A stretch of 64,000 nucleotides of DNA from NCBI GenBank assembly GCA_032871835.1, contig CM065299.1:93479152-93543151 (forward strand). Direction: 5' to 3'. Positions 1 to 64,000 of this stretch are shown here, piece after piece (the stretch's first letter is position 1; each line of letters starts with the position of its first letter). The notes beneath the pieces are model-generated. The model was given only the letters and a program-made list of their open reading frames with translations. It made no database searches and had not been told where the DNA came from. The DNA comes from Dipteronia dyeriana (lineage: Eukaryota; Streptophyta; Magnoliopsida; Sapindales; Sapindaceae). The translations under genes and the position numbers were made by a program.

Positions 1-1432
1 AGAAATGAAAAGAAAATTTAGATTATTGTATTGTAACCCGAAGATTATAAAAATATAGTGAACGTCTTGCAACCAAAAGATTGCATAAATTAAAATGTAT
101 AAAGCTCAATCAAATGTGAGATTGCAACATTAAAAAGCCGGAGCTCAGTTTGATGTTAATCCTGAAGAGCCAGAAGCTTAATCTAATTATGAACTTTAAT
201 TAAATAAGAGCATGAAATTCTAAGTTAAATCAAATTAATGCTTAAAATTTTGAATTCCAATTTATATGGTTTTTATTTGGAACCCGAAATTCTAAAATTC
301 ATTTTTTTAATTATATCCATAAAATTTATCATATGAACTTGAAGTTCTAATGAGATTCAAACTTTTAATTAAATATGAATTTTGTTCAAAACCTGAAGTT
401 TTGAATTCGTATATCACAATCATAAAGTTTTGATATAAATAGGTTTAAAATTAATTTGTCTGATCACTTGAGTTTCTTGCAGTTATGATATTCCTACCTC
501 ATATTCATCGTTCATATTTCGTATGAAAAGACTCCAACAGTATAATTGTTCCTTTTTATCAATGTATGTAAAGTGTAAAAGTTTATATTTTCACATAAGA
601 AACAATATGAATCTTGATATTTCGCACATCTATTAGCCAAAAATTGTGTCTATTATTCTTTCATTGACCTATGAATTCACTATGCGATATTTAGTTTTAT
701 AATCCTCGAATTTTGAGTTTTTTAAAGTTGGTGGTTTTATTATAAAGTGGATTTGCATTCACATGGTCTTATTAATATAATATGATATTTTTGGTGCTTA
801 AGTTTTCTAAAATTAAGTTTTTGTATTGCTTTTAGTAGTTTTGATTTTTCTTAACATGAAGTTGCTTTCTTGATTTATTTAGCTAATATTTGATATGGAT
901 TATTTATGAATTATATTTTACTTTAATTGTTCATCTCCAGTTAAAATATGTTATGATAACTTAGTATTATTTCTTTTAAAATTCTTTCTCTCAGTAATGT
1001 CTGAAAGGAAAAAAAAAACTTTTATAGAAAATATGAATTTTCATATCTTGCATAATATAAATTTACTGTCATATATATATATTTGTTTAGATTTTTGTCT
1101 TTTAATCAAATCATATTGATTTGTTATATAGTATCATTATTTTTTATGATAAACTGAAATATAAATATTTCACGGCAAAGATCTAATAATCCTTTTGAGT
1201 TGATAAGAATAATGATTTGATCATCACATGAAAAGACACGATCGAATGAAACATAATAATTAAGTTTCCACATGCCTCAAATATTGCTCTAGAAGTAACA
1301 ATATTAATAGACTATATTTGAATATATTATTAGTTGATATCATGCATGTTTTTTTTTATGGCCGAACAAAACAAATAATTTTGATTAGAATACCATTGAC
1401 ATCACCCAATTTGATCCTTATCATTCTCTGAG
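1..1432. other. AT-rich non-coding DNA
   Basis: No open reading frame with recognisable protein similarity is visible. The stretch is strongly AT-rich with short direct repeats of the kind 'aacccgaa..tt'. It lies directly outside the copia insertion that starts at 1438 and resumes at 6761, so it may be part of an older decayed retroelement. I cannot show that from sequence alone. Confidence 0.5.
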
Positions 1433-1437
1433 GTGAA

Positions 1438-2355
1438 TGTTTGATATGGCTTGAATTTTCAATGGTTACCAAACGAGATTCAACCAGTGCGGAGACTTCC
1501 TAGAGATGTGGGATACGTTTGAAAGTAGAATATCATGTTTGAGGGAGGCTTGAAGACTGAAGAACTGAAGAACTGAAGAAACGAATTCTGGTAGGTACCG
1601 CGGCCTAGACCGCGGTGCGGACATGTGCACAGACCACTGCACATTGAGCGGTATAACTCATGTGGATTCTCGCAGCGTGGACCGCGGCGAAGGCAATGCA
1701 TCAACCGCGGTATTCTGAGCGGTGGTTGACAATGTTTGATTCGTGGTATTAGGAGCGGGTGGCCAACAACGACAATGACGGATCTTGCCCAAATCAGGAA
1801 TATTGCATGAAAATAGGAAATGTATTTTCTTCTGGAAGTTCTTGTGCTAATCGAAAAAGGAAAGAGTTTGTCTTCATGAAGAATAGGAAAGTCCCGTACT
1901 TAAAAGAAAATGATTTCTTTTAAATAAGAAGACTTGTTATAAATAGGAAAAACATTTATATAGAATAAGTAATTCTTGTACGTTTAGGAGTAGGATTTCA
2001 TTTTATCTTTAACTCCATGTAATTCATATAAATAGACCATAATAGCTAGGCTATTGAAGGGGGTGGAGCAAAATTATCAAATCGAGAGAGATCTCAAGAG
2101 AGTATTGGGTGTAATTGGGTTTGGGGTATTTTAGAGAGAGAATCCTGAGAGTGTGGTTGTAACAATTTACTACATAGTGAAACTTTCTCTCGTCGTCCTG
2201 ACGACCGTGGTTTTTTCCCGATTTAGGTTTCCAAGTAAATTCTTGTGTTGTGCGTGTTTGGATTTATTCTCTTCTTCTTAATTATTTCTTTTGCTATTGT
2301 TTGTTCGTGTTTCATCTGGCAACGCTTCCGTATAGTGACGATTTATCCACCAACA
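1438..2355 (+). repeat. 5' LTR of copia-type element
   Basis: Direct repeat of 5842-6755, 918 versus 914 bp. It starts TGTTTGATATGG and ends CCACCAACA. An island at about 1596-1760 is much richer in G+C than its surroundings and repeats the core ACCGCGG several times. Downstream is a stretch of 5'-leader character shortly before the primer-binding site. Confidence 0.93.
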
Positions 2356-2357
2356 AT

Positions 2358-2373
2358 TGGTATTAGAGCCTGG
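2358..2373 (+). other. Primer-binding site, initiator-Met tRNA type
   Basis: TGGTATTAGAGCCTGG lies two bases after the LTR end. It matches the TGGTATCAGAGC consensus of plant copia elements with one change (C to T), so reverse transcription would be primed by tRNA-iMet. Confidence 0.9.
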
Positions 2374-2403
2374 TCGCTTGATAGTGATCTTAACAAACTG
2401 AAG

Positions 2404-3234
2404 ATGGCAAAGTTAATGAGATTTGAGGTCGAGAAGTTCGATGGAAAAATTAACTTTGGCTTGTGGCAAGTTCAAGTCAAAGATCTGTTAATCCAATACG
2501 GTTTACATAAGGCATTGAAGGGCAAGCCAACCCCTACGAACCCTGAAGACTCTGGAGATTCTATAAAAGAAACGACAGGTACTAGTTCTAAAAAACCTGT
2601 GATGAGCGATGATGAATGGGAAGATCTAGACGAGAGGGCTGCAAGTGCGATACGATTTAACTTAGCCAAGAATGTTCTTACAGATATTCAAGGGATATAT
2701 TCAGCGAAAGAACTTTGGGATAAGCTTGAAGAATTGTATCAATCGAAGACCATCTACAACCGATTCTACTTGAATGAGCAGTTTCACACGCTGCAGATGA
2801 ATGAAGGTACAAAGATTTTCGATCATCTAGGAATGCTCAATAGGATAGTTTCCGAACTATAGTTGATTGGAGTGAAGATTGATGAAGAAGATAAAGGTTT
2901 AAGACTAATTTGGCCCATTCCACTGTCCTATGCGCACATGAAGCCAATCTTGATGCATGAGAGTTCAACCATATGTTTTGGAGATGTAGCAAACAAACTA
3001 ATCTATGAGGAACGAAGGCTAAAGAGTGAAAGTAAATCTTCTGATAACTCTGTTTTGTTGGTTGATAGGAAGAAGGGAGGCTCTAAGAAGAAAGACATTT
3101 GTTTGGGATGTGGACAGTCTGGGCATATAAGGAAGGACTGCAAAAATAAGAATACAAGTGCGGCTAATGGCTCTAAAGAGGGGGATCCGATAATCGTCTC
3201 TCTTGATTATGACAAATACAACAATACTCTCTAA
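2404..3234 (+). pseudogene. copia gag (capsid and zinc knuckle), nonsense codon
   Basis: Encodes the Gag protein that packages copia-element RNA. The chosen start is the ATG of MAKLMRFEVEKFDG, which matches the usual copia gag N-terminus ('kFdG.nf..W'). The UBN2-type capsid region covers roughly residues 1-200. A CCHC zinc knuckle (C-L-G-C ... H ... C, motif CX2CX4HX4C) lies near the end, at about 3103-3145. An in-frame TAG at 2860-2862 interrupts the protein; the frame continues cleanly after it, and a CAG to TAG change would explain it. The frame stops at 3234, eleven bases before the CACTA insertion, and no pol frame follows. Upstream in-frame residues from 2245 lie in the LTR and leader and are not part of the gene. 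Confidence 0.88.
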
Positions 3235-3245
3235 AGGGGCATAAA

Positions 3246-5514
3246 CAGTACAAGAAAAAAGGGTCTTCTCTGAGAGTCAAAAGCCGACAAAAAAAGTTAA
3301 AATATCCTCGAAAATACTCAATTTCGACGGGAAAAGGCCGTCGGTCTCCATCGGAAATAGTATCGTGGGAAATAACCTTTTTCTGACCATCTCTCGGAAA
3401 TAAAATTATTCCCGAGGGAAAAGTTCGTTGGAGATGGAGGAAATATGTTGTTAGAAATGTTATAAAAATTGGATTAGAAGAACATTTTCAATAGCCTTTG
3501 TCCTTGGAAGTAGTGCATGTCATGGTCAAAATAAAAAAAAATTAACAAATATTATGATCTTTATTATCGATGGATGTGATGGTCAAAAATAAAAAAATCA
3601 TGGAGGAATGATTTTGGATCGGAAATAATTTATTTTTTCTTGTTGAATAATGCTATCAAAAATGTAATTTTTTGTTTTTGTTTATTACCCTAAAAAAATG
3701 CTCAAATTATAATTTATACTAATTACAATGTATATAAAAATGAACTAGAATATCAAAACGAAAAAATAAATAGACATCTGCAAAAATTTATAAATGAATA
3801 TAATTGAAATATAATATAAATTAAGAGTCAATTGAAATATATAGTCTTAAAACTGTCAACTTATAACATAAAAATATACGCTAATGATATGCTAGCATCT
3901 CTCATTCTCTTGCCCTTGAATTTGTTGTAGTAGTAGGTTATTGTGAGTCCAATTTTTGTTGCAATGGAATAAAACAATAAATAATAAATGTTTCCAATAA
4001 ATAAATATATACATATATAGCATTATCATATAATTGAAAATATAAAAGTTATCAAAAAATATAATTGAAACTATAAATATTTTAAACCAATAAACATAAG
4101 AAAACTTACATGAATTTCTATGGTGTTTTACAATAGGTGAACTCAGTACCAAAATAAATATAAAACACCTACAACAATAAAAAATAATTGTTTCAAAAAT
4201 CAATAAGAATGTGGAAAATAATAATAATTACATGTATATATATTTAATTCTACTTCACAATTAAACCATATTTGAATACAAGATTTATAATATTATAAAA
4301 AAATTGTTCCCTTTGGAAATAATAAATTTATAAACAAATCCAAAATCCAAATTCTTCATAGGCATTTTATTGAACATGTTCTATGCAATCACTATATCAT
4401 CATAGAAAACATACAACAAAACAAAGAGTACCAAATAATGAAAATTAATCATGAAACGTTAACACCCAAATAATAAACCAACATAATAAAAATTATTTTC
4501 TCCTAAATTTCTTGCAATTGTTATTGTAAAGGACTTACCAAATAAGTGATCTGTATCGTAAGAGTTTTCAATAAAAAAAAATAATGGTTTCTTCTAAGAT
4601 ATTTAGTTGTAGGTTTTAGAGAAATTACAAAAGATTGGAAGAATGATGAGTCAATAATTAGAGCTAGAGTAAAAAGAGAATAAGAAGCAAAATAAAACTG
4701 GACAAGAAAAATGGTAGGGGATAAGCGGCTTGGTGGAGATAAGTAGGGTTAGGGAAAAATTAAAATAGGAAAAGAGTAAAAAGTGGAGAAAGATAAAAAA
4801 AGGGGAAAATAAAAATAATTGACAGGAGAGAGATTCGTCTAGGTAAATAGGATTAAAAGAAAGAAAAAAGAAACTGAGTAAAAAATGGAGTAAAAGTGTT
4901 AAGTGAGAATTGAAAATTATAGGAAAGAAAATATATCAGCTAAAATAAAAGGAATAAGTATATAAAATTGTGAATATAAATAATAGAAGAAAAGTAATAT
5001 ATTGAATAGAATATATAAATAATGCCATATTTATCAAAATAATTAAAAATTAACATTATAATACTATAATACTATAATTCATTTTAACTTTTTATCTTAA
5101 CATTTTAAAAATAATAATTTAAAATTTTATGCATTAACAACAATTGTCTTGCATAATACAATGAATCTTACCTATATAATATTGTATTTCCAAGCGCTAG
5201 GTACTTATGGTCAGAAAAATCTATTGTATTTCCGAGAGATAGGTACTTGTTGTAAAAAAAATCTAATGTATTTCCGAGGGGTAGGTATACGCGGTCGGAA
5301 ATAGTATTGGCGCATAAACTTGGAGTCATTTTCACAATATTTTTGACGAATTTCGATATTATTTGTGAGGATATTTTTGTTGTCGGAAATTATATGTAAT
5401 ATTTTTATCCTTTTTTGACGACATTATTTTTACGGTCAGAAAAACAACTATTTTTGACTAAATTTTGGCTTCGTCGGAAATGTTTGGTTAGAAAAGACAA
5501 TTTTTCTTGTAGTG
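3246..5514. mobile_element. Non-autonomous CACTA (En/Spm-type) DNA transposon
   Basis: Left end CAGTACAAGAAAAAAGGG, right end ...TTTTTCTTGTAGTG. The right end read in reverse is CACTACAAGAAAAATTG, the classic CACTA terminus; the left end has one change (CACTA to CAGTA). A 3-bp target duplication AAA flanks it (3243-3245 and 5515-5517). Subterminal copies of TCGGAAAT and its relatives cluster in both ends (about 3290-3430 and 5190-5480), as expected for transposase-binding repeats. The middle (3520-5160) is AT-rich with no transposase frame. It is inserted in the internal region of the copia element, so it is the younger of the two. Confidence 0.9.
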
Positions 5515-5841
5515 AAATATCCTCATGGCATGACCACTAGTTGCCATGAAAAAGGACGTATTGCTGAAAGCGGGTCCACAATTTACGCACCGGTATTGGT
5601 TAGACGGTGATGCAAGGTGTGTTGGTGGACAATGATGTCGATGGTTGAACGAACTCCTTGGGAAGCCTAACGTGAGGAGATGCATCATAATTTTCAGCAA
5701 GGTAAATTTCGACATGTGTCAGTGAAATCTTGGGATGGGTGTTCCTAATTGATTATACTTCATGGTAGGTATGTTGATTCTCGGTATTAAGAGTCGTAGT
5801 TGTGGACGGAAGTTTTGGAAATCCTCGCCATAAGAGAGGAT

Positions 5842-6755
5842 TGTTGGATATGACTTGAATTTCCAATGGTTACCAAATAGGATTCAACCAATGCGGAGAC
5901 TTCCTAGAGACGTGGGATACGTTTGGAAGTAGAAGATCTTGTTTGAGGAAGGCTTGATGACTGAAAGAACTGAAGAAATGAATTCTGGTAGGTACCACGG
6001 CCTGGATCGTGGTACGGACACGTGCATAGACCGCGGCACAGGGAGCGGTCGAACTCCTGTGGATTCTTATAGCGTGGACCGCAGCGGAGGCAATGCACCA
6101 ACCGCAGTATTCTAAGCTGCGGTTGACAGTGTTTGATCCGCGGTGTTGGGCGCAGGTGGCCAACCGCGACAATGACGGATCCACCCAAATCAGGAATATT
6201 GCACGAAAATAGGAAATGTATTTTCTTCTGGAAGTTCTTGTGCTAATCGGAAAAGAAAAGAGTTTGTCTTCATGAAGAATAGAAAATTCATGTACTTAAA
6301 AGAAAAAGGATTTCTTTTAAATAAGAAGACTTGTCATAAATATGAAATAACATTTATGTAGAACAAGTAATTCTTGTACGTTTAGGAGTAGGATTTCTTT
6401 TTATCTTTAACTTCCTGTAATTCATATAAATATACCATAATAGCTAGGCAATTGGAGGGGTGGAGCAAAACTAACAAATCTAGAGAGATCTCAAGAGAGC
6501 ATTGGGTGTAATTGGGTTTGGGGTATTTTAGACGGAGAATCCTAAGAGTGTGGTTGTAACAATTTACTACATAGTGGAACTTTCTCTTGTCGTCCTGACA
6601 GCCGTGGTTTTTTCATGATTTGGGTTTCCACGTAAATTCTTGTGTTGTATGTGTTTGGGTTTATTCTCTTCTTCTTCTCAATTATTTATGTTGATATTGT
6701 TTGTTCGTATTCTATCTGACAACGTTTCGGCGTAGTGACGATTTATCCGCCAACA
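5842..6755 (+). repeat. 3' LTR of copia-type element
   Basis: Second copy of the LTR at 1438-2355, starting TGTTGGATATGAC and ending CCGCCAACA, followed at once by the GTGAA duplication. The ACCGCGG-rich island is partly preserved (about 5995-6165), but several CG pairs have become TG or CA, as expected from methylation decay. Confidence 0.93.
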
Positions 6756-6760
6756 GTGAA

Positions 6761-9167
6761 TGTTACATACAATCATGGTGGTGGTTGTAGATATAACTAT
6801 GATCACTGCCATATAGAGACCATAGTGATCTAATAGAAAATTCAAATCGATCCACCGGAAGTGGAATAACATCAAAAAAAATGCATGAAAATTGAAAGAG
6901 TGTTGAATACACCATCCAAGAATTAAAAAGAAACGTTTGTTTACTGCATGTTAAATAGAAGGAAAAATACTATTTACAAGATGCGTATCTACGATCTTTT
7001 GTTGATCTTTATCAAGAATAATGAATGTTCCAGAAGAACTAATATTTTGTTACAAAGTTAAAAATAATTATATAAATATACTTTTTATATACTAGATCTG
7101 GAAGATCTATGACTAAAGAAATTATTTTTGAGTCAATTAAAAATATTTTTTGATTTTAGTCTCATGCCAGAAGCATGTGTTTTTATAGTTTATTCTGTCA
7201 TAAGATCATATGCTTAATATGACAATTATGAACTAAAAGTTCAATTCAAAGAAAACGATAAATCGCGATATTGAAATATTTATATAGATATCCATTTCAT
7301 AAAATGAAAATTATTTTTGATACTAAATGTCCTTGAAGGACATAAAACGATATAAGTGAGTATTTAAATGACATAATGATAAAATAAACGAGATCATGTA
7401 GAAAATTACGATGATGTAAAAGATTTTTTTTTAAGAATAAAAATTTAGTTTTCTCATCGTTGGGGAAGAATTATCATAAATTGATAAATGACGTGAAATT
7501 ACATGTCATGCATCATCTTGTGATTTGCATAGTATGTAAATAATTTTTCAGATAATTCGATGAAAATAATAAAATTACATTTTGTCAATATATAAACCCA
7601 GGTGGTTGTTCCATTAGAACAATGTATGAAATAGCAGCAAAAATCATCTATTAATGAAAAACAATTTAGTTCAAATGATAAGATTCCCTAGAAGTAGAAT
7701 TTGAAATATCATAATAATACTCGAGGGAAAAATAAATCATCATCATCAAAGGTTTCCGAAGAGTTAGTCTCACAAGTGAAAAATAAAATCCTGAATATAC
7801 ATATAGAAATGTATATCCCCCATATGAGACTATTGAAGTAGAAAATAGAAAGATCTCAAATGTTTCAATAGAGACACGTACCAGAAATAAAGAGATTATA
7901 TTTCTCTGAAAGGAACATTTGTGTAAAGAGACGTGTACCGAACATTAAAGAGATTTCAATAACCCTTGAAGAGATACATGGTTTACAAAATGTAAATCGA
8001 TTATATTGATAATATAGATATTGAGATCATATATTGCTCTACATATTATGGAAAATATGATGATGGTCTTAAACTATAAATTATATATATGTTGACATAA
8101 TTGTGAAAAATAAAAGGTAGAGTTATATTTATTTTAAATTTGAAAATTTAAGACATATATTCCAAATGTTTGATGACATCAAACTTATTAAATATAATTA
8201 TTCGTACAATTTAAGATAAATGGTTTACTGCAAAAACCTAATTTGACAATGGATAAAATCCTATAAGGATTTGAATGCCTGAAGCAAGTAATTCAATACT
8301 CTATTTTGTAAATATTGAATTTAATATAACAAAAAGTATATAGTTCATATGTATTTGTGAATATTGTGTTGAAAGAATCAACAAATTTGATTCCAAAGAA
8401 GTATATGTTGATTGTTAGAGACTTATTGATACTCTCGACGAGCTTAAAAATTATACATTTATAAGGAATAATTTATAAGATGAAAAATCTTGAAAAATGA
8501 TATTTAGTCTCGATTAATGGTCGGATTGAATTTTTTTCAATTAGCATAGTAATATATGAATCATATAAGAAAAGGTCTTAAAGAGTTTTTTCATAGATAA
8601 AACTTAATTGGATGGATACTTTGATGCTAGTTTATTACATAAAATTAAAGTGATGTACAATCTCATCTCATTCTCGAAAATGATAATGAATAACCTTTTG
8701 GTTTTGAAGTACCAAATCTATTTTCAAATAGTGTGTTTTGTAATAAAACAACATGATGTTGTATATAATAAGTTGCACCGATTTGAAAAACAACTTTAGT
8801 AAAGTTCTTCATATATGATCTCCAAAACGTTGGGATGAGATAGATAGAAAAATCTTAGAGAAAATATTAAAGTATCCAATTTAGAATGAGGGAGAGTATA
8901 TTTATCAAGTGTTTTTACGATTAAAGGGAATGCAATGCACCGTACTCTTTTTCCTTTATTAGGTTTTTATCCCACTGGGTTTTTCCTAGTAAGGTTTTAA
9001 TGAGACGGTTTTACACCCCCATTACCATTAAAGGTTAATTTGAGATGTAGATGAGTAATGTACTATTTTTCCTCTGCTAGTTTTTTTTCCCTATCGGATT
9101 TTTACTAGCAAAGGTTTTAACGAGACATATTCACTGTATAATTCTTGGACATTAATTCAAAGGGGAG
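6761..9167 (+). mobile_element. Decayed copia-type retroelement interior
   Basis: No intact frame survives. The last 300 bp (about 8880-9167) carry the typical 3' end of a plant copia polyprotein region: 'ccactgggtttttcctagtaaggttttaa' type text occurs twice (around 8970 and 9090), then a purine tract (AAGGGGAGTG) directly before an LTR start at 9168. Short copia-like peptide scraps are scattered upstream. The younger element at 1438-6755 probably landed in this one, because the sequence resumes at 6761 in the same AT-rich style. That link is inference. Confidence 0.55.
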
Positions 9168-9480
9168 TGTTATAAATATTATGCAATTATATATATAAAT
9201 GAATGTCCTTCAATGTAGGGAAGTAACTTACATCCTTATATCTTCCCATTAGCTCCATCATCATGATCTACTTTAAGGTTCATAATGTTTTGATTTATGT
9301 ACACTTAATGTATTTTGTGGTTATATAAAGGAGCCCATACCATTGTATTTTAGGGATGTAAGAATATACTTGAAGGAATAAAGATTCATATTCTCTTTGG
9401 ACTACCATTTTCTCTCTACTCTTATTTTGTGTTTATGCTATTATGTTATTATTTTATTGTTAATTCTTAATAATTTTACA
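9168..9480 (+). repeat. 3' LTR of decayed copia element
   Basis: Begins TGTTATAAATATTATG immediately after a purine tract and includes a TATA-like stretch and 'ggttatataaaggagcc' promoter-like text near 9320-9335. The right boundary is a guess: ...TTTTACA at 9480 is the first plausible TG..CA end. No partner LTR is visible to the left in this window. Confidence 0.6.
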
Positions 9481-10397
9481 ATATAATTAACGTAATATTG
9501 CAACAATATATTTTATTAGTTAACTAAAAATAGTTCTTAGAAAAAATTAACTAAAAATAGCAAATTAAGAAATTAAATTTAATTAACTAAAATGTTGCAT
9601 TTATTATTAAGTGAACTTAAACATTACATTTCATAAAAAAAAACCCAAAAAGAAAAATACATATTGATCGTTATTTAATTTTTTGAATTAGTATATTAAT
9701 CTTACAAATGATCAATTAATGCATTTTCATCGTGCAATGTGAGTCTTTTTATCCTTGATTTGTTCATACTGAACTAGGAATTTTTAAAATCGGATATCTT
9801 CATCTACCACAATCTCAACTTCAGGAGTTGACACTTTTATATGATCCTCAATTGCTACATCAACATCACTCATCATCGATTGTGCATAATAATACAGACA
9901 GTCATAATATAATATAATACATGTTTTTTTGTTTCCAAAAACATGCCATTTGCTTTAATTTTATTGTTTTTCAAATAGTGATTTTTTTATTAATTTTTTT
10001 TAGTAATTTCTATATTATATACTTTAATTTTAGTTTATTATAGATGTTAAAATAAATAATAATTAAATTAAAACAAATATAAATTAAACAAAATCATTAA
10101 ATAATAAAAAGGATACAATAGAAATAATTTTGACTGAATAAATATAAAAACTGGTATTAACGAAAATTTTAAATAAATTTAAAAAAAAAATTAAGTGCAA
10201 CTTCATCCCTGCGGTGGCGCAACACTATAGACGAAGTCAAATTGTCGCAACAAATTGTAGTTCAGTTGGAGAGGATATTGGGCTTCAAATTGAAGCTCCC
10301 TTGGTTGGAGATGCTCTAAGTAATCGAAAGTTGCAGCCCGGAGAAGGTGAACAAGAAAAAACTTTGCTATAAGGACTAGAATCTAGATTAGATGCAT
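9481..10397. other. AT-rich intergenic DNA
   Basis: No supported gene. 10190-10320 is richer in G+C and contains 'ttggagatgctctaa', a string common at the ends of plant MITEs, but I could not find a matching inverted end. Confidence 0.4.
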
Positions 10398-10560
10398 GTA
10401 TTTTGCATTGGTGGAGCTGTGTGGTTAAAAGGAAATCCATTAAGCAACTCGCATGTAGCAGCCAGAAATCCCATTACAAATCCTAACAATATAACAATTT
10501 CTCAACTTGGAAAAACAGAAATGGTCAGTCTATTCAAGGCAGCAACTTGTGGTCTTCAAG
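10398..10560 (+). pseudogene. WAT1-related gene fragment
   Basis: This piece resembles exon 4 of the WAT1-related gene at 23200-24720. Both contain TTTGCATTGGTGGAGCT, then GGAAATCCATTAA, then a 'catgtagcag/catgtaacag' segment. A 9-bp gap separates the first two blocks relative to the gene. Translated, the common part reads CIGGA ... GNPL. The similarity fades after about 10560 and no flanking exon is present, so this is a small non-functional fragment of the same family. It is in the same orientation as the intact gene 13 kb downstream. Confidence 0.55.
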
Positions 10561-10858
10561 CAGTGTAAAATCAAATAAAGTCTACAATGTTAAAGGAAAT
10601 AATTTTCCTATGATTGTGGATCACATTGATGGTGCAAATCATGGCAATGCAGCAACTAATACTGCTGTCAAAATCAAAGAAATTGATGAAGAGGATTCTA
10701 AGGAACAAAATAACAAGAATCATCGCAGAAATAATGATGTTATTAACTTATTACCAACATCTCAAACGGTGGTCAACATCAATCTTTATCAAATCAAAAC
10801 AGCTAGTATTCTTTGCTCAATTGTTTTACTTTTTTTTCTGGTTCCTAGAATCATGTAA
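10523..10858 (+). other. Open frame of unknown meaning
   Basis: A frame of about 110 codons without a convincing ATG. It is Asn/Lys/Asp-rich in the middle and ends in a hydrophobic segment (about 18 residues, ...ILCSIVLLFFLV...) that could span a membrane. It partly overlaps the WAT1-like fragment in another frame. I recognise no family. It could be a decayed last exon or chance; no intron-exon structure supports expression. Confidence 0.2.
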
Positions 10859-11194
10859 GTTCCATATAAGATGCCCTATATTTTGTATATAACATATGTC
10901 TTATCAAGGGGTTTCCATTTCATTTATTTTGAAGAAATTTCATACAAGACCTGTATGAACTTGTCTACAATTTTCGGTCAAGAGTCAAGACCATATAATA
11001 AGAAAAGCATTTGCAAATTTCCTAGTAACATCCCCAACAAACATTTAATCCTACTTTTGCAGACCACTTGGTAAATGTTGCTTTGGATCGATGTTTCTGT
11101 AAAAAAAAAAAACAAATAGACATGGATGGTGGGCAAGATAAAATACCAATAGCTTTTAGTACCATTTATAACATTAATTTCTCTGTTCGTTGAC

Positions 11195-11290
11195 GACATA
11201 AGGTTGGTTCGGTCATAAACTCCTCACACCTGTATCACGAGGTTACGGATTCAAGTTTCCCTCCCGGCAAAATCCCCGAATTTATAATGT
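11195..11290 (+). repeat. Possible tRNA-derived SINE remnant
   Basis: Contains 'ggttggttcggtcataaactcc' followed about 30 bp later by 'ggattcaagtttccc', spaced like the A and B boxes of a polymerase III promoter in plant SINEs. No clear target duplication or poly-A tail was found. The B box deviates from GGTTCGANTCC. Confidence 0.3.
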
Positions 11291-11890
11291 AATACTTCCA
11301 AAAGAAAAATTCTCTATTCGTTTTATATATATATTTTCAATTGGAAACAAGAAATTGATTTTCATATCGGTAACAAATTCATTTTTAATGCTTCATAAAA
11401 GAATCTGACTTATGGGTTTGTGATATCTTCATATTATTCGTAAATTTCATCAATACATAGATATATACATATTTTTATAAGAATAATTTATTTTTTAGTT
11501 TAAAAAAAAAATACTGTAAAAAAACCACAGATATGGTGAGAGATGGATGAAAACGGTATTCTATAATCTATACACGTACATTTGCTTGTACGAAGAAGTC
11601 AAAATTAAAGAGGTCTTGCTTTTAAAAATGGCCCAGATTCCAGAACACGTTTTGGGTGGTTCATAAAACACTTGAAACGAAAAACAGGTTTTTGAAAAAG
11701 TTAAACAAAAGTTTTCCACGACGACTATGAAAGATCATCTCAATTTCCTACGTCAAAAACGCAATATAGAAAAAAAGAAAGACCTTGACCATGATTGTGT
11801 CATTAGTTGAGCTTATATATGTTACCATATAGTACAAAGTCTTCTAAGAAGACACAGATCAGTTGTTGTGATTTTTTTGGTTGCCAAAAG

Positions 11891-14064
11891 ATGATGGGCA
11901 TGAATACAAAGAAATCACATGTTTCCATTTCTTATTCTGATTCGAATTTAGTGACATTAGTGGTGGTGTTGCTTTCACTGTGCTTTGTGCCAATCTTGGG
12001 TGAGCAGAAGCTGCGGTTTGGACGAAATGGGGAGTTCAAGATACTGCAAGTGGCGGATATGCACTATGCCGATGGCAAGACCACTACTTGCGAGGACGTG
12101 CTTCCGAGTCAGGTCGCTACATGTTCTGATCTCAACACTACCGCTTTCCTCAGCCACATCATTTCAGCTGAGAAGCCCAATCTCATCGTCTTCACCGGTA
12201 TTTCTTTTTTCTTTTTTCCGCATGTTATTTTGATGTTTGATTTACAAATTTAATTATAATTTAGTATATTTAGGTATGGGTTAGAGACCCATTATACACC
12301 CAAGTGGGTCAAACCCAAGCCCATGCCTATGACATACATGCAAAGCCCAAACATAAGCTTAATGAGCAGTTTTATGCTATATATATCGGTGTTAGAAACC
12401 GATTGAGATATAGTAAGAATACACAACAGAGAACAACGTGTATTGTATATGTGCATGAGTTGTCTGATATTGCAAGTATTATATATGCAATGTAAAGACA
12501 AAATGAATTTTGGTGTGTCTAGGAATCTATTGCTTGTATATCGTGTAAAAGAGGGTGCAAAACAATGCATGTGTGCAAGTTCATCAGAGAACAAAATAGA
12601 GAAAATACAAGTTAGAGATGTGGAGAAGATCTGTAGAATTTTTTCTCATCCAAGATCAAAGTGTGGGTTCTTGTATTGTGATCAAAGAGGACTTTCCGAT
12701 CGTGTGATCGTCCTCCGACCGGTGATATAGTTCCAAGTATTCGATCCCGTTTCCGTTGGAATTCGGATTTTCGATTGTGAACATTAATCCGAATTCGTTT
12801 TGTTTATATCGAATATTATTTACAATCCTGAAATATTGTACAAGTTTTTTAAAAAAAAAAAACTTATGTGCAAACTGTGCAACAGGTGATAACATATTTG
12901 GATCTGATGCCACGGACGCTGCAAAATCTTTGAATGCTGCGTTTTCCCCTGCAATTGCTTCAAACATTCCATGGGTTGTTGTGTTGGGAAACCATGACCA
13001 AGAATCCACCCTCTCAAGAGAAGGAATCATGAAACATATTGTTACATTGAACAACACTTTGTCTCAAGTCAATCCGTCTAATCAAACACACATTATAGAC
13101 GGTTTCGGAAACTATAACCTGGAGATTGGTGGGGTTAAAGGCTCAGGTTTTGAGAACAAATCGGTTCTCAATCTCTACTTGCTCGACAGTGGAGATTACT
13201 CCACGGTTCCTTCAATTCCTGGCTATGGCTGGATCAAACCCTCCCAGCAAATGTGGTTCCAAAGCACTTCTGCCAAGCTTCAGGTACTAATCTTGTGGTT
13301 TGCAACTACAAAGTAGGGGTTTGAATCTCAACATGGGTATCAAAGTTTACTCAGTAAATTTTAAAAAATTTACCCGGCTTTTTTTTTAATTTACATTTTT
13401 CTATTAAATTTTATCAGTTTGACTTCCAATCCTTCAAATTTGAAGAAGCTAACTTCATACCTAAGTTTACTATTTCCTAAATATTGTAGGGTTCACCGGG
13501 GACCCCGTTCTTGAACTCAAGTTTGCTATGCATATTCAGGGGATTTTTGGATTATCAAAATTATAATAATAATAGTAATGTTTGCAGGAGGAATACATGA
13601 GCAAGGCAGCAGCAACCGATGAGGATGGACCTGCACCAGGACTTGCTTACTTTCACATCCCGCTGCCTGAATATGCAAGTTTAGAGTCAACAAACTTGAC
13701 AGGAGTGAAACTAGAACCAGGAGGCATCAGCTCTGCTTCTGTGAACTCTGGTTTCTTTACAACCATGAAAACAGCAGGGGACGTGAAGGCTGTTTTCACA
13801 GGTCATGACCACTTGAATGACTTCTGTGGCAAGGTAATGGATATACAACTCTGTTACGGTGGGGGTTTCGGATACCATGCCTATGGAAAGGCAGGTTGGG
13901 ATAGGAGGGCAAGGGTGGTGGTGGCCACTTTGGAAAGAACACAAAACCAGGGAGGTTGGGGAAGTGTCGACTCAATCCAAACATGGAAGCGACTTGATGA
14001 TGGAAACCTAACCGCCATTGATGCTCAGCTTCTCTGGACCAAGAAACGGATCCCTACTGCTTGA
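11891..14064 (+). CDS. PAP29: Probable (inactive) purple acid phosphatase 29
   Basis: Metallophosphoesterase of the plant PAP28/29 group, expected to be secreted or in the endomembrane system. Three exons: 11891-12197, 12886-13283, 13588-14064, all with GT-AG introns in frame, giving 393 aa, close to the family length. A hydrophobic N-terminal segment (LVTLVVVLLSLCFVPILG) fits a signal peptide. Metal-site blocks appear in order: ADMHY, TGDNIFG (restored across intron 1), GNHDQE, FHIPLPE and GHDHLNDFCG. The family is called 'inactive' because one usual metal-ligand block is changed; activity cannot be judged here. I chose the first ATG of MMGMNTKK because it places the hydrophobic segment near the N-terminus. 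An in-frame ATG at 11819 would add 24 residues. Intron 1 (688 bp) and intron 2 hold repeat-like DNA. Confidence 0.93.
12250..12840. repeat. Repeat-like insert in PAP29 intron 1
   Basis: Most of intron 1 has the look of a retroelement LTR remnant, for example 'gtatgggttagagaccca' and 'gatcgtgtgatcgtcctccgaccggtga'. I could not fix its ends or a target duplication. Other introns at this position in the family are short, by general expectation, which suggests an insertion. Confidence 0.3.
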
Positions 14065-14659
14065 ATGATTCTTTCACTAACTAATCATAGAGATGATGGA
14101 GGCATAGTGTTTGGTGATTTGAATTGTGATTTTATTTGTTTCCTTTTGTTTAATTTTTCTAGTCCTATATATTGGAGTTTTGTAGCCATTTTATAGCAAA
14201 CTTAAGTTGATTAATAAAATTTAATGTTATCAAGTCTATTGGTTTTAATGCGAATTAACAAGTTAGCAAAATATTTATAGTGCTTGTTATTCCCAAAATT
14301 AAAAGGGCTTGATCACCTACCATTTTCATCATTTTTGGGATTAGAGCCAACTCGATTCAGCATAGCTATTTGTTGGTATTCTGGTTGAATTAACAACATC
14401 TAGTTTTTATTTCTCTTACGGTATTCTCGATAATCAATAGAATGTTTCCAGCATTTCAAGAATCAACGAATTCGAAATAGTTATTATCGTTTTATATATC
14501 AATTTCCCACGGTGTTTTTTTTTCCGATACTTTAATAATTTCATTTTTTTGGATTGTGGAATTATAAGTTGTCAAAATTTGAGGGCGAATTCTTTCAACC
14601 ACGGTGGGAATGATGGAGATCAACAAGTGGAAGATTTGTAAGAATTTTGAAGTTGAAAG

Positions 14660-15547
14660 CAACTTGATTTATACTATTTAATCAATCACCTAAAATGAAG
14701 AAATTTGTTTGATTTGTACAATTTAATTATAGAGATGATTGATGCATATTGTTGGGTGATTCAAATTGTGATTTTATTTGTTTCTTTTTATTTAATTTCT
14801 CTACTCCTATATTTTTTTTTGTGGGGGGGACCCCAAACCTACGAATGCCGCTCCGATTGGACCGTGAGAGTCCAATTGACATTTTGCCACTTTTCTAAGT
14901 CAACGTTTTTTTATTATGATGAATAAGGAAAACTTTAATTGTTTGGATTCTGATTTTTTACTTGATCACTAAGAATACAGAATCGGGTTTTAATTAGAAA
15001 TAAATCTTTTTAGAGAATATTATCTAATTAAATTATTTCCTTATTAAATCAAAAACGAATTTTTCAAAATAACCCCGAATTAATCCCAAAACCCTAGTGT
15101 TTCGGTTTGGGTGCTCTAATATTCTGTTCAACTTGATTTATACTATGTAATCAATCACCTAAAATGAAGACATTTGTTTGATTTGTACAATTTAATTAAT
15201 CATAGAGGTGATTGATGCATATTGTTGGGTGATTCAAACGGAACCTACGAATGCCGCTTCGATTGGACCGTGAGAGTCCAATTGACATTTTGCCAATTTC
15301 CTAAGTCAACGCTTTTTGATTATGATGAATAAGAAAAGCTTTAATTGTTTAGATTCTGATTTCTTACTTGATCACTAAGAATACAGAATCGGGTTTTAAT
15401 TAGAAATAAATCTCTTTGGGGAATATTATCTAATTAAATTATTTTCTTATTAAATCAAAAACGAATTTTCCAAAATAATCCCGAATTAATCCCAAAACCT
15501 ATAGTGTTTCGGTTTGGGTATTTAATACCTCTAATATTCTGTTCAAC
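14660..15547. repeat. Tandem duplication, two units of about 420-470 bp
   Basis: Unit 1 (14660-15128) and unit 2 (15129-15547) share long near-identical stretches: 'caacttgatttatacta', 'cctacgaatgccgct', 'gattggaccgtgagagtcc', 'agaatacagaatcgggtttt' and 'gtgtttcggtttgggt'. Unit 1 has about 65 extra bases near 14770-14836. Part of the unit ('gatga..gatt..gtgattttatttgtttc') also resembles the 3' flank of PAP29 at about 14080-14145, so the duplication may have started from that flank. Confidence 0.85.
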
Positions 15548-15548
15548 C

Positions 15549-17680
15549 TACAAAAAAATAATTACAGTTTTCTTTTGAGCAACCAAATTCTTTTCTTATA
15601 TGGTTTTCTTGGTAAGTTCAAAACTCAGTTTCAATTCGCTGGTAGTGGATAGTGCTTAGGCCTACCACTGTTGAACCGTCGTATCCTATGAGACAATCGC
15701 CTAATACACATACGATGTTGTCCGACGAAATTGTCTTAAGGACACCGTGTGAAACATGGACCTCGGATCAAACTCTGTTTTCTAACGTGATTTTTTTGTG
15801 ATGTTACTTTCTGTTTTCCTTGATACCAGTCAAGTTTGATTACAAATTACGATTTACAAATACAACCATGAATCTAACGCAATGTCGGACTGAACAAAAC
15901 CCTTTACCATCATGTCATTTTTATAATCCTTTATACAATTCATTTTTGCGACTTGGTATTGGGAGACTTCCTAGTATTGGGAGTTGTAGTCCAAACCATA
16001 TTTGTAGAGCTAATATCTCTTGATACTAACAAACCATGAGCCACAATAGTGTCAGCTTTAAAATAAAAATAAAAAAAAACCCATTTGTGTATATATATAT
16101 ATATAAATAAGGGTAAAAACCCAAATCAACTTTATTCTGATAAATCAAGGAACATGATCAACATTAATAAATTTGGCATTCCTTAGGCCAAAAGCTTTCC
16201 CCAAATTTTGAAATAAGAATGAAGAGAAAAATCTTTGATAGCCACTTTAAGATAAAAAATGAATAAATTTATGGTGGCTCTACTGTCATCCAAAAAATAC
16301 GGGTGTTTTTATTTGCTGTGTTTTGAAATTATAAAACAAAACAAAAAAGTATTTTTGGTGTCTAATTTGCTAATAGAAAAATATATATATAAAATAATTT
16401 TCCTATTATTTTTTCAATTGCAATTTTTTAATTTGAATAAAAAAAATGGTCATTCATCACAAATAATTATAAAATAAATCATGATTTAGAACCAATTGGT
16501 AAATAATTAGTAATTTTACGATTATAATTTGTAAATTCATCACAAATAATTATCAACTAAACTTATAATTATATTCATTTTTATTAAATAAATATTTTTT
16601 TTTATTAAATATAAAAAAAGGAAAAAAAAAAAAAAAAAAAACAAATAAAAGAAAGAAATTGAGGACAGATTCATGGATCTGCTTCTTCAAAGCAAAAGGA
16701 GAAAAAAAAAAGCAATTTTTTTCTATAAAAAAATAATAAAAAGAACCGATCTATTGACGGCTCCTACCTTGGAGGAGGTGAGATCCTCCTGCAGAGTCCG
16801 TTGCTCCAAGCTTCAAAATTTCTATCATCGAAGAAAAAGAAGAATCAAGGCAAACCAATCACGAATGAAGAAGAATAAGAGAAGAAAATTGGAGGCGGAC
16901 CACTGGACCAGATCGTCGAACGAGGAAGAAGAAAAAAATTAGGTTAGTTCTTTTAATTTTTTTTAATAACAAAAATAAATAAATATGTTTTTCGTATTTT
17001 TCACTTTTAACACCAGTTTTGTTTTTCATTAAAATTTTGTTTTTGTTTTTGTTTTTTGAAAATAAAATGAAAAACGGCTAACAGACACATTTTCGAAATT
17101 GTTTTCAAAAAACGAAAGTAAAAGTACCATCAAAAACACTTACCAGACAACCCCTTATTGTTATACACGTGTTTTAATGAAACTTTTTTATTTTTAAAAT
17201 ACTCTTACATTTAATTATTTAAAAGTATATGACTTAAAATTGCAAATTTAAATTTACTTCATACGAACACTCAATCTATTTCAATCTATTATAAACCCTA
17301 ATAAACCCTAATAAAATATATATGGCATGTTCTAAATTAAGCACACGGTTTATATCGCAAGTGCATGAATCATTTGAAAATCCGTATAGAGGTAAATATA
17401 AGTTCGTTCCATGGGGAAGTGTCATCCGTCAACAATTCGTAATTTAAATGAATGGAAAATGATTTAAAGAGAGATATTATGCATTAAATGTAAATATTGC
17501 TAGAAATTGTAAATTATATACAATGGAGCACGTTGTGTGCATCACCTTTGGGTACAACAACCAAAATTTATTCAAGTGGTAGCTAATTAATCCACCTAAA
17601 AGCATTGTGAACTTAAATATCTACTCAACAATCAACAACATATTTAATAAAAATGGGTAATAGTGTTAGGTTTATATCAA
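15549..17680. other. Intergenic DNA without a supported gene
   Basis: 15630-15800 is of mixed composition and resembles retroelement LTR text ('ttgaaccgtcgtatcctatgagacaatcgcc'), but no boundaries were found. 16060-16680 is very AT-rich with A-runs. A Lys/Arg-rich open frame at 16673-16942 is A-run driven and not accepted as a gene. 16985-17155 ends in 'ccagacaacccctta', like a MITE end. Confidence 0.4.
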
Positions 17681-17699
17681 ATCTCTAGCGGTGATAATA

Positions 17700-18780
17700 C
17701 ATATCAAAATGTTATAAAGGAGAGATAAGAGTGAGAGATGAAAGAACCCATCCACCACTTGGATTCGAAGGGTTCAAAAAAATAAATGTCAAATTTTGGA
17801 GGTGGCATTTAAATACTGTCACTGATTTAATAACTTATGTTTAAAAGACAATTATTACAGTAAGCAAACAAAAATACCCTCAATTGTTGTTCCACATCAG
17901 ATTTTATTCATTCATTTTACAGTGACAGAGTTGTGAAGTAGAGAGAGAAAGTCTCGTTGAAACTCAGACAATCACTTGAAACTCAAACAATCACTCGAAC
18001 GGCAACGGAGTGACGCTACGCAGAAGCATTCGGGGGTCGATCCTTTGAAAAATATGTTTGATTCTTTCTAATAAATGCTCGATTTCACTACAAATATTCT
18101 CGAGTTAACTAAACCAATTTTTTTACAAAAATATTCTCGATCCTTTGAAAAATATACTTGATTCTTTAAAAAAAAATCATCGATTCTTTCTAATATATTC
18201 TCGATTTCGCTACAGATATACTCGATTTAACCAAACCTAATTTTCTATAAAAAATCTCGATCTTTTGAAAAATTTCCAATCCTTTGACAAATGCTCGATT
18301 CTTTCAATTTTTTCAAAAATATGTTCAATTCTTTCAAAAATAAGTTCGATCCTTTAAAAAATAAACTCGATCTTATTAAAAAAAAGCTCGATTTGGCTAC
18401 AAATATACTCGATTTAACTAAGCCTTATTTTCAAAAATAAAATGCTCAATCATTTGAAAAATAAAATATTTATACATGTTCATACAAAGACTGGACAACA
18501 AATCATAATAAATGGATACATTCTTAAACCACACATAAATATATGAAAATATATATATGAAGATCACAAATATATGTTATCTTCTTGTGCAGAATCTGGA
18601 GAGAGACATGTTTTTTGGAGAGAGAGAAGTTACTGTTTTCAAAGTGTAGATGGAAGCACAATGAGAATGAAAGATAGATTATTTAAGGGTAATTTGGATA
18701 ATTCATCATAATATGTGTCTTTTAAACTTAAGTTATTAAAGCGATGACATTATTGTAAAAAAAAAAAAAAAAGTTGACAT
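17700..18780. mobile_element. Possible non-autonomous DNA element with internal CTCGAT repeats
   Basis: Two inverted segments face each other: TTTAATAACTTATGTTTAAA (17826-17845, matching on to 17849) and its near-perfect reverse complement at 18717-18740. The enclosed DNA includes a repeat field at 18037-18440 made of CTCGAT or CTTGAT words followed by TCCTTTGAAAAATA, TTCTTTC or TCACTACAAATAT text. Exact ends and a target duplication were not resolved, so the class (Mutator-like would fit the long inverted arms) is uncertain. Confidence 0.45.
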
Positions 18781-18782
18781 AT

Positions 18783-18852
18783 CTCACCATTTCCACTGGA
18801 TTCGAACTCGAGACTCTGCGGTTGTCAATCAATTGTCCTACTCAACTAGATG
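18783..18852 (-). repeat. tRNA-like segment (possible SINE head)
   Basis: Read on the minus strand this contains 'tagttgagtaggac', then 'gagttcgaatcc', resembling polymerase III A and B boxes about 35 bp apart. It does not fold into an obvious full tRNA, so it is more likely a tRNA-derived repeat than a tRNA gene. Confidence 0.3.
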
Positions 18853-19629
18853 ATAATGGAGAGCCTCTTATAATTTTTAGTGCACAACTCACTCATAGAC
18901 AAGAAATCTCCCTCATTTTCTCTCTAATATCTCTAAGATAGATGAAATGATGTGATGTGTGGTGATGGTGGTGTGTGCCACCAAGAATGATGGCCTCATT
19001 GGTGGCTCGGAAGTCCTCTCTCGCTTCTTGGATATTTGGTGGCCAACGAATGGTTGGAATATTGGATTTTGGATGGGAGACGGCGATTTGGGCAGAAAAA
19101 AAATGGAAATAATCATATATCTAGAGGGTTTTCTTATTTCTTTTTTTTTCCTGGTTTACAGAGCTGCACTGGAAAATTTTTGTTATCCTATATTAATTTA
19201 ATTTATTAATCCGAATCCTGTTTCTATTTCTATTCCTCTTTTAAGTCTTAGCCAGTAAAACGAGTGCAATAAGAAAAAGGAGTATAATGAGAAAAAATAT
19301 ATATTAAAAATTATCAAAAGTACGTAAAGGATATGTGAGTATTTTGGGGTTTAGAAAATAAAATTAACAATTTTAATATTTTAATTTAGGTACAGAAAGA
19401 TATTTTATAGTTGACAGTAGAACCATCCGTAAATTTATCCTTACAAGATTTTAGTGTTCCGGAAAGAAAAATAATTATGAAGAGGACGAAATTCATGAGA
19501 ATATATCATATTATACGGTAGACCGAACCGTAAGAGATATGAAAATAAAAACAATACGAACCATGTACTGTATGGGGTCATTGAATATGATGGGTTTGAC
19601 TGGAAAAAAAAAATCAATAGTAACAAAAA

Positions 19630-20346
19630 CAGATCAGAATCTTCTGCTGAGTTTTTTCTCTACTGAACATGTTGATCTTTTCGAATCTTCATACACGCGG
19701 TATATTAACAAAATTGATGGTCAAGATTTATTTTATTTTATTTTTGTCGTTTCAAACCAAAACATTGAAAACACTTTCAAGTTTCAATGTTGTCTCCTAA
19801 CTGCTTCTACCATGATTTTCGCAAATGATTTTTTTTTTTTCAATTGGAAAAGAATTATATGAATGGTAACCATATCCATTCATCTTTTGATTATTTGACA
19901 ACAAATGTCCATTTCTCTTGATCAAGATTCTTTATCCAACAATACCCCAACTCAAAGTTCTAAGTTTTATAGGTTCTGGAAGATTTTGGGTTTACTTTGT
20001 TTTTGAAGAAATTAGGTTTTCTTGAATTAAATTGGAAAAAAAGAAAAAAGAAAATGGACTGTACGAAAGCAGATGTCGGATGGAAGTAATTGTTGTAGGG
20101 AGGGTGTGTTTTTTAAGGTGCAGTTTTGGAAAAAATGGAATGGAGAGGGAGGAGGCCATTGTTGATGTGGTTTGAGCTGACATCTCGTTTGACAAGAAAA
20201 AAAAAAGTATTCCTGTTTTGAGACTTGAATAGACAAAAATAAACAAAAATAAATCTTGTCAATTTGTTAATATGCCACGTATATGAAAATCCGAAAAGAT
20301 CAACATACTTCAACAGAGAAAAAACTCGGTAGAAGATCTTGATCCA
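19630..20346. repeat. Long inverted repeat, arms about 125 bp
   Basis: Left arm 19630-19755 and right arm 20222-20346 are reverse complements with modest divergence. Shared strings include GAGTTTTTTCTCT, ATGTTGATCTTTTCG and AAGATTTATTTT. The loop is about 465 bp. A transcript across it could fold into a long hairpin. Whether it is a transposon pair or an inverted duplication is not clear; no terminal duplication was found. Confidence 0.75.
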
Positions 20347-20356
20347 AATTATAGGC

Positions 20357-20600
20357 GGTCATGAAGTGCTGAAACACATATGACATATCATCATCATCCT
20401 TTATTTATGCCCATTTCATGAATTTACATCATAATAGCCTATAATGGTAGTGCAACACTAGGATGGATATGATGAGTTTGACAAGAAAAAATATCACAGC
20501 GACACCATACGTGGTCATGACTTGTTGAAACACATATGACATATCATCAGCATTCTATATATATACACAATTCATGAATTTATAGTTAATATTTAAGGAC
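20357..20600. repeat. Direct repeat, two units about 155 bp apart
   Basis: 'ggtcatga..tg.tgaaacacatatgacatatcatca' occurs at 20357 and again at 20512, each followed by 'cattt/cacaatt' and 'catgaattta'. Non-coding. Confidence 0.7.
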
Positions 20601-20884
20601 TAAACTGTTACAAAATATGATACCCTTTAATCTTAAAGCTTTAAAGGTAGTGTTATTTTTTTTTAAGAATTAAAATATATCTTGTCGCTTTTTTATATCT
20701 TGAAAATCATCTAGAACTAAATATATATTTTTTCCCGTAATTAACATACAATGTAGAGTAAAACTCAAAGAATTGTATCAAGATATCATGAGTATTGTAG
20801 AATAAGATAATAAGCCTTCAATATTTACTTAGCTTTTTGTCATAAAAATATATAAAATAATGATGTTTAATAGACTAGATAATA

Positions 20885-22237
20885 ACAGTGTTGCAGAAGT
20901 CGGCGACTAAGGCCAACTAGTCGCTCGACGGTGAGCTACCACCGCAATTTGAGGGTAGTTGACGTCGTAAGGCAGCCTCAATCATATTCGGTCAAAATCG
21001 GATATAGTTGGACCTAATCGGACCTCTAATCGCCAAAATCGTCCACTCTCTTCTCTCGTCACCGATCGTCGCTTCAGTCCTTCACCGCTTGTTGTCGATC
21101 GTTGTCCCCCGTTGTCGCCGTCGTCGCCTGTCACCGATAGTTGATGGCCTTCACTTCTTCAGTTCTCGTCGGTGAAACCAATGTTGTGTTGTGTGTGGTG
21201 TACTCTGGTGTGTGGTGTGTGGTGTCTAGTCGAAGACTAATTTAAAATTTGGTGGATGATGAAAGGTATATGTGAGTTGTGAAAGTTGTGGTGTTAGTGG
21301 GTGGCACGTGTAATTACTTATTAGTGTTAGTGTGTAATACATTAATACAATAATATGTTACAACTTTTTTTTTCTTTTTAATTATTCTTTGTTTATACTT
21401 TATAATTTATATATAACTATACAAGTGGTGGTGTGTAATGTACTAATGTGTTACAACCTTTCAATAGATAAAAATATGTGAAATAGAATGACATTTACTC
21501 AATTACAATTTAATATAAACAATAATATAAAAATATATATTTCCAGTCGGTCGTCGGCTTCCCGTCGACTAGCCGACGACCGACTTCCAACCATCTATCT
21601 AATCTCCAACTAGTCCTTGATGTAGAACAGGAAGCTGACTACTACATGGCTTCGAGGGACCATCCTAAATTCAAGGCTAAGTGACTTCACGTGATGTGAA
21701 TCGACAAGAGCTTTTTAAGTCACCTTCGGCGGTGATGCACGTCATTTTTCGTCCAAATTCCATCATTTATGCTCTAAAATTGTAGTTTTTCCATTTTAGA
21801 AAAGTTTCCATTTTAGAAAAGTTTCCATTTTAGTCATAAGTTGACTTTGATAAATCAGAATCGTCTACCGTCAATTATGGCTTGTTTAGGGTCGTTAGTA
21901 TCTTTTATTTCCGCAACTATTATAATTTCGTTATTTTTGGTATCTTTTGCTATTTTTTATAACTTTTGCTATGTAATCGCGTTTCTTGTCCAATAAGGAT
22001 TTGGGTAAGGGTTTAATCGCTTTAAATAGCCTTGTAAGCTGAAAGACTCATTAGTTTTTTATTCAATAAAATTTCAGAGTATTCTCTGTAATTTCTGGTG
22101 GATTCCAGTTTTTATAGAATATAGACGTTGGTCTATTTCTTTAGTTTTTTCACTGCGTCAGTCCCCCTAGGCGCTAGGCGCTAGGCGCTAGGCGATGGGT
22201 AGCCACGCGACTGACATCTAGCGACTTTTGCAACACT
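20885..22237. mobile_element. Non-autonomous hAT-superfamily DNA transposon
   Basis: Flanked by a perfect 8-bp duplication AGATAATA (20877-20884 and 22238-22245), the size made by hAT transposases. Ends are inverted: ACAGTGTTGCAGAAGTCGGC on the left and ...CGACTTTTGCAACACT on the right. A short tandem array of GGCGCTA units lies just inside the right end (about 22168-22195), typical of plant hAT subterminal repeats. No transposase frame is visible. 21600-22150 looks like the end of an LTR ('ttattcaataaaatttcagag', 'tctggtggattccag') and may be a captured or nested fragment. Confidence 0.87.
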
Positions 22238-22266
22238 AGATAATAATATATGAAATAATATGAAAT

Positions 22267-22292
22267 TTATTATTATTATTATTATTATTATT
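22267..22292. repeat. (TTA)n microsatellite
   Basis: About eight perfect TTA/TAT units in AT-rich DNA just outside the hAT element. Confidence 0.9.
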
Positions 22293-23199
22293 TGATTAGA
22301 AATTAAAATAATAAAAGGAAAAGAGATTGATTTTGTATCATTTGATGATTAATAAAATAAGAAAGATATTTATTAATTATTTACATTTTTAAAATAATAG
22401 GCTAATATTATCATCTACCTATTATTGTATTATAATTTTCTATAAGTTAAACTTAAGAGTATTTTTATTGTTTGGGGGACCGTCGCCCCCCCTCCCCCAC
22501 TAATTTCGCCCCGGAGAATAACCAATAATGGCAGTACAAAACAGCTAACAAGCATCCCATTGCTTTATATAATTCGATTTATATATCTAGACATCTGGTC
22601 TATACCATCCTTATTTTTTTTTTGGTTTTTTCTTGCGGTTTCACATGGTAATGTATGGATGAACAGTGTTAATTAAAATTTTTAAAATGTAAGATTTGAC
22701 ATAATGTTCTTTGCTTCTTTTCTACATTAATGCAACTATAAGGAATTGCTAAAAGAAGCATTAGATGCTACGTAGAAAGCCAGAAACAAGAGAGAATTCT
22801 TTGAACTTTCTAGAGTCGCGTGAAACAACCAACACCAGAAAGTTGGATTGACGATGCCTGATTGATGTTGTTTCAACACGGGTAATGTGTGATTGTGATG
22901 AATTTCGGAGATAAAATCATGTGCTGATTAATCACAGATTCACAGACAAAAAAGATATGGTTAGCAAAGCTTGCTATCTCCAACTATTTGGAAAAAGAAA
23001 GGCACCAGTACAAGAATATCTTAAAATCAGCCAAGTTGGCTGCATTGGTAAAAAGGGGTTGATGTGATTTTGAGTTTTCAACTCTTGTCTGTTCTTTGTT
23101 TGGTCTGGTGCATTCTCCTATTTATGGCAATCAAAAATTGTACATGTCTGCATTCTATTTTCTGATCCCTCTCTAATCTCTATAGCTTAAAAAACAAAC
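22293..23199. other. Upstream region of WAT1-related gene
   Basis: No gene is visible. A C-rich clump ('cgtcgccccccctcccccac') lies near 22480-22500. The presumed promoter and 5' UTR occupy the last few hundred bases. No clear TATA box stands out against the AT-rich background. Confidence 0.4.
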
Positions 23200-24720
23200 A
23201 TGAATTGGCATGGGCAGTGGGCGCCTGTTGTTCTAATGGTGGTCATTAACTTTGCATTAGCTACAGTGAATGCACTTATTAAGAAGATCATGAATGATGG
23301 AATTAGCAATTTGGTTATTGTTACCTATCGACAGACGGTGTCGGGTCTTTTCTTGGCACCCATTGCCTTTTTTTGGGAAAGGTAACAATTACTACTTTGC
23401 TTGCTTGCTCTGCAGTTGGTTAGTTGAGTAGTTTTTTTTTTTTTTTTAATTGCAGGAATAGTAGACCCAAGCTCACTGCTGAGATCCTGTGTCAGCTATT
23501 TTTCAGCGCCCTGATCGGGTTAGCGATACAAGCTCTCTTTCATGGGGATGTTATATTAAATTTATCGTCACCATTGTTGACTATGTTGATGTATAATTTC
23601 AGGGTAACACTGTCACAGTACACCTTCCTTATAGGACTTGAATATACATCTGCTACTTTTGCTTGTGCATTCTCAAACCTGGTTCCTGTCAGTACATTTT
23701 TATTGGCCTTGCCGTTTGGGTAAATTTCAAACAGTGAGAGTTCATACTTCATTCATCACTTTTAAGTTCATTTTGAGCAAAATTTTCACACTTGCTGCTG
23801 CAGTCTGGAGAGAGTGAACATGAAAAGCTTCTCTGGGAGGGCTAAGGTATTAGGTACACTTATTTGCATTGGTGGAGCTCTGTTGTTGACACTCTACCAA
23901 GGAAATCCATTAACCAAGCCACATGTAACAGACACGGATCGGATAACGACGATTCAGTCTACGAAGCCAAGGAAATGGGCAATTGGGTCAATAATTTTGA
24001 TTTTAGCCTTCACCTTGTGGTCTTCATGGTTCCTAATGCAAGCAAGAATTGGCAAGAGATATCCATGTCAATATTCAAGCACTGCTATGTTGTCCATCTT
24101 TGGTGCTATTCAATCAGCCATTTTGTGTTTGATCATCGACAGGAAACTCTCCAGTTGGGTTCTCAAAGGCAAATTAGATATAACAACTGTTATATATTCC
24201 GTAAGTATATAGCAATTCTCCATTAATTTTTTGGAAATATTAAACCGATCGAGACTGTCGTATACTGAGGATCAGTATGTGTTTACAGGGCATGGTGGGA
24301 TCAGGCTTGTGCTATGTTGGGATGTCATGGTGTGTCAAACAAAGGGGTCCTGTATTCACATCTGCATTCAGTCCTCTCGTTCAAATATTTGTAGCTATGT
24401 TTGATTTTTCACTCCTACATGAACCAATATACCTTGGAAGGTTGGTTGTTTTCTTGAATCATTTTTTTTACAGTGTTTCCAGCTCCCAATATATCAGATT
24501 AAATTTTATGATGCTTTTGTTAATGAACAGTGTTCTTGGATCAGTACTAGTTATAAGTGGCATGTACATTCTCTTGTTGGGAAAAAGCAAGGAGATAGAT
24601 GAAGCTAAGATGAAACCAGCCCAAGTAGCTGTGCAAGGCCAAGAAGATGAAGAGCATTGTAATGGGAATGGGGTTTCACATGTCATTCCAATCACCGGCA
24701 TTTCGACAACAAATCCTTGA
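23200..24720 (+). CDS. WAT1-related (EamA-type) membrane transporter
   Basis: Member of the plant WAT1 family of ten-helix carriers; the founding member WAT1 exports auxin from the vacuole. The substrate of this copy is unknown. Six exons: 23200-23381, 23456-23518, 23603-23719, 23804-24200, 24289-24440, 24531-24720, giving 366 aa, the usual family length. All introns are short GT-AG introns that keep frame. Family blocks are present: NALIKK in helix 1, EYTSATFACAF and FLLALPFGLE in the first EamA half, LWSSWFLMQA and YPCQYSSTA in the middle, QRGPVFTSAFSPL and GSVLVISGMYILL in the second half. The C-terminal tail is hydrophilic. The 3' end and downstream flank are duplicated at 46162-47620. 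A smaller relative fragment is at 10398-10560. Confidence 0.93.
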
Positions 24721-25138
24721 ACATGGGACTGTCTGGCAGTTTATTCTGATAATGACCAAAAACCAACCAAGCCAATTCTCTTTCCAAATAATTCTTTTGG
24801 TGGTATGAAACATAACGTAGAGAAATGTATTAAAAGAATTGCTTTCTTGCTTGTTTTAAGTTTGAGAAACGGTAAAAGACAAGAATTATCATCATGTTTG
24901 GCCTCGGTCCCTTGCTACCAATTACCAAACCATCCGATGTCTGGCCATAATAATCATGGTTGGTCAACCAATCATTTGTTTCGTTATGGACAACAAAGAG
25001 TATCTCCAATTAAGTTTTAATTATATCAACAAATTAACGGTATCTCCTATGTGTAACACCAAATATTACACTAAAGGGGTGTAAAAAGAGAATCTTTTGG
25101 AAATGTTCTTAAACCAAATTTTTTCTTATTCTAATATA
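24721..25138. other. 3' flank of WAT1-related gene, present twice in the window
   Basis: Closely matches 46279-46591 joined to 47488-47612. The match ends at 'ttattctaatatat', where a TE fragment begins here while the other copy continues into unrelated sequence. It contains no gene. Confidence 0.8.
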
Positions 25139-25665
25139 TTTGTTAGCCAAAAATTCATTCAGGTGAGGAATTTCAATTGACACTCTCAAGACCACGACAT
25201 CGGTGGATCGCAGTCGGGGTTAGGTACCTTCGGTACCGGTTACACGTATAAGTTCGGTATGAAAATGAAGACGAATGAAATATTAGACTAAAACAAGGCT
25301 CTTTTTACTATTAGTAAATCAAAATACAGACTCTAGTATAACGAAATGAGACACTCAATCATTCTCTATGTATTTCACTTCAACGAATGGAAATGTCGAA
25401 TACGTTTCTATTGATAAGTGGATATTACTCACAATGGCGATAGCTCTCTAGCCCTTCTCCTCTTTTTTTCTATATTCCCCTCCTATTTATGCATGAAGTC
25501 TAGGGTTTTCCCTTGGCGAGCAAGTCATAGGTCAACGGATTGATCCTCCTTCCCCGGTTTACGGGATTTTCTGTTTAATGCGATCATCCCGGAGACTAGG
25601 CAGAGAATATCTTGACGGGAAAGTGTGTTTGTTTTTCTTTTAAATTCTTCAGTTGTAACAGTGTA

Positions 25666-25737
25666 AACGTGGAGTTCATCACGGTGTACACGTGGAGTTC
25701 ATCCACAGTGTACATGTGGAGTTCATCCACGGTGTTT
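25666..25737. repeat. Minisatellite, three units of 24 bp
   Basis: Three copies of 'gtgtacacgtggagttcatccac' with one or two changes each. Lies inside the TE fragment. Confidence 0.85.
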
Positions 25738-25807
25738 GACGAATAATTCGATGTCATCTGTTGGTGGTGTATTACCTCAGAGCCTCAATCTGGTGGCGTG
25801 GCAGTGT

Positions 25808-27836
25808 TGTTGGAATCCCGTTCAAAGGTCACGCAGCGGAACTAGGTTTTAAAATTTTTATACAAATCATAATCTGTATCTGGGACCGGTGAACTTGGGA
25901 TCGTAATTATTTTTCGAAACTAATACATACAATATGTAAACACAGGAAATTGAAATTGAAATTGAAATCGATATAATCAAGAAGAAAATCTTACCAACGT
26001 TTGGAGGCTCATTCACTTTTCGATATGCTCATGTCTGAACCAATATTACCAACGTTTGGAAGCTCCTCCATTTTACGATGTGCTCATGTCTGAACCACTC
26101 GCTATTCCTCGCTATCTCCCGGGACCGGTAATTGCGTGCGGGCGCATCACGATCTAAGGAACTTGATTGAAGGATGTAGAGAAAAGACTTAAACAAACTC
26201 TTTCTTCAAAGTCAAAACAACTAGAACAATTCTAGTGAAATAAATAATAATATTTTCTTTCTTTCTTTGATATGGGTACACTGCACTTTCACACACAAAG
26301 CCAAGTTTTTTTTTTCAAATCTATCAGCTCTGGATCACGTCTCCGATTACTTCTTTTAGCGCATATATATATATATATAAAGTATTTACATTTTATGTAA
26401 ATTCTTCTTTTGACTATTATTTCATGTGCATATATCAATTTGCATCCAATTCAATCTCTTGTGTTATTAATTGATATATATCTTTTAATTATCCTTTTTC
26501 AAATATATCTAATATATAAAAAGTGATAATAAGTATTTTAAATTTAAACTTAAATTCAAATACTTAGATAAATGATTTAGTAAAAATAAAATAATCATAT
26601 TATTTTATCTTCACATAAATCCATATATCAACTAACACCCTCCAATTAATAGTTAATTAATAATTTATAATTATCAATATAATTAAATAATATAATTATT
26701 TTATTAATTTAACTATTAACATTCATTAATTAAATAATCTTATTATTCAATTAATTCCCGAATAAACACATGTCACTTTCGTAACACAAAAAATTGGACA
26801 ATCCAACTAATTAACCGTGACCCTTGTTACCTAAATCGATCGGGCTAGCAAAGGGACCTAATGGACCCACAATATTTTGAGCTCCAATAATCCTCGGAAT
26901 CATTAATTAAACTCTTTAATTAATATTCCTTGATTATTAACTCAGGTGTTATTCCACGAAGCTACACTCTCTCAACTGTAGATGCTTTTACACTGACCGA
27001 TACAACTCGATGTCCATCGATATAGCTATTACATATGGTGTGATCCTCCACAGTAGTTCATAATAAGAGCTAGGTCATAATGTCCGTTATACCCCTCTAA
27101 TTACATATATCCTTTAAGTACTGTTGATTATCTAATAGACAATAAATCCTATTTCCTTACGGAATTAGGAGAGCACTCATATTGTCCAAGCCCCTAATCA
27201 ACCCTTAAGGGAACTACCATATACTTCTCACAAGAATGAGTGGATTTCACTATTGTGTACAAACTTTCCCAACTACAAGCCAAACCGCAATCCCAACATA
27301 CGGAGCATATTGATCGGGAACTGCATCCGACCTCACACATGGTATATCAAAGACCACGATCTAACATGAAGAAGTCGATAAGACACTCAAGATTAAGATC
27401 ACCCACATATAGCCATCATTAGTTGATATGTATGAATCTCATCGGTAAACGGATTTTGGTGAGAGATTCATATAGATCATGGTCCAGTCCTATATGATCA
27501 CATCATACAAGGTGCCTCTATTCCCATATCTCATATGAATGATTTAGGATAGAATCATAGTACATTACGGAATGGACCGCAACTATAGATTAACCACAAA
27601 TAAAGTACCCAGCTTTATTTGTTATCTATGAACTCTTTAGATTACACGTCTCTTACTGTATCCATCTGTATATAACACTCATATACACAGTTCTAGATTA
27701 CATCCGGTAATCTTGGATGTTAAATATATGCACAAGTTATAAAATAAACAACACAACAAGAATGAATTGAACTTTTCCTTTTATTTATTTCATAAATCCA
27801 TTTACAAATTACATCTTTAGAACATAAACCCCAACA
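25808..27836. repeat. Solo LTR, about 2.0 kb
   Basis: Begins TGTTGGAATCCC and ends ACCCCAACA, with a near-perfect 5-bp duplication (AGTGT at 25803-25807, AGGGT at 27837-27841). No internal region is present, so recombination between the two LTRs probably removed it. CGCAGCGGAA occurs close to the left end, as in the LTR at 29145-31629, suggesting related families. Near 25990-26100 a 55-bp piece ('ttaccaacgtttgga.gctc') is repeated. Small open frames inside are not credible genes. Confidence 0.75.
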
Positions 27837-29144
27837 AGGGTACCTCGGGATTCAAGTCTGTTGACGGGGTACCCCGAGGCATTAACCTAATGAGGTGGCG
27901 CTTGACCAATGGAGATGACGAGGTACCATTCCAGTGGCAAGGTGCTTGGTTGATCTAGTTGGAATTTTACGACCTCATATGAGCTTTACATGAATCTTTC
28001 TATCTATCAGAAAGGTAGAATACGTACCTCGACAGGAGTGCAGATCGTCGCCATGGTGCCTAAGTACCAACTAGGGGGTCCGTGAAGGTGCAGATACTTC
28101 GTCCTGCTTTGACAACGATGTCGAGATCCTCGAGTCGTGCTGGACCTGGTGCTGCGAGGTAGACCGCTGCGCCCGGGGTCTACCTAGTGCTTGTAGGTGC
28201 TCTCTACCAGGTGCTATTTTCCGTGGAAAATTCCCTTTGAGCCCTTGCCAAATTTGGATATTAACAGAAGTCCTCTATAGTTTGAACACCGGTGATTAAG
28301 TTGGGGTTGGAGTCAGATTTCCTATCTTGTTTAGGAAATTTTCCATTTTTGAATAGGTCACCAGAATCTGGGAAGAAATCTTCTCATTAAATGTAGCGGC
28401 CACTTGTCAAGCCAGAGGGATGTTTCCCATTTGAAAAGGGCAACGCTTTTGGCGGCATGCGGGAATCGAGGTGAAAATTTCATCTCCTCGATCACGCTAT
28501 CGTCATCGATCACTACAAAATCACTTCTATATAAGTCTGGCTTCCTCTTCACTTCCCTCACGCCTTCAAAAAATCCCTTCTTTCGAATTTCAAAATTCCT
28601 TAAGGTTTTTATTTTATTCGCTTCTCTCTAGCTTATTTTGTGTCTTTCTAACGTCAAATCCATCATTGATATGTCGAACCCCGATCACGATAGCATCAAG
28701 AGGTTGGTGGAAGGTGACTCCCCGAGGCAAAATTTATTATTTCCAATAAAAACAAAAATAACCACATTTGACCAAAACAGAAACTGAAACCACATTCCGT
28801 CTAAAAAACGATACTGCATAAGTCTCTTTCAAACTCAAAAAATGGCCAGTGTTTAACAATAACCTAAAAGTTCCTATGGCCTTTATTGTTACTGTCTTGT
28901 CGTCGCCCATATAGATGAATCTTTCAGCATCACTTGGTTGTCGGCTCCACAGGCAACCCTACATAGACACACTTATGTGAGTGGTAACACCATAATCTAT
29001 CCAACAAAAGTGATTGGGTACAGAAGCTAAATTAAATTCAGAACAAACCAAATCAAGAAGCATACCTTTCTTGACACGCTAGTTGGCGTACTTGGGACAT
29101 TCTTTCTTCATATGTTTAGCTTTCTTACAAAAGTAACAGGTAAA

Positions 29145-29895
29145 TGTAGGGAAAAAAAGGTTTAGAAAACGCAGCGGAAGCGTGAGAAAAAGGAAAATTA
29201 GTGTTTGCGTAAAAATTTTCCCTTTTATGCAACAAGAACCTTAACCCTAGATTTATTGATGTATATAAAAGTATCGTACCTTTTTCGCTTGACGATTGAA
29301 CAAGCGCCGAATTGATTCCACAAGATCTTCCAATCCAATCATGAACGTGAATCACCTTGAAGTGTGGGCTCCCTTTCTTTAAATTGTATTCTTGAGGATG
29401 GAAACAAAGTAAAAATCTTTTCTTTGTTAGTTACAAATATCCTCCAAAAGAAAAATCCAAGAACGTCCGGTCACTTGTGAATTATCAATCAATTTGATTG
29501 AAACTCGCGTGAACCTTGATTCAATGTTGTACACAAAACCCTTTTGATGTAAAGGATACTAGTATACTATTGAAAACAAAAACTTTCCCCTTTTTTCTCT
29601 TCTAGGCCGAATTCACACACCCTTTATCTATGAGTTAATCGAATTTTATCTATAGCAAAAACTAATTTTTCTCCCTCAAAATTCTCTCTTGCTATGCCAA
29701 ATTCTCTCTTGAAAATTACCTAGGCATGACCGAAATTTTCATCATAAAATTCATAGGGCTGGCCTAAAATCACACACACACATATATATAGGATCATAAA
29801 TCCTTTCCTAAGAAAGATTTACTTGGTTGGCAAGAATTCTTTCCTTATGTGGATTTATTTGGTAGTTAAGAATCTTTATCTTAAAGAAATTCTAT

Positions 29896-29973
<78 letters not shown>

Positions 29974-31629
29974 GCTGGCCGAATTTTATATGATATAAAT
30001 TAGGATCACAAATCATTTCCTAAGAAGGATTACTTGGTAGTTAAGAATCCTTTCCTTAGGTAGATTTACTTGGTGGTTAAGAATCCATTTCAAAAAGGAA
30101 TTTTATCCTAACACCAAGACTCCTAATCCAACTCAAAAGTGTATTTGTAACCATATTAAAGACTTCCTAATTTGATTAGATAAATAACTCCATTTATTTA
30201 TCTACTTATCAAATATAGTCTTTAACATTAACTATACTACCAACAATAGTATAGTTTTAGGAGACCATCTCCTATTAGGAAAAGATTTTGACTTTTAATT
30301 AAATAATTAATTAATCAACAAATTAATTAGTTTCCATTTAATTAAATAATAATAAAATAAAAATAATATATTTAAGCTATTCACCATAGCCATTGCCGCC
30401 CATACCTAGTATAAAGGCCATATATTATTTTTCTTATTTTATTAAATCCATTGGACCTTAATAAAAAGTCCACATGTGAACTAGACCTATTCTTACAAAA
30501 AGAAACAAGTTCACATGCCTTATTACAATTCTAGATGGACCCCTAAATTGGTCCGGTAGAATATATCAAGTGATCTATGCAAGTTCGTGTGGATTGGGGA
30601 TATTGACGTGCTATATAAATTTAAGCTCTAATAAACACAACCCAATCACAATCAACAAATGATTCACTTAGGTCCAATCTATTTAATTTTAGTTTATTCC
30701 ACTAAAGAACTAAAATTAATCTCTTAAATAAAGATAGAATAAGTTGATGTTACTCATTCATACCCTAGACAACCTTATTGGAGAAAGTGTATCCTCGTGA
30801 AGAATACCAGTAATCGCCAAGAGCTCATAGACCGCCTATAGCTCTCCAAGTTACCATATTTACTCATATGACCACATTTTTAACTTGGATATTTTGACTT
30901 ATCCAGAAGCCATGTTTCAATAGACACTATTGAAAACTTAACGTTAAGATTTAATATCCAAACCTCAAAACATCCATATGATGGTATTCTACTCTCATTC
31001 AATAAATGGAGCCACGATGTCCATATCAATAAATGAAGTCCTCTATCGATTAACAAATGAATACCACCAAACTATCGAGGATAGACTATGCTATATAATC
31101 GTACTCATTGATAGCTCAAATGATAACACTTGCAACCATAAGTCCATCATTTATCTCAGGATTGAGATAGACTCTCTGATTGTCCTCAAATGAAAACTTT
31201 TATCTATTGACGGTTCTAAATAAAGTATTTCATTTTGATCCTATTCAATGCACCCGGTGCACTAGATTCTTTTGCCCAAAGGCACCACACTTTGATGATT
31301 TTATACTCATCATAACACATTTGATCCCACTCAAATGCTAGCCAAAGAATCTACAACTTTGACAAGATAAAGACGTCCAACCTTCTATCTTAAGTTGTGA
31401 ATGTTATTCAAGACTAACTAAAGAATTGTGTCTACCTCATACATATCTAGATGTATGAACAATTCTTCTTTTTTCATAGTCTTTTGACCTTATGATTATT
31501 TACTTTTAACAATTATAATAATTAAACTATAAATGCTATAAGATTTGTTAAACTAGAAATCACTTTATTCATATGAAAAGATTGTTAATTACAATATTAC
31601 ACTCTTGCTATCGAGCATAATCCTAACAG
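29145..31629. repeat. Solo LTR, about 2.5 kb, inside copia copy A
   Basis: Begins TGTAGGG and ends CCTAACA. Flanks are GTAAA (29140-29144) and GTAAC (31630-31634). The uninterrupted site is seen in copy B at 44189-44193 as one GTAAA. Inside, a segment ('cctttcctaag..agatttacttggt') is repeated on both sides of a long (TA)n run. CGCAGCGGAA lies near the left end, as in the other solo LTR. No internal coding region is present. Confidence 0.82.
29899..29971. repeat. (TA)n microsatellite
   Basis: About 36 uninterrupted TA units within the solo LTR, the longest simple repeat in the window. Confidence 0.95.
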
Positions 31630-31670
31630 TAACACCTCATCCTGCTTCTTTTGTACCTTATGTTGTGATT

Positions 31671-32030
31671 AGGAATGGCAATGGGTCGGGTTCAGACGGG
31701 TTTGACAAAATCCAAATCCAAACCTAAACCCATGATAATTTATGTCATCAAAACCTGCCCACGAACCCACGAAAATAAACGGTTCGGGTTCAGGTTTCAC
31801 CCGCCGGTTTGGATCTCCAAACCCGCCCACAAACCTATGAAACAAGCGAGTCCACGGGTCAAACCCAAGAACCCGCGAACCCGCTAATTTTTTTTTAGAA
31901 AAATATTTCTATATTACTTAAATATATGAAAAATGTATTTTTTTTAAGACTATAAACGTTTAATATAGTGAAAATTTTAACTCATTAGAAGTATATTTCT
32001 TAGTTCAAACAAGAATCATAGGAGGCAAAG

Positions 32031-32094
<64 letters not shown>

Positions 32095-32394
32095 TTGAGA
32101 ATTACAACTTAGAATGAATGAAATGATTATGTTTTATTCTCTATATAGTTCAAAGTGTTTTTTATTGAAGTTTAGATTTATTATATTTTAAATAATAAAT
32201 ATTATATAATTTTTATTTAAACGGGTTCACGGGTCTCGCTGGTCACCTAAGGGTTTATTTTCTCAATCCAAACCCACTGGATTTTTACTATACGGGTTCA
32301 CGGGTTCGTGGGTCGTATTTTCATCCCCCAAACCCGCTCCAAACAGGTTGGGTTTGGGCAGGTCCCATGGGTTTGGGTTTTATTGTCATCCCTA
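31671..32394. mobile_element. hAT-like non-autonomous element inside copia copy A
   Basis: Inverted ends TAGGAATGGCAAT and ATTGTCATCCCTA. The 8-bp flanks are GTTGTGAT (31663-31670) and ACTGTGAT (32395-32402), agreeing at 6 of 8. Copy B has a single GATATGAT at this site (44223-44230). The subterminal regions repeat 'gggttcacggg' and 'aacccgc' words. A (CA)n(TA)n microsatellite lies in the middle (32031-32091). No transposase. Confidence 0.8.
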
Positions 32395-32503
32395 ACTGTG
32401 ATGTCCCAACTACAGCTTCTTTTCCTCTTTTCCTTTTCTTGTCCTTAGAAACGGTTGCTAAGTGAGCACTTTCAGTTCTTTCTCGCTTAATCCTCTATTC
32501 CAC

Positions 32504-32875
32504 TTACACACAGTGAGATATGAGCTCATTAAGAGTCCATTTGTCCTTTTGGGTGTTGTAACTCACTTTAAATTGACCATATTGTGCAGGAAGTGAGATA
32601 AGAACCAGATGCACGAGCAGATCCTCATACAGTTCTAACTTTAGTGCATTTAGTTTGGAAACGAGTTTAGACATCTCCATGATGTATTCCATTACGTTTC
32701 CATTTCCTTTATACTTCATTGAAACAAGGTAGCCCAAAAGGGTACTTGTTTCAGCCTTTTTGTTCTTTACAAAATGTTGTTCTATTTCCTTAAAAAACTT
32801 CGTAGCATTTTTCTCTTTGGACACAGAACCCCTAAAGGTTTCCAGAATGGAACGTTTCATGATCATAAAACTCAT
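32504..32875 (-). pseudogene. copia gag fragment (copy A)
   Basis: A 123-residue frame with the copia Gag (UBN2) pattern: LVSMKYKGNGNVMEYI, then SLPAQYGQFKVSYN. Copy B carries the same stretch at 44327-44720 in broken frames. It has neither a true N-terminus nor the zinc knuckle, which lies beyond the hAT and solo-LTR insertions. Plus-strand frames over this stretch are antisense shadows. Confidence 0.85.
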
Positions 32876-33329
32876 GCAGATAGAATGGTCCCATCTCTAC
32901 ATGTTCATTTTGTCATTAGTAGAACTATTCACATTGAGAGGTGCAGGCCGTTCTTTCCGAGACACAAGCTCAAGATCCATGCAATCGAAAACAATCATAA
33001 TGTTCTCTTTCCAGATCTTGAAATTTATGTCATTAAGCATCAGAATGGAATTGATATTGACAGATATTGTTGAAGCAGAAGTGGTAACTGAATTGAGAAC
33101 AAAACAAAATTACAGGCTCACAATTAATGATCATGTCACAATCCAATAATATTCAATTAACAAATCCATACATGACATGATCAAACAATTCACACAATCG
33201 TGGGCCCTATCACAAGAAACCTAGCACAACATTGACATTTAGTCTTTGGACAAAAATATCAACAATAAGTGGTACTCATCGTGCAGTAATCAAATATTGA
33301 TAATTAATCATGTATAATAATAAGCCTGT

Positions 33330-34636
33330 TGACACGTCATAAAGAAGTGTTTCTACTCTCATGTATAAGAGTGTCAAATTAATAAATTAACAGGTAAGAC
33401 CGGGTCGAACCACTGGGAGGTTGTTCACTTGTCCTTATAGAATTAATTATCTAGATTAATTACTAAGCTTGTTATAAAATGTAAATCAATTAAATTAAAA
33501 CCGGGGCTAAGGGATCCACTGTTGCCTATTGGTAATTCGAATATGATCCAATAATTAATATTTACCAGATTAATTGGAGGGTATTCCACTCCACTGACCA
33601 TTCTCTGATAGATGTGGGTAAAGGTACCCACTATGTTAGACAACATCTGTCTGTCTACAGTGAGTCAAAACTCCACAAAAATCAGATGGGATAAACCACT
33701 CTCTGATAGATATGGGTAAAAGTACTCACTATGCTAGACAATATCTGTATGTCTACAGTGGGTCAAAAACTCCACAAAGATCAGAGGGGAGAAAGCAAAA
33801 CAATAATAAACTTACCATAATTTGATCATATTTTTTATACCAACAGTATCACCTTTGGTCCCAGATATATATAAAATTAGCCAAACATAATTTAACTTGA
33901 AAATATCTATTTTATTTAAACTGAGAATTTGAGAATAAAAGAGAGAGAATTTCACAAATCTAATATCAGATTTGGATTCAGAATGTCTAAATTAGGGGGG
34001 AGAGGTCCCCTATTTATACAAAATACAGATGAAAATTGACTATCTGATGAATTTAGAATGGAGCGTCAAGATTTCACCACCTCATCAGTGAACAGTGAAC
34101 AGTAAACGCATCCTTGAAAGTCAATAGTGAACAGGGCACCGAATTCTAGAATATGATTATCTGCAGCACGTGTACAGTGCACTCACAACTCGGGCCAATA
34201 GAATTGTGCCACGACATCGGTCAATAATCTTCTAGAAAGTCAACTATGAACAGTACACCGATTCTCTAGAATGTGATTATCTGCAGCCGCGTGTACGGTG
34301 CACTCGCAGTTTGGTCCAATAGTAATGTGCCACATCATCAGAAACAATGAAAGTCAACTGTGAATAGTTAAAATTACAAAAATGCCCTTCGTGGCCTTCC
34401 AAAGGTTTTTGACGTTCTAAACTTGAAAACGATGTTTGTTTTGCCATCTGACTTCTCCAAAATTCTGAATTGATCGAATTACCTCTGAAATACAAAGAAA
34501 AATACATTGATTACTACACCACACATTTATTAAAGCGAGCGAACGAAATTATGTCTAAATTGGGGAATTAATCATATTGGAAGTGTAAAATGGTGATATT
34601 ATCCCTTAGTAAACATACATTTTTCAACGTTAATCA
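33330..34636 (-). repeat. 3' LTR of LOG-carrying element
   Basis: Matches 38157-39481. It contains internal duplications: a 110-bp unit with 'ctctgatagatatggg' and 'gtctacagtgagtcaaaa' twice (33590-33790), and a 125-bp unit with 'agaatatgattatctgcag' twice (34140-34345). The text 'gtaagaccgggtcgaacca' near its edge is typical of a widespread plant gypsy LTR group. Confidence 0.9.
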
Positions 34637-34650
34637 CACCCCCAACCAGC
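34637..34650 (-). other. Polypurine tract of LOG-carrying element
   Basis: Minus strand GCTGGTTGGGGGTG abuts the 3' LTR. This is the plus-strand priming site and fixes the element's direction. Confidence 0.85.
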
Positions 34651-35960
34651 TTATTGCTAGTCCATAGCAACTAAAGCGAAAATTGTAAAAACTTAAATTC
34701 AAATCTCTGAACTACCAAATAGACAAACTCTCCCATACCTCTTTTCTCACCCTTTGACAACCAGTCATCAATTGAGTTATCAATCAAACTCTCTTGTGCT
34801 CAATAAAGATCAACACAATAACTATGAGATTCAATTGAAATCAAGCAACATTTTTATTCTGAAATATTATTAGGACTTCTTCCTTAGGCAGTAGTTTTAT
34901 TTCTTCTTCTTGTTTTTTTGGTTTTTTTTTAATATAACAAAATTAAAAACAAACATTCCATCTTTAATCCATGTAGTGAGCTTTAGGCCAATGACTCCCA
35001 AACCAGTTGGCGTTAAGACATTACGTGTTAAAACACTCATACGGGCTTAATAACTCGTATTGCAGATGTTTTTTTTTAATAGTACTATTTCCTTAAACTT
35101 TCTCTTTAACCCGTGTAACGAGCTTTGGGTCAATGACTCTCAAACCAGTTGGTCTTAAGGAATTAAGTGTTGAAATACCCCTCGAACTTAATTGCTCGAG
35201 TTAAAGAGACTATAAAATTGCACTTTATTCTCATCCAGACTCCACCATTTTACGCGAACACTCTATGCTTACTGAGGCATGAGGCCCGACTACTAAGTAA
35301 GTGTTTTGGTCACAACACACAAAATTATTATTATTATTATTATTATTATTACTACTATGTATTTTTTTAAACAAGACCATTGCCTTCGGTTGTTACCCTT
35401 GAATGATGTTTCAGAACTGAATGTCGTAAAATCTCAACTTACTGCACATAATCACGTGTCCATGTGCATGTGTGTCTAGAATAGTTCAAAATTTTTCTCA
35501 AGATGACTTAATGAACAAAAGGATTAGTCAATGATATCATAATGGAGAGTTTATAAATTTGGATAGTCAGAAGAGAGGAAAAACAAAATGCATCAGAACT
35601 ACAAAGATGCGTCTCAGAAGTATCTAAAAGATCTCCTTACTCGGCCATCTTTACAAAAAAAAATGATCAGAAGTTGTTTTTTTTTTTTCAAACAAAAGTT
35701 ATTGAATCAATTATGCCCCCCCCCCCCCCCCCCCCCAACCAAAACGAGACATTGTCCCCAATGTCTTTAGAAATAGGTAAGGTTTATAATATATCACCTG
35801 AACAACTTGAAAGACAACAAAATCCTGCAAACAACAAAAGAAATACTAAATAAAAGAAAATAAAATGCATAAAATCCATGGGACAATCACAAACTGAGAT
35901 TCAGATCAATTATGCATTTCTTGTTCTCTTTATCAATGGACCAATCTATTTTGGAGGTTG
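34651..35960 (-). other. 3' non-coding interior of LOG-carrying element
   Basis: No gene. A unit with 'gagctttaggccaatgactc' and 'caaaccagttgg' occurs twice (about 34977 and 35108). Also present are a (TTA)n run at about 35325-35350 and a 21-base C run at 35716-35736. Such short repeated text before the 3' LTR is common in large non-autonomous LTR elements. Confidence 0.7.
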
Positions 35961-35971
35961 AGGGATCTGGC

Positions 35972-36541
35972 TCAATAATTAAAAGCTTGTAACTGGTCAA
36001 TCAACTCATGTGGACTTGAAGCAGAGATAAAGATTTTTCCGATTGAAGGTGAAATGTAATAATTTTTCAGAGCATGATCACGAAATGAAAGCAAACCATC
36101 ATAAAATTTATTAACATTCAACAAACCGATGGGTTTCTCATGGATGTGTAGTTGCGCTCAGGATGCCATTGTAAAGATTTGTTCTAAGGTTCCAAAACCA
36201 CCTGGCAAAGCTATAAACGCATCAGCATGATGTAACATAGCAGCCAATCTTTCAGGCATACCTGAAACAACTAGCTCTTCGCCGTTTGTCTTTCCGATGA
36301 TGTCTGCTGCGGCCATAGGTTTTGGGACAATACCCAGAACTTGACTACCTCTGTCTTGTGCAGCTCGTGAAACACACCCCATTAATTCCAAGTTACCTCC
36401 TCCATACACTAGGTGTATTTTTTGGTCAGCCAAAACCTTACCAAGATGAGTTACAACATCAACAAACTCTCTGTATTTCCCATAATTTGTGCCACCAAAC
36501 ACACAAATGTTTGTGAATCGTTTAGTTGAAGATGATGTCAT
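35972..36541 (-). pseudogene. LOG: Intronless LOG copy (cytokinin phosphoribohydrolase), disrupted
   Basis: LOG enzymes release active cytokinin bases from their riboside monophosphates. This copy encodes about 189 residues from MTSSSTKRF to LQAFNY without any intron, whereas plant LOG genes have several, so it came through an RNA copy. It has the family order: ICVFGGTN, LVYGGGNLELMG, MPERLAAM, DAFIALPGGFGTLEQ, KPIGLLNVNKFYDGLLSF. Damage: TGA at 36158-36160 replaces the conserved Trp of the 'SWAQL' segment. The last residue of PGGxGTxxE is Gln instead of the catalytic Glu, and GGGxxGLMG has Glu for Gly. The conserved Arg of 'ER' remains. The frame also stays open upstream to 36640. It lies inside the LTR element, in the same direction, and is not expected to make an active enzyme. 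Confidence 0.9.
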
Positions 36542-36789
36542 TAATGCACTCTCTGAAATTTTCTTTTGAATGTTTATGAGTGCTTGCAGCAAAAAGGAAA
36601 ACAAATGCTTGTATTTATAGATCCCGAAAAGGTAACACAATGATACACCTATATGTATAGGGCATCGTATTTGTCAATGATATTAGATCCAAATGGTTCA
36701 AAAATCAAAAGTAAACAACAATAATTAAAAAAGACATTAAATGTGAAAGGAAAAAGATAATAAAAACAAAAGAATATTTACTGGTAGTT

Positions 36790-37400
36790 GTGATTGTGGC
36801 TCACATCTTTCTCTGGTTTTACGTCCAAAAACGACTTCATCGCCCTCTATGGGTCGATTATATGCTTCCCATCCAATTTTCTTATAAATTGGCAAACATG
36901 GTCTTTTAAAGTCATATTTCCAATACTATATTGTGCATGTTCTTTTTGAAATTGTGGCCATAATCGGTCAATTTGCCATTTGCACATATCCACTAGGATG
37001 TGCATCAAGAGTCGTTAGGATATTATCCAATGACTCCCTACGCAAACCATGCCTAATGAATAAAATTTTATCTTTCCGATTATTAGACACCATTCCTAAA
37101 GAACGACCATGTGTGTTGCAAGTTATTACATGCACATTTGTGACAAGTAACCTCTAACTTCTTAGCTCTTCATTTTTTTTACAATGTTACTTCTTCCAAA
37201 ACCAAGCATGTAAGATATAAATGAATCAACAGACTCACCTGCCAGACGTACCTTAGCTTCGATCAACCAGCAAATTTCAACAGGAATTTTGTTTATCATC
37301 AATAAGCGTAATCTTTCGAAACGTGCTTTGTAAATCTTTTTCAAAGCATTTTGAGGCAACGATGGAAAATGTTTTTGCAGGTTTGTGAAAATTTCGTCTA
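36790..37400 (-). pseudogene. Unrecognised decayed coding stretch in LOG-carrying element
   Basis: Upstream of the LOG copy in element direction. One clean frame of 65 codons (37162-37359) includes ARFERLRLLMINKIPVEICW and VDSFISYMLGFGRSNIV. After its stop the other frames continue with protein-like text (DRLWPQFQKEHAQYSIGNM, then FIRKLDGKH, then a stop), suggesting one original gene of 200 or more codons broken by frameshifts. I do not recognise the family; it is not an evident gag or pol. It may be a second captured host sequence or a gag too diverged to see. Confidence 0.5.
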
Positions 37401-38130
37401 TGCCTTGTTTTGGAGATCAGTTATTTGGAAAACTAAATTAAACCGACTTGAATTGTCACAGAGTACCGTTATCCGCCACTTAACCAGGGTTATATAGCAA
37501 AACACACCATGCAAAAATTGAACCTAGAAATTAATCCTGCGAAAATTCAAAACGTAAAAGTGAACAAAAACAAAAATAATAATTGTAAATACAAATAAAG
37601 TCAAAAGCAAAAGGTTTGTTTCCTGTTGGATGTCTAAGTGGGTTTTCAACCATGTTGTTGGTGAATGTGGGTTATTGTGATCTCCTAATTAATCTACCAC
37701 TAGATGTTCGAGACCAACGTCTCATGCAAATTTAATGAGGGTTCATGGAGGTGAAATACACAAAAATGAAGAAAATAAAAGAAAAACAAGATGCACAAGT
37801 CTAAGGGTGTAAAAGAAAATATACACAAGTGTTGGGGCAAAAGTGTAAATAATTATAAATATAGGGACTAAAGTGAAAATATGAAAATTACATGGACTGA
37901 TATGTAAAAATGAAAAATAAAATGACCTATATGCAAATACAAAATAGATCTAAGCTAAAATGTAAATAAAAAGTTAAAAGACTAAAATACAAAAATGTGA
38001 TTAATGATTACAGGTGCTTCTTTTTTTTAAGTGGATGAAGTTTATGATTGAGATGAATGATGCAAAACAGAATACAAAATAAGAAAATAAATTAAAAAGA
38101 AATTACTTCTACAAAGAAAATGCGGACTTA
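37401..38130 (-). other. 5' leader of LOG-carrying element
   Basis: AT-rich, no frame of note, A-rich on the plus strand with repeated 'gtaaaaatg..' text at 37800-38000. It separates the primer-binding site from the decayed coding stretch. Confidence 0.6.
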
Positions 38131-38150
38131 CCTCCCCGGCAGCGGCGCTA
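38131..38150 (-). other. Primer-binding site, tRNA-Asp type
   Basis: Minus strand TAGCGCCGCTGCCGGGGAGG, six bases inside the right LTR. It differs at a few positions from TGGCGCCGTTGCCGGGGA, the complement of the plant tRNA-Asp 3' end used by Athila/Tat-type gypsy elements. Confidence 0.85.
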
Positions 38151-38156
38151 AAAACT

Positions 38157-39481
38157 TGACACGTTCTAAAGAAGTGTTCCTACTCCCAAGTATAAGAGTG
38201 TCAAAGTAATAAATTAACCGGTAAGACCGGGTCGAACCATAGGGAGGTTGTTCACTTGTCCTTATAGAATTAATTATCTAGATTAATTACTAAGCTTGTT
38301 ATAAAATGTAAATCAATTAAATTAAAACTGGGACTAAGGGATCCACTGTTGGTAATTCGAATATGATCCAATAATCAATATTTAGTCCAGATTAATGGAG
38401 GGTATTCCACTCCACTGACCACTCTCTGATAGATGTGGGCAAAAGTACCCACTGTGCTAGACAACATATGTCTGTCTACAGTGAGTCAAAACTCCATAAA
38501 GATCAGAGGGGATAAACCGCTCTCTGATAGATATGAGTAAAAATACTCATTGTGCTAGACAATATCTGTCTGTCTACAGTGAGTCAAAAACTCCACAAAG
38601 ATCAGAGGGGAGAAAGCAAAAAAATAATAAACTTACCATAATTGGATCATATTTTTCATACCAACAGTATCACCTTTGGCCCTAGCTATATAAAATTAGC
38701 CAGACATAATTTAACTAGAAAATGGCTATTTTATTTAAACTGAGAATTTGAGAATAAAATAGAGAGAATTTCATAAATCTAATATCAAATTTGGATTTAG
38801 AATGTCTAAATTAGGGGGGAGAGGTCCCCTATTTATACAAAATACAGATGAAAATTGACCATCGAATGAATTTAGAATGAAGCGTCCAAATTTCACCACG
38901 TCATCAGTGAATAGTGAACCGTAAACGCATCTGTGAAAGTCAATAGTGAACAATGCACCGACTTCTAGAATATGATTCTCTGTAGCACGTGTACGATGCA
39001 CTCACAACTCGGGCCAATAGAATCGTGCCACATCATCGGTCAATAATCTTCTAGAAAGTCAACTATGAACAGTGCACCGATTTCTAGAATATGATTCTCT
39101 ACAACCGCGTGTACGGTGCACTCGCAGTTTGGTCCAATAGTAATATGTCATGTCATCAGGAACAATAAAAGTCAACTGTGAACAGTGAAAGTCAACTGTG
39201 AACAGTGAATAGTCAAAATTACAAAAATGTCATTCGTGGCCTTCCTAAGGCTTTTGACGTTCTAAACTTGAAAACGATGTTTGTTTTGTCATATGACTTC
39301 TCCATAATTATGAATTGATCGAATTACCTCTGAAATACAAAGAAAAATATATTAATTACTACACAACACATTTATTAAAGCGAGCGAACGAAATTATGTC
39401 TAAATTGGGGAATTAATCATATTGGAAGTGTAAAATGATGATATTATCCCTTAATAAACATACACTTTTCAGTGTTAATCA
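38157..39481 (-). repeat. 5' LTR of LOG-carrying element
   Basis: Second copy of 33330-34636, 1325 versus 1307 bp. It keeps the internal 110- and 125-bp duplications and a short run of 'gtgaacagtgaa' repeats near 39175-39205. Confidence 0.9.
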
Positions 39482-39979
39482 CCTTTTTTTGGACTGACTC
39501 ATTGCTCACATGGAGAGCCTACTAATTCTCACATATTTATCACCACAAACATGCCTAATATTTGGCCAAACAACAACCTCCCTTTGGATCGGCCATTATT
39601 TGCATAAATAGTTGACATGTACATGTTTATATTCCAAAATAAATAAATTTACATTATAAAGGTTACTTTGGCAACATATAATTTCAATCAATTTATTTTG
39701 AAACACCAAGCATTTATTTTCCAGAAGAAACAATCACATAGGTTTCAACATATAGTAATTACATGCATACTGATCAAACAAACATACATCTCAAGATTTT
39801 CAAAAAAAAAAAATACTGTAATGAACCCAATTGTATGAACATAATTTTTCATCAAATTAACTCACAGGTACTCACGTCTCCTTTTCAAAGACTACAGTAA
39901 TATGATATCTAACAAATTCAAAAGTGCTATAGGAATTTTTTACTCAACAATTCAACATGAGTGACTCTAATACCACTCT

Positions 39980-40478
39980 TGTAAGTTTCAGTTCCAAATA
40001 TCAGAAATTTCCAAACACAAATCTCCAATTAAAAAGGCCAAAATCATCATGTTGAACTATTTAGAACAATTGGTAAGAAGACACACCTGGATCCATGTTC
40101 ATAAGACAACAAACCGTGAGGTTGCCACAAGGGAATGAATGGCAAGGTCTTCCATAGCCAAATCCTCTCGAGTATTCCAAATATGCTCTGAGAAATTTCT
40201 GGAAAATAGGGATTCAAACTGAAGAGCAAATATTGTGTGTATATATATATATATAGGAATTGACTTGGGGACCATAACCTCTATCTGATTCTTTTAATTG
40301 GAATCTCATTAATCCCAATCCAATTAGCGTTGGGTCTCTACACATTTTAACCCATACCTAAATATAATTTTGGAGCCCATTAACATCCTAATAATCTTGC
40401 CCAATTAAGTTAGACAACCCATATCAAAATTGTTATTCAATATGCAGCCCACAATTGGAGATCAACCAAATATTAACA
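39980..40478 (-). repeat. LTR shared by tandem copia copies A and B
   Basis: Matches 45654-46157. On the minus strand it is the 3' LTR of copy B, with a purine-rich AGCCCAAGTGGAAGAT just before it at 40479-40494. It is also the 5' LTR of copy A, followed by the primer-binding site TGGTATTAGAGTC at 39963-39975. It contains a short (TA)n run. Confidence 0.88.
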
Positions 40479-40884
40479 ATCTTCCACTTGGGCTACATAC
40501 GATTCTTGAAACAATTATTACGAATAGTCTTAAGTGCGCACCAAAAAGCTATTTACTTCAAAATATCTCTTTAGTTACAATCTGGTCCTTCTACTGTATT
40601 AACATGGGATCAAAGTGACCTTCATTATACATTTTCATAACTATACCCATCAATGGCCACCATACCAATACATTCAATGACATAGATCGAGTATGGATGC
40701 ATAACATGGAAATTACATGTAGTATGATCTTAAACATGCCATTTTCCAACTGGTCCAACTTTATTCTCTAGTGAGATCAAACATGAATAACATTCAGAGT
40801 TTATATATGAACTATAAACTTTATTCTGTAGAAAATAAATACATAACGTGTCTGTAACATAGAACATCATAATGTAAACTCCCA

Positions 40885-43800
40885 CTAAGCATGCACATCA
40901 TTAATTAAAACAACACCCATATGAGCAGTGTGCTCATGAAAGACCTTGGGTGGTAAACTTTTAGTAAGCGGATCCGCAATCATGGAGTTCCCGATATGTT
41001 CTATAGCCACCTCATGACTCTGAACTCTTTCTTTAACAACGAGAACCTTGATGTCTATATGCTTCGACTTTGTGGAGCTTATGTTGTTGTTGGAATAAAG
41101 CACAACCGAATTATTATCATAATATATATTTAACGATATTTCAATACCATATATTATTGGCAGCCCATTGACAAAATTTTACAACCATATCCCATGATTA
41201 GATGCCTCATAATAGGCTATAACTCAGCTGCCATACCGGAAGAAGCTATGAGTGTCTATTTGGCACTCTTCCAATAAATGCCTCCCCCAGCTAACATGTA
41301 AATATAGCTCGATATGGATCTTTTACTGTCTTGGCATCCAGTAAAATCGGAATCAGAATATCCAACGATCTCTAAATGATCTGATCTCCGATAAGTGAGC
41401 ATATGATCTTTTGTTCTCTGCAAATAACGCATAGCCGATTTGGCTGCTTTCCAATGATCCATCATTGGGTTACTTAGATATCTGTCTAACATTCCCACTA
41501 TGAACACTATGTCCAGACGCTTACATACTTGAGCATACATAAGACTTCCTACAGCTAATGCATAATGAATCTTTTGCATTCCTTTCCATTCCAACTCATT
41601 CTTAGAGCATTGGTTGAGACTAAACTTGTCTCCCTTATTAATTGGGGTATCACCTGGTGCACAACCTTTCATGTTAAATCTATCAAGAATTCTTTCGATA
41701 TAGCTCTTTTACGATAACCCAATGATGCCTCGAGAGTGATCTCGATGTATCTGTATTCCTAATACGAAAGATGCATCCCCAAGATCTTTATCTCAAAGTT
41801 CTTGGTCAAAAATCTCTTGGTTTCGTGCAATAAACCTATATCATTACTAGCAAGCAGTATGTCATCGACATACAACACCAGGAATATATGCTTACTCCCA
41901 TTGAACTTATGACATACACAATAATTAACCTTATTTACCTCAAACCCATACGAGATAATGACTTGGTGAAATTTGTGATACCATTGTCGGGAAGCCTGTT
42001 TGACACCATAGATGGATTTCTTCAGTTTGTAAACCATCTTCTTTGGGTCACCGATTACAAAGTTTTCTGGTTGCATCATATATATCATTTCATCAACGTC
42101 ACCATTGAGAAACACAGTCTTTATATCCATCTGATGTAGCTGCAAATCAAAATGAGCCACAAGTGTCATGATGATCCTGAAAGAGTCTTTCGTTGAAACT
42201 GGAGAGAAAATCTCTTTATAGTCAACGTCTTCTTTCTGAGTGAAACCCTTAGCAGCTAGACGAAACTTATATCTCTCAACATTGCCTTTTGAATCCCTTT
42301 TGGTCTTAAATATCCATTTACAACCAATGGGTTTCACACCTTCAGGCAATTCGATAAGATCCCAAACGTTATTATCCTTCATGGATTTCATTTCATCATT
42401 CATGGCATCAATCCACTTTTGAGAATTAGAACTTTGTTTGGCTTGATGAAAGTTGATTGGATCATCTTCCATCACTCATATGTCACCCCCATATTCTTGG
42501 AGAAAAACAGCATAGTCATATGGAATCGTACTTCTCCTTTCTCTAGTGGATCTTCTCAATGGCATATCCTCTTGAGGTTTTTGAGTTTGCATTTCAGCAT
42601 AATTTCTTCATTTTGCATAAGGAGCTCTTTTACATTGTCTTGATATTCCGGATTTCCATTTCGAACAATGTTAGGAATGGAAACCTGATCATTATCAATA
42701 ACAACAGGAAGAGAAACAAATTCTTCTTCAAAAATAATATCGTTAACCTTATCTCCTCCCACAAACTCAACTTCCTCAAGGAAACTTATAGTTCATGTCT
42801 CAAAAAATGTTATAGCAGTGGGATCGTAAATCTTAAAGCCCCCTGACCATTCAAAGTACCCAACAAAGTAGCAACTCACAGTTCTCGAATCCAGTTTCTT
42901 TTCATTTGGCTTGTAAGGTGTTACCTCAACTGGACAACCCCAAAAGTGTAGATGCCTAATACTAGGCTTCTTGCTTGTCCATAGTTCATAAAGGGTTTTA
43001 GTTACTGCTTTGCTAGGGACCATGTTGAGGATATATGTTGCAGTCTTTAGAGCTTCTCCCCGGAGGGATTATGGTAAAGATGAATGATTAATCATACTTC
43101 TTACAATTTCCTTAAGCGTTCTGTTTCGTCTTTTAGCAACACCATTCATGTTGGGTTTGCCCGGCATTGTGTATTGCAGGACGATACCGCATTCCTCTAG
43201 GAATTTTGTGAAAGGTCCTGGACGTTGTTCACTGGATCCGTCGTATCTACCATAGTATTCACCACCACGGTCAGATCTGACAGCCTTAATTTTCCTGCAA
43301 AGTTGATTTTCAACTTCAGCTTTGAAGGCATTAAATGCATCCAGGGATTGAGACTTCTCATGAATCAGATATAGGTAACCGTACTTTGAATAATCGTCTA
43401 TGAATGTAATAAAATACTGTTGACCATTCCTCCACAAATATTAGTATGAATCAATTCTAAGACGCCAGAACATCTGTTGACACATAATCTTCTAATGTTT
43501 GTATACTTCCCCTTTATACACTCAATACAGACTTGGAAATCTATCAAACCAAGGGGATCATGAATTCTGTTAGACACAAGTCTCTAAATTCTCTATTTAG
43601 AGATATGACCTAAGCGCTTGTGCCACAGTGTGGCGAAATCTCTGTCAGTTAATTTTTGTTTTGTATCACATGAACTTTTATGCAAGGTTTCATTAAATGA
43701 GGCAATTATGTTCAACAAATATAGGTTATCATGTAAAGACAAAGAACCAGTACCAATAAGATTCGAATCTTGAAAGAGACTAAATTTATTATTTTCAAAG

Positions 43801-44190
43801 GAACAAAAAAACCACATTTGTTCAAAATAGAAACTAAAACCAAATTCCGTTTAAAAGACAGTACTACATAAGTCTCTTCCAAACTTAAAAAAAGGTCAGT
43901 CTTTAACAACAACTCAAAAGTTCCTATGGCCTCTACTGTAACTGTCTTGTTGTCACCCACATAGATGAATCTTTCAGTATCACTTGGTTGTCGGCTCCAC
44001 AAACAACCCTGCATATACACACTAGTTAGTAGTAGCACCAGAATCTATCCACTAAGTGTGACTGGATACAGAAGCTAAATTAACTTCAGAACAAACCAAA
44101 GCGAGAAGTATACCTTTCTTGACACGTAATTTGGCATACTTGGGACATTTCTTTCTTCATATGTCCAGCTTTCTTACAAGAGTAGCAGGT
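40885..44190 (-). pseudogene. copia pol polyprotein, multiply broken
   Basis: Read right to left it has the TNT1-94 order. A zinc knuckle near 44145-44190 has a one-base insertion. A protease-like stretch follows (43712-44038, with DTERFIYVGDN). Next come the pre-integrase motif WHKRLGHISK (about 43593-43625), the integrase core (43069-43437, FIDDYSKYGYLY and SDRGGEYYGRYD) and the integrase C-terminal part (42793-43023). Reverse transcriptase is at 41759-42475 (CKWIFKTKRDSKGNVERYK and the active-site YVDDILL). RNase H is at 41256-41672 (GYSDSDFTGC) with a tail at 40885-41103. Frame changes between these blocks and missing pieces make it a pseudogene. Confidence 0.92.
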
Positions 44191-44199
44191 AAACAGCTC

Positions 44200-44720
44200 A
44201 TCCTGCTTCTTTTATACCTTATGATATGATGTCCCAGTTGTAGCTTCTTTTCCTCTTTTCCTCTTTTCCTCTTTTCCTTTTCTTGTCCTTAGAACCGATT
44301 GCTAAGTGAGCACTTTTAGTTCTTTCTCATTTAATCCTCTCTTCCACTTGCACATAGTGAGATATGAGCTCATTAAGAGTCCATTTGTTCTTTTGGGTGT
44401 TATAACTCACTTTAAATTGACTGTATTGTGTATGAAGTGAGATAAGAACCAGATGCACGAGCATGTCCTCAGACAGCTCTAACTTTAGTGCCTTTAGTTT
44501 AAAAATGAGATTAGACATCTCCATAATGTACTCTCTTACGTTCTCATTTCCTTTATACTTCATGGAAACAAGGTAGCCCAAAAGGGTACTTGTTTCAGCC
44601 TTTCGTTCTTTGTAAAATGTTGTTCTATTTCCTTAAGAAACTTCGTAGCATTTTTCTCTTCGGACATAGAACCCCTAAAGATTTCCAGAATGGAACATTT
44701 CATGATCATAAAACTCATGC
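44200..44720 (-). pseudogene. copia gag (copy B), broken
   Basis: The longest frame (44327-44581) has the same Gag text as copy A: LVSMKYKGNENVREYIMEMS and QYSQFKVSYNTQK. A frame break near 44590-44610 separates the N-terminal part. Plus-strand frames here are antisense shadows. Confidence 0.83.
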
Positions 44721-45636
44721 GATTAGAACGGTCTCACCTCTCCATGTTTATTTTGTCATTAGTAGAATTATTCTCATTGAGAGGTGCATGCCATTCTTCC
44801 CAAAGCACAAGGTCAAGATCCATGCAACCGAGAACAATTATAATGTTCTCTTTCCAAATCTTGAAATTTGTGCCATTAAGCACCATAATGGAATTGATAT
44901 TGACAGATATTGTTGAAGCAGAAGTGGTAACTGAATTGAGAACAAAATAAAATTACAGGCTCACAGTCAATGATCATGTCACAATCCAAGAATATTCAAT
45001 TAACAAAATCATACATGACATGATCAAACAATTCACACAATCGTGGGCCCTATCATAAGATACCTAGCACAACATTGACATTTAATCTTTGGACAAAAAT
45101 ATCAACAATAAGTGGTACTCTTCGTGCAGTAATCAAATATTGGCAATTAATCCTGTCAAGTAATAAGCCTTTCTTTAGATTGACTCATTACTCACATGGA
45201 AATCCTAATCATTCTCGTATATTTATCACCACAAACATGCCTAATATTTGGCCAAACAACAACCTTCCTTTGGGTCGGTCATTATTCGTATAAATAGTTG
45301 ACATGTACATCTTTATATTCCAAAATAAATAAATTTACATTACAGAGGTTACTTTGACAACATATAATTTCAATCAATTTATTTTGAAACACCAAGCATT
45401 TATTTTTCAAAAGAAACAATCACATAGGTTTCAACATATAGTAATCACATGCATACTGATCAAACAAAATTACATCTCACGATTAAAAAAAAATAATGTT
45501 GTGAATGTATGAACATAATTCTTCATCAAATTAACTCACATGTACTCACGTCTCCTTTTCAAAGACTATAGTAATATGATATCCAACAAATTCAAAAGTG
45601 TTATAGGAAATTTTTACTCCACAATTCAACATGAAT

Positions 45637-45649
45637 GGCTCTGATACCA
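45637..45649 (-). other. Primer-binding site, initiator-Met tRNA type
   Basis: Minus strand TGGTATCAGAGCC, four bases after the 5' LTR end. Exact match to the plant copia consensus. Confidence 0.92.
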
Positions 45650-45653
45650 CTCT

Positions 45654-46157
45654 TGTAAGTTTCAGTTCCAAATATCAGAAATTTCCAAACACAAATCTCC
45701 AATTAAAAAGGCCAAAATCAGCATGTTGAACTATTAAGAACAATTGGTAAGAAGACATACCCAGATCCATGTTCACAAGGTAACAAATCGTGAGGTCGTC
45801 ACAAGGGAATGAATGGCAAGGTCTTCCACAACCAAATCCTCTAGTGTATTCCAAATATGCTCTAAGAAATTTCTGGAAAATGGGGGTTCAAAATGGAGAG
45901 CAAATATTGTATATATATATATATATATATATAGGATTTGACTTGGGGACCATAACCTCTATCTAATTCTTTTAATTGGAATCTCATTAATCCCAATCCA
46001 ATTAACATTGAGTCTCTACACATTTTAACCCATACCCAAAGACAATTTCGAAGCCCAATTAACATTCTACTAATCTGACCCAATTAAGTTAGACATCTTA
46101 TATCAAAATTGTTATTCAATATGCAACCCACAATTGAAGATCAACCAAATCCTAACA
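45654..46157 (-). repeat. 5' LTR of copia copy B
   Basis: Minus strand begins TGTTAGGATTTGG and ends AAACTTACA, 504 bp. It pairs with 39980-40478 (499 bp). A (TA)n run lies at about 45910-45932. Confidence 0.9.
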
Positions 46158-46161
46158 GACA

Positions 46162-46278
46162 GATGAAGCTAAGATGAAACAAGCCCAAGTAGTTGTGCCA
46201 GGCCAAGAAGATGAAGAGCATTGTAATGGAGTTTCATATGCCATTCCAATCACCAGCATTTCGATAACAAATCCTTGA
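46162..46278 (+). pseudogene. C-terminal exon remnant of a second WAT1-related gene
   Basis: Encodes DEAKMKQAQVVVPGQEDEEH and so on to ITNP and the stop, matching the tail of the gene at 23200-24720 (DEAKMKPAQVAVQGQEDEEH...TTNP) in frame with few changes and a two-codon gap. Everything upstream is missing: the copia LTR ends at 46157. All membrane-spanning parts are lost, so this is a dead fragment. Confidence 0.93.
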
Positions 46279-47620
46279 ACATGGGACTATCTGGCAGTTT
46301 ATTCTGATAATGACCAAAAACCAACCAAGCCAATTCTCTTTCCAAATAATTCTTTTGTGGTACGAAATATAACATAGAAAAATGTACTAAAAGAATTGCG
46401 TTCTTGCTTGTTTTAAGTTTGAGAAGTGGTAAAAGACAAGAATTATCATCATGTTTGGCCAACTACCAATTACATGTCCCCTCGGTCCCTTGCTACCAAT
46501 TACCAAACCACTTGATGTCTGGCCATAATAATCATGTTTGGTCAACCAATCATTTGTTTCCTTATGGACGCCAAAGAGTATCTCCAATTAAGGACCATCT
46601 ATTGTTGTAGCTTTTAAAATAATCATTGTTACTTGTGCTAAAGAAATAATCTGCTGTAAAGTTAATCAAACAACTGTTTGGTTAATGCTACTGTTGAAAC
46701 TGTTGTGGATTAAAAAACAGTATTCATGCGTTTGGTAAACTTTATCTTTAATTGCTGTGATTTTACATAATAACTAAAACATATATGAAATTAAATTATC
46801 AAGCAAATCAAAAAATTTCTTTTCATATCTCTCAATCTTAAACTCCCATAGCAACCGAAAAATCTATGATTTGATAGCATCAAGTCTAAAAAATTCCATT
46901 ACTCCTTTCTTTTTTTTTTTCACTATAATATTCTTTGATTTTTTTTACTTGACATGCGGATACATGTAATACAACACTTCAATCTTTATCACTTTTTTAT
47001 ATATTTTTTGTTGATTGTATTTTTTGATTAGTTTGTGATGGTAAAGAAGAAAAATAGTAGAGACGAATAAATAGATGGCAAAAAAGATGAGTTTTAGAGC
47101 TTTATTATAAGTTCCAAGTTTGAGCGTGTTCCAAAATTGGGTTGAGAAAATGAACAAATTGTTTTTAAAAATCTGTTAATTAATCTTATATTTAATCAAT
47201 TATGAACAAATAAAATAGAATCATATGAAATTAAACTTAAGATATATTTGTATTTATGTTAAGTCAATATGCATATTTTATTCTTTAAAAAATATTCATT
47301 AAATCAAACAGCAGATTCTATCATAATCACTTTACAAAAGTAACCCTCATCTACTTTTTAAAATTGTTGTCAAATCAACCCAGAATCTCAAATGATCACT
47401 TTTGAAAATTTTATCAAACATTTTTTTTATGTCAAAATTATTAAATAATCAAATTTTAACTTCTCAAAAACAATACCAAACAGGACCTAAGTTTTATTTA
47501 TATCAACAAATTAACGGTATCTCCTATGCATAGCACCAAATATTACATCAAAAAGAGAATCTTTCGGAAATGTTCTTACACCATTTTTTTTTCTTATTCT
47601 AATATATCCAATACCAATTT
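46279..47620. repeat. Duplicated WAT1 3' flank, interrupted by a Harbinger-like element
   Basis: 46279-46591 and 47488-47612 together match 24721-25138. About 15 extra bases near 46462-46485 and the 896-bp insertion are the main differences. The match fails after 'cttattctaatatat'. Confidence 0.85.
46592..47487. mobile_element. PIF/Harbinger-like non-autonomous element
   Basis: Starts GGACCATCTATTG and ends CCAAACAGGACC, whose reverse, GGTCCTGTTTGG, resembles Tourist/Harbinger ends. The target duplication is TAA (46589-46591 and 47488-47490). The other copy of this flank (about 25010) reads 'ccaattaagttttaatt' with one TAA, an unoccupied site. It is AT-rich and has no credible transposase frame. 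Confidence 0.8.
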
Positions 47621-48907
47621 GGTCTAAAACAAGCATCTTTGAAAGAATATTCTCGTAATAAAACTTTATACAGTATTAATTATTATTTTTTAAACGAAAA
47701 AAATTATTCTTCAATAATTAGATGCATAATATATATAAAAAAAAAATTAATCAAACAATTTTACCCTGAATTTTTCAACATAATATTATTCAATTTATTT
47801 ATCCAACTAATTTTCACATAATTTTTTTCACATTAATTTTTTCTAATCTAACTTTTTTTTCCATCTAATTTTCTCCATCATAGAGCTTTTGTTTTTTATT
47901 TGTCATGTATTTTTTTAAAGTAGTTTGTCATCTATTTTGTTATGTACTTTTTTAAAGGAATTTAATCATGCACTCTTTTTTTGGAAGTATTTTGTCAAGT
48001 ATTTTTTTAAGTATTTTTTCATTTATTTAATTCCACTAAATTTAGTTTATATAAAAATTTACAATTAGTTAAATGCATAATTAATAAGTAAAATAAATAA
48101 ATAATATATATATATATTAATATTAATATTAATGTCGTTTTAAAGATCTCGACAATATCTTTTCAACGATATAATTTTTAGAATAAATATTGTTATAAAT
48201 ACGTGTGGGATGGTTAAATTGGGAATTGTAATAAATATAAAACATTAATTTGATAATTTAATAAAAGAAATAGAAAAAAAACTTGGTTTTGAGTGAATAG
48301 TGTTACACTAATATTGGTGTAACAGTATTCACCATCATCGATATTTTGTCTTGAAAATTAAAATTATATGTTGCATTGGAGTTTACTTTTACATCAAGTT
48401 TGTGTTTTTACACCAAATTGTTGTTGCATTAAAAATGGCCTAATAATCATTTATGGATGAGACGATAGTGGCTAAATGGTAAACTTCTCGCAACTATGTT
48501 AATAAGGTTATAGGTAGTTCCAAACAAAATTGTTTGACCAATCAATCATTTGTTTGCTTATGGATGTTAAAAACGTCGAGATAATTCAAAGCTCAGTCAC
48601 TTATAGTAATCATTTCATTTACTTGACATATGTATACTCACTGACGTCAATAAAAAAATAATAAAAATGTTTTAGTAGAATAAATTATCACTAATAACAT
48701 TTGGGGGAGCTATACGTTTTGTCCAATTCCGAAATATTGTAATAGTTTTTTTTTTTAAAAAATCTTATCGATTGACACCTCAACCGACACATGAGCTGTG
48801 ATGTCTAGCACTACTTTTGAAAGAAATAACATCTTATCCACAACCGCCTAATGTGGTTATGAAAAGTGAAGAGTTTTCATTCATCCTAGTGTGGCAATTG
48901 GTATATA
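47621..48907. other. AT-rich intergenic DNA
   Basis: No gene supported. 47870-48010 repeats 'tttgtcatgtatttttttaa' text three to four times. 48470-48530 has a weak tRNA-like A-box string ('agtggctaaatggtaaa'). Confidence 0.45.
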
Positions 48908-48913
48908 GAAATT

Positions 48914-51389
48914 AGGGATATTATTAATTCTCCCCCTGTCATTTGCTGGAACATCAGTTTACCCCCTCACATTTCAGAATTCCCTATTTACCCCTGCCTT
49001 AGAGAACCGTTAAAAAGGTGATTTGGCAGTTAGATTAAGGTTAGTTTAGTAATTGGAGAAATGAATTTAAAATAAAAATATTGTGAATTAAAATATTAAG
49101 AAATGCAAAAAAAACAAAAAACAAAAAAAACAAAAACCTAGATCTGGGCATATGGCATTCAACGTTCTTTGATCACCAAATCTGGTGTGTGGAGAGGCTC
49201 TCCTGAGAACCTCCCCACTGATGAATCTCTCACTCCTTCTCATCTCCGATCTCACCACCAAACCAAACTCAAAACCGCCAGGAAACCCCAATCGAAACCG
49301 CCGTTAAAACCACATAAACCCTAAATCGAAACCTAATCTCGGGGGTTTTGTGTGAGAGAGATGGTGGATTGATGTGTGTTTATGAATCAAGTGTGGTGTC
49401 GGTTTGAATGTGGTGACGGTGTGGGTTTGGATGTGGTGGTAGTGTGGATTTAGAGGTGGCGGTGTGGGTTTGAAGGTGGATTTGGTTGTGGATTTTGTGG
49501 ATTTTGTGGGCTTGGTTGTGGATTTGCTGGTAGTGGTGGTGTGGGTTTGCAGGTGGCGGTGGTGTGAGTTTGGTTGTTGAGTTTGTTGCGGCGGATTGGC
49601 GGCAGATTGGTGGTAACGGTAGAGCCCGATGAGGATTGGTGGCAGCAATGGTGGATTGGTGGTGGCGATGGGGTGGGTTTGGAGGTGGCAGTGGTGTCGA
49701 TTTGGTTGTCGATCTCTCACCAGATTCTTTTTTTGTTTTTTGGAACACCAGATCCCTTGTAGGATTTAAAATTTTGATTTTTTTTTTAAATTTATGCTAT
49801 TTTGAAATTTTTAATATGTAGTAAAAGTTAAAATTTTAAATATTTATTAGGGTAAATCGTATTTTAGTCACTGTAATTTGTTTTAATCTGCGTTTAGTCC
49901 ACGGTTTTTTAGAAGTGTAACTTTTAGTCCATCATTTCTCTGACAATACATATTCGAGTCCCTACCGTCCAATTCTGTTAGGGTTCCGTCAAGTCAACCA
50001 GGGTAAAAAGGTAAAATAGCATTGGATGTTCTAGAAACTTATTTAACCAAAGGGTATAATAGTAATTTATAAATTAATTAAAAATATATATTAAATTAAA
50101 AGCAAATATAAAAATTAATTAAATAATAAAAATAAAAAACAATAAAAAACAAAATTAATTAAAACAAAACCTAAGTTTAATCTCTTCTCTCTCCTTCGCT
50201 CTCTTGTCTCTCTCCCCAGTCTCCATCTTCTTTCATTCACCATTCTCAGCTAAATCCACCACCACCGTGATTCTCTCACACACCAGTCACCGCTGATTCT
50301 TTCTCTCTTACCACAGACCTGCTTCTTTATTTGAAACCGATAACAAAGGCTGGTCGACTTAAACCACCACCGGCGACCTAATAAACTCACTTGCCCAATC
50401 AATCGAGACCCATCGCCGTTCGCGGGTCAACTCCGATGTGCGTTTTGTGGCAGATCGTCGGTTATCCAACTCGATCTGGTTCAGATCGAGCGATATAACA
50501 ACTGACCCGCCGCCAACGAATAGATCGACGACGTTGATGGATGGGGTTTGGTGTTTGGAAACCGGTGAAGCTTTCTAGCACGGCGGTGATGGATGACTCA
50601 CGACGGTGGACTTGGCACTCTAGGTCAACGAACGACTGTTCTTCATCTCTATCAGTTTTTTTTTTTTAAATTGATGATGGTTGGGTACTTGGATGGTATT
50701 TGAGGTTGTGGGATTTTTGATGAAGAGGTTAGGTTTGATTTTAGGGTTCTGATGACATCTGGTGTTTAATTTGTGGGTTTGATTTTGGTGTTCAAACGGT
50801 TGAAATTTTGGAGTTGGCTTGATGATAATGAATCTGGATTTTGGATTTTGGAGCTTGGTTTGATTTGGGTTTGAACCGGAATGAATCTGAATCTGGGTTG
50901 AATTTAGTATGGATTTATTTATTTATTTATTATTAATCTGATGGTTATATATATATTTTTTGTTTTGTTTTATTTATTTATTTTATATATTATTAAATCT
51001 GTTTTTAATTTTTAGTTTTTTAATTTTTAATTTTTAATTAAGGGTAAAACGGTCTTTTCAATGGTATCAGTAACCTTCAAGGGCATTACGGTCATTTAAA
51101 TCACCTGACGTGTCAGAATCCGTCATTTTAACGGATTCTGTCACAGAATTACTAAAAATTACAATTTTAAAAAATTATAGACTAAACGTAGATTAACGTA
51201 AATTACGGAAACTAAAATACGATTTATCCTATTTATTAAAATTAAAAAAATTAATGATAAGGGTATATATCTGACACTAACATTTGTAATGGCTAATAGA
51301 CGGTAGGGGGAAAATGAAGATTTCTGAAACCCGAGAGGGTAAAACGATGTCGATTGAATTGTTAGTAGGAAATTAATAATATCCCTGAA
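48914..51389. mobile_element. Outer Mutator-like element
   Basis: Long inverted ends: AGGGATATTATTAATT begins the left end and its reverse complement AATTAATAATATCCCT ends the right. Similarity continues inward for about 90 bp (left 'cagtttaccccctcacatttcaga', right read in reverse 'cgttttaccctctcgggtttcaga'). The flanks share only GAAATT versus GAAAATT, so the 9-bp duplication is not clean. Inside are G-rich, TGGTGG-repeated DNA (49380-49720) and a second element. The A-rich 49080-49140 and 'ggcgat' rich text may be captured host sequence. Pro/His/Thr-rich frames on the minus strand at 49304-49748 are products of the simple repeat. Confidence 0.72.
49850..51229. mobile_element. Inner Mutator-like element (nested)
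   Basis: Perfect 9-bp duplication TATTTATTA at 49841-49849 and 51230-51238, the size left by Mutator transposases. Ends GGGTAAATCGTATTTTAGT and ACTAAAATACGATTTATCC are inverted with one mismatch; weaker similarity continues for over 100 bp. The interior (50190-50830) has gene-like composition (CT-rich leader, then GC-rich) but no frame I can support. It may be a captured host segment (Pack-MULE type). Confidence 0.88.
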
Positions 51390-51450
51390 AATTATGAATT
51401 ATGAATTTTTATTCTTCTATTTATTCATTAGTATCTTCAATCTGATATCA

Positions 51451-51559
51451 TGGGCTAAGAAATATCATATCTTGGGCCAAGCCCAAGCGTCCATATTGGC
51501 CCGGTTACGGTGTCTAATACCCTAATTGCTGGTTAAAAAAAAAGAAGAGAAAAACCCTA
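51451..51559 (+). promoter_or_regulatory. RPF1 promoter: site II motifs and telo-box
   Basis: TGGGCT at 51451, TTGGGCCAAGCCCA at 51472-51485 and TTGGCCCGG at 51496-51504 are site II (TGGGCY) elements on both strands. AAACCCTA at 51552-51559 is a telo-box. This pairing is characteristic of plant ribosome-biogenesis and ribosomal-protein genes, where TCP-type factors bind site II. It fits the RPF1 call. A homologous block lies upstream of VPS37. Confidence 0.8.
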
Positions 51560-51640
51560 GCTAACCGTCGTCGTCGTCGTCTTCTCCTTCATCAGTTTCT
51601 CTGTACTAACCAGGAAAAGAAAAAAAAAGCGAAAGCGAAA

Positions 51641-54600
51641 ATGGGGGTAAAGAGAAAGAAGAGCGAAACGGAGGAGTTAGTGGAAGGAGGGAAGTCAAAT
51701 GATAAGAATATAGAAAGCAGCTACAAGAAGAAGAGGGAGATACTGCCGTCGATGATCAAGAACAAAGAGAAGAGATCGGTTGTTCATGCGAAGATGAAGC
51801 AAGAGAAGAAGCTCGAGAAGCGCAAGAAACTCAAGGCCCGTGAAGCCAACGAGAAACGCGCTCTCGAGCTCGGTGAGGAGGTCCCCGTCTCCCATTTTTT
51901 CTCTCAACATTTATTTTATATTTTCTTTTGTGATTTTTAAAATGCCGATTGAAATAATACCTGAAAACTACGTTTACTTTATCTTATTTTGTTTTTTATG
52001 GTTGCTGCAGCCTCCTCCAAGGGCGATACCTCGCACTATTGAGAACACGCGAGAGCTTGATGAAACTGTATGTAGGCCCGATGATGAGGAGGTATTTTTC
52101 TCTATTGGTTATACTCCTTTGTTATTATTATTTATTTGTTTATATTTATTGGAATTATTCTGATTAAAATTGTTGTAATTTTGAATATTCATTGTTTATG
52201 CAATTAGTAACCAAAGCTAGTGACTATGGATCATTAGTGATTTTGAATAATTTCACTTCACATTTCAAAAAAGATACAAAAAAGAGGGCTAAATGGTTTA
52301 ATTATCACACTAATAGGTATAGGTGGTGAGCTGTGTTAGGGGACTTTGAGTTTCTCTTTATCTATTGTGAACTTTGATACTTGTGAGTTGTGAGACTAAA
52401 CTAATCGAAAGCCAAAGAAATAGTTGAGCTTTTATCAGCATTCTATGGATTAATTTCTTACACTATGTAAACTCTTTGGAAATCTTACAACTGGTGGGTA
52501 AGCGACAGCATTTGAAACTTTTTCTTATTTGAGGTTTATAAGAAACTTATTATCTCTCAAGTCTCAGCTTAACTTTTCATCTAAGAGCACATCAAATTCT
52601 ATTAATCCAAGTACTATACCATGATCCGAAGCGATTGGATTTTCGTGCATGAAGGTTAAAGTGGGTTCTTTGATTTTTATTTGTTTTATATGGGGAACTG
52701 TCTATTGCCCCAAGAAGCTGACCTTTCAATTGTGTGTGTTTGCAGCTATTTGCTGGTAATGATGCGGATGAATTTAGTTCTGTCCTAAAGCAAGAACGCA
52801 CCCCAAAGATATTGATGACAACTTGCCGTTACAATTCTACTGTATGCCTTGCATCTCTCTTGTCTCTAATTTTAAAGTTCCATTAAAATGGGCATGTAAA
52901 AATCTGTTTCATTTTCACTGTTTCTCCTCATCAAGAGACATTTATATGTTTCATACTTCGTTTACAGAGGGGGCCAGCTTTTATAAAAGAATTACAAGCG
53001 GTGATACCAAATTCACACTATTTCAAGAGAGGAACCTATGACTTGAAGAAGGTGCTGCTTTTTATTCCCTCAGTTTCCATATCCCAGTTCCCATGAATTG
53101 TTCATTTATTAAGATATATATACTAATGTTTGTACAGATTGTAGATTATGCTAACAAGAAGGACTTCACTTCCATTATAGTTGTTCACACCAACCGCAGA
53201 GAACCAGGTTCGTGGTTTTTCTTGCTGTGTGATAAATGATGTGTGCAGTTACTGATAATGTTGAGTTGCATCTTTTTACAGGGATTCTAATTGACTGTTT
53301 CTGTGTCTCTACTCTCTATTAGATGCCCTGTTAATGATTGGCTTGCCTAATGGACCTACTGCCCATTTTAAGCTCTCAAAGCTTGTTTTACGCAAGGATA
53401 TTAAGGTTTGTACCTATCAACCTTTATATTTATTGTTATATTGATATGCAATAGTCCCCAGATTAATTGGAGCACAATGATCAATAAGAGTAAATCATAT
53501 CATATCTTAATTATGCATAGATTGAACATAATAACACTATTGTTTCCTATAAAACAAACAAATAAAAAAAAAAAAACAATAATTACACTATTGCTTATCT
53601 GTGATAAGTTGGAAGAAGCATGAATTTTTCATATTTCTTTATGTTTGATATCAGTTTAATATGTGTTGATTTATGTGAAAGGCCCTATCTATAAGTTAAT
53701 TATTTGCCATTTTCTTCGTCAGAATCACGGAAATCCTACTGGTCACAAGCCTGAGCTGGTATTGAACAACTTTACAACACGCCTGGGTCACCGTATCGGA
53801 AGGTTGCACTCTCTTTCTTGAATCTTGTTAATATGTTAGAAAATGTGGATTATAATTGTATTATTATGCCAAAATATTTGATATGAGCCCAATGACCATG
53901 TTTTCGAATGTACTTCATTATATATAATGTCACCTGAAACAATGTGTATGATCGATCATTTTTCATTACCTAACATTTTTTTTTCCCTTCTAGACTGATA
54001 CAGTCACTTTTTCCGCAAGATCCAGAATTCCGGGGAAGGCGAGTTGCAACATTTCACAACCAACGAGATTTTATTTTCTTTCGGCATCATAGGTGTGTGT
54101 CCTGCGTATTAAATTTTTGGTATTCCTTATTAACTTATGTTTCTCTGACAAATGCTTATTGTGATTATGTCTGCAGATACATCTTTGAAAGCAAAGAAAG
54201 TAAAGGAAGTGACTCAAAAGTTAAAAAAGTAAAGGATGCTAAGGGTGAGAAGGTCACTCAAGAGAGAGTGATTGCTCGCCTTCAGGTCAGTATTCCCTCA
54301 TTTATATATGTATTGCTTTCGTGTCTATGAATTCTTATTATACTTCCATCTGCTTATTGAATCATGATTTGGAGTTGGTAATTTTCCTTGATGACATGTT
54401 CTTTATGTTGACATGAATCTAACTGCATTTGCCTGTATAAAATGCCTTTAATGTCTTTTATATTGTGTTCTGGCTAAATGAAACTAAAGGTTTTGGTATT
54501 TTCCTTTCATCAGCATTAAAACGACATTAATTTCCTATTAAATACACAGGAATGTGGTCCTCGATTCACACTGAAATTAATCAGCCTGCAACATGGAACA

Positions 54601-54811
54601 TTTGATACCAAAGGTGGAGAATTCGAGTGGGTTCATAAGGTAATTTCGTTGACCAAATTGTATTGGTATGTTTGTATTGGTATGTTAGACAGATTTTTCT
54701 TACACTTTTTGTCCTATTGTGTCCCCACATCTGAAATCCATTCGTTTATTATTCCTTGTTTGGATTTTTTAGCCTGAAATGGACACTAGCCGGAGAAGGT
54801 TTTTCTTGTGA
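51641..54811 (+). CDS. RPF1: Ribosome production factor 1 (Brix domain)
   Basis: Nucleolar protein needed for 27S pre-rRNA processing and 60S subunit assembly. Eleven exons: 51641-51880, 52011-52091, 52746-52841, 52968-53051, 53138-53207, 53323-53405, 53723-53802, 53994-54092, 54177-54285, 54550-54639, 54773-54811; 356 aa, near the usual size. The first 80 residues are Lys/Arg/Glu-rich and basic ([13 protein letters not shown]). The Brix domain runs from about residue 125 ([11 protein letters not shown]) through [59 protein letters not shown] and HHRYIF to [18 protein letters not shown]. The protein ends [11 protein letters not shown], like other RPF1 proteins. All introns are GT-AG and in frame. 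The 3' end from intron 9 on is duplicated at about 62118. Confidence 0.95.
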
Positions 54812-56290
54812 CTTGTTCCGGATATTGCTTGGGAGTTTCATCATCTTGAAAATGAGGCATGTGAAGGGGTTATACCTGCAACTACCGATGTCGAAATTTG
54901 TACGAATTGACTTCTTCAATGATGTGCTGGACTACAACGATTGATTGAGTTGTGCTTTACGGTTTGATTAACATTTGATTAACACTTATTTATCAGTTTT
55001 GACCAATTATGTATTTAATATATGGGTTAAGAATTAAGATAAATGATTGTAGTTCACATATGAACATCATAATTATTATCTTGTTTCTTCCAATTTCGCC
55101 ACTACCTTTTCCTCGCCTAAAATTGCATTTATTTTATTTTCTTCCTTTTTCAGTGTAACATGAAATTCAAACATAAATCAATGCCCGGCAAACATTAGAA
55201 ATTCTATAATTGTGCATCCTAAGCAACGTGGCAATTTTTGTAAAGTGTTTTTACTGAGAATTTTTTCAAGTTGATCTTTTAAGAGTAGAGTTTTTAATAG
55301 GAAGATGTTGGTTGTTTGATTGTCAATTAAAAAAAGTTTTCTAAAGTTTTTTTAAAGGGTAAGATTATTAAAATATTTAAAAACTATTTTAAATGATAAG
55401 GTTATATTAGACTTTTAGTGTTATTAAAAAAGTTAAAAAAGATCTATTTGGAAAAATAACAAATTTTGGTTTTTCTAAGTTGATGTAAAATATCCTTTTT
55501 TAATCATTTAAAAGTTCTAGCTCTTCCAAACGGGTATTTACCATCTCATGATTTAATTCGTCTAGGGTAAAGTGTGTGTTTTGAGTTGTTGACTTGTTGA
55601 GTTGTTTAGTTGATTAGTATATTGTGCTAATGAAAATGTGGAAATCCTGTCGAAGTTTTTACATTCATAGCTCAGAGCACGTTGGGATTTTTAGTAAGAA
55701 GCAAGAATGGCCTATTAAAAGATATCAGCATTACATTTGGTGCCCCTCTGAATGAGCATAGCTCCATTGAAAACTCAACTATGTTTTTCTTTCGGAGGTA
55801 ACTGCAATGATTTTCTTTCCAATTACTCATTTTTCATGAATGGAATGCCACTCCATAACCTGAATGCATAACCTTTTTTGAGTAGATGGAGGCAAATTAA
55901 TAGGAACACACCTCCAAAAGCCGCAATTTGCAACAGAAATTGTTCCGGAGGTGAATTCATAACTAGATAAACAGTCTTATTATCAAAATCCAATCCAAAC
56001 CTTCGAATAAAGACTTGATGGCAGCACAACCAAAAATGTAGTCACTGACCAGCCCCTGTAAGAAACCAATTTCCCTCCATCAACCAAAGCCTCATTACGG
56101 CAAACACATGTAGCACACTCGCCGGAGAAGCTTGATGAGACCAGATCATCAAAACCTGTATAGTAAGGAAACAAAACAGCATCAAGGTATATACTGGCGC
56201 GTAAAATACCAGAAATTGTCGATACCTCAAAGAATGCAAACTTCAAATCTTCATTAGCTCCATAGTTGAAGGTGAGATTAGAGATATGAA
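54362..56290. repeat. Segmental duplication, unit 1
   Basis: From RPF1 intron 9 through exons 10-11, the downstream flank and a piece of the membrane-protein gene. It matches about 62118-63885 in the same order and orientation. Shared strings include 'cctgtataaa.tgcctttaatg', 'gtggtcctcgattcacactg' and 'cataattatta.cttgtttcttcc'. 55230-55540 is extra here and looks like a small insertion. Confidence 0.88.
55827..56272 (-). pseudogene. Truncated copy of the membrane-protein gene
   Basis: Paralogue of the gene at 63358-64000. It keeps FFEVSTISGILRASIYLDAV, SSSFSGECATCVCRNEALV and, in another frame, VYLVMNSPPEQFLLQIAAFG. A 58-bp deletion relative to the other copy (after 'cttgatggcag', about 56017) shifts the frame, and the 5' part is missing beyond about 56290. 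No function expected. Confidence 0.88.
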
Positions 56291-56584
56291 TCGGTTTATG
56301 AAATGCTTTTAATTTTTTTGTGAGAAAAAGAATGGAAGAATACTATGCATTCTTTAAAGAGAATTGAAATTAAATAATTAACCTCTGTTTCTTTAATATT
56401 TTTTTTGGAGAAAATATTTTTTTTGTTGCTGTCTACATTATAAAAAACAGGTGAGGAAGATGAAAAATGAAACATTGCTAATAAAAAAAACCTTAAGGAT
56501 GCTTGAGATATTGATATCACTTTATAATAAGAAGTAATACGAGTGAAAAGCACTGTTAAGGAGCTTTTGTGGGACTAGCACTTG

Positions 56585-57290
56585 ATTTAATGGGTCGTTT
56601 GTTTTTTTAACTTAAAACTTAATGGGTCTTAATTGAACTCATTCACTTGTTTTGTTTGTTATTTTAAGTGGTTAAACAACTTAAAAATATAACAAACAAA
56701 TTAAAATAAAAAGTAAAAAATCATGACTTTTAATTTAATTTCAAATCACAGGATTACATTTAATATATTCACTTCTAAGTCTACCCTCCATAAAAAGATT
56801 TATTTCCAAATTTATTCTATTTTGATACGGTGTAGAATTCTTTATATATATATAAAAATAAACATATTTCTTATTTTAAACTGGTTTTAGAAAGAAAAAA
56901 AAAAAACCTTAATCACTTCTTATACTAATTTTTTTATGGGATTGAACAATTGAATTTCTTTAGCTCCTATAAAATCCTGATAAGAACTCTTTATATTTTT
57001 TTTATCTAACTATTCATCTAGTACTCAATAAATTTATCTACGATATTGATTCGATTTTATGGTTTGAAGATACTATAGAATAATTATATATACATATATA
57101 ATTCAATAATCTATTTTTAAAAATCTTACTAAACCCTATATATTAAGTAATTATATAAATTTTAAAGGTTGTATTTATAATTTTACTTCTAAATATATAT
57201 GATTAATAGAAAAACAGTAAAAGAATTTAAAAGAAAAAAGAAGGGCTTTAATTCCAGCGACAACCGCCTCTCTTTATATAGTTAATAGAT
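56585..57290. other. AT-rich intergenic DNA with MITE-like hairpin
   Basis: 'gggtcgtttgtttttttaac' at 56590 resembles a MITE end. At 56651-56700 TTGTTTGTTATTTTAAGT faces ACTTAAAAATATAACAAACA, a near-perfect palindrome with a short loop. The rest is AT-rich and gene-free. Confidence 0.5.
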
Positions 57291-57364
57291 GTCGGTGAGA
57301 ATTAAAATAATAAAAAATAATAATTATGAAATTGAGATTTGGAATTTTTTTAATTTCGATTTGA

Positions 57365-57480
57365 TGGGCCATGGATATCAGAGCTTGGGCCTAGCTTCCA
57401 TCATGGCCCAGTTACTGTCTCTAATATAGTATTATAGTAATATCTTAATTGTCGGTTAAAAGAAAGAAAAACCCAGCACT
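57365..57480 (+). promoter_or_regulatory. VPS37 promoter, homologous to RPF1 promoter
   Basis: Site II-type motifs TGGGCC (57365), TTGGGCC (57385) and GGCCCA (57405). The block 57361-57480 aligns with 51447-51560 upstream of RPF1: 'gcttgggcc', 'tccat.atggccc.gttac', 'gtctctaat' and 'ttaattg..ggttaaaa' occur in the same order. The telo-box of RPF1 is changed here ('aaaaacccagc'). Confidence 0.65.
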
Positions 57481-57690
57481 CAATCATTATATTCACACGT
57501 GTCAGGAAAATCCGCGCGTATTCGATCCGCGACTCATATTTCTAGTTCCTTCTCAGCCTCCGGGAAAAGAAAAACAAAGTGTCGTTAATTCGTAATCTAC
57601 GTAATTTTTCGTTTTGTTAGCTTTGTACGATTCTATGTTCTTATTTGTCGCTTGATCAAGTAGTCCGGAAATCACGATCCTCTCCGAGCT

Positions 57691-60600
57691 ATGTTCAAGT
57701 TCTGGTACTGCTTTCATAATTTTTTTTTATTATATATATATGAGATAAATGCGACAGTGTTGTATAATTTTCACGCGATAGCTTTCTGTTTTGGGAGTTT
57801 TAGGCTGTATTTGATCTTATGTGCTGCGTAGTGTTTTAAGTTTTTTCGTGTGATATAGATCCGAAATTTTATTTCTAGGTCACTAGTAATACATTATAAT
57901 TTATAAATTGTGTTTTTTTGGAGTTTTGATAAGGTCAACGTCCAAAAAAATAATCATAGTTTGTGCTTTGTTTGAGATATTATTGTGTTATAATATAAAT
58001 CAGTGGACTTTGGGATGTTGATAAATCAGTGGACTTTCGAATGTTGCCATAACGGAATTTAAAGAGATGTATTGTGGGGAATGGAACGTGGTCACTTGTT
58101 GGGATTGCAATTCAAAGCTGAAACTAGCTCATGCTACTTGCATAGTTGCATTTCGGTTAATGAGTATGATATGAGATTTTAGTTAGTGCTGTTGACATGC
58201 CTTGAGTGTTAGTTGTAAATGTCATCAGACGTGTTCAAACTTAAAATACATGAAACGTGAGAGGGTAACATATTAGCATTGTGCCTTGTAGTACTTATGC
58301 CTATATGAGTCCCCATCTTTTATGCATATGCTTATCTAATGATACATGTACCCTGTAGTGAGAGTGAAATGTGGCATCGGTGTCTTTGCTAATTATGGGT
58401 CATTTTTCATGTCTTACCATCACATAATTACACATCGAGAAAAGCATGTAATCATTTAGTAGTATGTTGATGCTTCTTATAGTACACTATGTTTGGATTG
58501 ACGGAAGAGAATGGTTAGGGAATGATAAGTTAAGTAGGAAAGGAAAGTAGAGGAGAGGAAATGATAGTGTTTTTAATGATTGTTATTTGGATGGTTATGA
58601 ATAGAAATGAAAGGGAAGAAACTAATGGAATATTAATAGGTTTAGTTTGGGAATATTGAAAAAATTCATCAACTTTTGATTACTTTCCCTTCTTTACCGT
58701 CCAATTTTGGTGAGAAACCAAATTGGTTGAAACAAGAAGCGACTATTCTCTATGGTTTCCTTCTTATCCTTTCCTTTCTCTCCTATTCCATCAAACCAAA
58801 CATAGTTCCTGATTTTATATGCATCAGTACTATGTCATACCCTAAAATCAAAAAAAGAAAAAAAAAAGAGAAAAGAAAAGCATGTAGGCTGATTATGTTT
58901 CGTTGATTATGTAAACGATTGCAGATGAACAAATTTTGAGATGATATGTCCTGCTTCAATTATATATTGCTGAGAACTGAGTTTTATCATATCGGCTTAC
59001 AGGGGTTCACAGGAGCAACAAGCTGAACCACACCCTCAGGATGCTGCATCACAGTCTTGGTATCCTCAATCTGTAGTCTCTGCAAATGCTTCCCGTCCTT
59101 CAACTCCTGGTAGCAGCTCTTCTAGCAGCTACAGTTTACAAAGGCCTACAGAACATCCACAGACCACCCCATCACATGTCTCACCAGGCGAAGCTGCAGG
59201 CGTTATTGCACTGTTAAAGGACAAAAGGTGAGGCACTTGATGCTCTAACGCCTTATTCTTATTATATTGATAGTGTATTGCAACTCTACATATGTTTCCC
59301 ATCGAAATTTGTTTTTTGGAAGGTATTGATACTTTGTCCCTATGATTATCACCTATATTACTACATAATTATTAGTTTTTTATTTGTATTGGCTTACAAT
59401 TTGGATGAAGGAACCTGTGTCTGCACTTCTCATTTTATTTTCTCACATTTCATATCATAAGTGCATGTGAATCATGTACTGCATAAAAAGATAAGTGAAG
59501 GAATCTAGAATGTTGTGATGATAGGCTGCCTACCTTAAGTAATTTGCCCTAGTATATTAGTATGTTGTTTAATTTGATTTTTCAACTCTCTACTAAACCC
59601 TACTTATGAAAGTGATCATGGAGATGTTTGGCATGCATTGGACCAAAGAATATAAGCCTTCCAAATAAGTTTAGGAATTTCTAAAAAACGTGAAAAGAGG
59701 ATCCACAATTATATCATAGTTATATACTTATATTACTTACCAAGTGCCATGCATGTAGGATTTATGAGTTGCTTGTATTCATGTCTTTTTGATGCATGTG
59801 ATCATTTGCTTCTGTGTGTGTATTGGGTGTGTGTTAGAAGAGTGTAATCAATGTTGTGATAGTTCCTTTACTGTATTTATTTTCCATTCTTTTAACTAAT
59901 AATTGACAAATTGGAAGTCTTAATAATTGACAAATTGGAAGTCTAGAATTGTTGTTCTATCAATTTTTTTGAATTTTTGTTTTCAATCATCTTTCATGTT
60001 CGATAGGCTAATAGGGAAATTGTTGTTTTGATACTTGTTTACACTAGTGTTCTTTTGATTTGGCAAACTTCTTTTACATTTGTCTTCTCTAATCAATTGC
60101 TTGTTCACTAGTGTTGATGAGTTACGGAAGCTTTTGTCAGACAAGAATGCATACCACCAATTTCTACTTTCAGTTGATCAGGTTAAAATCCAAAACAATG
60201 TAAGTTGCAAAAACATTTCTCTTCCTTTCTACAGAAGTATCTAAGCTTATAATTATGCATATTGGCTTGTATATGTTTGATGTAAGTTCGTTATATTTTC
60301 GGTCTGCATATTTTTTTGTCTCTAGATGATTAATTTCTTGGCCATGGTAGGAAGAAGGTATTGTTTTTACAGTAGGATACACACACACACATTCCTTTTT
60401 CAATAAGAACATGGTAAATAATTCCTTTTTAGATAAGTCTTTTTTTTCCAATAAGGTATGATATGGCTCCATTGATAAGTGGTTATACATTTGTTTCCTA
60501 CCAAAAAAAAAAAAAAAGATGCCACACACACACGGTAAATAATTCCTTTTTCAATAAGAACATGGTAAATAATTCCTTTTTTTTTTCATTAAGATATCAT

Positions 60601-62012
60601 AAGGCTCCATTGATAAGTGGTTATACATTTTGTTTCCTAGCAAAAAAAAAAAAAAGAAAAAAAAAAGAAAAAAGAAAAAAAAGGTGTGGTTTATGCCTCT
60701 CACAGACTTTTCACAAATGGTACCAAGGGATAGGAGTAACTGGGACTACTGCTTTTGCTTCTTTTCCTGTTTGGGCTTAAATTGTCAACTAATAAAAAAA
60801 AAAAAAAAAAAATCTTAGAAGAACAATTAACTTTTATCACTTTCAGAAATACTTTTGAAAAGAATAGATGTTCTTCTTGTTCCTTCTTTCATATTTTTAT
60901 TCAACATAATGTTATTAGGCAATAGAGTGCTCATCTGATAGGGTTTTCAAAATGTATCCATGTTATGTTTAGTGATTCAGTTTCATGACTCAAATGTTAA
61001 CTCTTACAACCTTTTGGATAGAACCAATAATATGATGTAACATGTATATGCATATATATGAGGTTGAGATGTCTAGCTCAGCTCACGTATCATAGCCGTT
61101 TCTATGCACACATAACCTTAGCAGATACACATGGACGTGCACATGGTTATTGGTCTCATCAGAAAAACACGTGCTTTATCGTTTCTTGCCATTATTATTT
61201 GATTACTAACATGGCCTCTCTATTTTTGCTGGAAATATGGGCCTACACAGCTTGGGGTGTGTTCTCATATAATATACAAATGCATCTTACCTTTGAGTTG
61301 CTTCTGAAAAGTTTTCTTGTTTCTGACCATCGATTCTGTTTTGTTACTCGTAATAACTTTTGCCAGATAAGAGATGAACTTCGCAAGGAAACTTTGCAGC
61401 TTGCTAGTGAGTAGTCCCACTTTTCTTTTAATTATATTAATATACATATTGCAGTAGTGTCACATTCAAATTCTGAATTATTATTTTAATAGAGCAAAAC
61501 TTGGAAAAAGAACAGCGCATAATGGAGCTTCGAAACCAAGTGAGATTCTAACCCAACTTTCACATTCTTGTCAATTCATTTGTTTGTAAAACCTTTTTCA
61601 TTTGCTCTTTATATGATCACAGTGCAAAATTATTCGGACAACAGAATTAGCTGCTGCACAAGAGAAATTAAATGACCTTAACAGACAAAAAGAGGAGCTG
61701 TTAAAATTCTATTCGCCTGGATCCCTTCTCCAAAAGCTTCAAGGTAACAATAATGAAAAAAACACCTTAAGGACTTTAAGTTTGATATTAATGATAAATA
61801 GATGCAAAACATTTTACAGAAATGATGTGGATATATTTGTGTTTGCAGAAGCAATGAATAAGACAGATGAGGAATCTGAAGCCCTGCACAGACAGCTCCT
61901 TGATGAAGAGATAGATATTGCGAGTTTTGTGCAGAAGTACAAGAAGCTCCGTACCATCTACCACCAACGAGCTCTTATTCATCTTGCAGCAAAGACTTCA
62001 TCAAATGGTTGA
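57691..62012 (+). CDS. VPS37: Vacuolar protein sorting-associated protein 37 (ESCRT-I)
   Basis: Subunit of ESCRT-I, which sorts ubiquitinated membrane proteins into multivesicular endosomes. Seven exons: 57691-57704, 59003-59227, 60112-60199, 61367-61406, 61493-61539, 61623-61743, 61849-62012; 232 aa, the family size. Exon 1 encodes only MFKFW, and its junction restores the Trp. The N-terminal 70 residues are Pro/Ser/Gln-rich and disordered (PSTPGSSSSSSYSLQ). The Mod(r) coiled-coil domain follows: GVIALLKDKSVDELRKLLSD, IRDELRKETLQLAKQN, KFYSPGSLLQKL and FVQKYKKLRTIYHQRALIHL. All introns are GT-AG in frame. Intron 1 contains a MITE and intron 3 a tandem repeat. Its first exon is so short that the start depends on the exon 1 call. 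Confidence 0.93.
58486..58806. mobile_element. MITE in VPS37 intron 1
   Basis: Inverted ends ACTATGTTTGGATTGACGGAA and ...TTCCATCAAACCAAACATAGT, about 320 bp, no coding capacity. The target duplication is not clear, so the superfamily is open (PIF/Harbinger or hAT-like). Confidence 0.8.
60408..60650. repeat. Tandem duplication in VPS37 intron 3
   Basis: 'aacatggtaaataattcc' and 'ggctccattgataagtggttatacatt' followed by 'tttcctaccaaaaa/tttcctagcaaaaa' occur at 60408-60503 and 60558-60645, separated by a short (CA)n stretch and ending in long A runs. Frames over it are low complexity. Confidence 0.85.
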
Positions 62013-62117
62013 GCCATGAAAATCCACATAGTTAAATTGTATACATGATTACTGAGAGAAGATTCTGCTTGTTCCCTTGTATGAAAATATTGGATACTGC
62101 TTATCTTGTTCCATGTG

Positions 62118-63885
62118 TATCTTGATTTGGGGTTCGTAATATTCCCAGATGATATGTTCTTTTTGTTGACATGAATCAAACTGCTTTTGCCTGTATAAAT
62201 GCCTTTAATGTGTTTTATATTGTTTCTGGCTAAATGAATGAAACTAAAGGCTTATTACTAATTTTAACAGACTTAGTGACTTAAATAAAAGGTTTTGGTA
62301 TTTTCTAATCATCATTATCATTAAAACAACATTAATTTCCTCATATATACACAGTATTGTGGTCCTCGATTCACACTGAAATTGATCAGTTTGCTGCATG
62401 GAACATTTGATACCGAAGTTGGAGAATTCGAGAGGGCTCATAAGGTAATTACATTGTTGACCAAATTGTATTGGTATGTTAGGCAAAGTTCTCTTACACT
62501 TTTTGTCCCAAGGTGTTCCCACATCTGAAATCCATTAGTTTATTATTCCTTGTTTGGATCTTTTAGCCGGGAATGGACACTAGCTGTAGAAGGTTTTTCT
62601 TGCGACTTGTTCGGGATATTGCTTGGAGTTTCACCATCTTGAAAAGGAGGCATTTTCTGGTGAAGGGGTTATACCTGCAACAACTGATGTTGAAATCTAT
62701 ACCAATTGACTTCTTCAATAACGTGCTGGGCTACTCCAACCATTGAGTTGTGCTTTGCGGTTTGATGAACATTTATTTATCAATTCTGACCAATTATGGA
62801 TTTAATATATGGGTTAAGAACTTAAGATAAATGATTGTAGTTCACATATGAGCATCATAATTATTACCTTGTTTCTTCCAATTTCCGCCACTCCCTTTTC
62901 CTCACCCAAAGTGCATTTATTTTCATTGTCTTCCTTTTGGGCGTATGATGAAATCGATTGCATGACAAGACACCGAAACAGAAATCAATGCTCGACATCC
63001 CTAAGAGAATCTATAATTTTGCACCTCAAGAAACCTGACTATTTTTGTCAAGTGCTTATCATCTCATGATTTGAATTGTTTAAGATCAAATTTGTGCGTC
63101 TTTTTTTAGTTGTCTAGTGGACTAGTATGTAATGCAAAATGAAAATAAGGAAAATCTTTGGAAGTTACATTCATAGCTCATAACACATCAGGAATTCTAG
63201 GAAGAAGCAAGAATGGCCTATTAGTTGGAAGAAAAAGGGAGTAGATATCAGCTATACACTTGGTGTCCATTTGAATGAGCATAGCTCCATTGAAAACTCA
63301 ACTATGTCAGGTCATTGATCTTCCGGGGGAAACTGTAATATTTTTCTTTACAATTACTCATTTTTCATGAATGGAATGCCACTGCACAACCTGGATGCAT
63401 ACCTTTTTGAGTAGATGGAGGCAAATTAATACAAATACACCTCCAAAAGCTGCAATTCGCAACAGAAATTGTTCTGGAGGAGAGTTCATAACTAGATAAA
63501 CGGAGTCTTTAATTATCAAAATCCAACCCAAACCTTCGAATAAAGACTTGACGGCAGTGATTTTCCGCCTGTTTGCCTCGGACAATCTACGCATAATCCT
63601 GAAAAGCAAAGCGCCCACAACCAAAAATGTAGTCACTGACCAACCCCTGTAAGAAATCAGTTTCCCTCCAACAACCAAGGCCTCTTTCCGGCACACACAA
63701 GTAGCACACTCGCCGGAGAAGCTTGACGAGACCAGAGCATCAAAACCTGTATAGTAAGGCAACAGAACAGCATCAAGGTATAGACTCGCATGTAAAATAC
63801 CAGAAATTGTCGATGCCTCGAAGAATGCATACTTCAAATCTTCATTAGCTCCATAATTGAAGGTGAGAGCAGATATATGAACCAG
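62118..63885. repeat. Segmental duplication, unit 2
   Basis: Begins about 100 bp after the VPS37 stop with RPF1 intron 9 text ('gttgacatgaatc', 'gcctgtataaatgcctttaatg') and runs through the RPF1 exon 10-11 copies into the membrane-protein gene. It lacks RPF1 exons 1-9. In their place lies VPS37. Confidence 0.87.
62355..62605 (+). pseudogene. RPF1 3'-end copy (exons 10 and 11 only)
   Basis: Exon 10 copy 62355-62444 reads [30 protein letters not shown]; exon 11 copy starts at 62567 with PGMDTSCRRFFL. The stop codon is lost (TGA to CGA), and conserved residues are changed (Trp to Arg in EFEWVHK; Arg to Cys in SRRRF). Splice sites are still present, but there are no upstream exons, so no RPF1 protein can be made. 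Confidence 0.92.
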
Positions 63886-64000
63886 TTGAAGAATGGCTGG
63901 ACCAATGCACGATAGAGGAAACACTGTGTTGATCCTGTGACCCTTGGCTAGCATTAACAGGATTATGGGGAGAGAAACCGGACCAGATGGTAGCAAGCAC
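63358..64000 (-). CDS. Multi-pass membrane protein of unknown family (partial)
   Basis: The frame is open to the window edge; 214 codons are visible and the true start probably lies outside, since the first visible ATG (63996-63994) is preceded by an open codon. Several hydrophobic segments suggest four to five membrane spans (for example LPIILLMLAKG, TTFLVVGALLF and AAFGGVFVLICLHLL). A Cys cluster, GECATCVCRKEALVVGG, lies in a likely loop, and a basic stretch (MRRLSEANRRK) follows the span after it. The C-terminus is VVQWHSIHEK. I do not recognise the family. No intron is seen in the visible part. A truncated, frameshifted paralogue is at 55827-56272, so this is the intact member of the pair. 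Confidence 0.75.
   Translation of the reverse strand, partial: CLLPSGPVSLPIILLMLAKGHRINTVFPLSCIGPAILQLVHISALTFNYGANEDLKYAFFEASTISGILHASLYLDAVLLPYYTGFDALVSSSFSGECATCVCRKEALVVGGKLISYRGWSVTTFLVVGALLFRIMRRLSEANRRKITAVKSLFEGLGWILIIKDSVYLVMNSPPEQFLLRIAAFGGVFVLICLHLLKKVCIQVVQWHSIHEK

Follow-up and report, generated by a model that had tools for sequence, protein, structure and literature searches.

LOG-type domains in plant retrotransposons have a short published record. YgdH/LOG domains occur in gypsy consensus sequences of Citrus sinensis, C. clementina and Populus trichocarpa (PMC9289625, citing Steinbauerova et al., 2011), and the elements of Dipteronia dyeriana described here likewise carry a LOG-type domain in a gypsy-type LTR element. 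The host genus is different, and the section of PMC9289625 concerned gives the earlier cases two sentences without anatomy. LOG in gypsy elements is already known, and Dipteronia offers a further, well-documented example, adding the position of LOG, its copy number and a gag-pol-deleted subfamily. The anatomy of something mentioned briefly in the literature can now be given: one retrotransposon family holds a gene for a hormone enzyme at no fewer than 150 places, in open as well as broken copies, includes a non-autonomous derivative, and shows a defined change in the substrate pocket that can be tested.

Three other lineages invite comparison. The same paper describes gypsy elements of Phalaenopsis whose extra ORF encodes an AlkB-like RNA demethylase with activity shown in vitro (PMC9289625). 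There too a gypsy lineage captured a plant enzyme and carries it in an extra ORF; the enzyme is a different one, and the Dipteronia LOG is known here from sequence alone. Elements of the Athila clade, as outlined in the pertinent part of PMC6317226, have gag, RT, RNase H and integrase in that order and an extra ORF between pol and the 3' LTR. The Dipteronia family shares this domain order and extra-ORF position, but its extra ORF is LOG and not the ATHILA ORF (PF03078). Retand elements also have a long region with extra ORFs between pol and the 3' LTR; these ORFs are antisense, whereas the Dipteronia LOG is in sense (PMC11963269). In the main text searched, that paper contains none of the terms "LOG", "cytokinin" and "lysine decarboxylase".

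The element lies on the minus strand at 33330–39481 of the window, the 64,000-nucleotide stretch of D. dyeriana DNA analyzed here. Its 5' LTR (38157–39481, minus strand, TG...CA on that strand) and its 3' LTR (33330–34636, minus strand) align end to end (1325 versus 1307 bases) with 90.2% identity and a K2P distance of 0.074. The primer-binding site (38133–38150, minus strand) matches the complement of the tRNA-Asp 3' end at 16 of 18 letters, read from 38150 to 38133, and no other site in the window has three or fewer mismatches; a tRNA scan of the window found none. A purine-rich tract (34637–34650, minus strand) adjoins the 3' LTR. The flanking target-site duplication agrees at four of five bases (CCTGT at 33325–33329 on the left, CCTTT at 39482–39486 on the right). 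One left base was taken as mutated because the paralogous empty site (45168–45172), within a locally duplicated copy of the flanking sequence, reads CCTTT. Paired direct LTRs, TG...CA ends, primer-binding site, polypurine tract and target-site duplication together identify an LTR retrotransposon, and these parts of the initial annotation (paired 1.3-kb LTRs, a tRNA-Asp-type site, a polypurine tract and a 5-bp duplication with an empty site) all stand.

Between the LTRs, on the minus strand, the leader and the first ~16 gag codons (37615–38132) stop at a deletion. They are followed by a stretch without a long ORF (36542–37614), which corresponds to the interval between the end of pol and LOG in sister elements, by an intronless LOG-like extra ORF (35887–36541), and by a stretch common to the sisters that runs from LOG to the 3' end of the element (34651–35886). 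The window copy contains no long pol-like ORF and three of its minus-strand ORF pieces gave no Pfam match, in agreement with the reported absence of pol motifs. The LOG region matched PF03641 at 3e-18 upstream of an in-frame stop; downstream of it the match was 2.2e-05 (25.1 bits), just under the Pfam cut-off of 27 bits. After a frameshift near 35972–36000 the frame reaches a stop at 35887. The region first proposed (35972–36541) is therefore a genuine LOG in the direction of the element, but its end is 35887 and not 35972. The in-frame stop, a TGA at codon 128 (36158–36160, minus strand), takes the place of the Trp that is conserved in the prenyl pocket (W129 by the numbering of CgLOG), and together with the frameshift it leaves LOG dead in the window copy. 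The match is not a chance one, because sister elements share the LTRs, the primer-binding-site region and LOG.

When the host genome was searched with the LTR, the best 40 of 2661 first-look candidates were scored and yielded 55 matching pieces. Complete sisters contain gag, RT, RNase H and integrase, with LOG 3' of integrase, all in one direction; the Pfam domains of their gag-pol are gag, RVT_1, RT_RNaseH, Integrase_H2C2 and rve. RT and RNase H precede integrase, the Ty3/gypsy order, in these complete relatives, the window copy being without pol. The only sister measured end to end (L011/L012) is 11.2 kb long, has CTATG on both sides and an LTR K2P of 0.085, and its LOG is open. LOG was present, whole or in part, at seven of 11 LTR places. 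At L010 the element beside the LTR has lost LOG by deletion, at L023 and L026 the elements break off before the LOG position and no LOG was found, and the inner side of L028 lay outside the sequence examined. All 13 LOG loci with compared flanks sit in this same element. The suggestion that an LTR-element family carries LOG as its cargo is borne out by same-LTR sisters with LOG at the same place; confinement of LOG to the element without gag-pol is ruled out by the complete sisters. The window element is very probably a degenerate, non-autonomous copy from a high-copy Ty3/gypsy family whose complete form is LTR, primer-binding site, gag, RT, RNase H, integrase, LOG, polypurine tract, LTR.

The family probably belongs to the OTA superclade and is Athila-like, an assignment that rests on fragments. 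A tRNA-Asp-type primer-binding site is linked to Athila. Across 18 frame pieces (15 from sister gag-pol), no match to the ATHILA ORF (PF03078) was detected, and none to a second, archaeal-type RNase H, the latter a weak test since the pol pieces are broken. Identity with Retand (Tat), a lineage marked by antisense extra ORFs and a second RNase H, was rejected on the sense direction of LOG and, with the same reservation, on the missing second RNase H match. A protein search with an RT piece returned relatives in many plants, none of them named as a LOG carrier.

The window copy lacks 5.3 kb of gag-pol that its sisters have. The junction of this ~5.3-kb deletion lies at 37615–37624 (minus strand), with ~4 bases (GTTT) common to both sides. 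It was spanned by 34 of 40 scored rows, those being the window and 33 other places; six rows match one side only. Because 33 other places share the junction, the shortened form has multiplied, many copies (counted as scored rows) having lost gag-pol at an identical point. The deletion would have arisen once, and the short form may then have moved using proteins from complete relatives. Among six deletion-form loci sampled, four had a LOG match, every one with stops or indels, and two had none in the 761 bases read. "Without gag/pol", the wording of the initial annotation, is thus true of this subfamily but not of complete members, which have gag-pol plus LOG.

In a search for LOG itself, the best 40 of 788 candidates all showed 94–100% identity; in a second search, the best 150 of 1045 candidates were near-full-length without exception. 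LOG has thus increased in number along with the family. Same-LTR elements with a LOG frame free of the TGA, which the initial annotation had suggested looking for, do exist: the frame is open in 17 of the 40 copies, and a hand count found no stop in the matched frame of 51 of the 150 rows, a set that may still include frameshifts. Open frames are over-represented here because the copies analyzed were the best-scoring ones. A stop at codon 128 occurs in six of 40 copies (the window, L018, L037, L043, L048 and L053), and the 17 open copies rule out the TGA as a family-wide feature.

Catalytic residues and the prenyl-group site (Met, His, Lys, Glu and Trp) are described for AtLOG3, CpLOG and CgLOG in the relevant section of PMC4979012. 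The element LOG belongs to the same family as AtLOG3 (2a33) and AtLOG8 (1ydh) over ~180 residues, including the PGGxGTxxE motif and the catalytic Arg and Glu. Among the 17 open copies, the Arg and both Glu are invariant, and in the motif the first Pro is kept in 13, while the second-position Gly and the Gly that precedes Thr are each kept in 16. The prenyl pocket retains Met (17/17) and Trp (16/17) but, in contrast to AtLOG3 and AtLOG8, has Pro for His (16/17), Leu for Lys (17/17) and Thr for Glu (16/17). Three of five pocket positions differ, so the canonical prenyl site is not present. Since the catalytic residues are conserved and the pocket is altered, the likeliest predicted activity is that of a nucleoside-5'-monophosphate phosphoribohydrolase of altered substrate range. 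That such activity is, or formerly was, exerted in the plant we would rate at rather less than an even chance.

The manner in which LOG entered the family was considered next to its introns, its flanks and its relatives. As proposed initially, the element LOG is intronless: two host LOG genes, whose exons were recovered with a 36-residue query, contain introns, and the element LOG copies have none. With a 75-residue canonical LOG query, the best 150 rows scored were all at ≤59% identity and included no host gene, and host-genome searches found no direct parent of the element LOG. We infer that the family would have gained a LOG of the LOGL10-like plant group ahead of its spread, by way of spliced RNA or from a gene that already lacked introns. 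On the LOG strand, a 12-A run (35677–35688, minus strand) lies ~200 bases after the LOG stop, and is possibly the trace of a poly-A tail or a simple A/T tract. After one of 18 loci (L099) was dropped for want of alignment across the run, 16 of 17 sister loci had 7–21 A there; L010, without LOG, has the run as well. Presence of the run in sisters would fit mRNA capture by the family rather than later insertion into the window copy. A later retrogene insertion into the window element alone, which the run would otherwise suit, is extremely improbable and was rejected: sisters on other chromosomes have LOG at the identical place, and no target duplication flanks it (9- and 8-base shared words were also attained in 77 and 138 of 200 shuffles). 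The initial annotation had named LOG-free sisters together with a LOG copy that has its own poly-A tail and duplication as contrary evidence, and that combination was not found. Entry at the DNA level, from a host gene that was intronless beforehand and brought its own promoter, is unlikely, although the missing duplication would suit it, as would a TATA-like CTATAAATAC at 36620–36611 (70–79 bases upstream of the LOG start) and related LOGs on ~1-kb metagenome contigs, whose listed 217-aa proteins would fit intronless genes, though the contigs could be cDNA. However, across 40 copies the TATA-like 10-mer shows no greater conservation than the bases around it, and L010 retains it; the two host LOG genes have introns, and the A-run, which may be a simple A/T tract, stands at a plausible 3'-UTR length in nearly all sister loci aligned there. 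Descent of the Dipteronia, Citrus and Populus gypsy LOGs from a single ancient capture by an element lineage of rosids is a tentative reading that we doubt more than we favor. It accords with the YgdH domains reported for gypsy consensuses of Citrus and Populus (PMC9289625), with a 14-row group that joins the Dipteronia LOGs to Citrus P0106 (90% SH-aLRT, below the 95 mark), and with an 83-row clade, holding seven named Populus proteins, that also lacks the pocket Lys. On the other side, P0106 sits on a very long branch (0.62) and lacks the catalytic Glu, the group includes six metagenome rows known here without genomic context, the Citrus and Populus proteins are known here as proteins without element context, and seven proteins checked from Xanthoceras, of the same plant family as Dipteronia, have a canonical pocket. 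Scans of viral_contigs (24 loci, 25–49% identity) and genome_contigs (three bacterial loci) returned no plant LOG relatives with context.

Whether LOG has served a role was approached through selection. Pairwise dN/dS of LOG was 0.66 for 10 open copies; in the first 20 copies it was 0.64, computed on 17 after three frameshifted ones were dropped. Among the window and four sisters it was 1.03, beside 0.93 for gag-pol in those four sisters and L021, so among the old copies compared LOG and gag-pol appear to decay alike, with no clear constraint on LOG. LOG as a pure passenger, captured once by chance, multiplied with the element and never of service to element or plant, comes close to an even call. 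It fits these ratios, the flat diversity by codon position in 40 copies (0.0448, 0.0438 and 0.0487), the broken LOG in all four deletion-form copies where it was found and the loss of LOG at L010. Yet gag-pol, necessarily functional once, looks equally neutral, and the test is for that reason without power. Variants in at least five copies were six non-synonymous and seven synonymous, whereas singletons numbered 113 and 35 respectively (p = 0.041; 40 copies, with seven frameshifted or cut copies and eight multi-change codons left out); with every shared variant included in one pool, the contrast loses significance (p = 0.29). The catalytic residues kept in every open copy also argue against a pure passenger, as does LOG in Citrus and Populus gypsy elements (PMC9289625), which suggests long retention or repeated gain. 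Copies that founded others would have had an open LOG frame, each copy decaying neutrally after insertion. A bolder possibility, to which we give little credence, is that a rosid Athila-like lineage long kept a remodeled LOG as a working accessory gene, its changed base pocket altering nucleotide or cytokinin pools where the element replicates, with hundreds of Dipteronia copies and a shorter LOG-bearing form living off the complete one.

The closest database proteins include "hypothetical proteins" of Dipteronia, some of which bear a cytokinin phosphoribohydrolase name. Annotated cytokinin LOG genes in genomes can be retrotransposon cargo.

The initial annotation placed an LTR retrotransposon at 33330–39481, and this element is real: LTRs, primer-binding site, purine-rich tract and empty site were all seen. 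It lies on the minus strand, with the 5' LTR at the high-coordinate end. The LTRs (33330–34636 and 38157–39481) align end to end with 90.2% identity and a K2P divergence of 0.074 (1296 sites). Assuming 1.3e-8 substitutions per site annually, a value uncalibrated for this tree, the pair would be about 3 million years old. The tRNA-Asp-type primer site (38150–38133, minus strand) matches the complement of the tRNA-Asp 3' end at 16 of 18 letters; nowhere else in the window are there three or fewer mismatches, and four sister elements have one to four. The purine-rich tract adjoins the 3' LTR. Both flanks (32418–33327 and 39482–40478) are duplicated locally at 44262–46157, with about 90–92% identity, and this duplicate is the source of the empty site. 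It reads CCTTT, against CCTGT and CCTTT at the element ends, which bears out the proposed 5-bp target duplication. Each LTR contains a tandem pair of ~100-base repeats (33597–33797 and 38418–38615). Repeats of ~140 bases form another pair, located at 34113–34368 in the 3' LTR.

The host assembly (914 Mb, 78 contigs; the window is G000:C5:93479152–93543151) was searched with the LTR. Scoring the best 40 of 2661 candidates gave 55 matching pieces, and 20 stretches around 11 LTR places were read. The proposal that the element is without gag and pol holds for the window copy but not for its sisters: in these, about 5.3 kb separates window positions 37624 and 37615. This stretch codes for pieces of gag, RT, RNase H and integrase (Pfam) on the same strand as LOG, the cytokinin-activation enzyme gene, and its reading frames show decay in those copies that were read. 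The sister at L011/L012 is 11.2 kb long, with CTATG at each side, an LTR K2P of 0.085 and a LOG frame open across the 197 codons read. LOG was present, whole or partial, at 7 of the 11 places (L011/L012, L013, L015, L018, L021, L017 and L024), at the edge of the stretch read in L021 and in pieces in L017 and L024. At one place, L010, it is absent from the element beside the LTR; about 745 bases including LOG have been lost, with a short word shared at the join (L010:5670–5730), and both sides are retained, including a TATA-like box and an A-run. The element ends before LOG in L023, at window-equivalent 35606, with no further match in the stretch read, and inside pol in L026, where no LOG match was found in the stretch read. 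At L028, the reading covered the outer side.

When the window LOG (35887–36541, minus strand) was used as query, all of the best 40 of 788 candidates, window included, matched over essentially the full length. A Xanthoceras LOG protein gave near-full-length matches of 57–63% identity in all of the best 150 of 1045, and the matched frame was stop-free in 51 of these 150 (a hand count, in which frameshifts may be present). These copy counts are lower bounds, biased toward the least decayed copies. Seventeen of the 40 aligned copies are open, 16 have stops and seven are frameshifted or cut by the locus edge; sisters with the same LTRs and a LOG frame free of the window's TGA thus exist, L011/L012 among them. 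The start codon is GTG in the open copy L042 and ATA in L056 and L057. LOG lay inside the same element family at all 13 loci whose flanks were compared (L088–L093, L097–L100, L101, L102 and L104, the last a rearranged element copy); LOG has multiplied along with the family. Stops recur at codons 59, 128 and 168 across different copies, perhaps through repeated C-to-T change at methylated sites.

A 201-base query over the window's deletion junction was scored against the best 40 of 1835 candidates; 34 rows (window included) span the junction and six match on one side only. Since so many rows share the same junction, the gag-pol deletion was most likely a single event, after which the short form multiplied, presumably mobilised by proteins of complete relatives. 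At six short-form places, 761 bases were read at the expected LOG site. LOG was found at four, with stops in two, a 2-base deletion in one and both in one; no LOG match was found in the 761 bases at either of the other two. LOG is broken in all five short-form copies seen with it, counting the window copy.

The initial annotation held that the element LOG is intronless and that LOG genes have introns, and the alignments to two host genes agree. Exons of two host LOG genes, L105 (C2:119376369–119377825) and L103 (on C1), were located with a short query. The match of L105 to AtLOG3 is split into five blocks; the breaks fall near query residues 34, 65, 76, 108 and 133, and several block edges carry GT or AG. 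L103 breaks at similar places. Because the element LOG runs uninterrupted through all of these, its sequence fits an RNA step in capture. An A-run that follows the stop by about 200 bases, on the strand of LOG, may also be consistent with such a step: 12 A in the window (35677–35688), 7 to 21 A in 16 of the 17 sister loci that align at this place and 3 A in the remaining one, L013. It could have begun as a poly-A tail, or it could be a simple A/T tract, the latter because a T-run directly precedes it in several copies and LOG-less L010 has it too. Later insertion of a retrogene into the window element would agree with an A-run, but the run is common to sisters, LOG sits at the same position in sisters on other chromosomes, which refutes this reading, and no target duplication was found around LOG (longest shared word 9 bases, reached by 77 of 200 shuffles) or around LOG plus the A-run (8 bases, 138 of 200). 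LOG may instead have been captured from an already intronless gene. Its nearest relatives outside Dipteronia are Xanthoceras, Populus (LOGL10) and metagenome-contig proteins at about 58–64% identity; the highest-identity proteins in the search were Dipteronia rows (70–89%), and of the six closest, five belong to D. dyeriana or, in one instance, score with Xanthoceras. A TATA-like box lies 70–79 bases upstream of the LOG start and has no special conservation.

The element LOG matches AtLOG3 across residues 6–187 (7.4e-54). Judged against the active-site residues in PMC4979012, the catalytic Arg and Glu, a second Glu and Thr are retained in every one of the 17 open copies; the first Pro of the PGGxGTxxE motif is lost in four. 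Among the five prenyl-pocket residues, Met is kept in 17/17 and Trp in 16/17, whereas His is replaced by Pro (16/17), Lys by Leu (17/17) and Glu by Thr (16/17). The window TGA coincides with the pocket Trp codon. Seven Xanthoceras proteins, unlike the element LOG, are canonical at all compared positions; in the seven named Populus proteins the His, the Lys and the pocket Glu are likewise missing. The predicted protein belongs to the LOG family, but a cytokinin substrate is not to be assumed, since three of five pocket residues differ; it is probably a phosphoribohydrolase with a changed substrate range.

The selection signal on LOG is mixed and weak. dN/dS was 0.66 in ten open copies, 0.64 in 17 of the first 20 copies and 1.03 for the window and four sisters. 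The same four sisters plus L021 gave 0.93 for pooled gag-pol pieces (0.73 to 1.27 per piece); as gag-pol was necessarily functional in the parents and scores alike, these copies are uninformative on constraint. Across 33 copies, non-synonymous to synonymous variants numbered 113:35 as singletons, 58:21 in two to four copies and 6:7 in at least five. The last class differs from singletons at p 0.041; all shared variants against singletons gave p 0.29. On the preferred reading, LOG was an accessory ORF, intact while the family spread and now decaying; that it was purely a passenger is about as likely. We rate the chance that the encoded protein works, or once worked, in the plant as somewhat under even.

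PMC9289625 reports that LTR-element consensuses from Citrus sinensis and C. clementina contain YgdH, the LOG domain, as do those from Populus trichocarpa under a looser filter, and notes agreement with Steinbauerova et al. (2011). LOG in gypsy elements is already documented, so the Dipteronia case is a further example that adds detail, not a new type. In the LOG tree, a 14-row group unites the Dipteronia LOGs with a Citrus protein from a cluster of 79 members. An 83-row clade, that of P0018 and its relatives, contains the named Populus LOGL10-like proteins, with most clusters from metagenome contigs; the named poplar LOG genes may also be element cargo. The annotated D. dyeriana proteins P0002, P0004, P0005, P0006 and P0102 appear from their sequences to be element-borne LOG, and some are named cytokinin riboside 5'-monophosphate phosphoribohydrolase.

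Elsewhere in the window, segments are duplicated locally at about 85–91% (24593–25014 with 46157–46592; 28724–29144 with 43776–44193). By eye, frames resemble Ty1/copia reverse transcriptase remnants at 41256–42475 (minus strand), a purple acid phosphatase gene at 11807–14064 and a WAT1-type transporter at 23814–24720.
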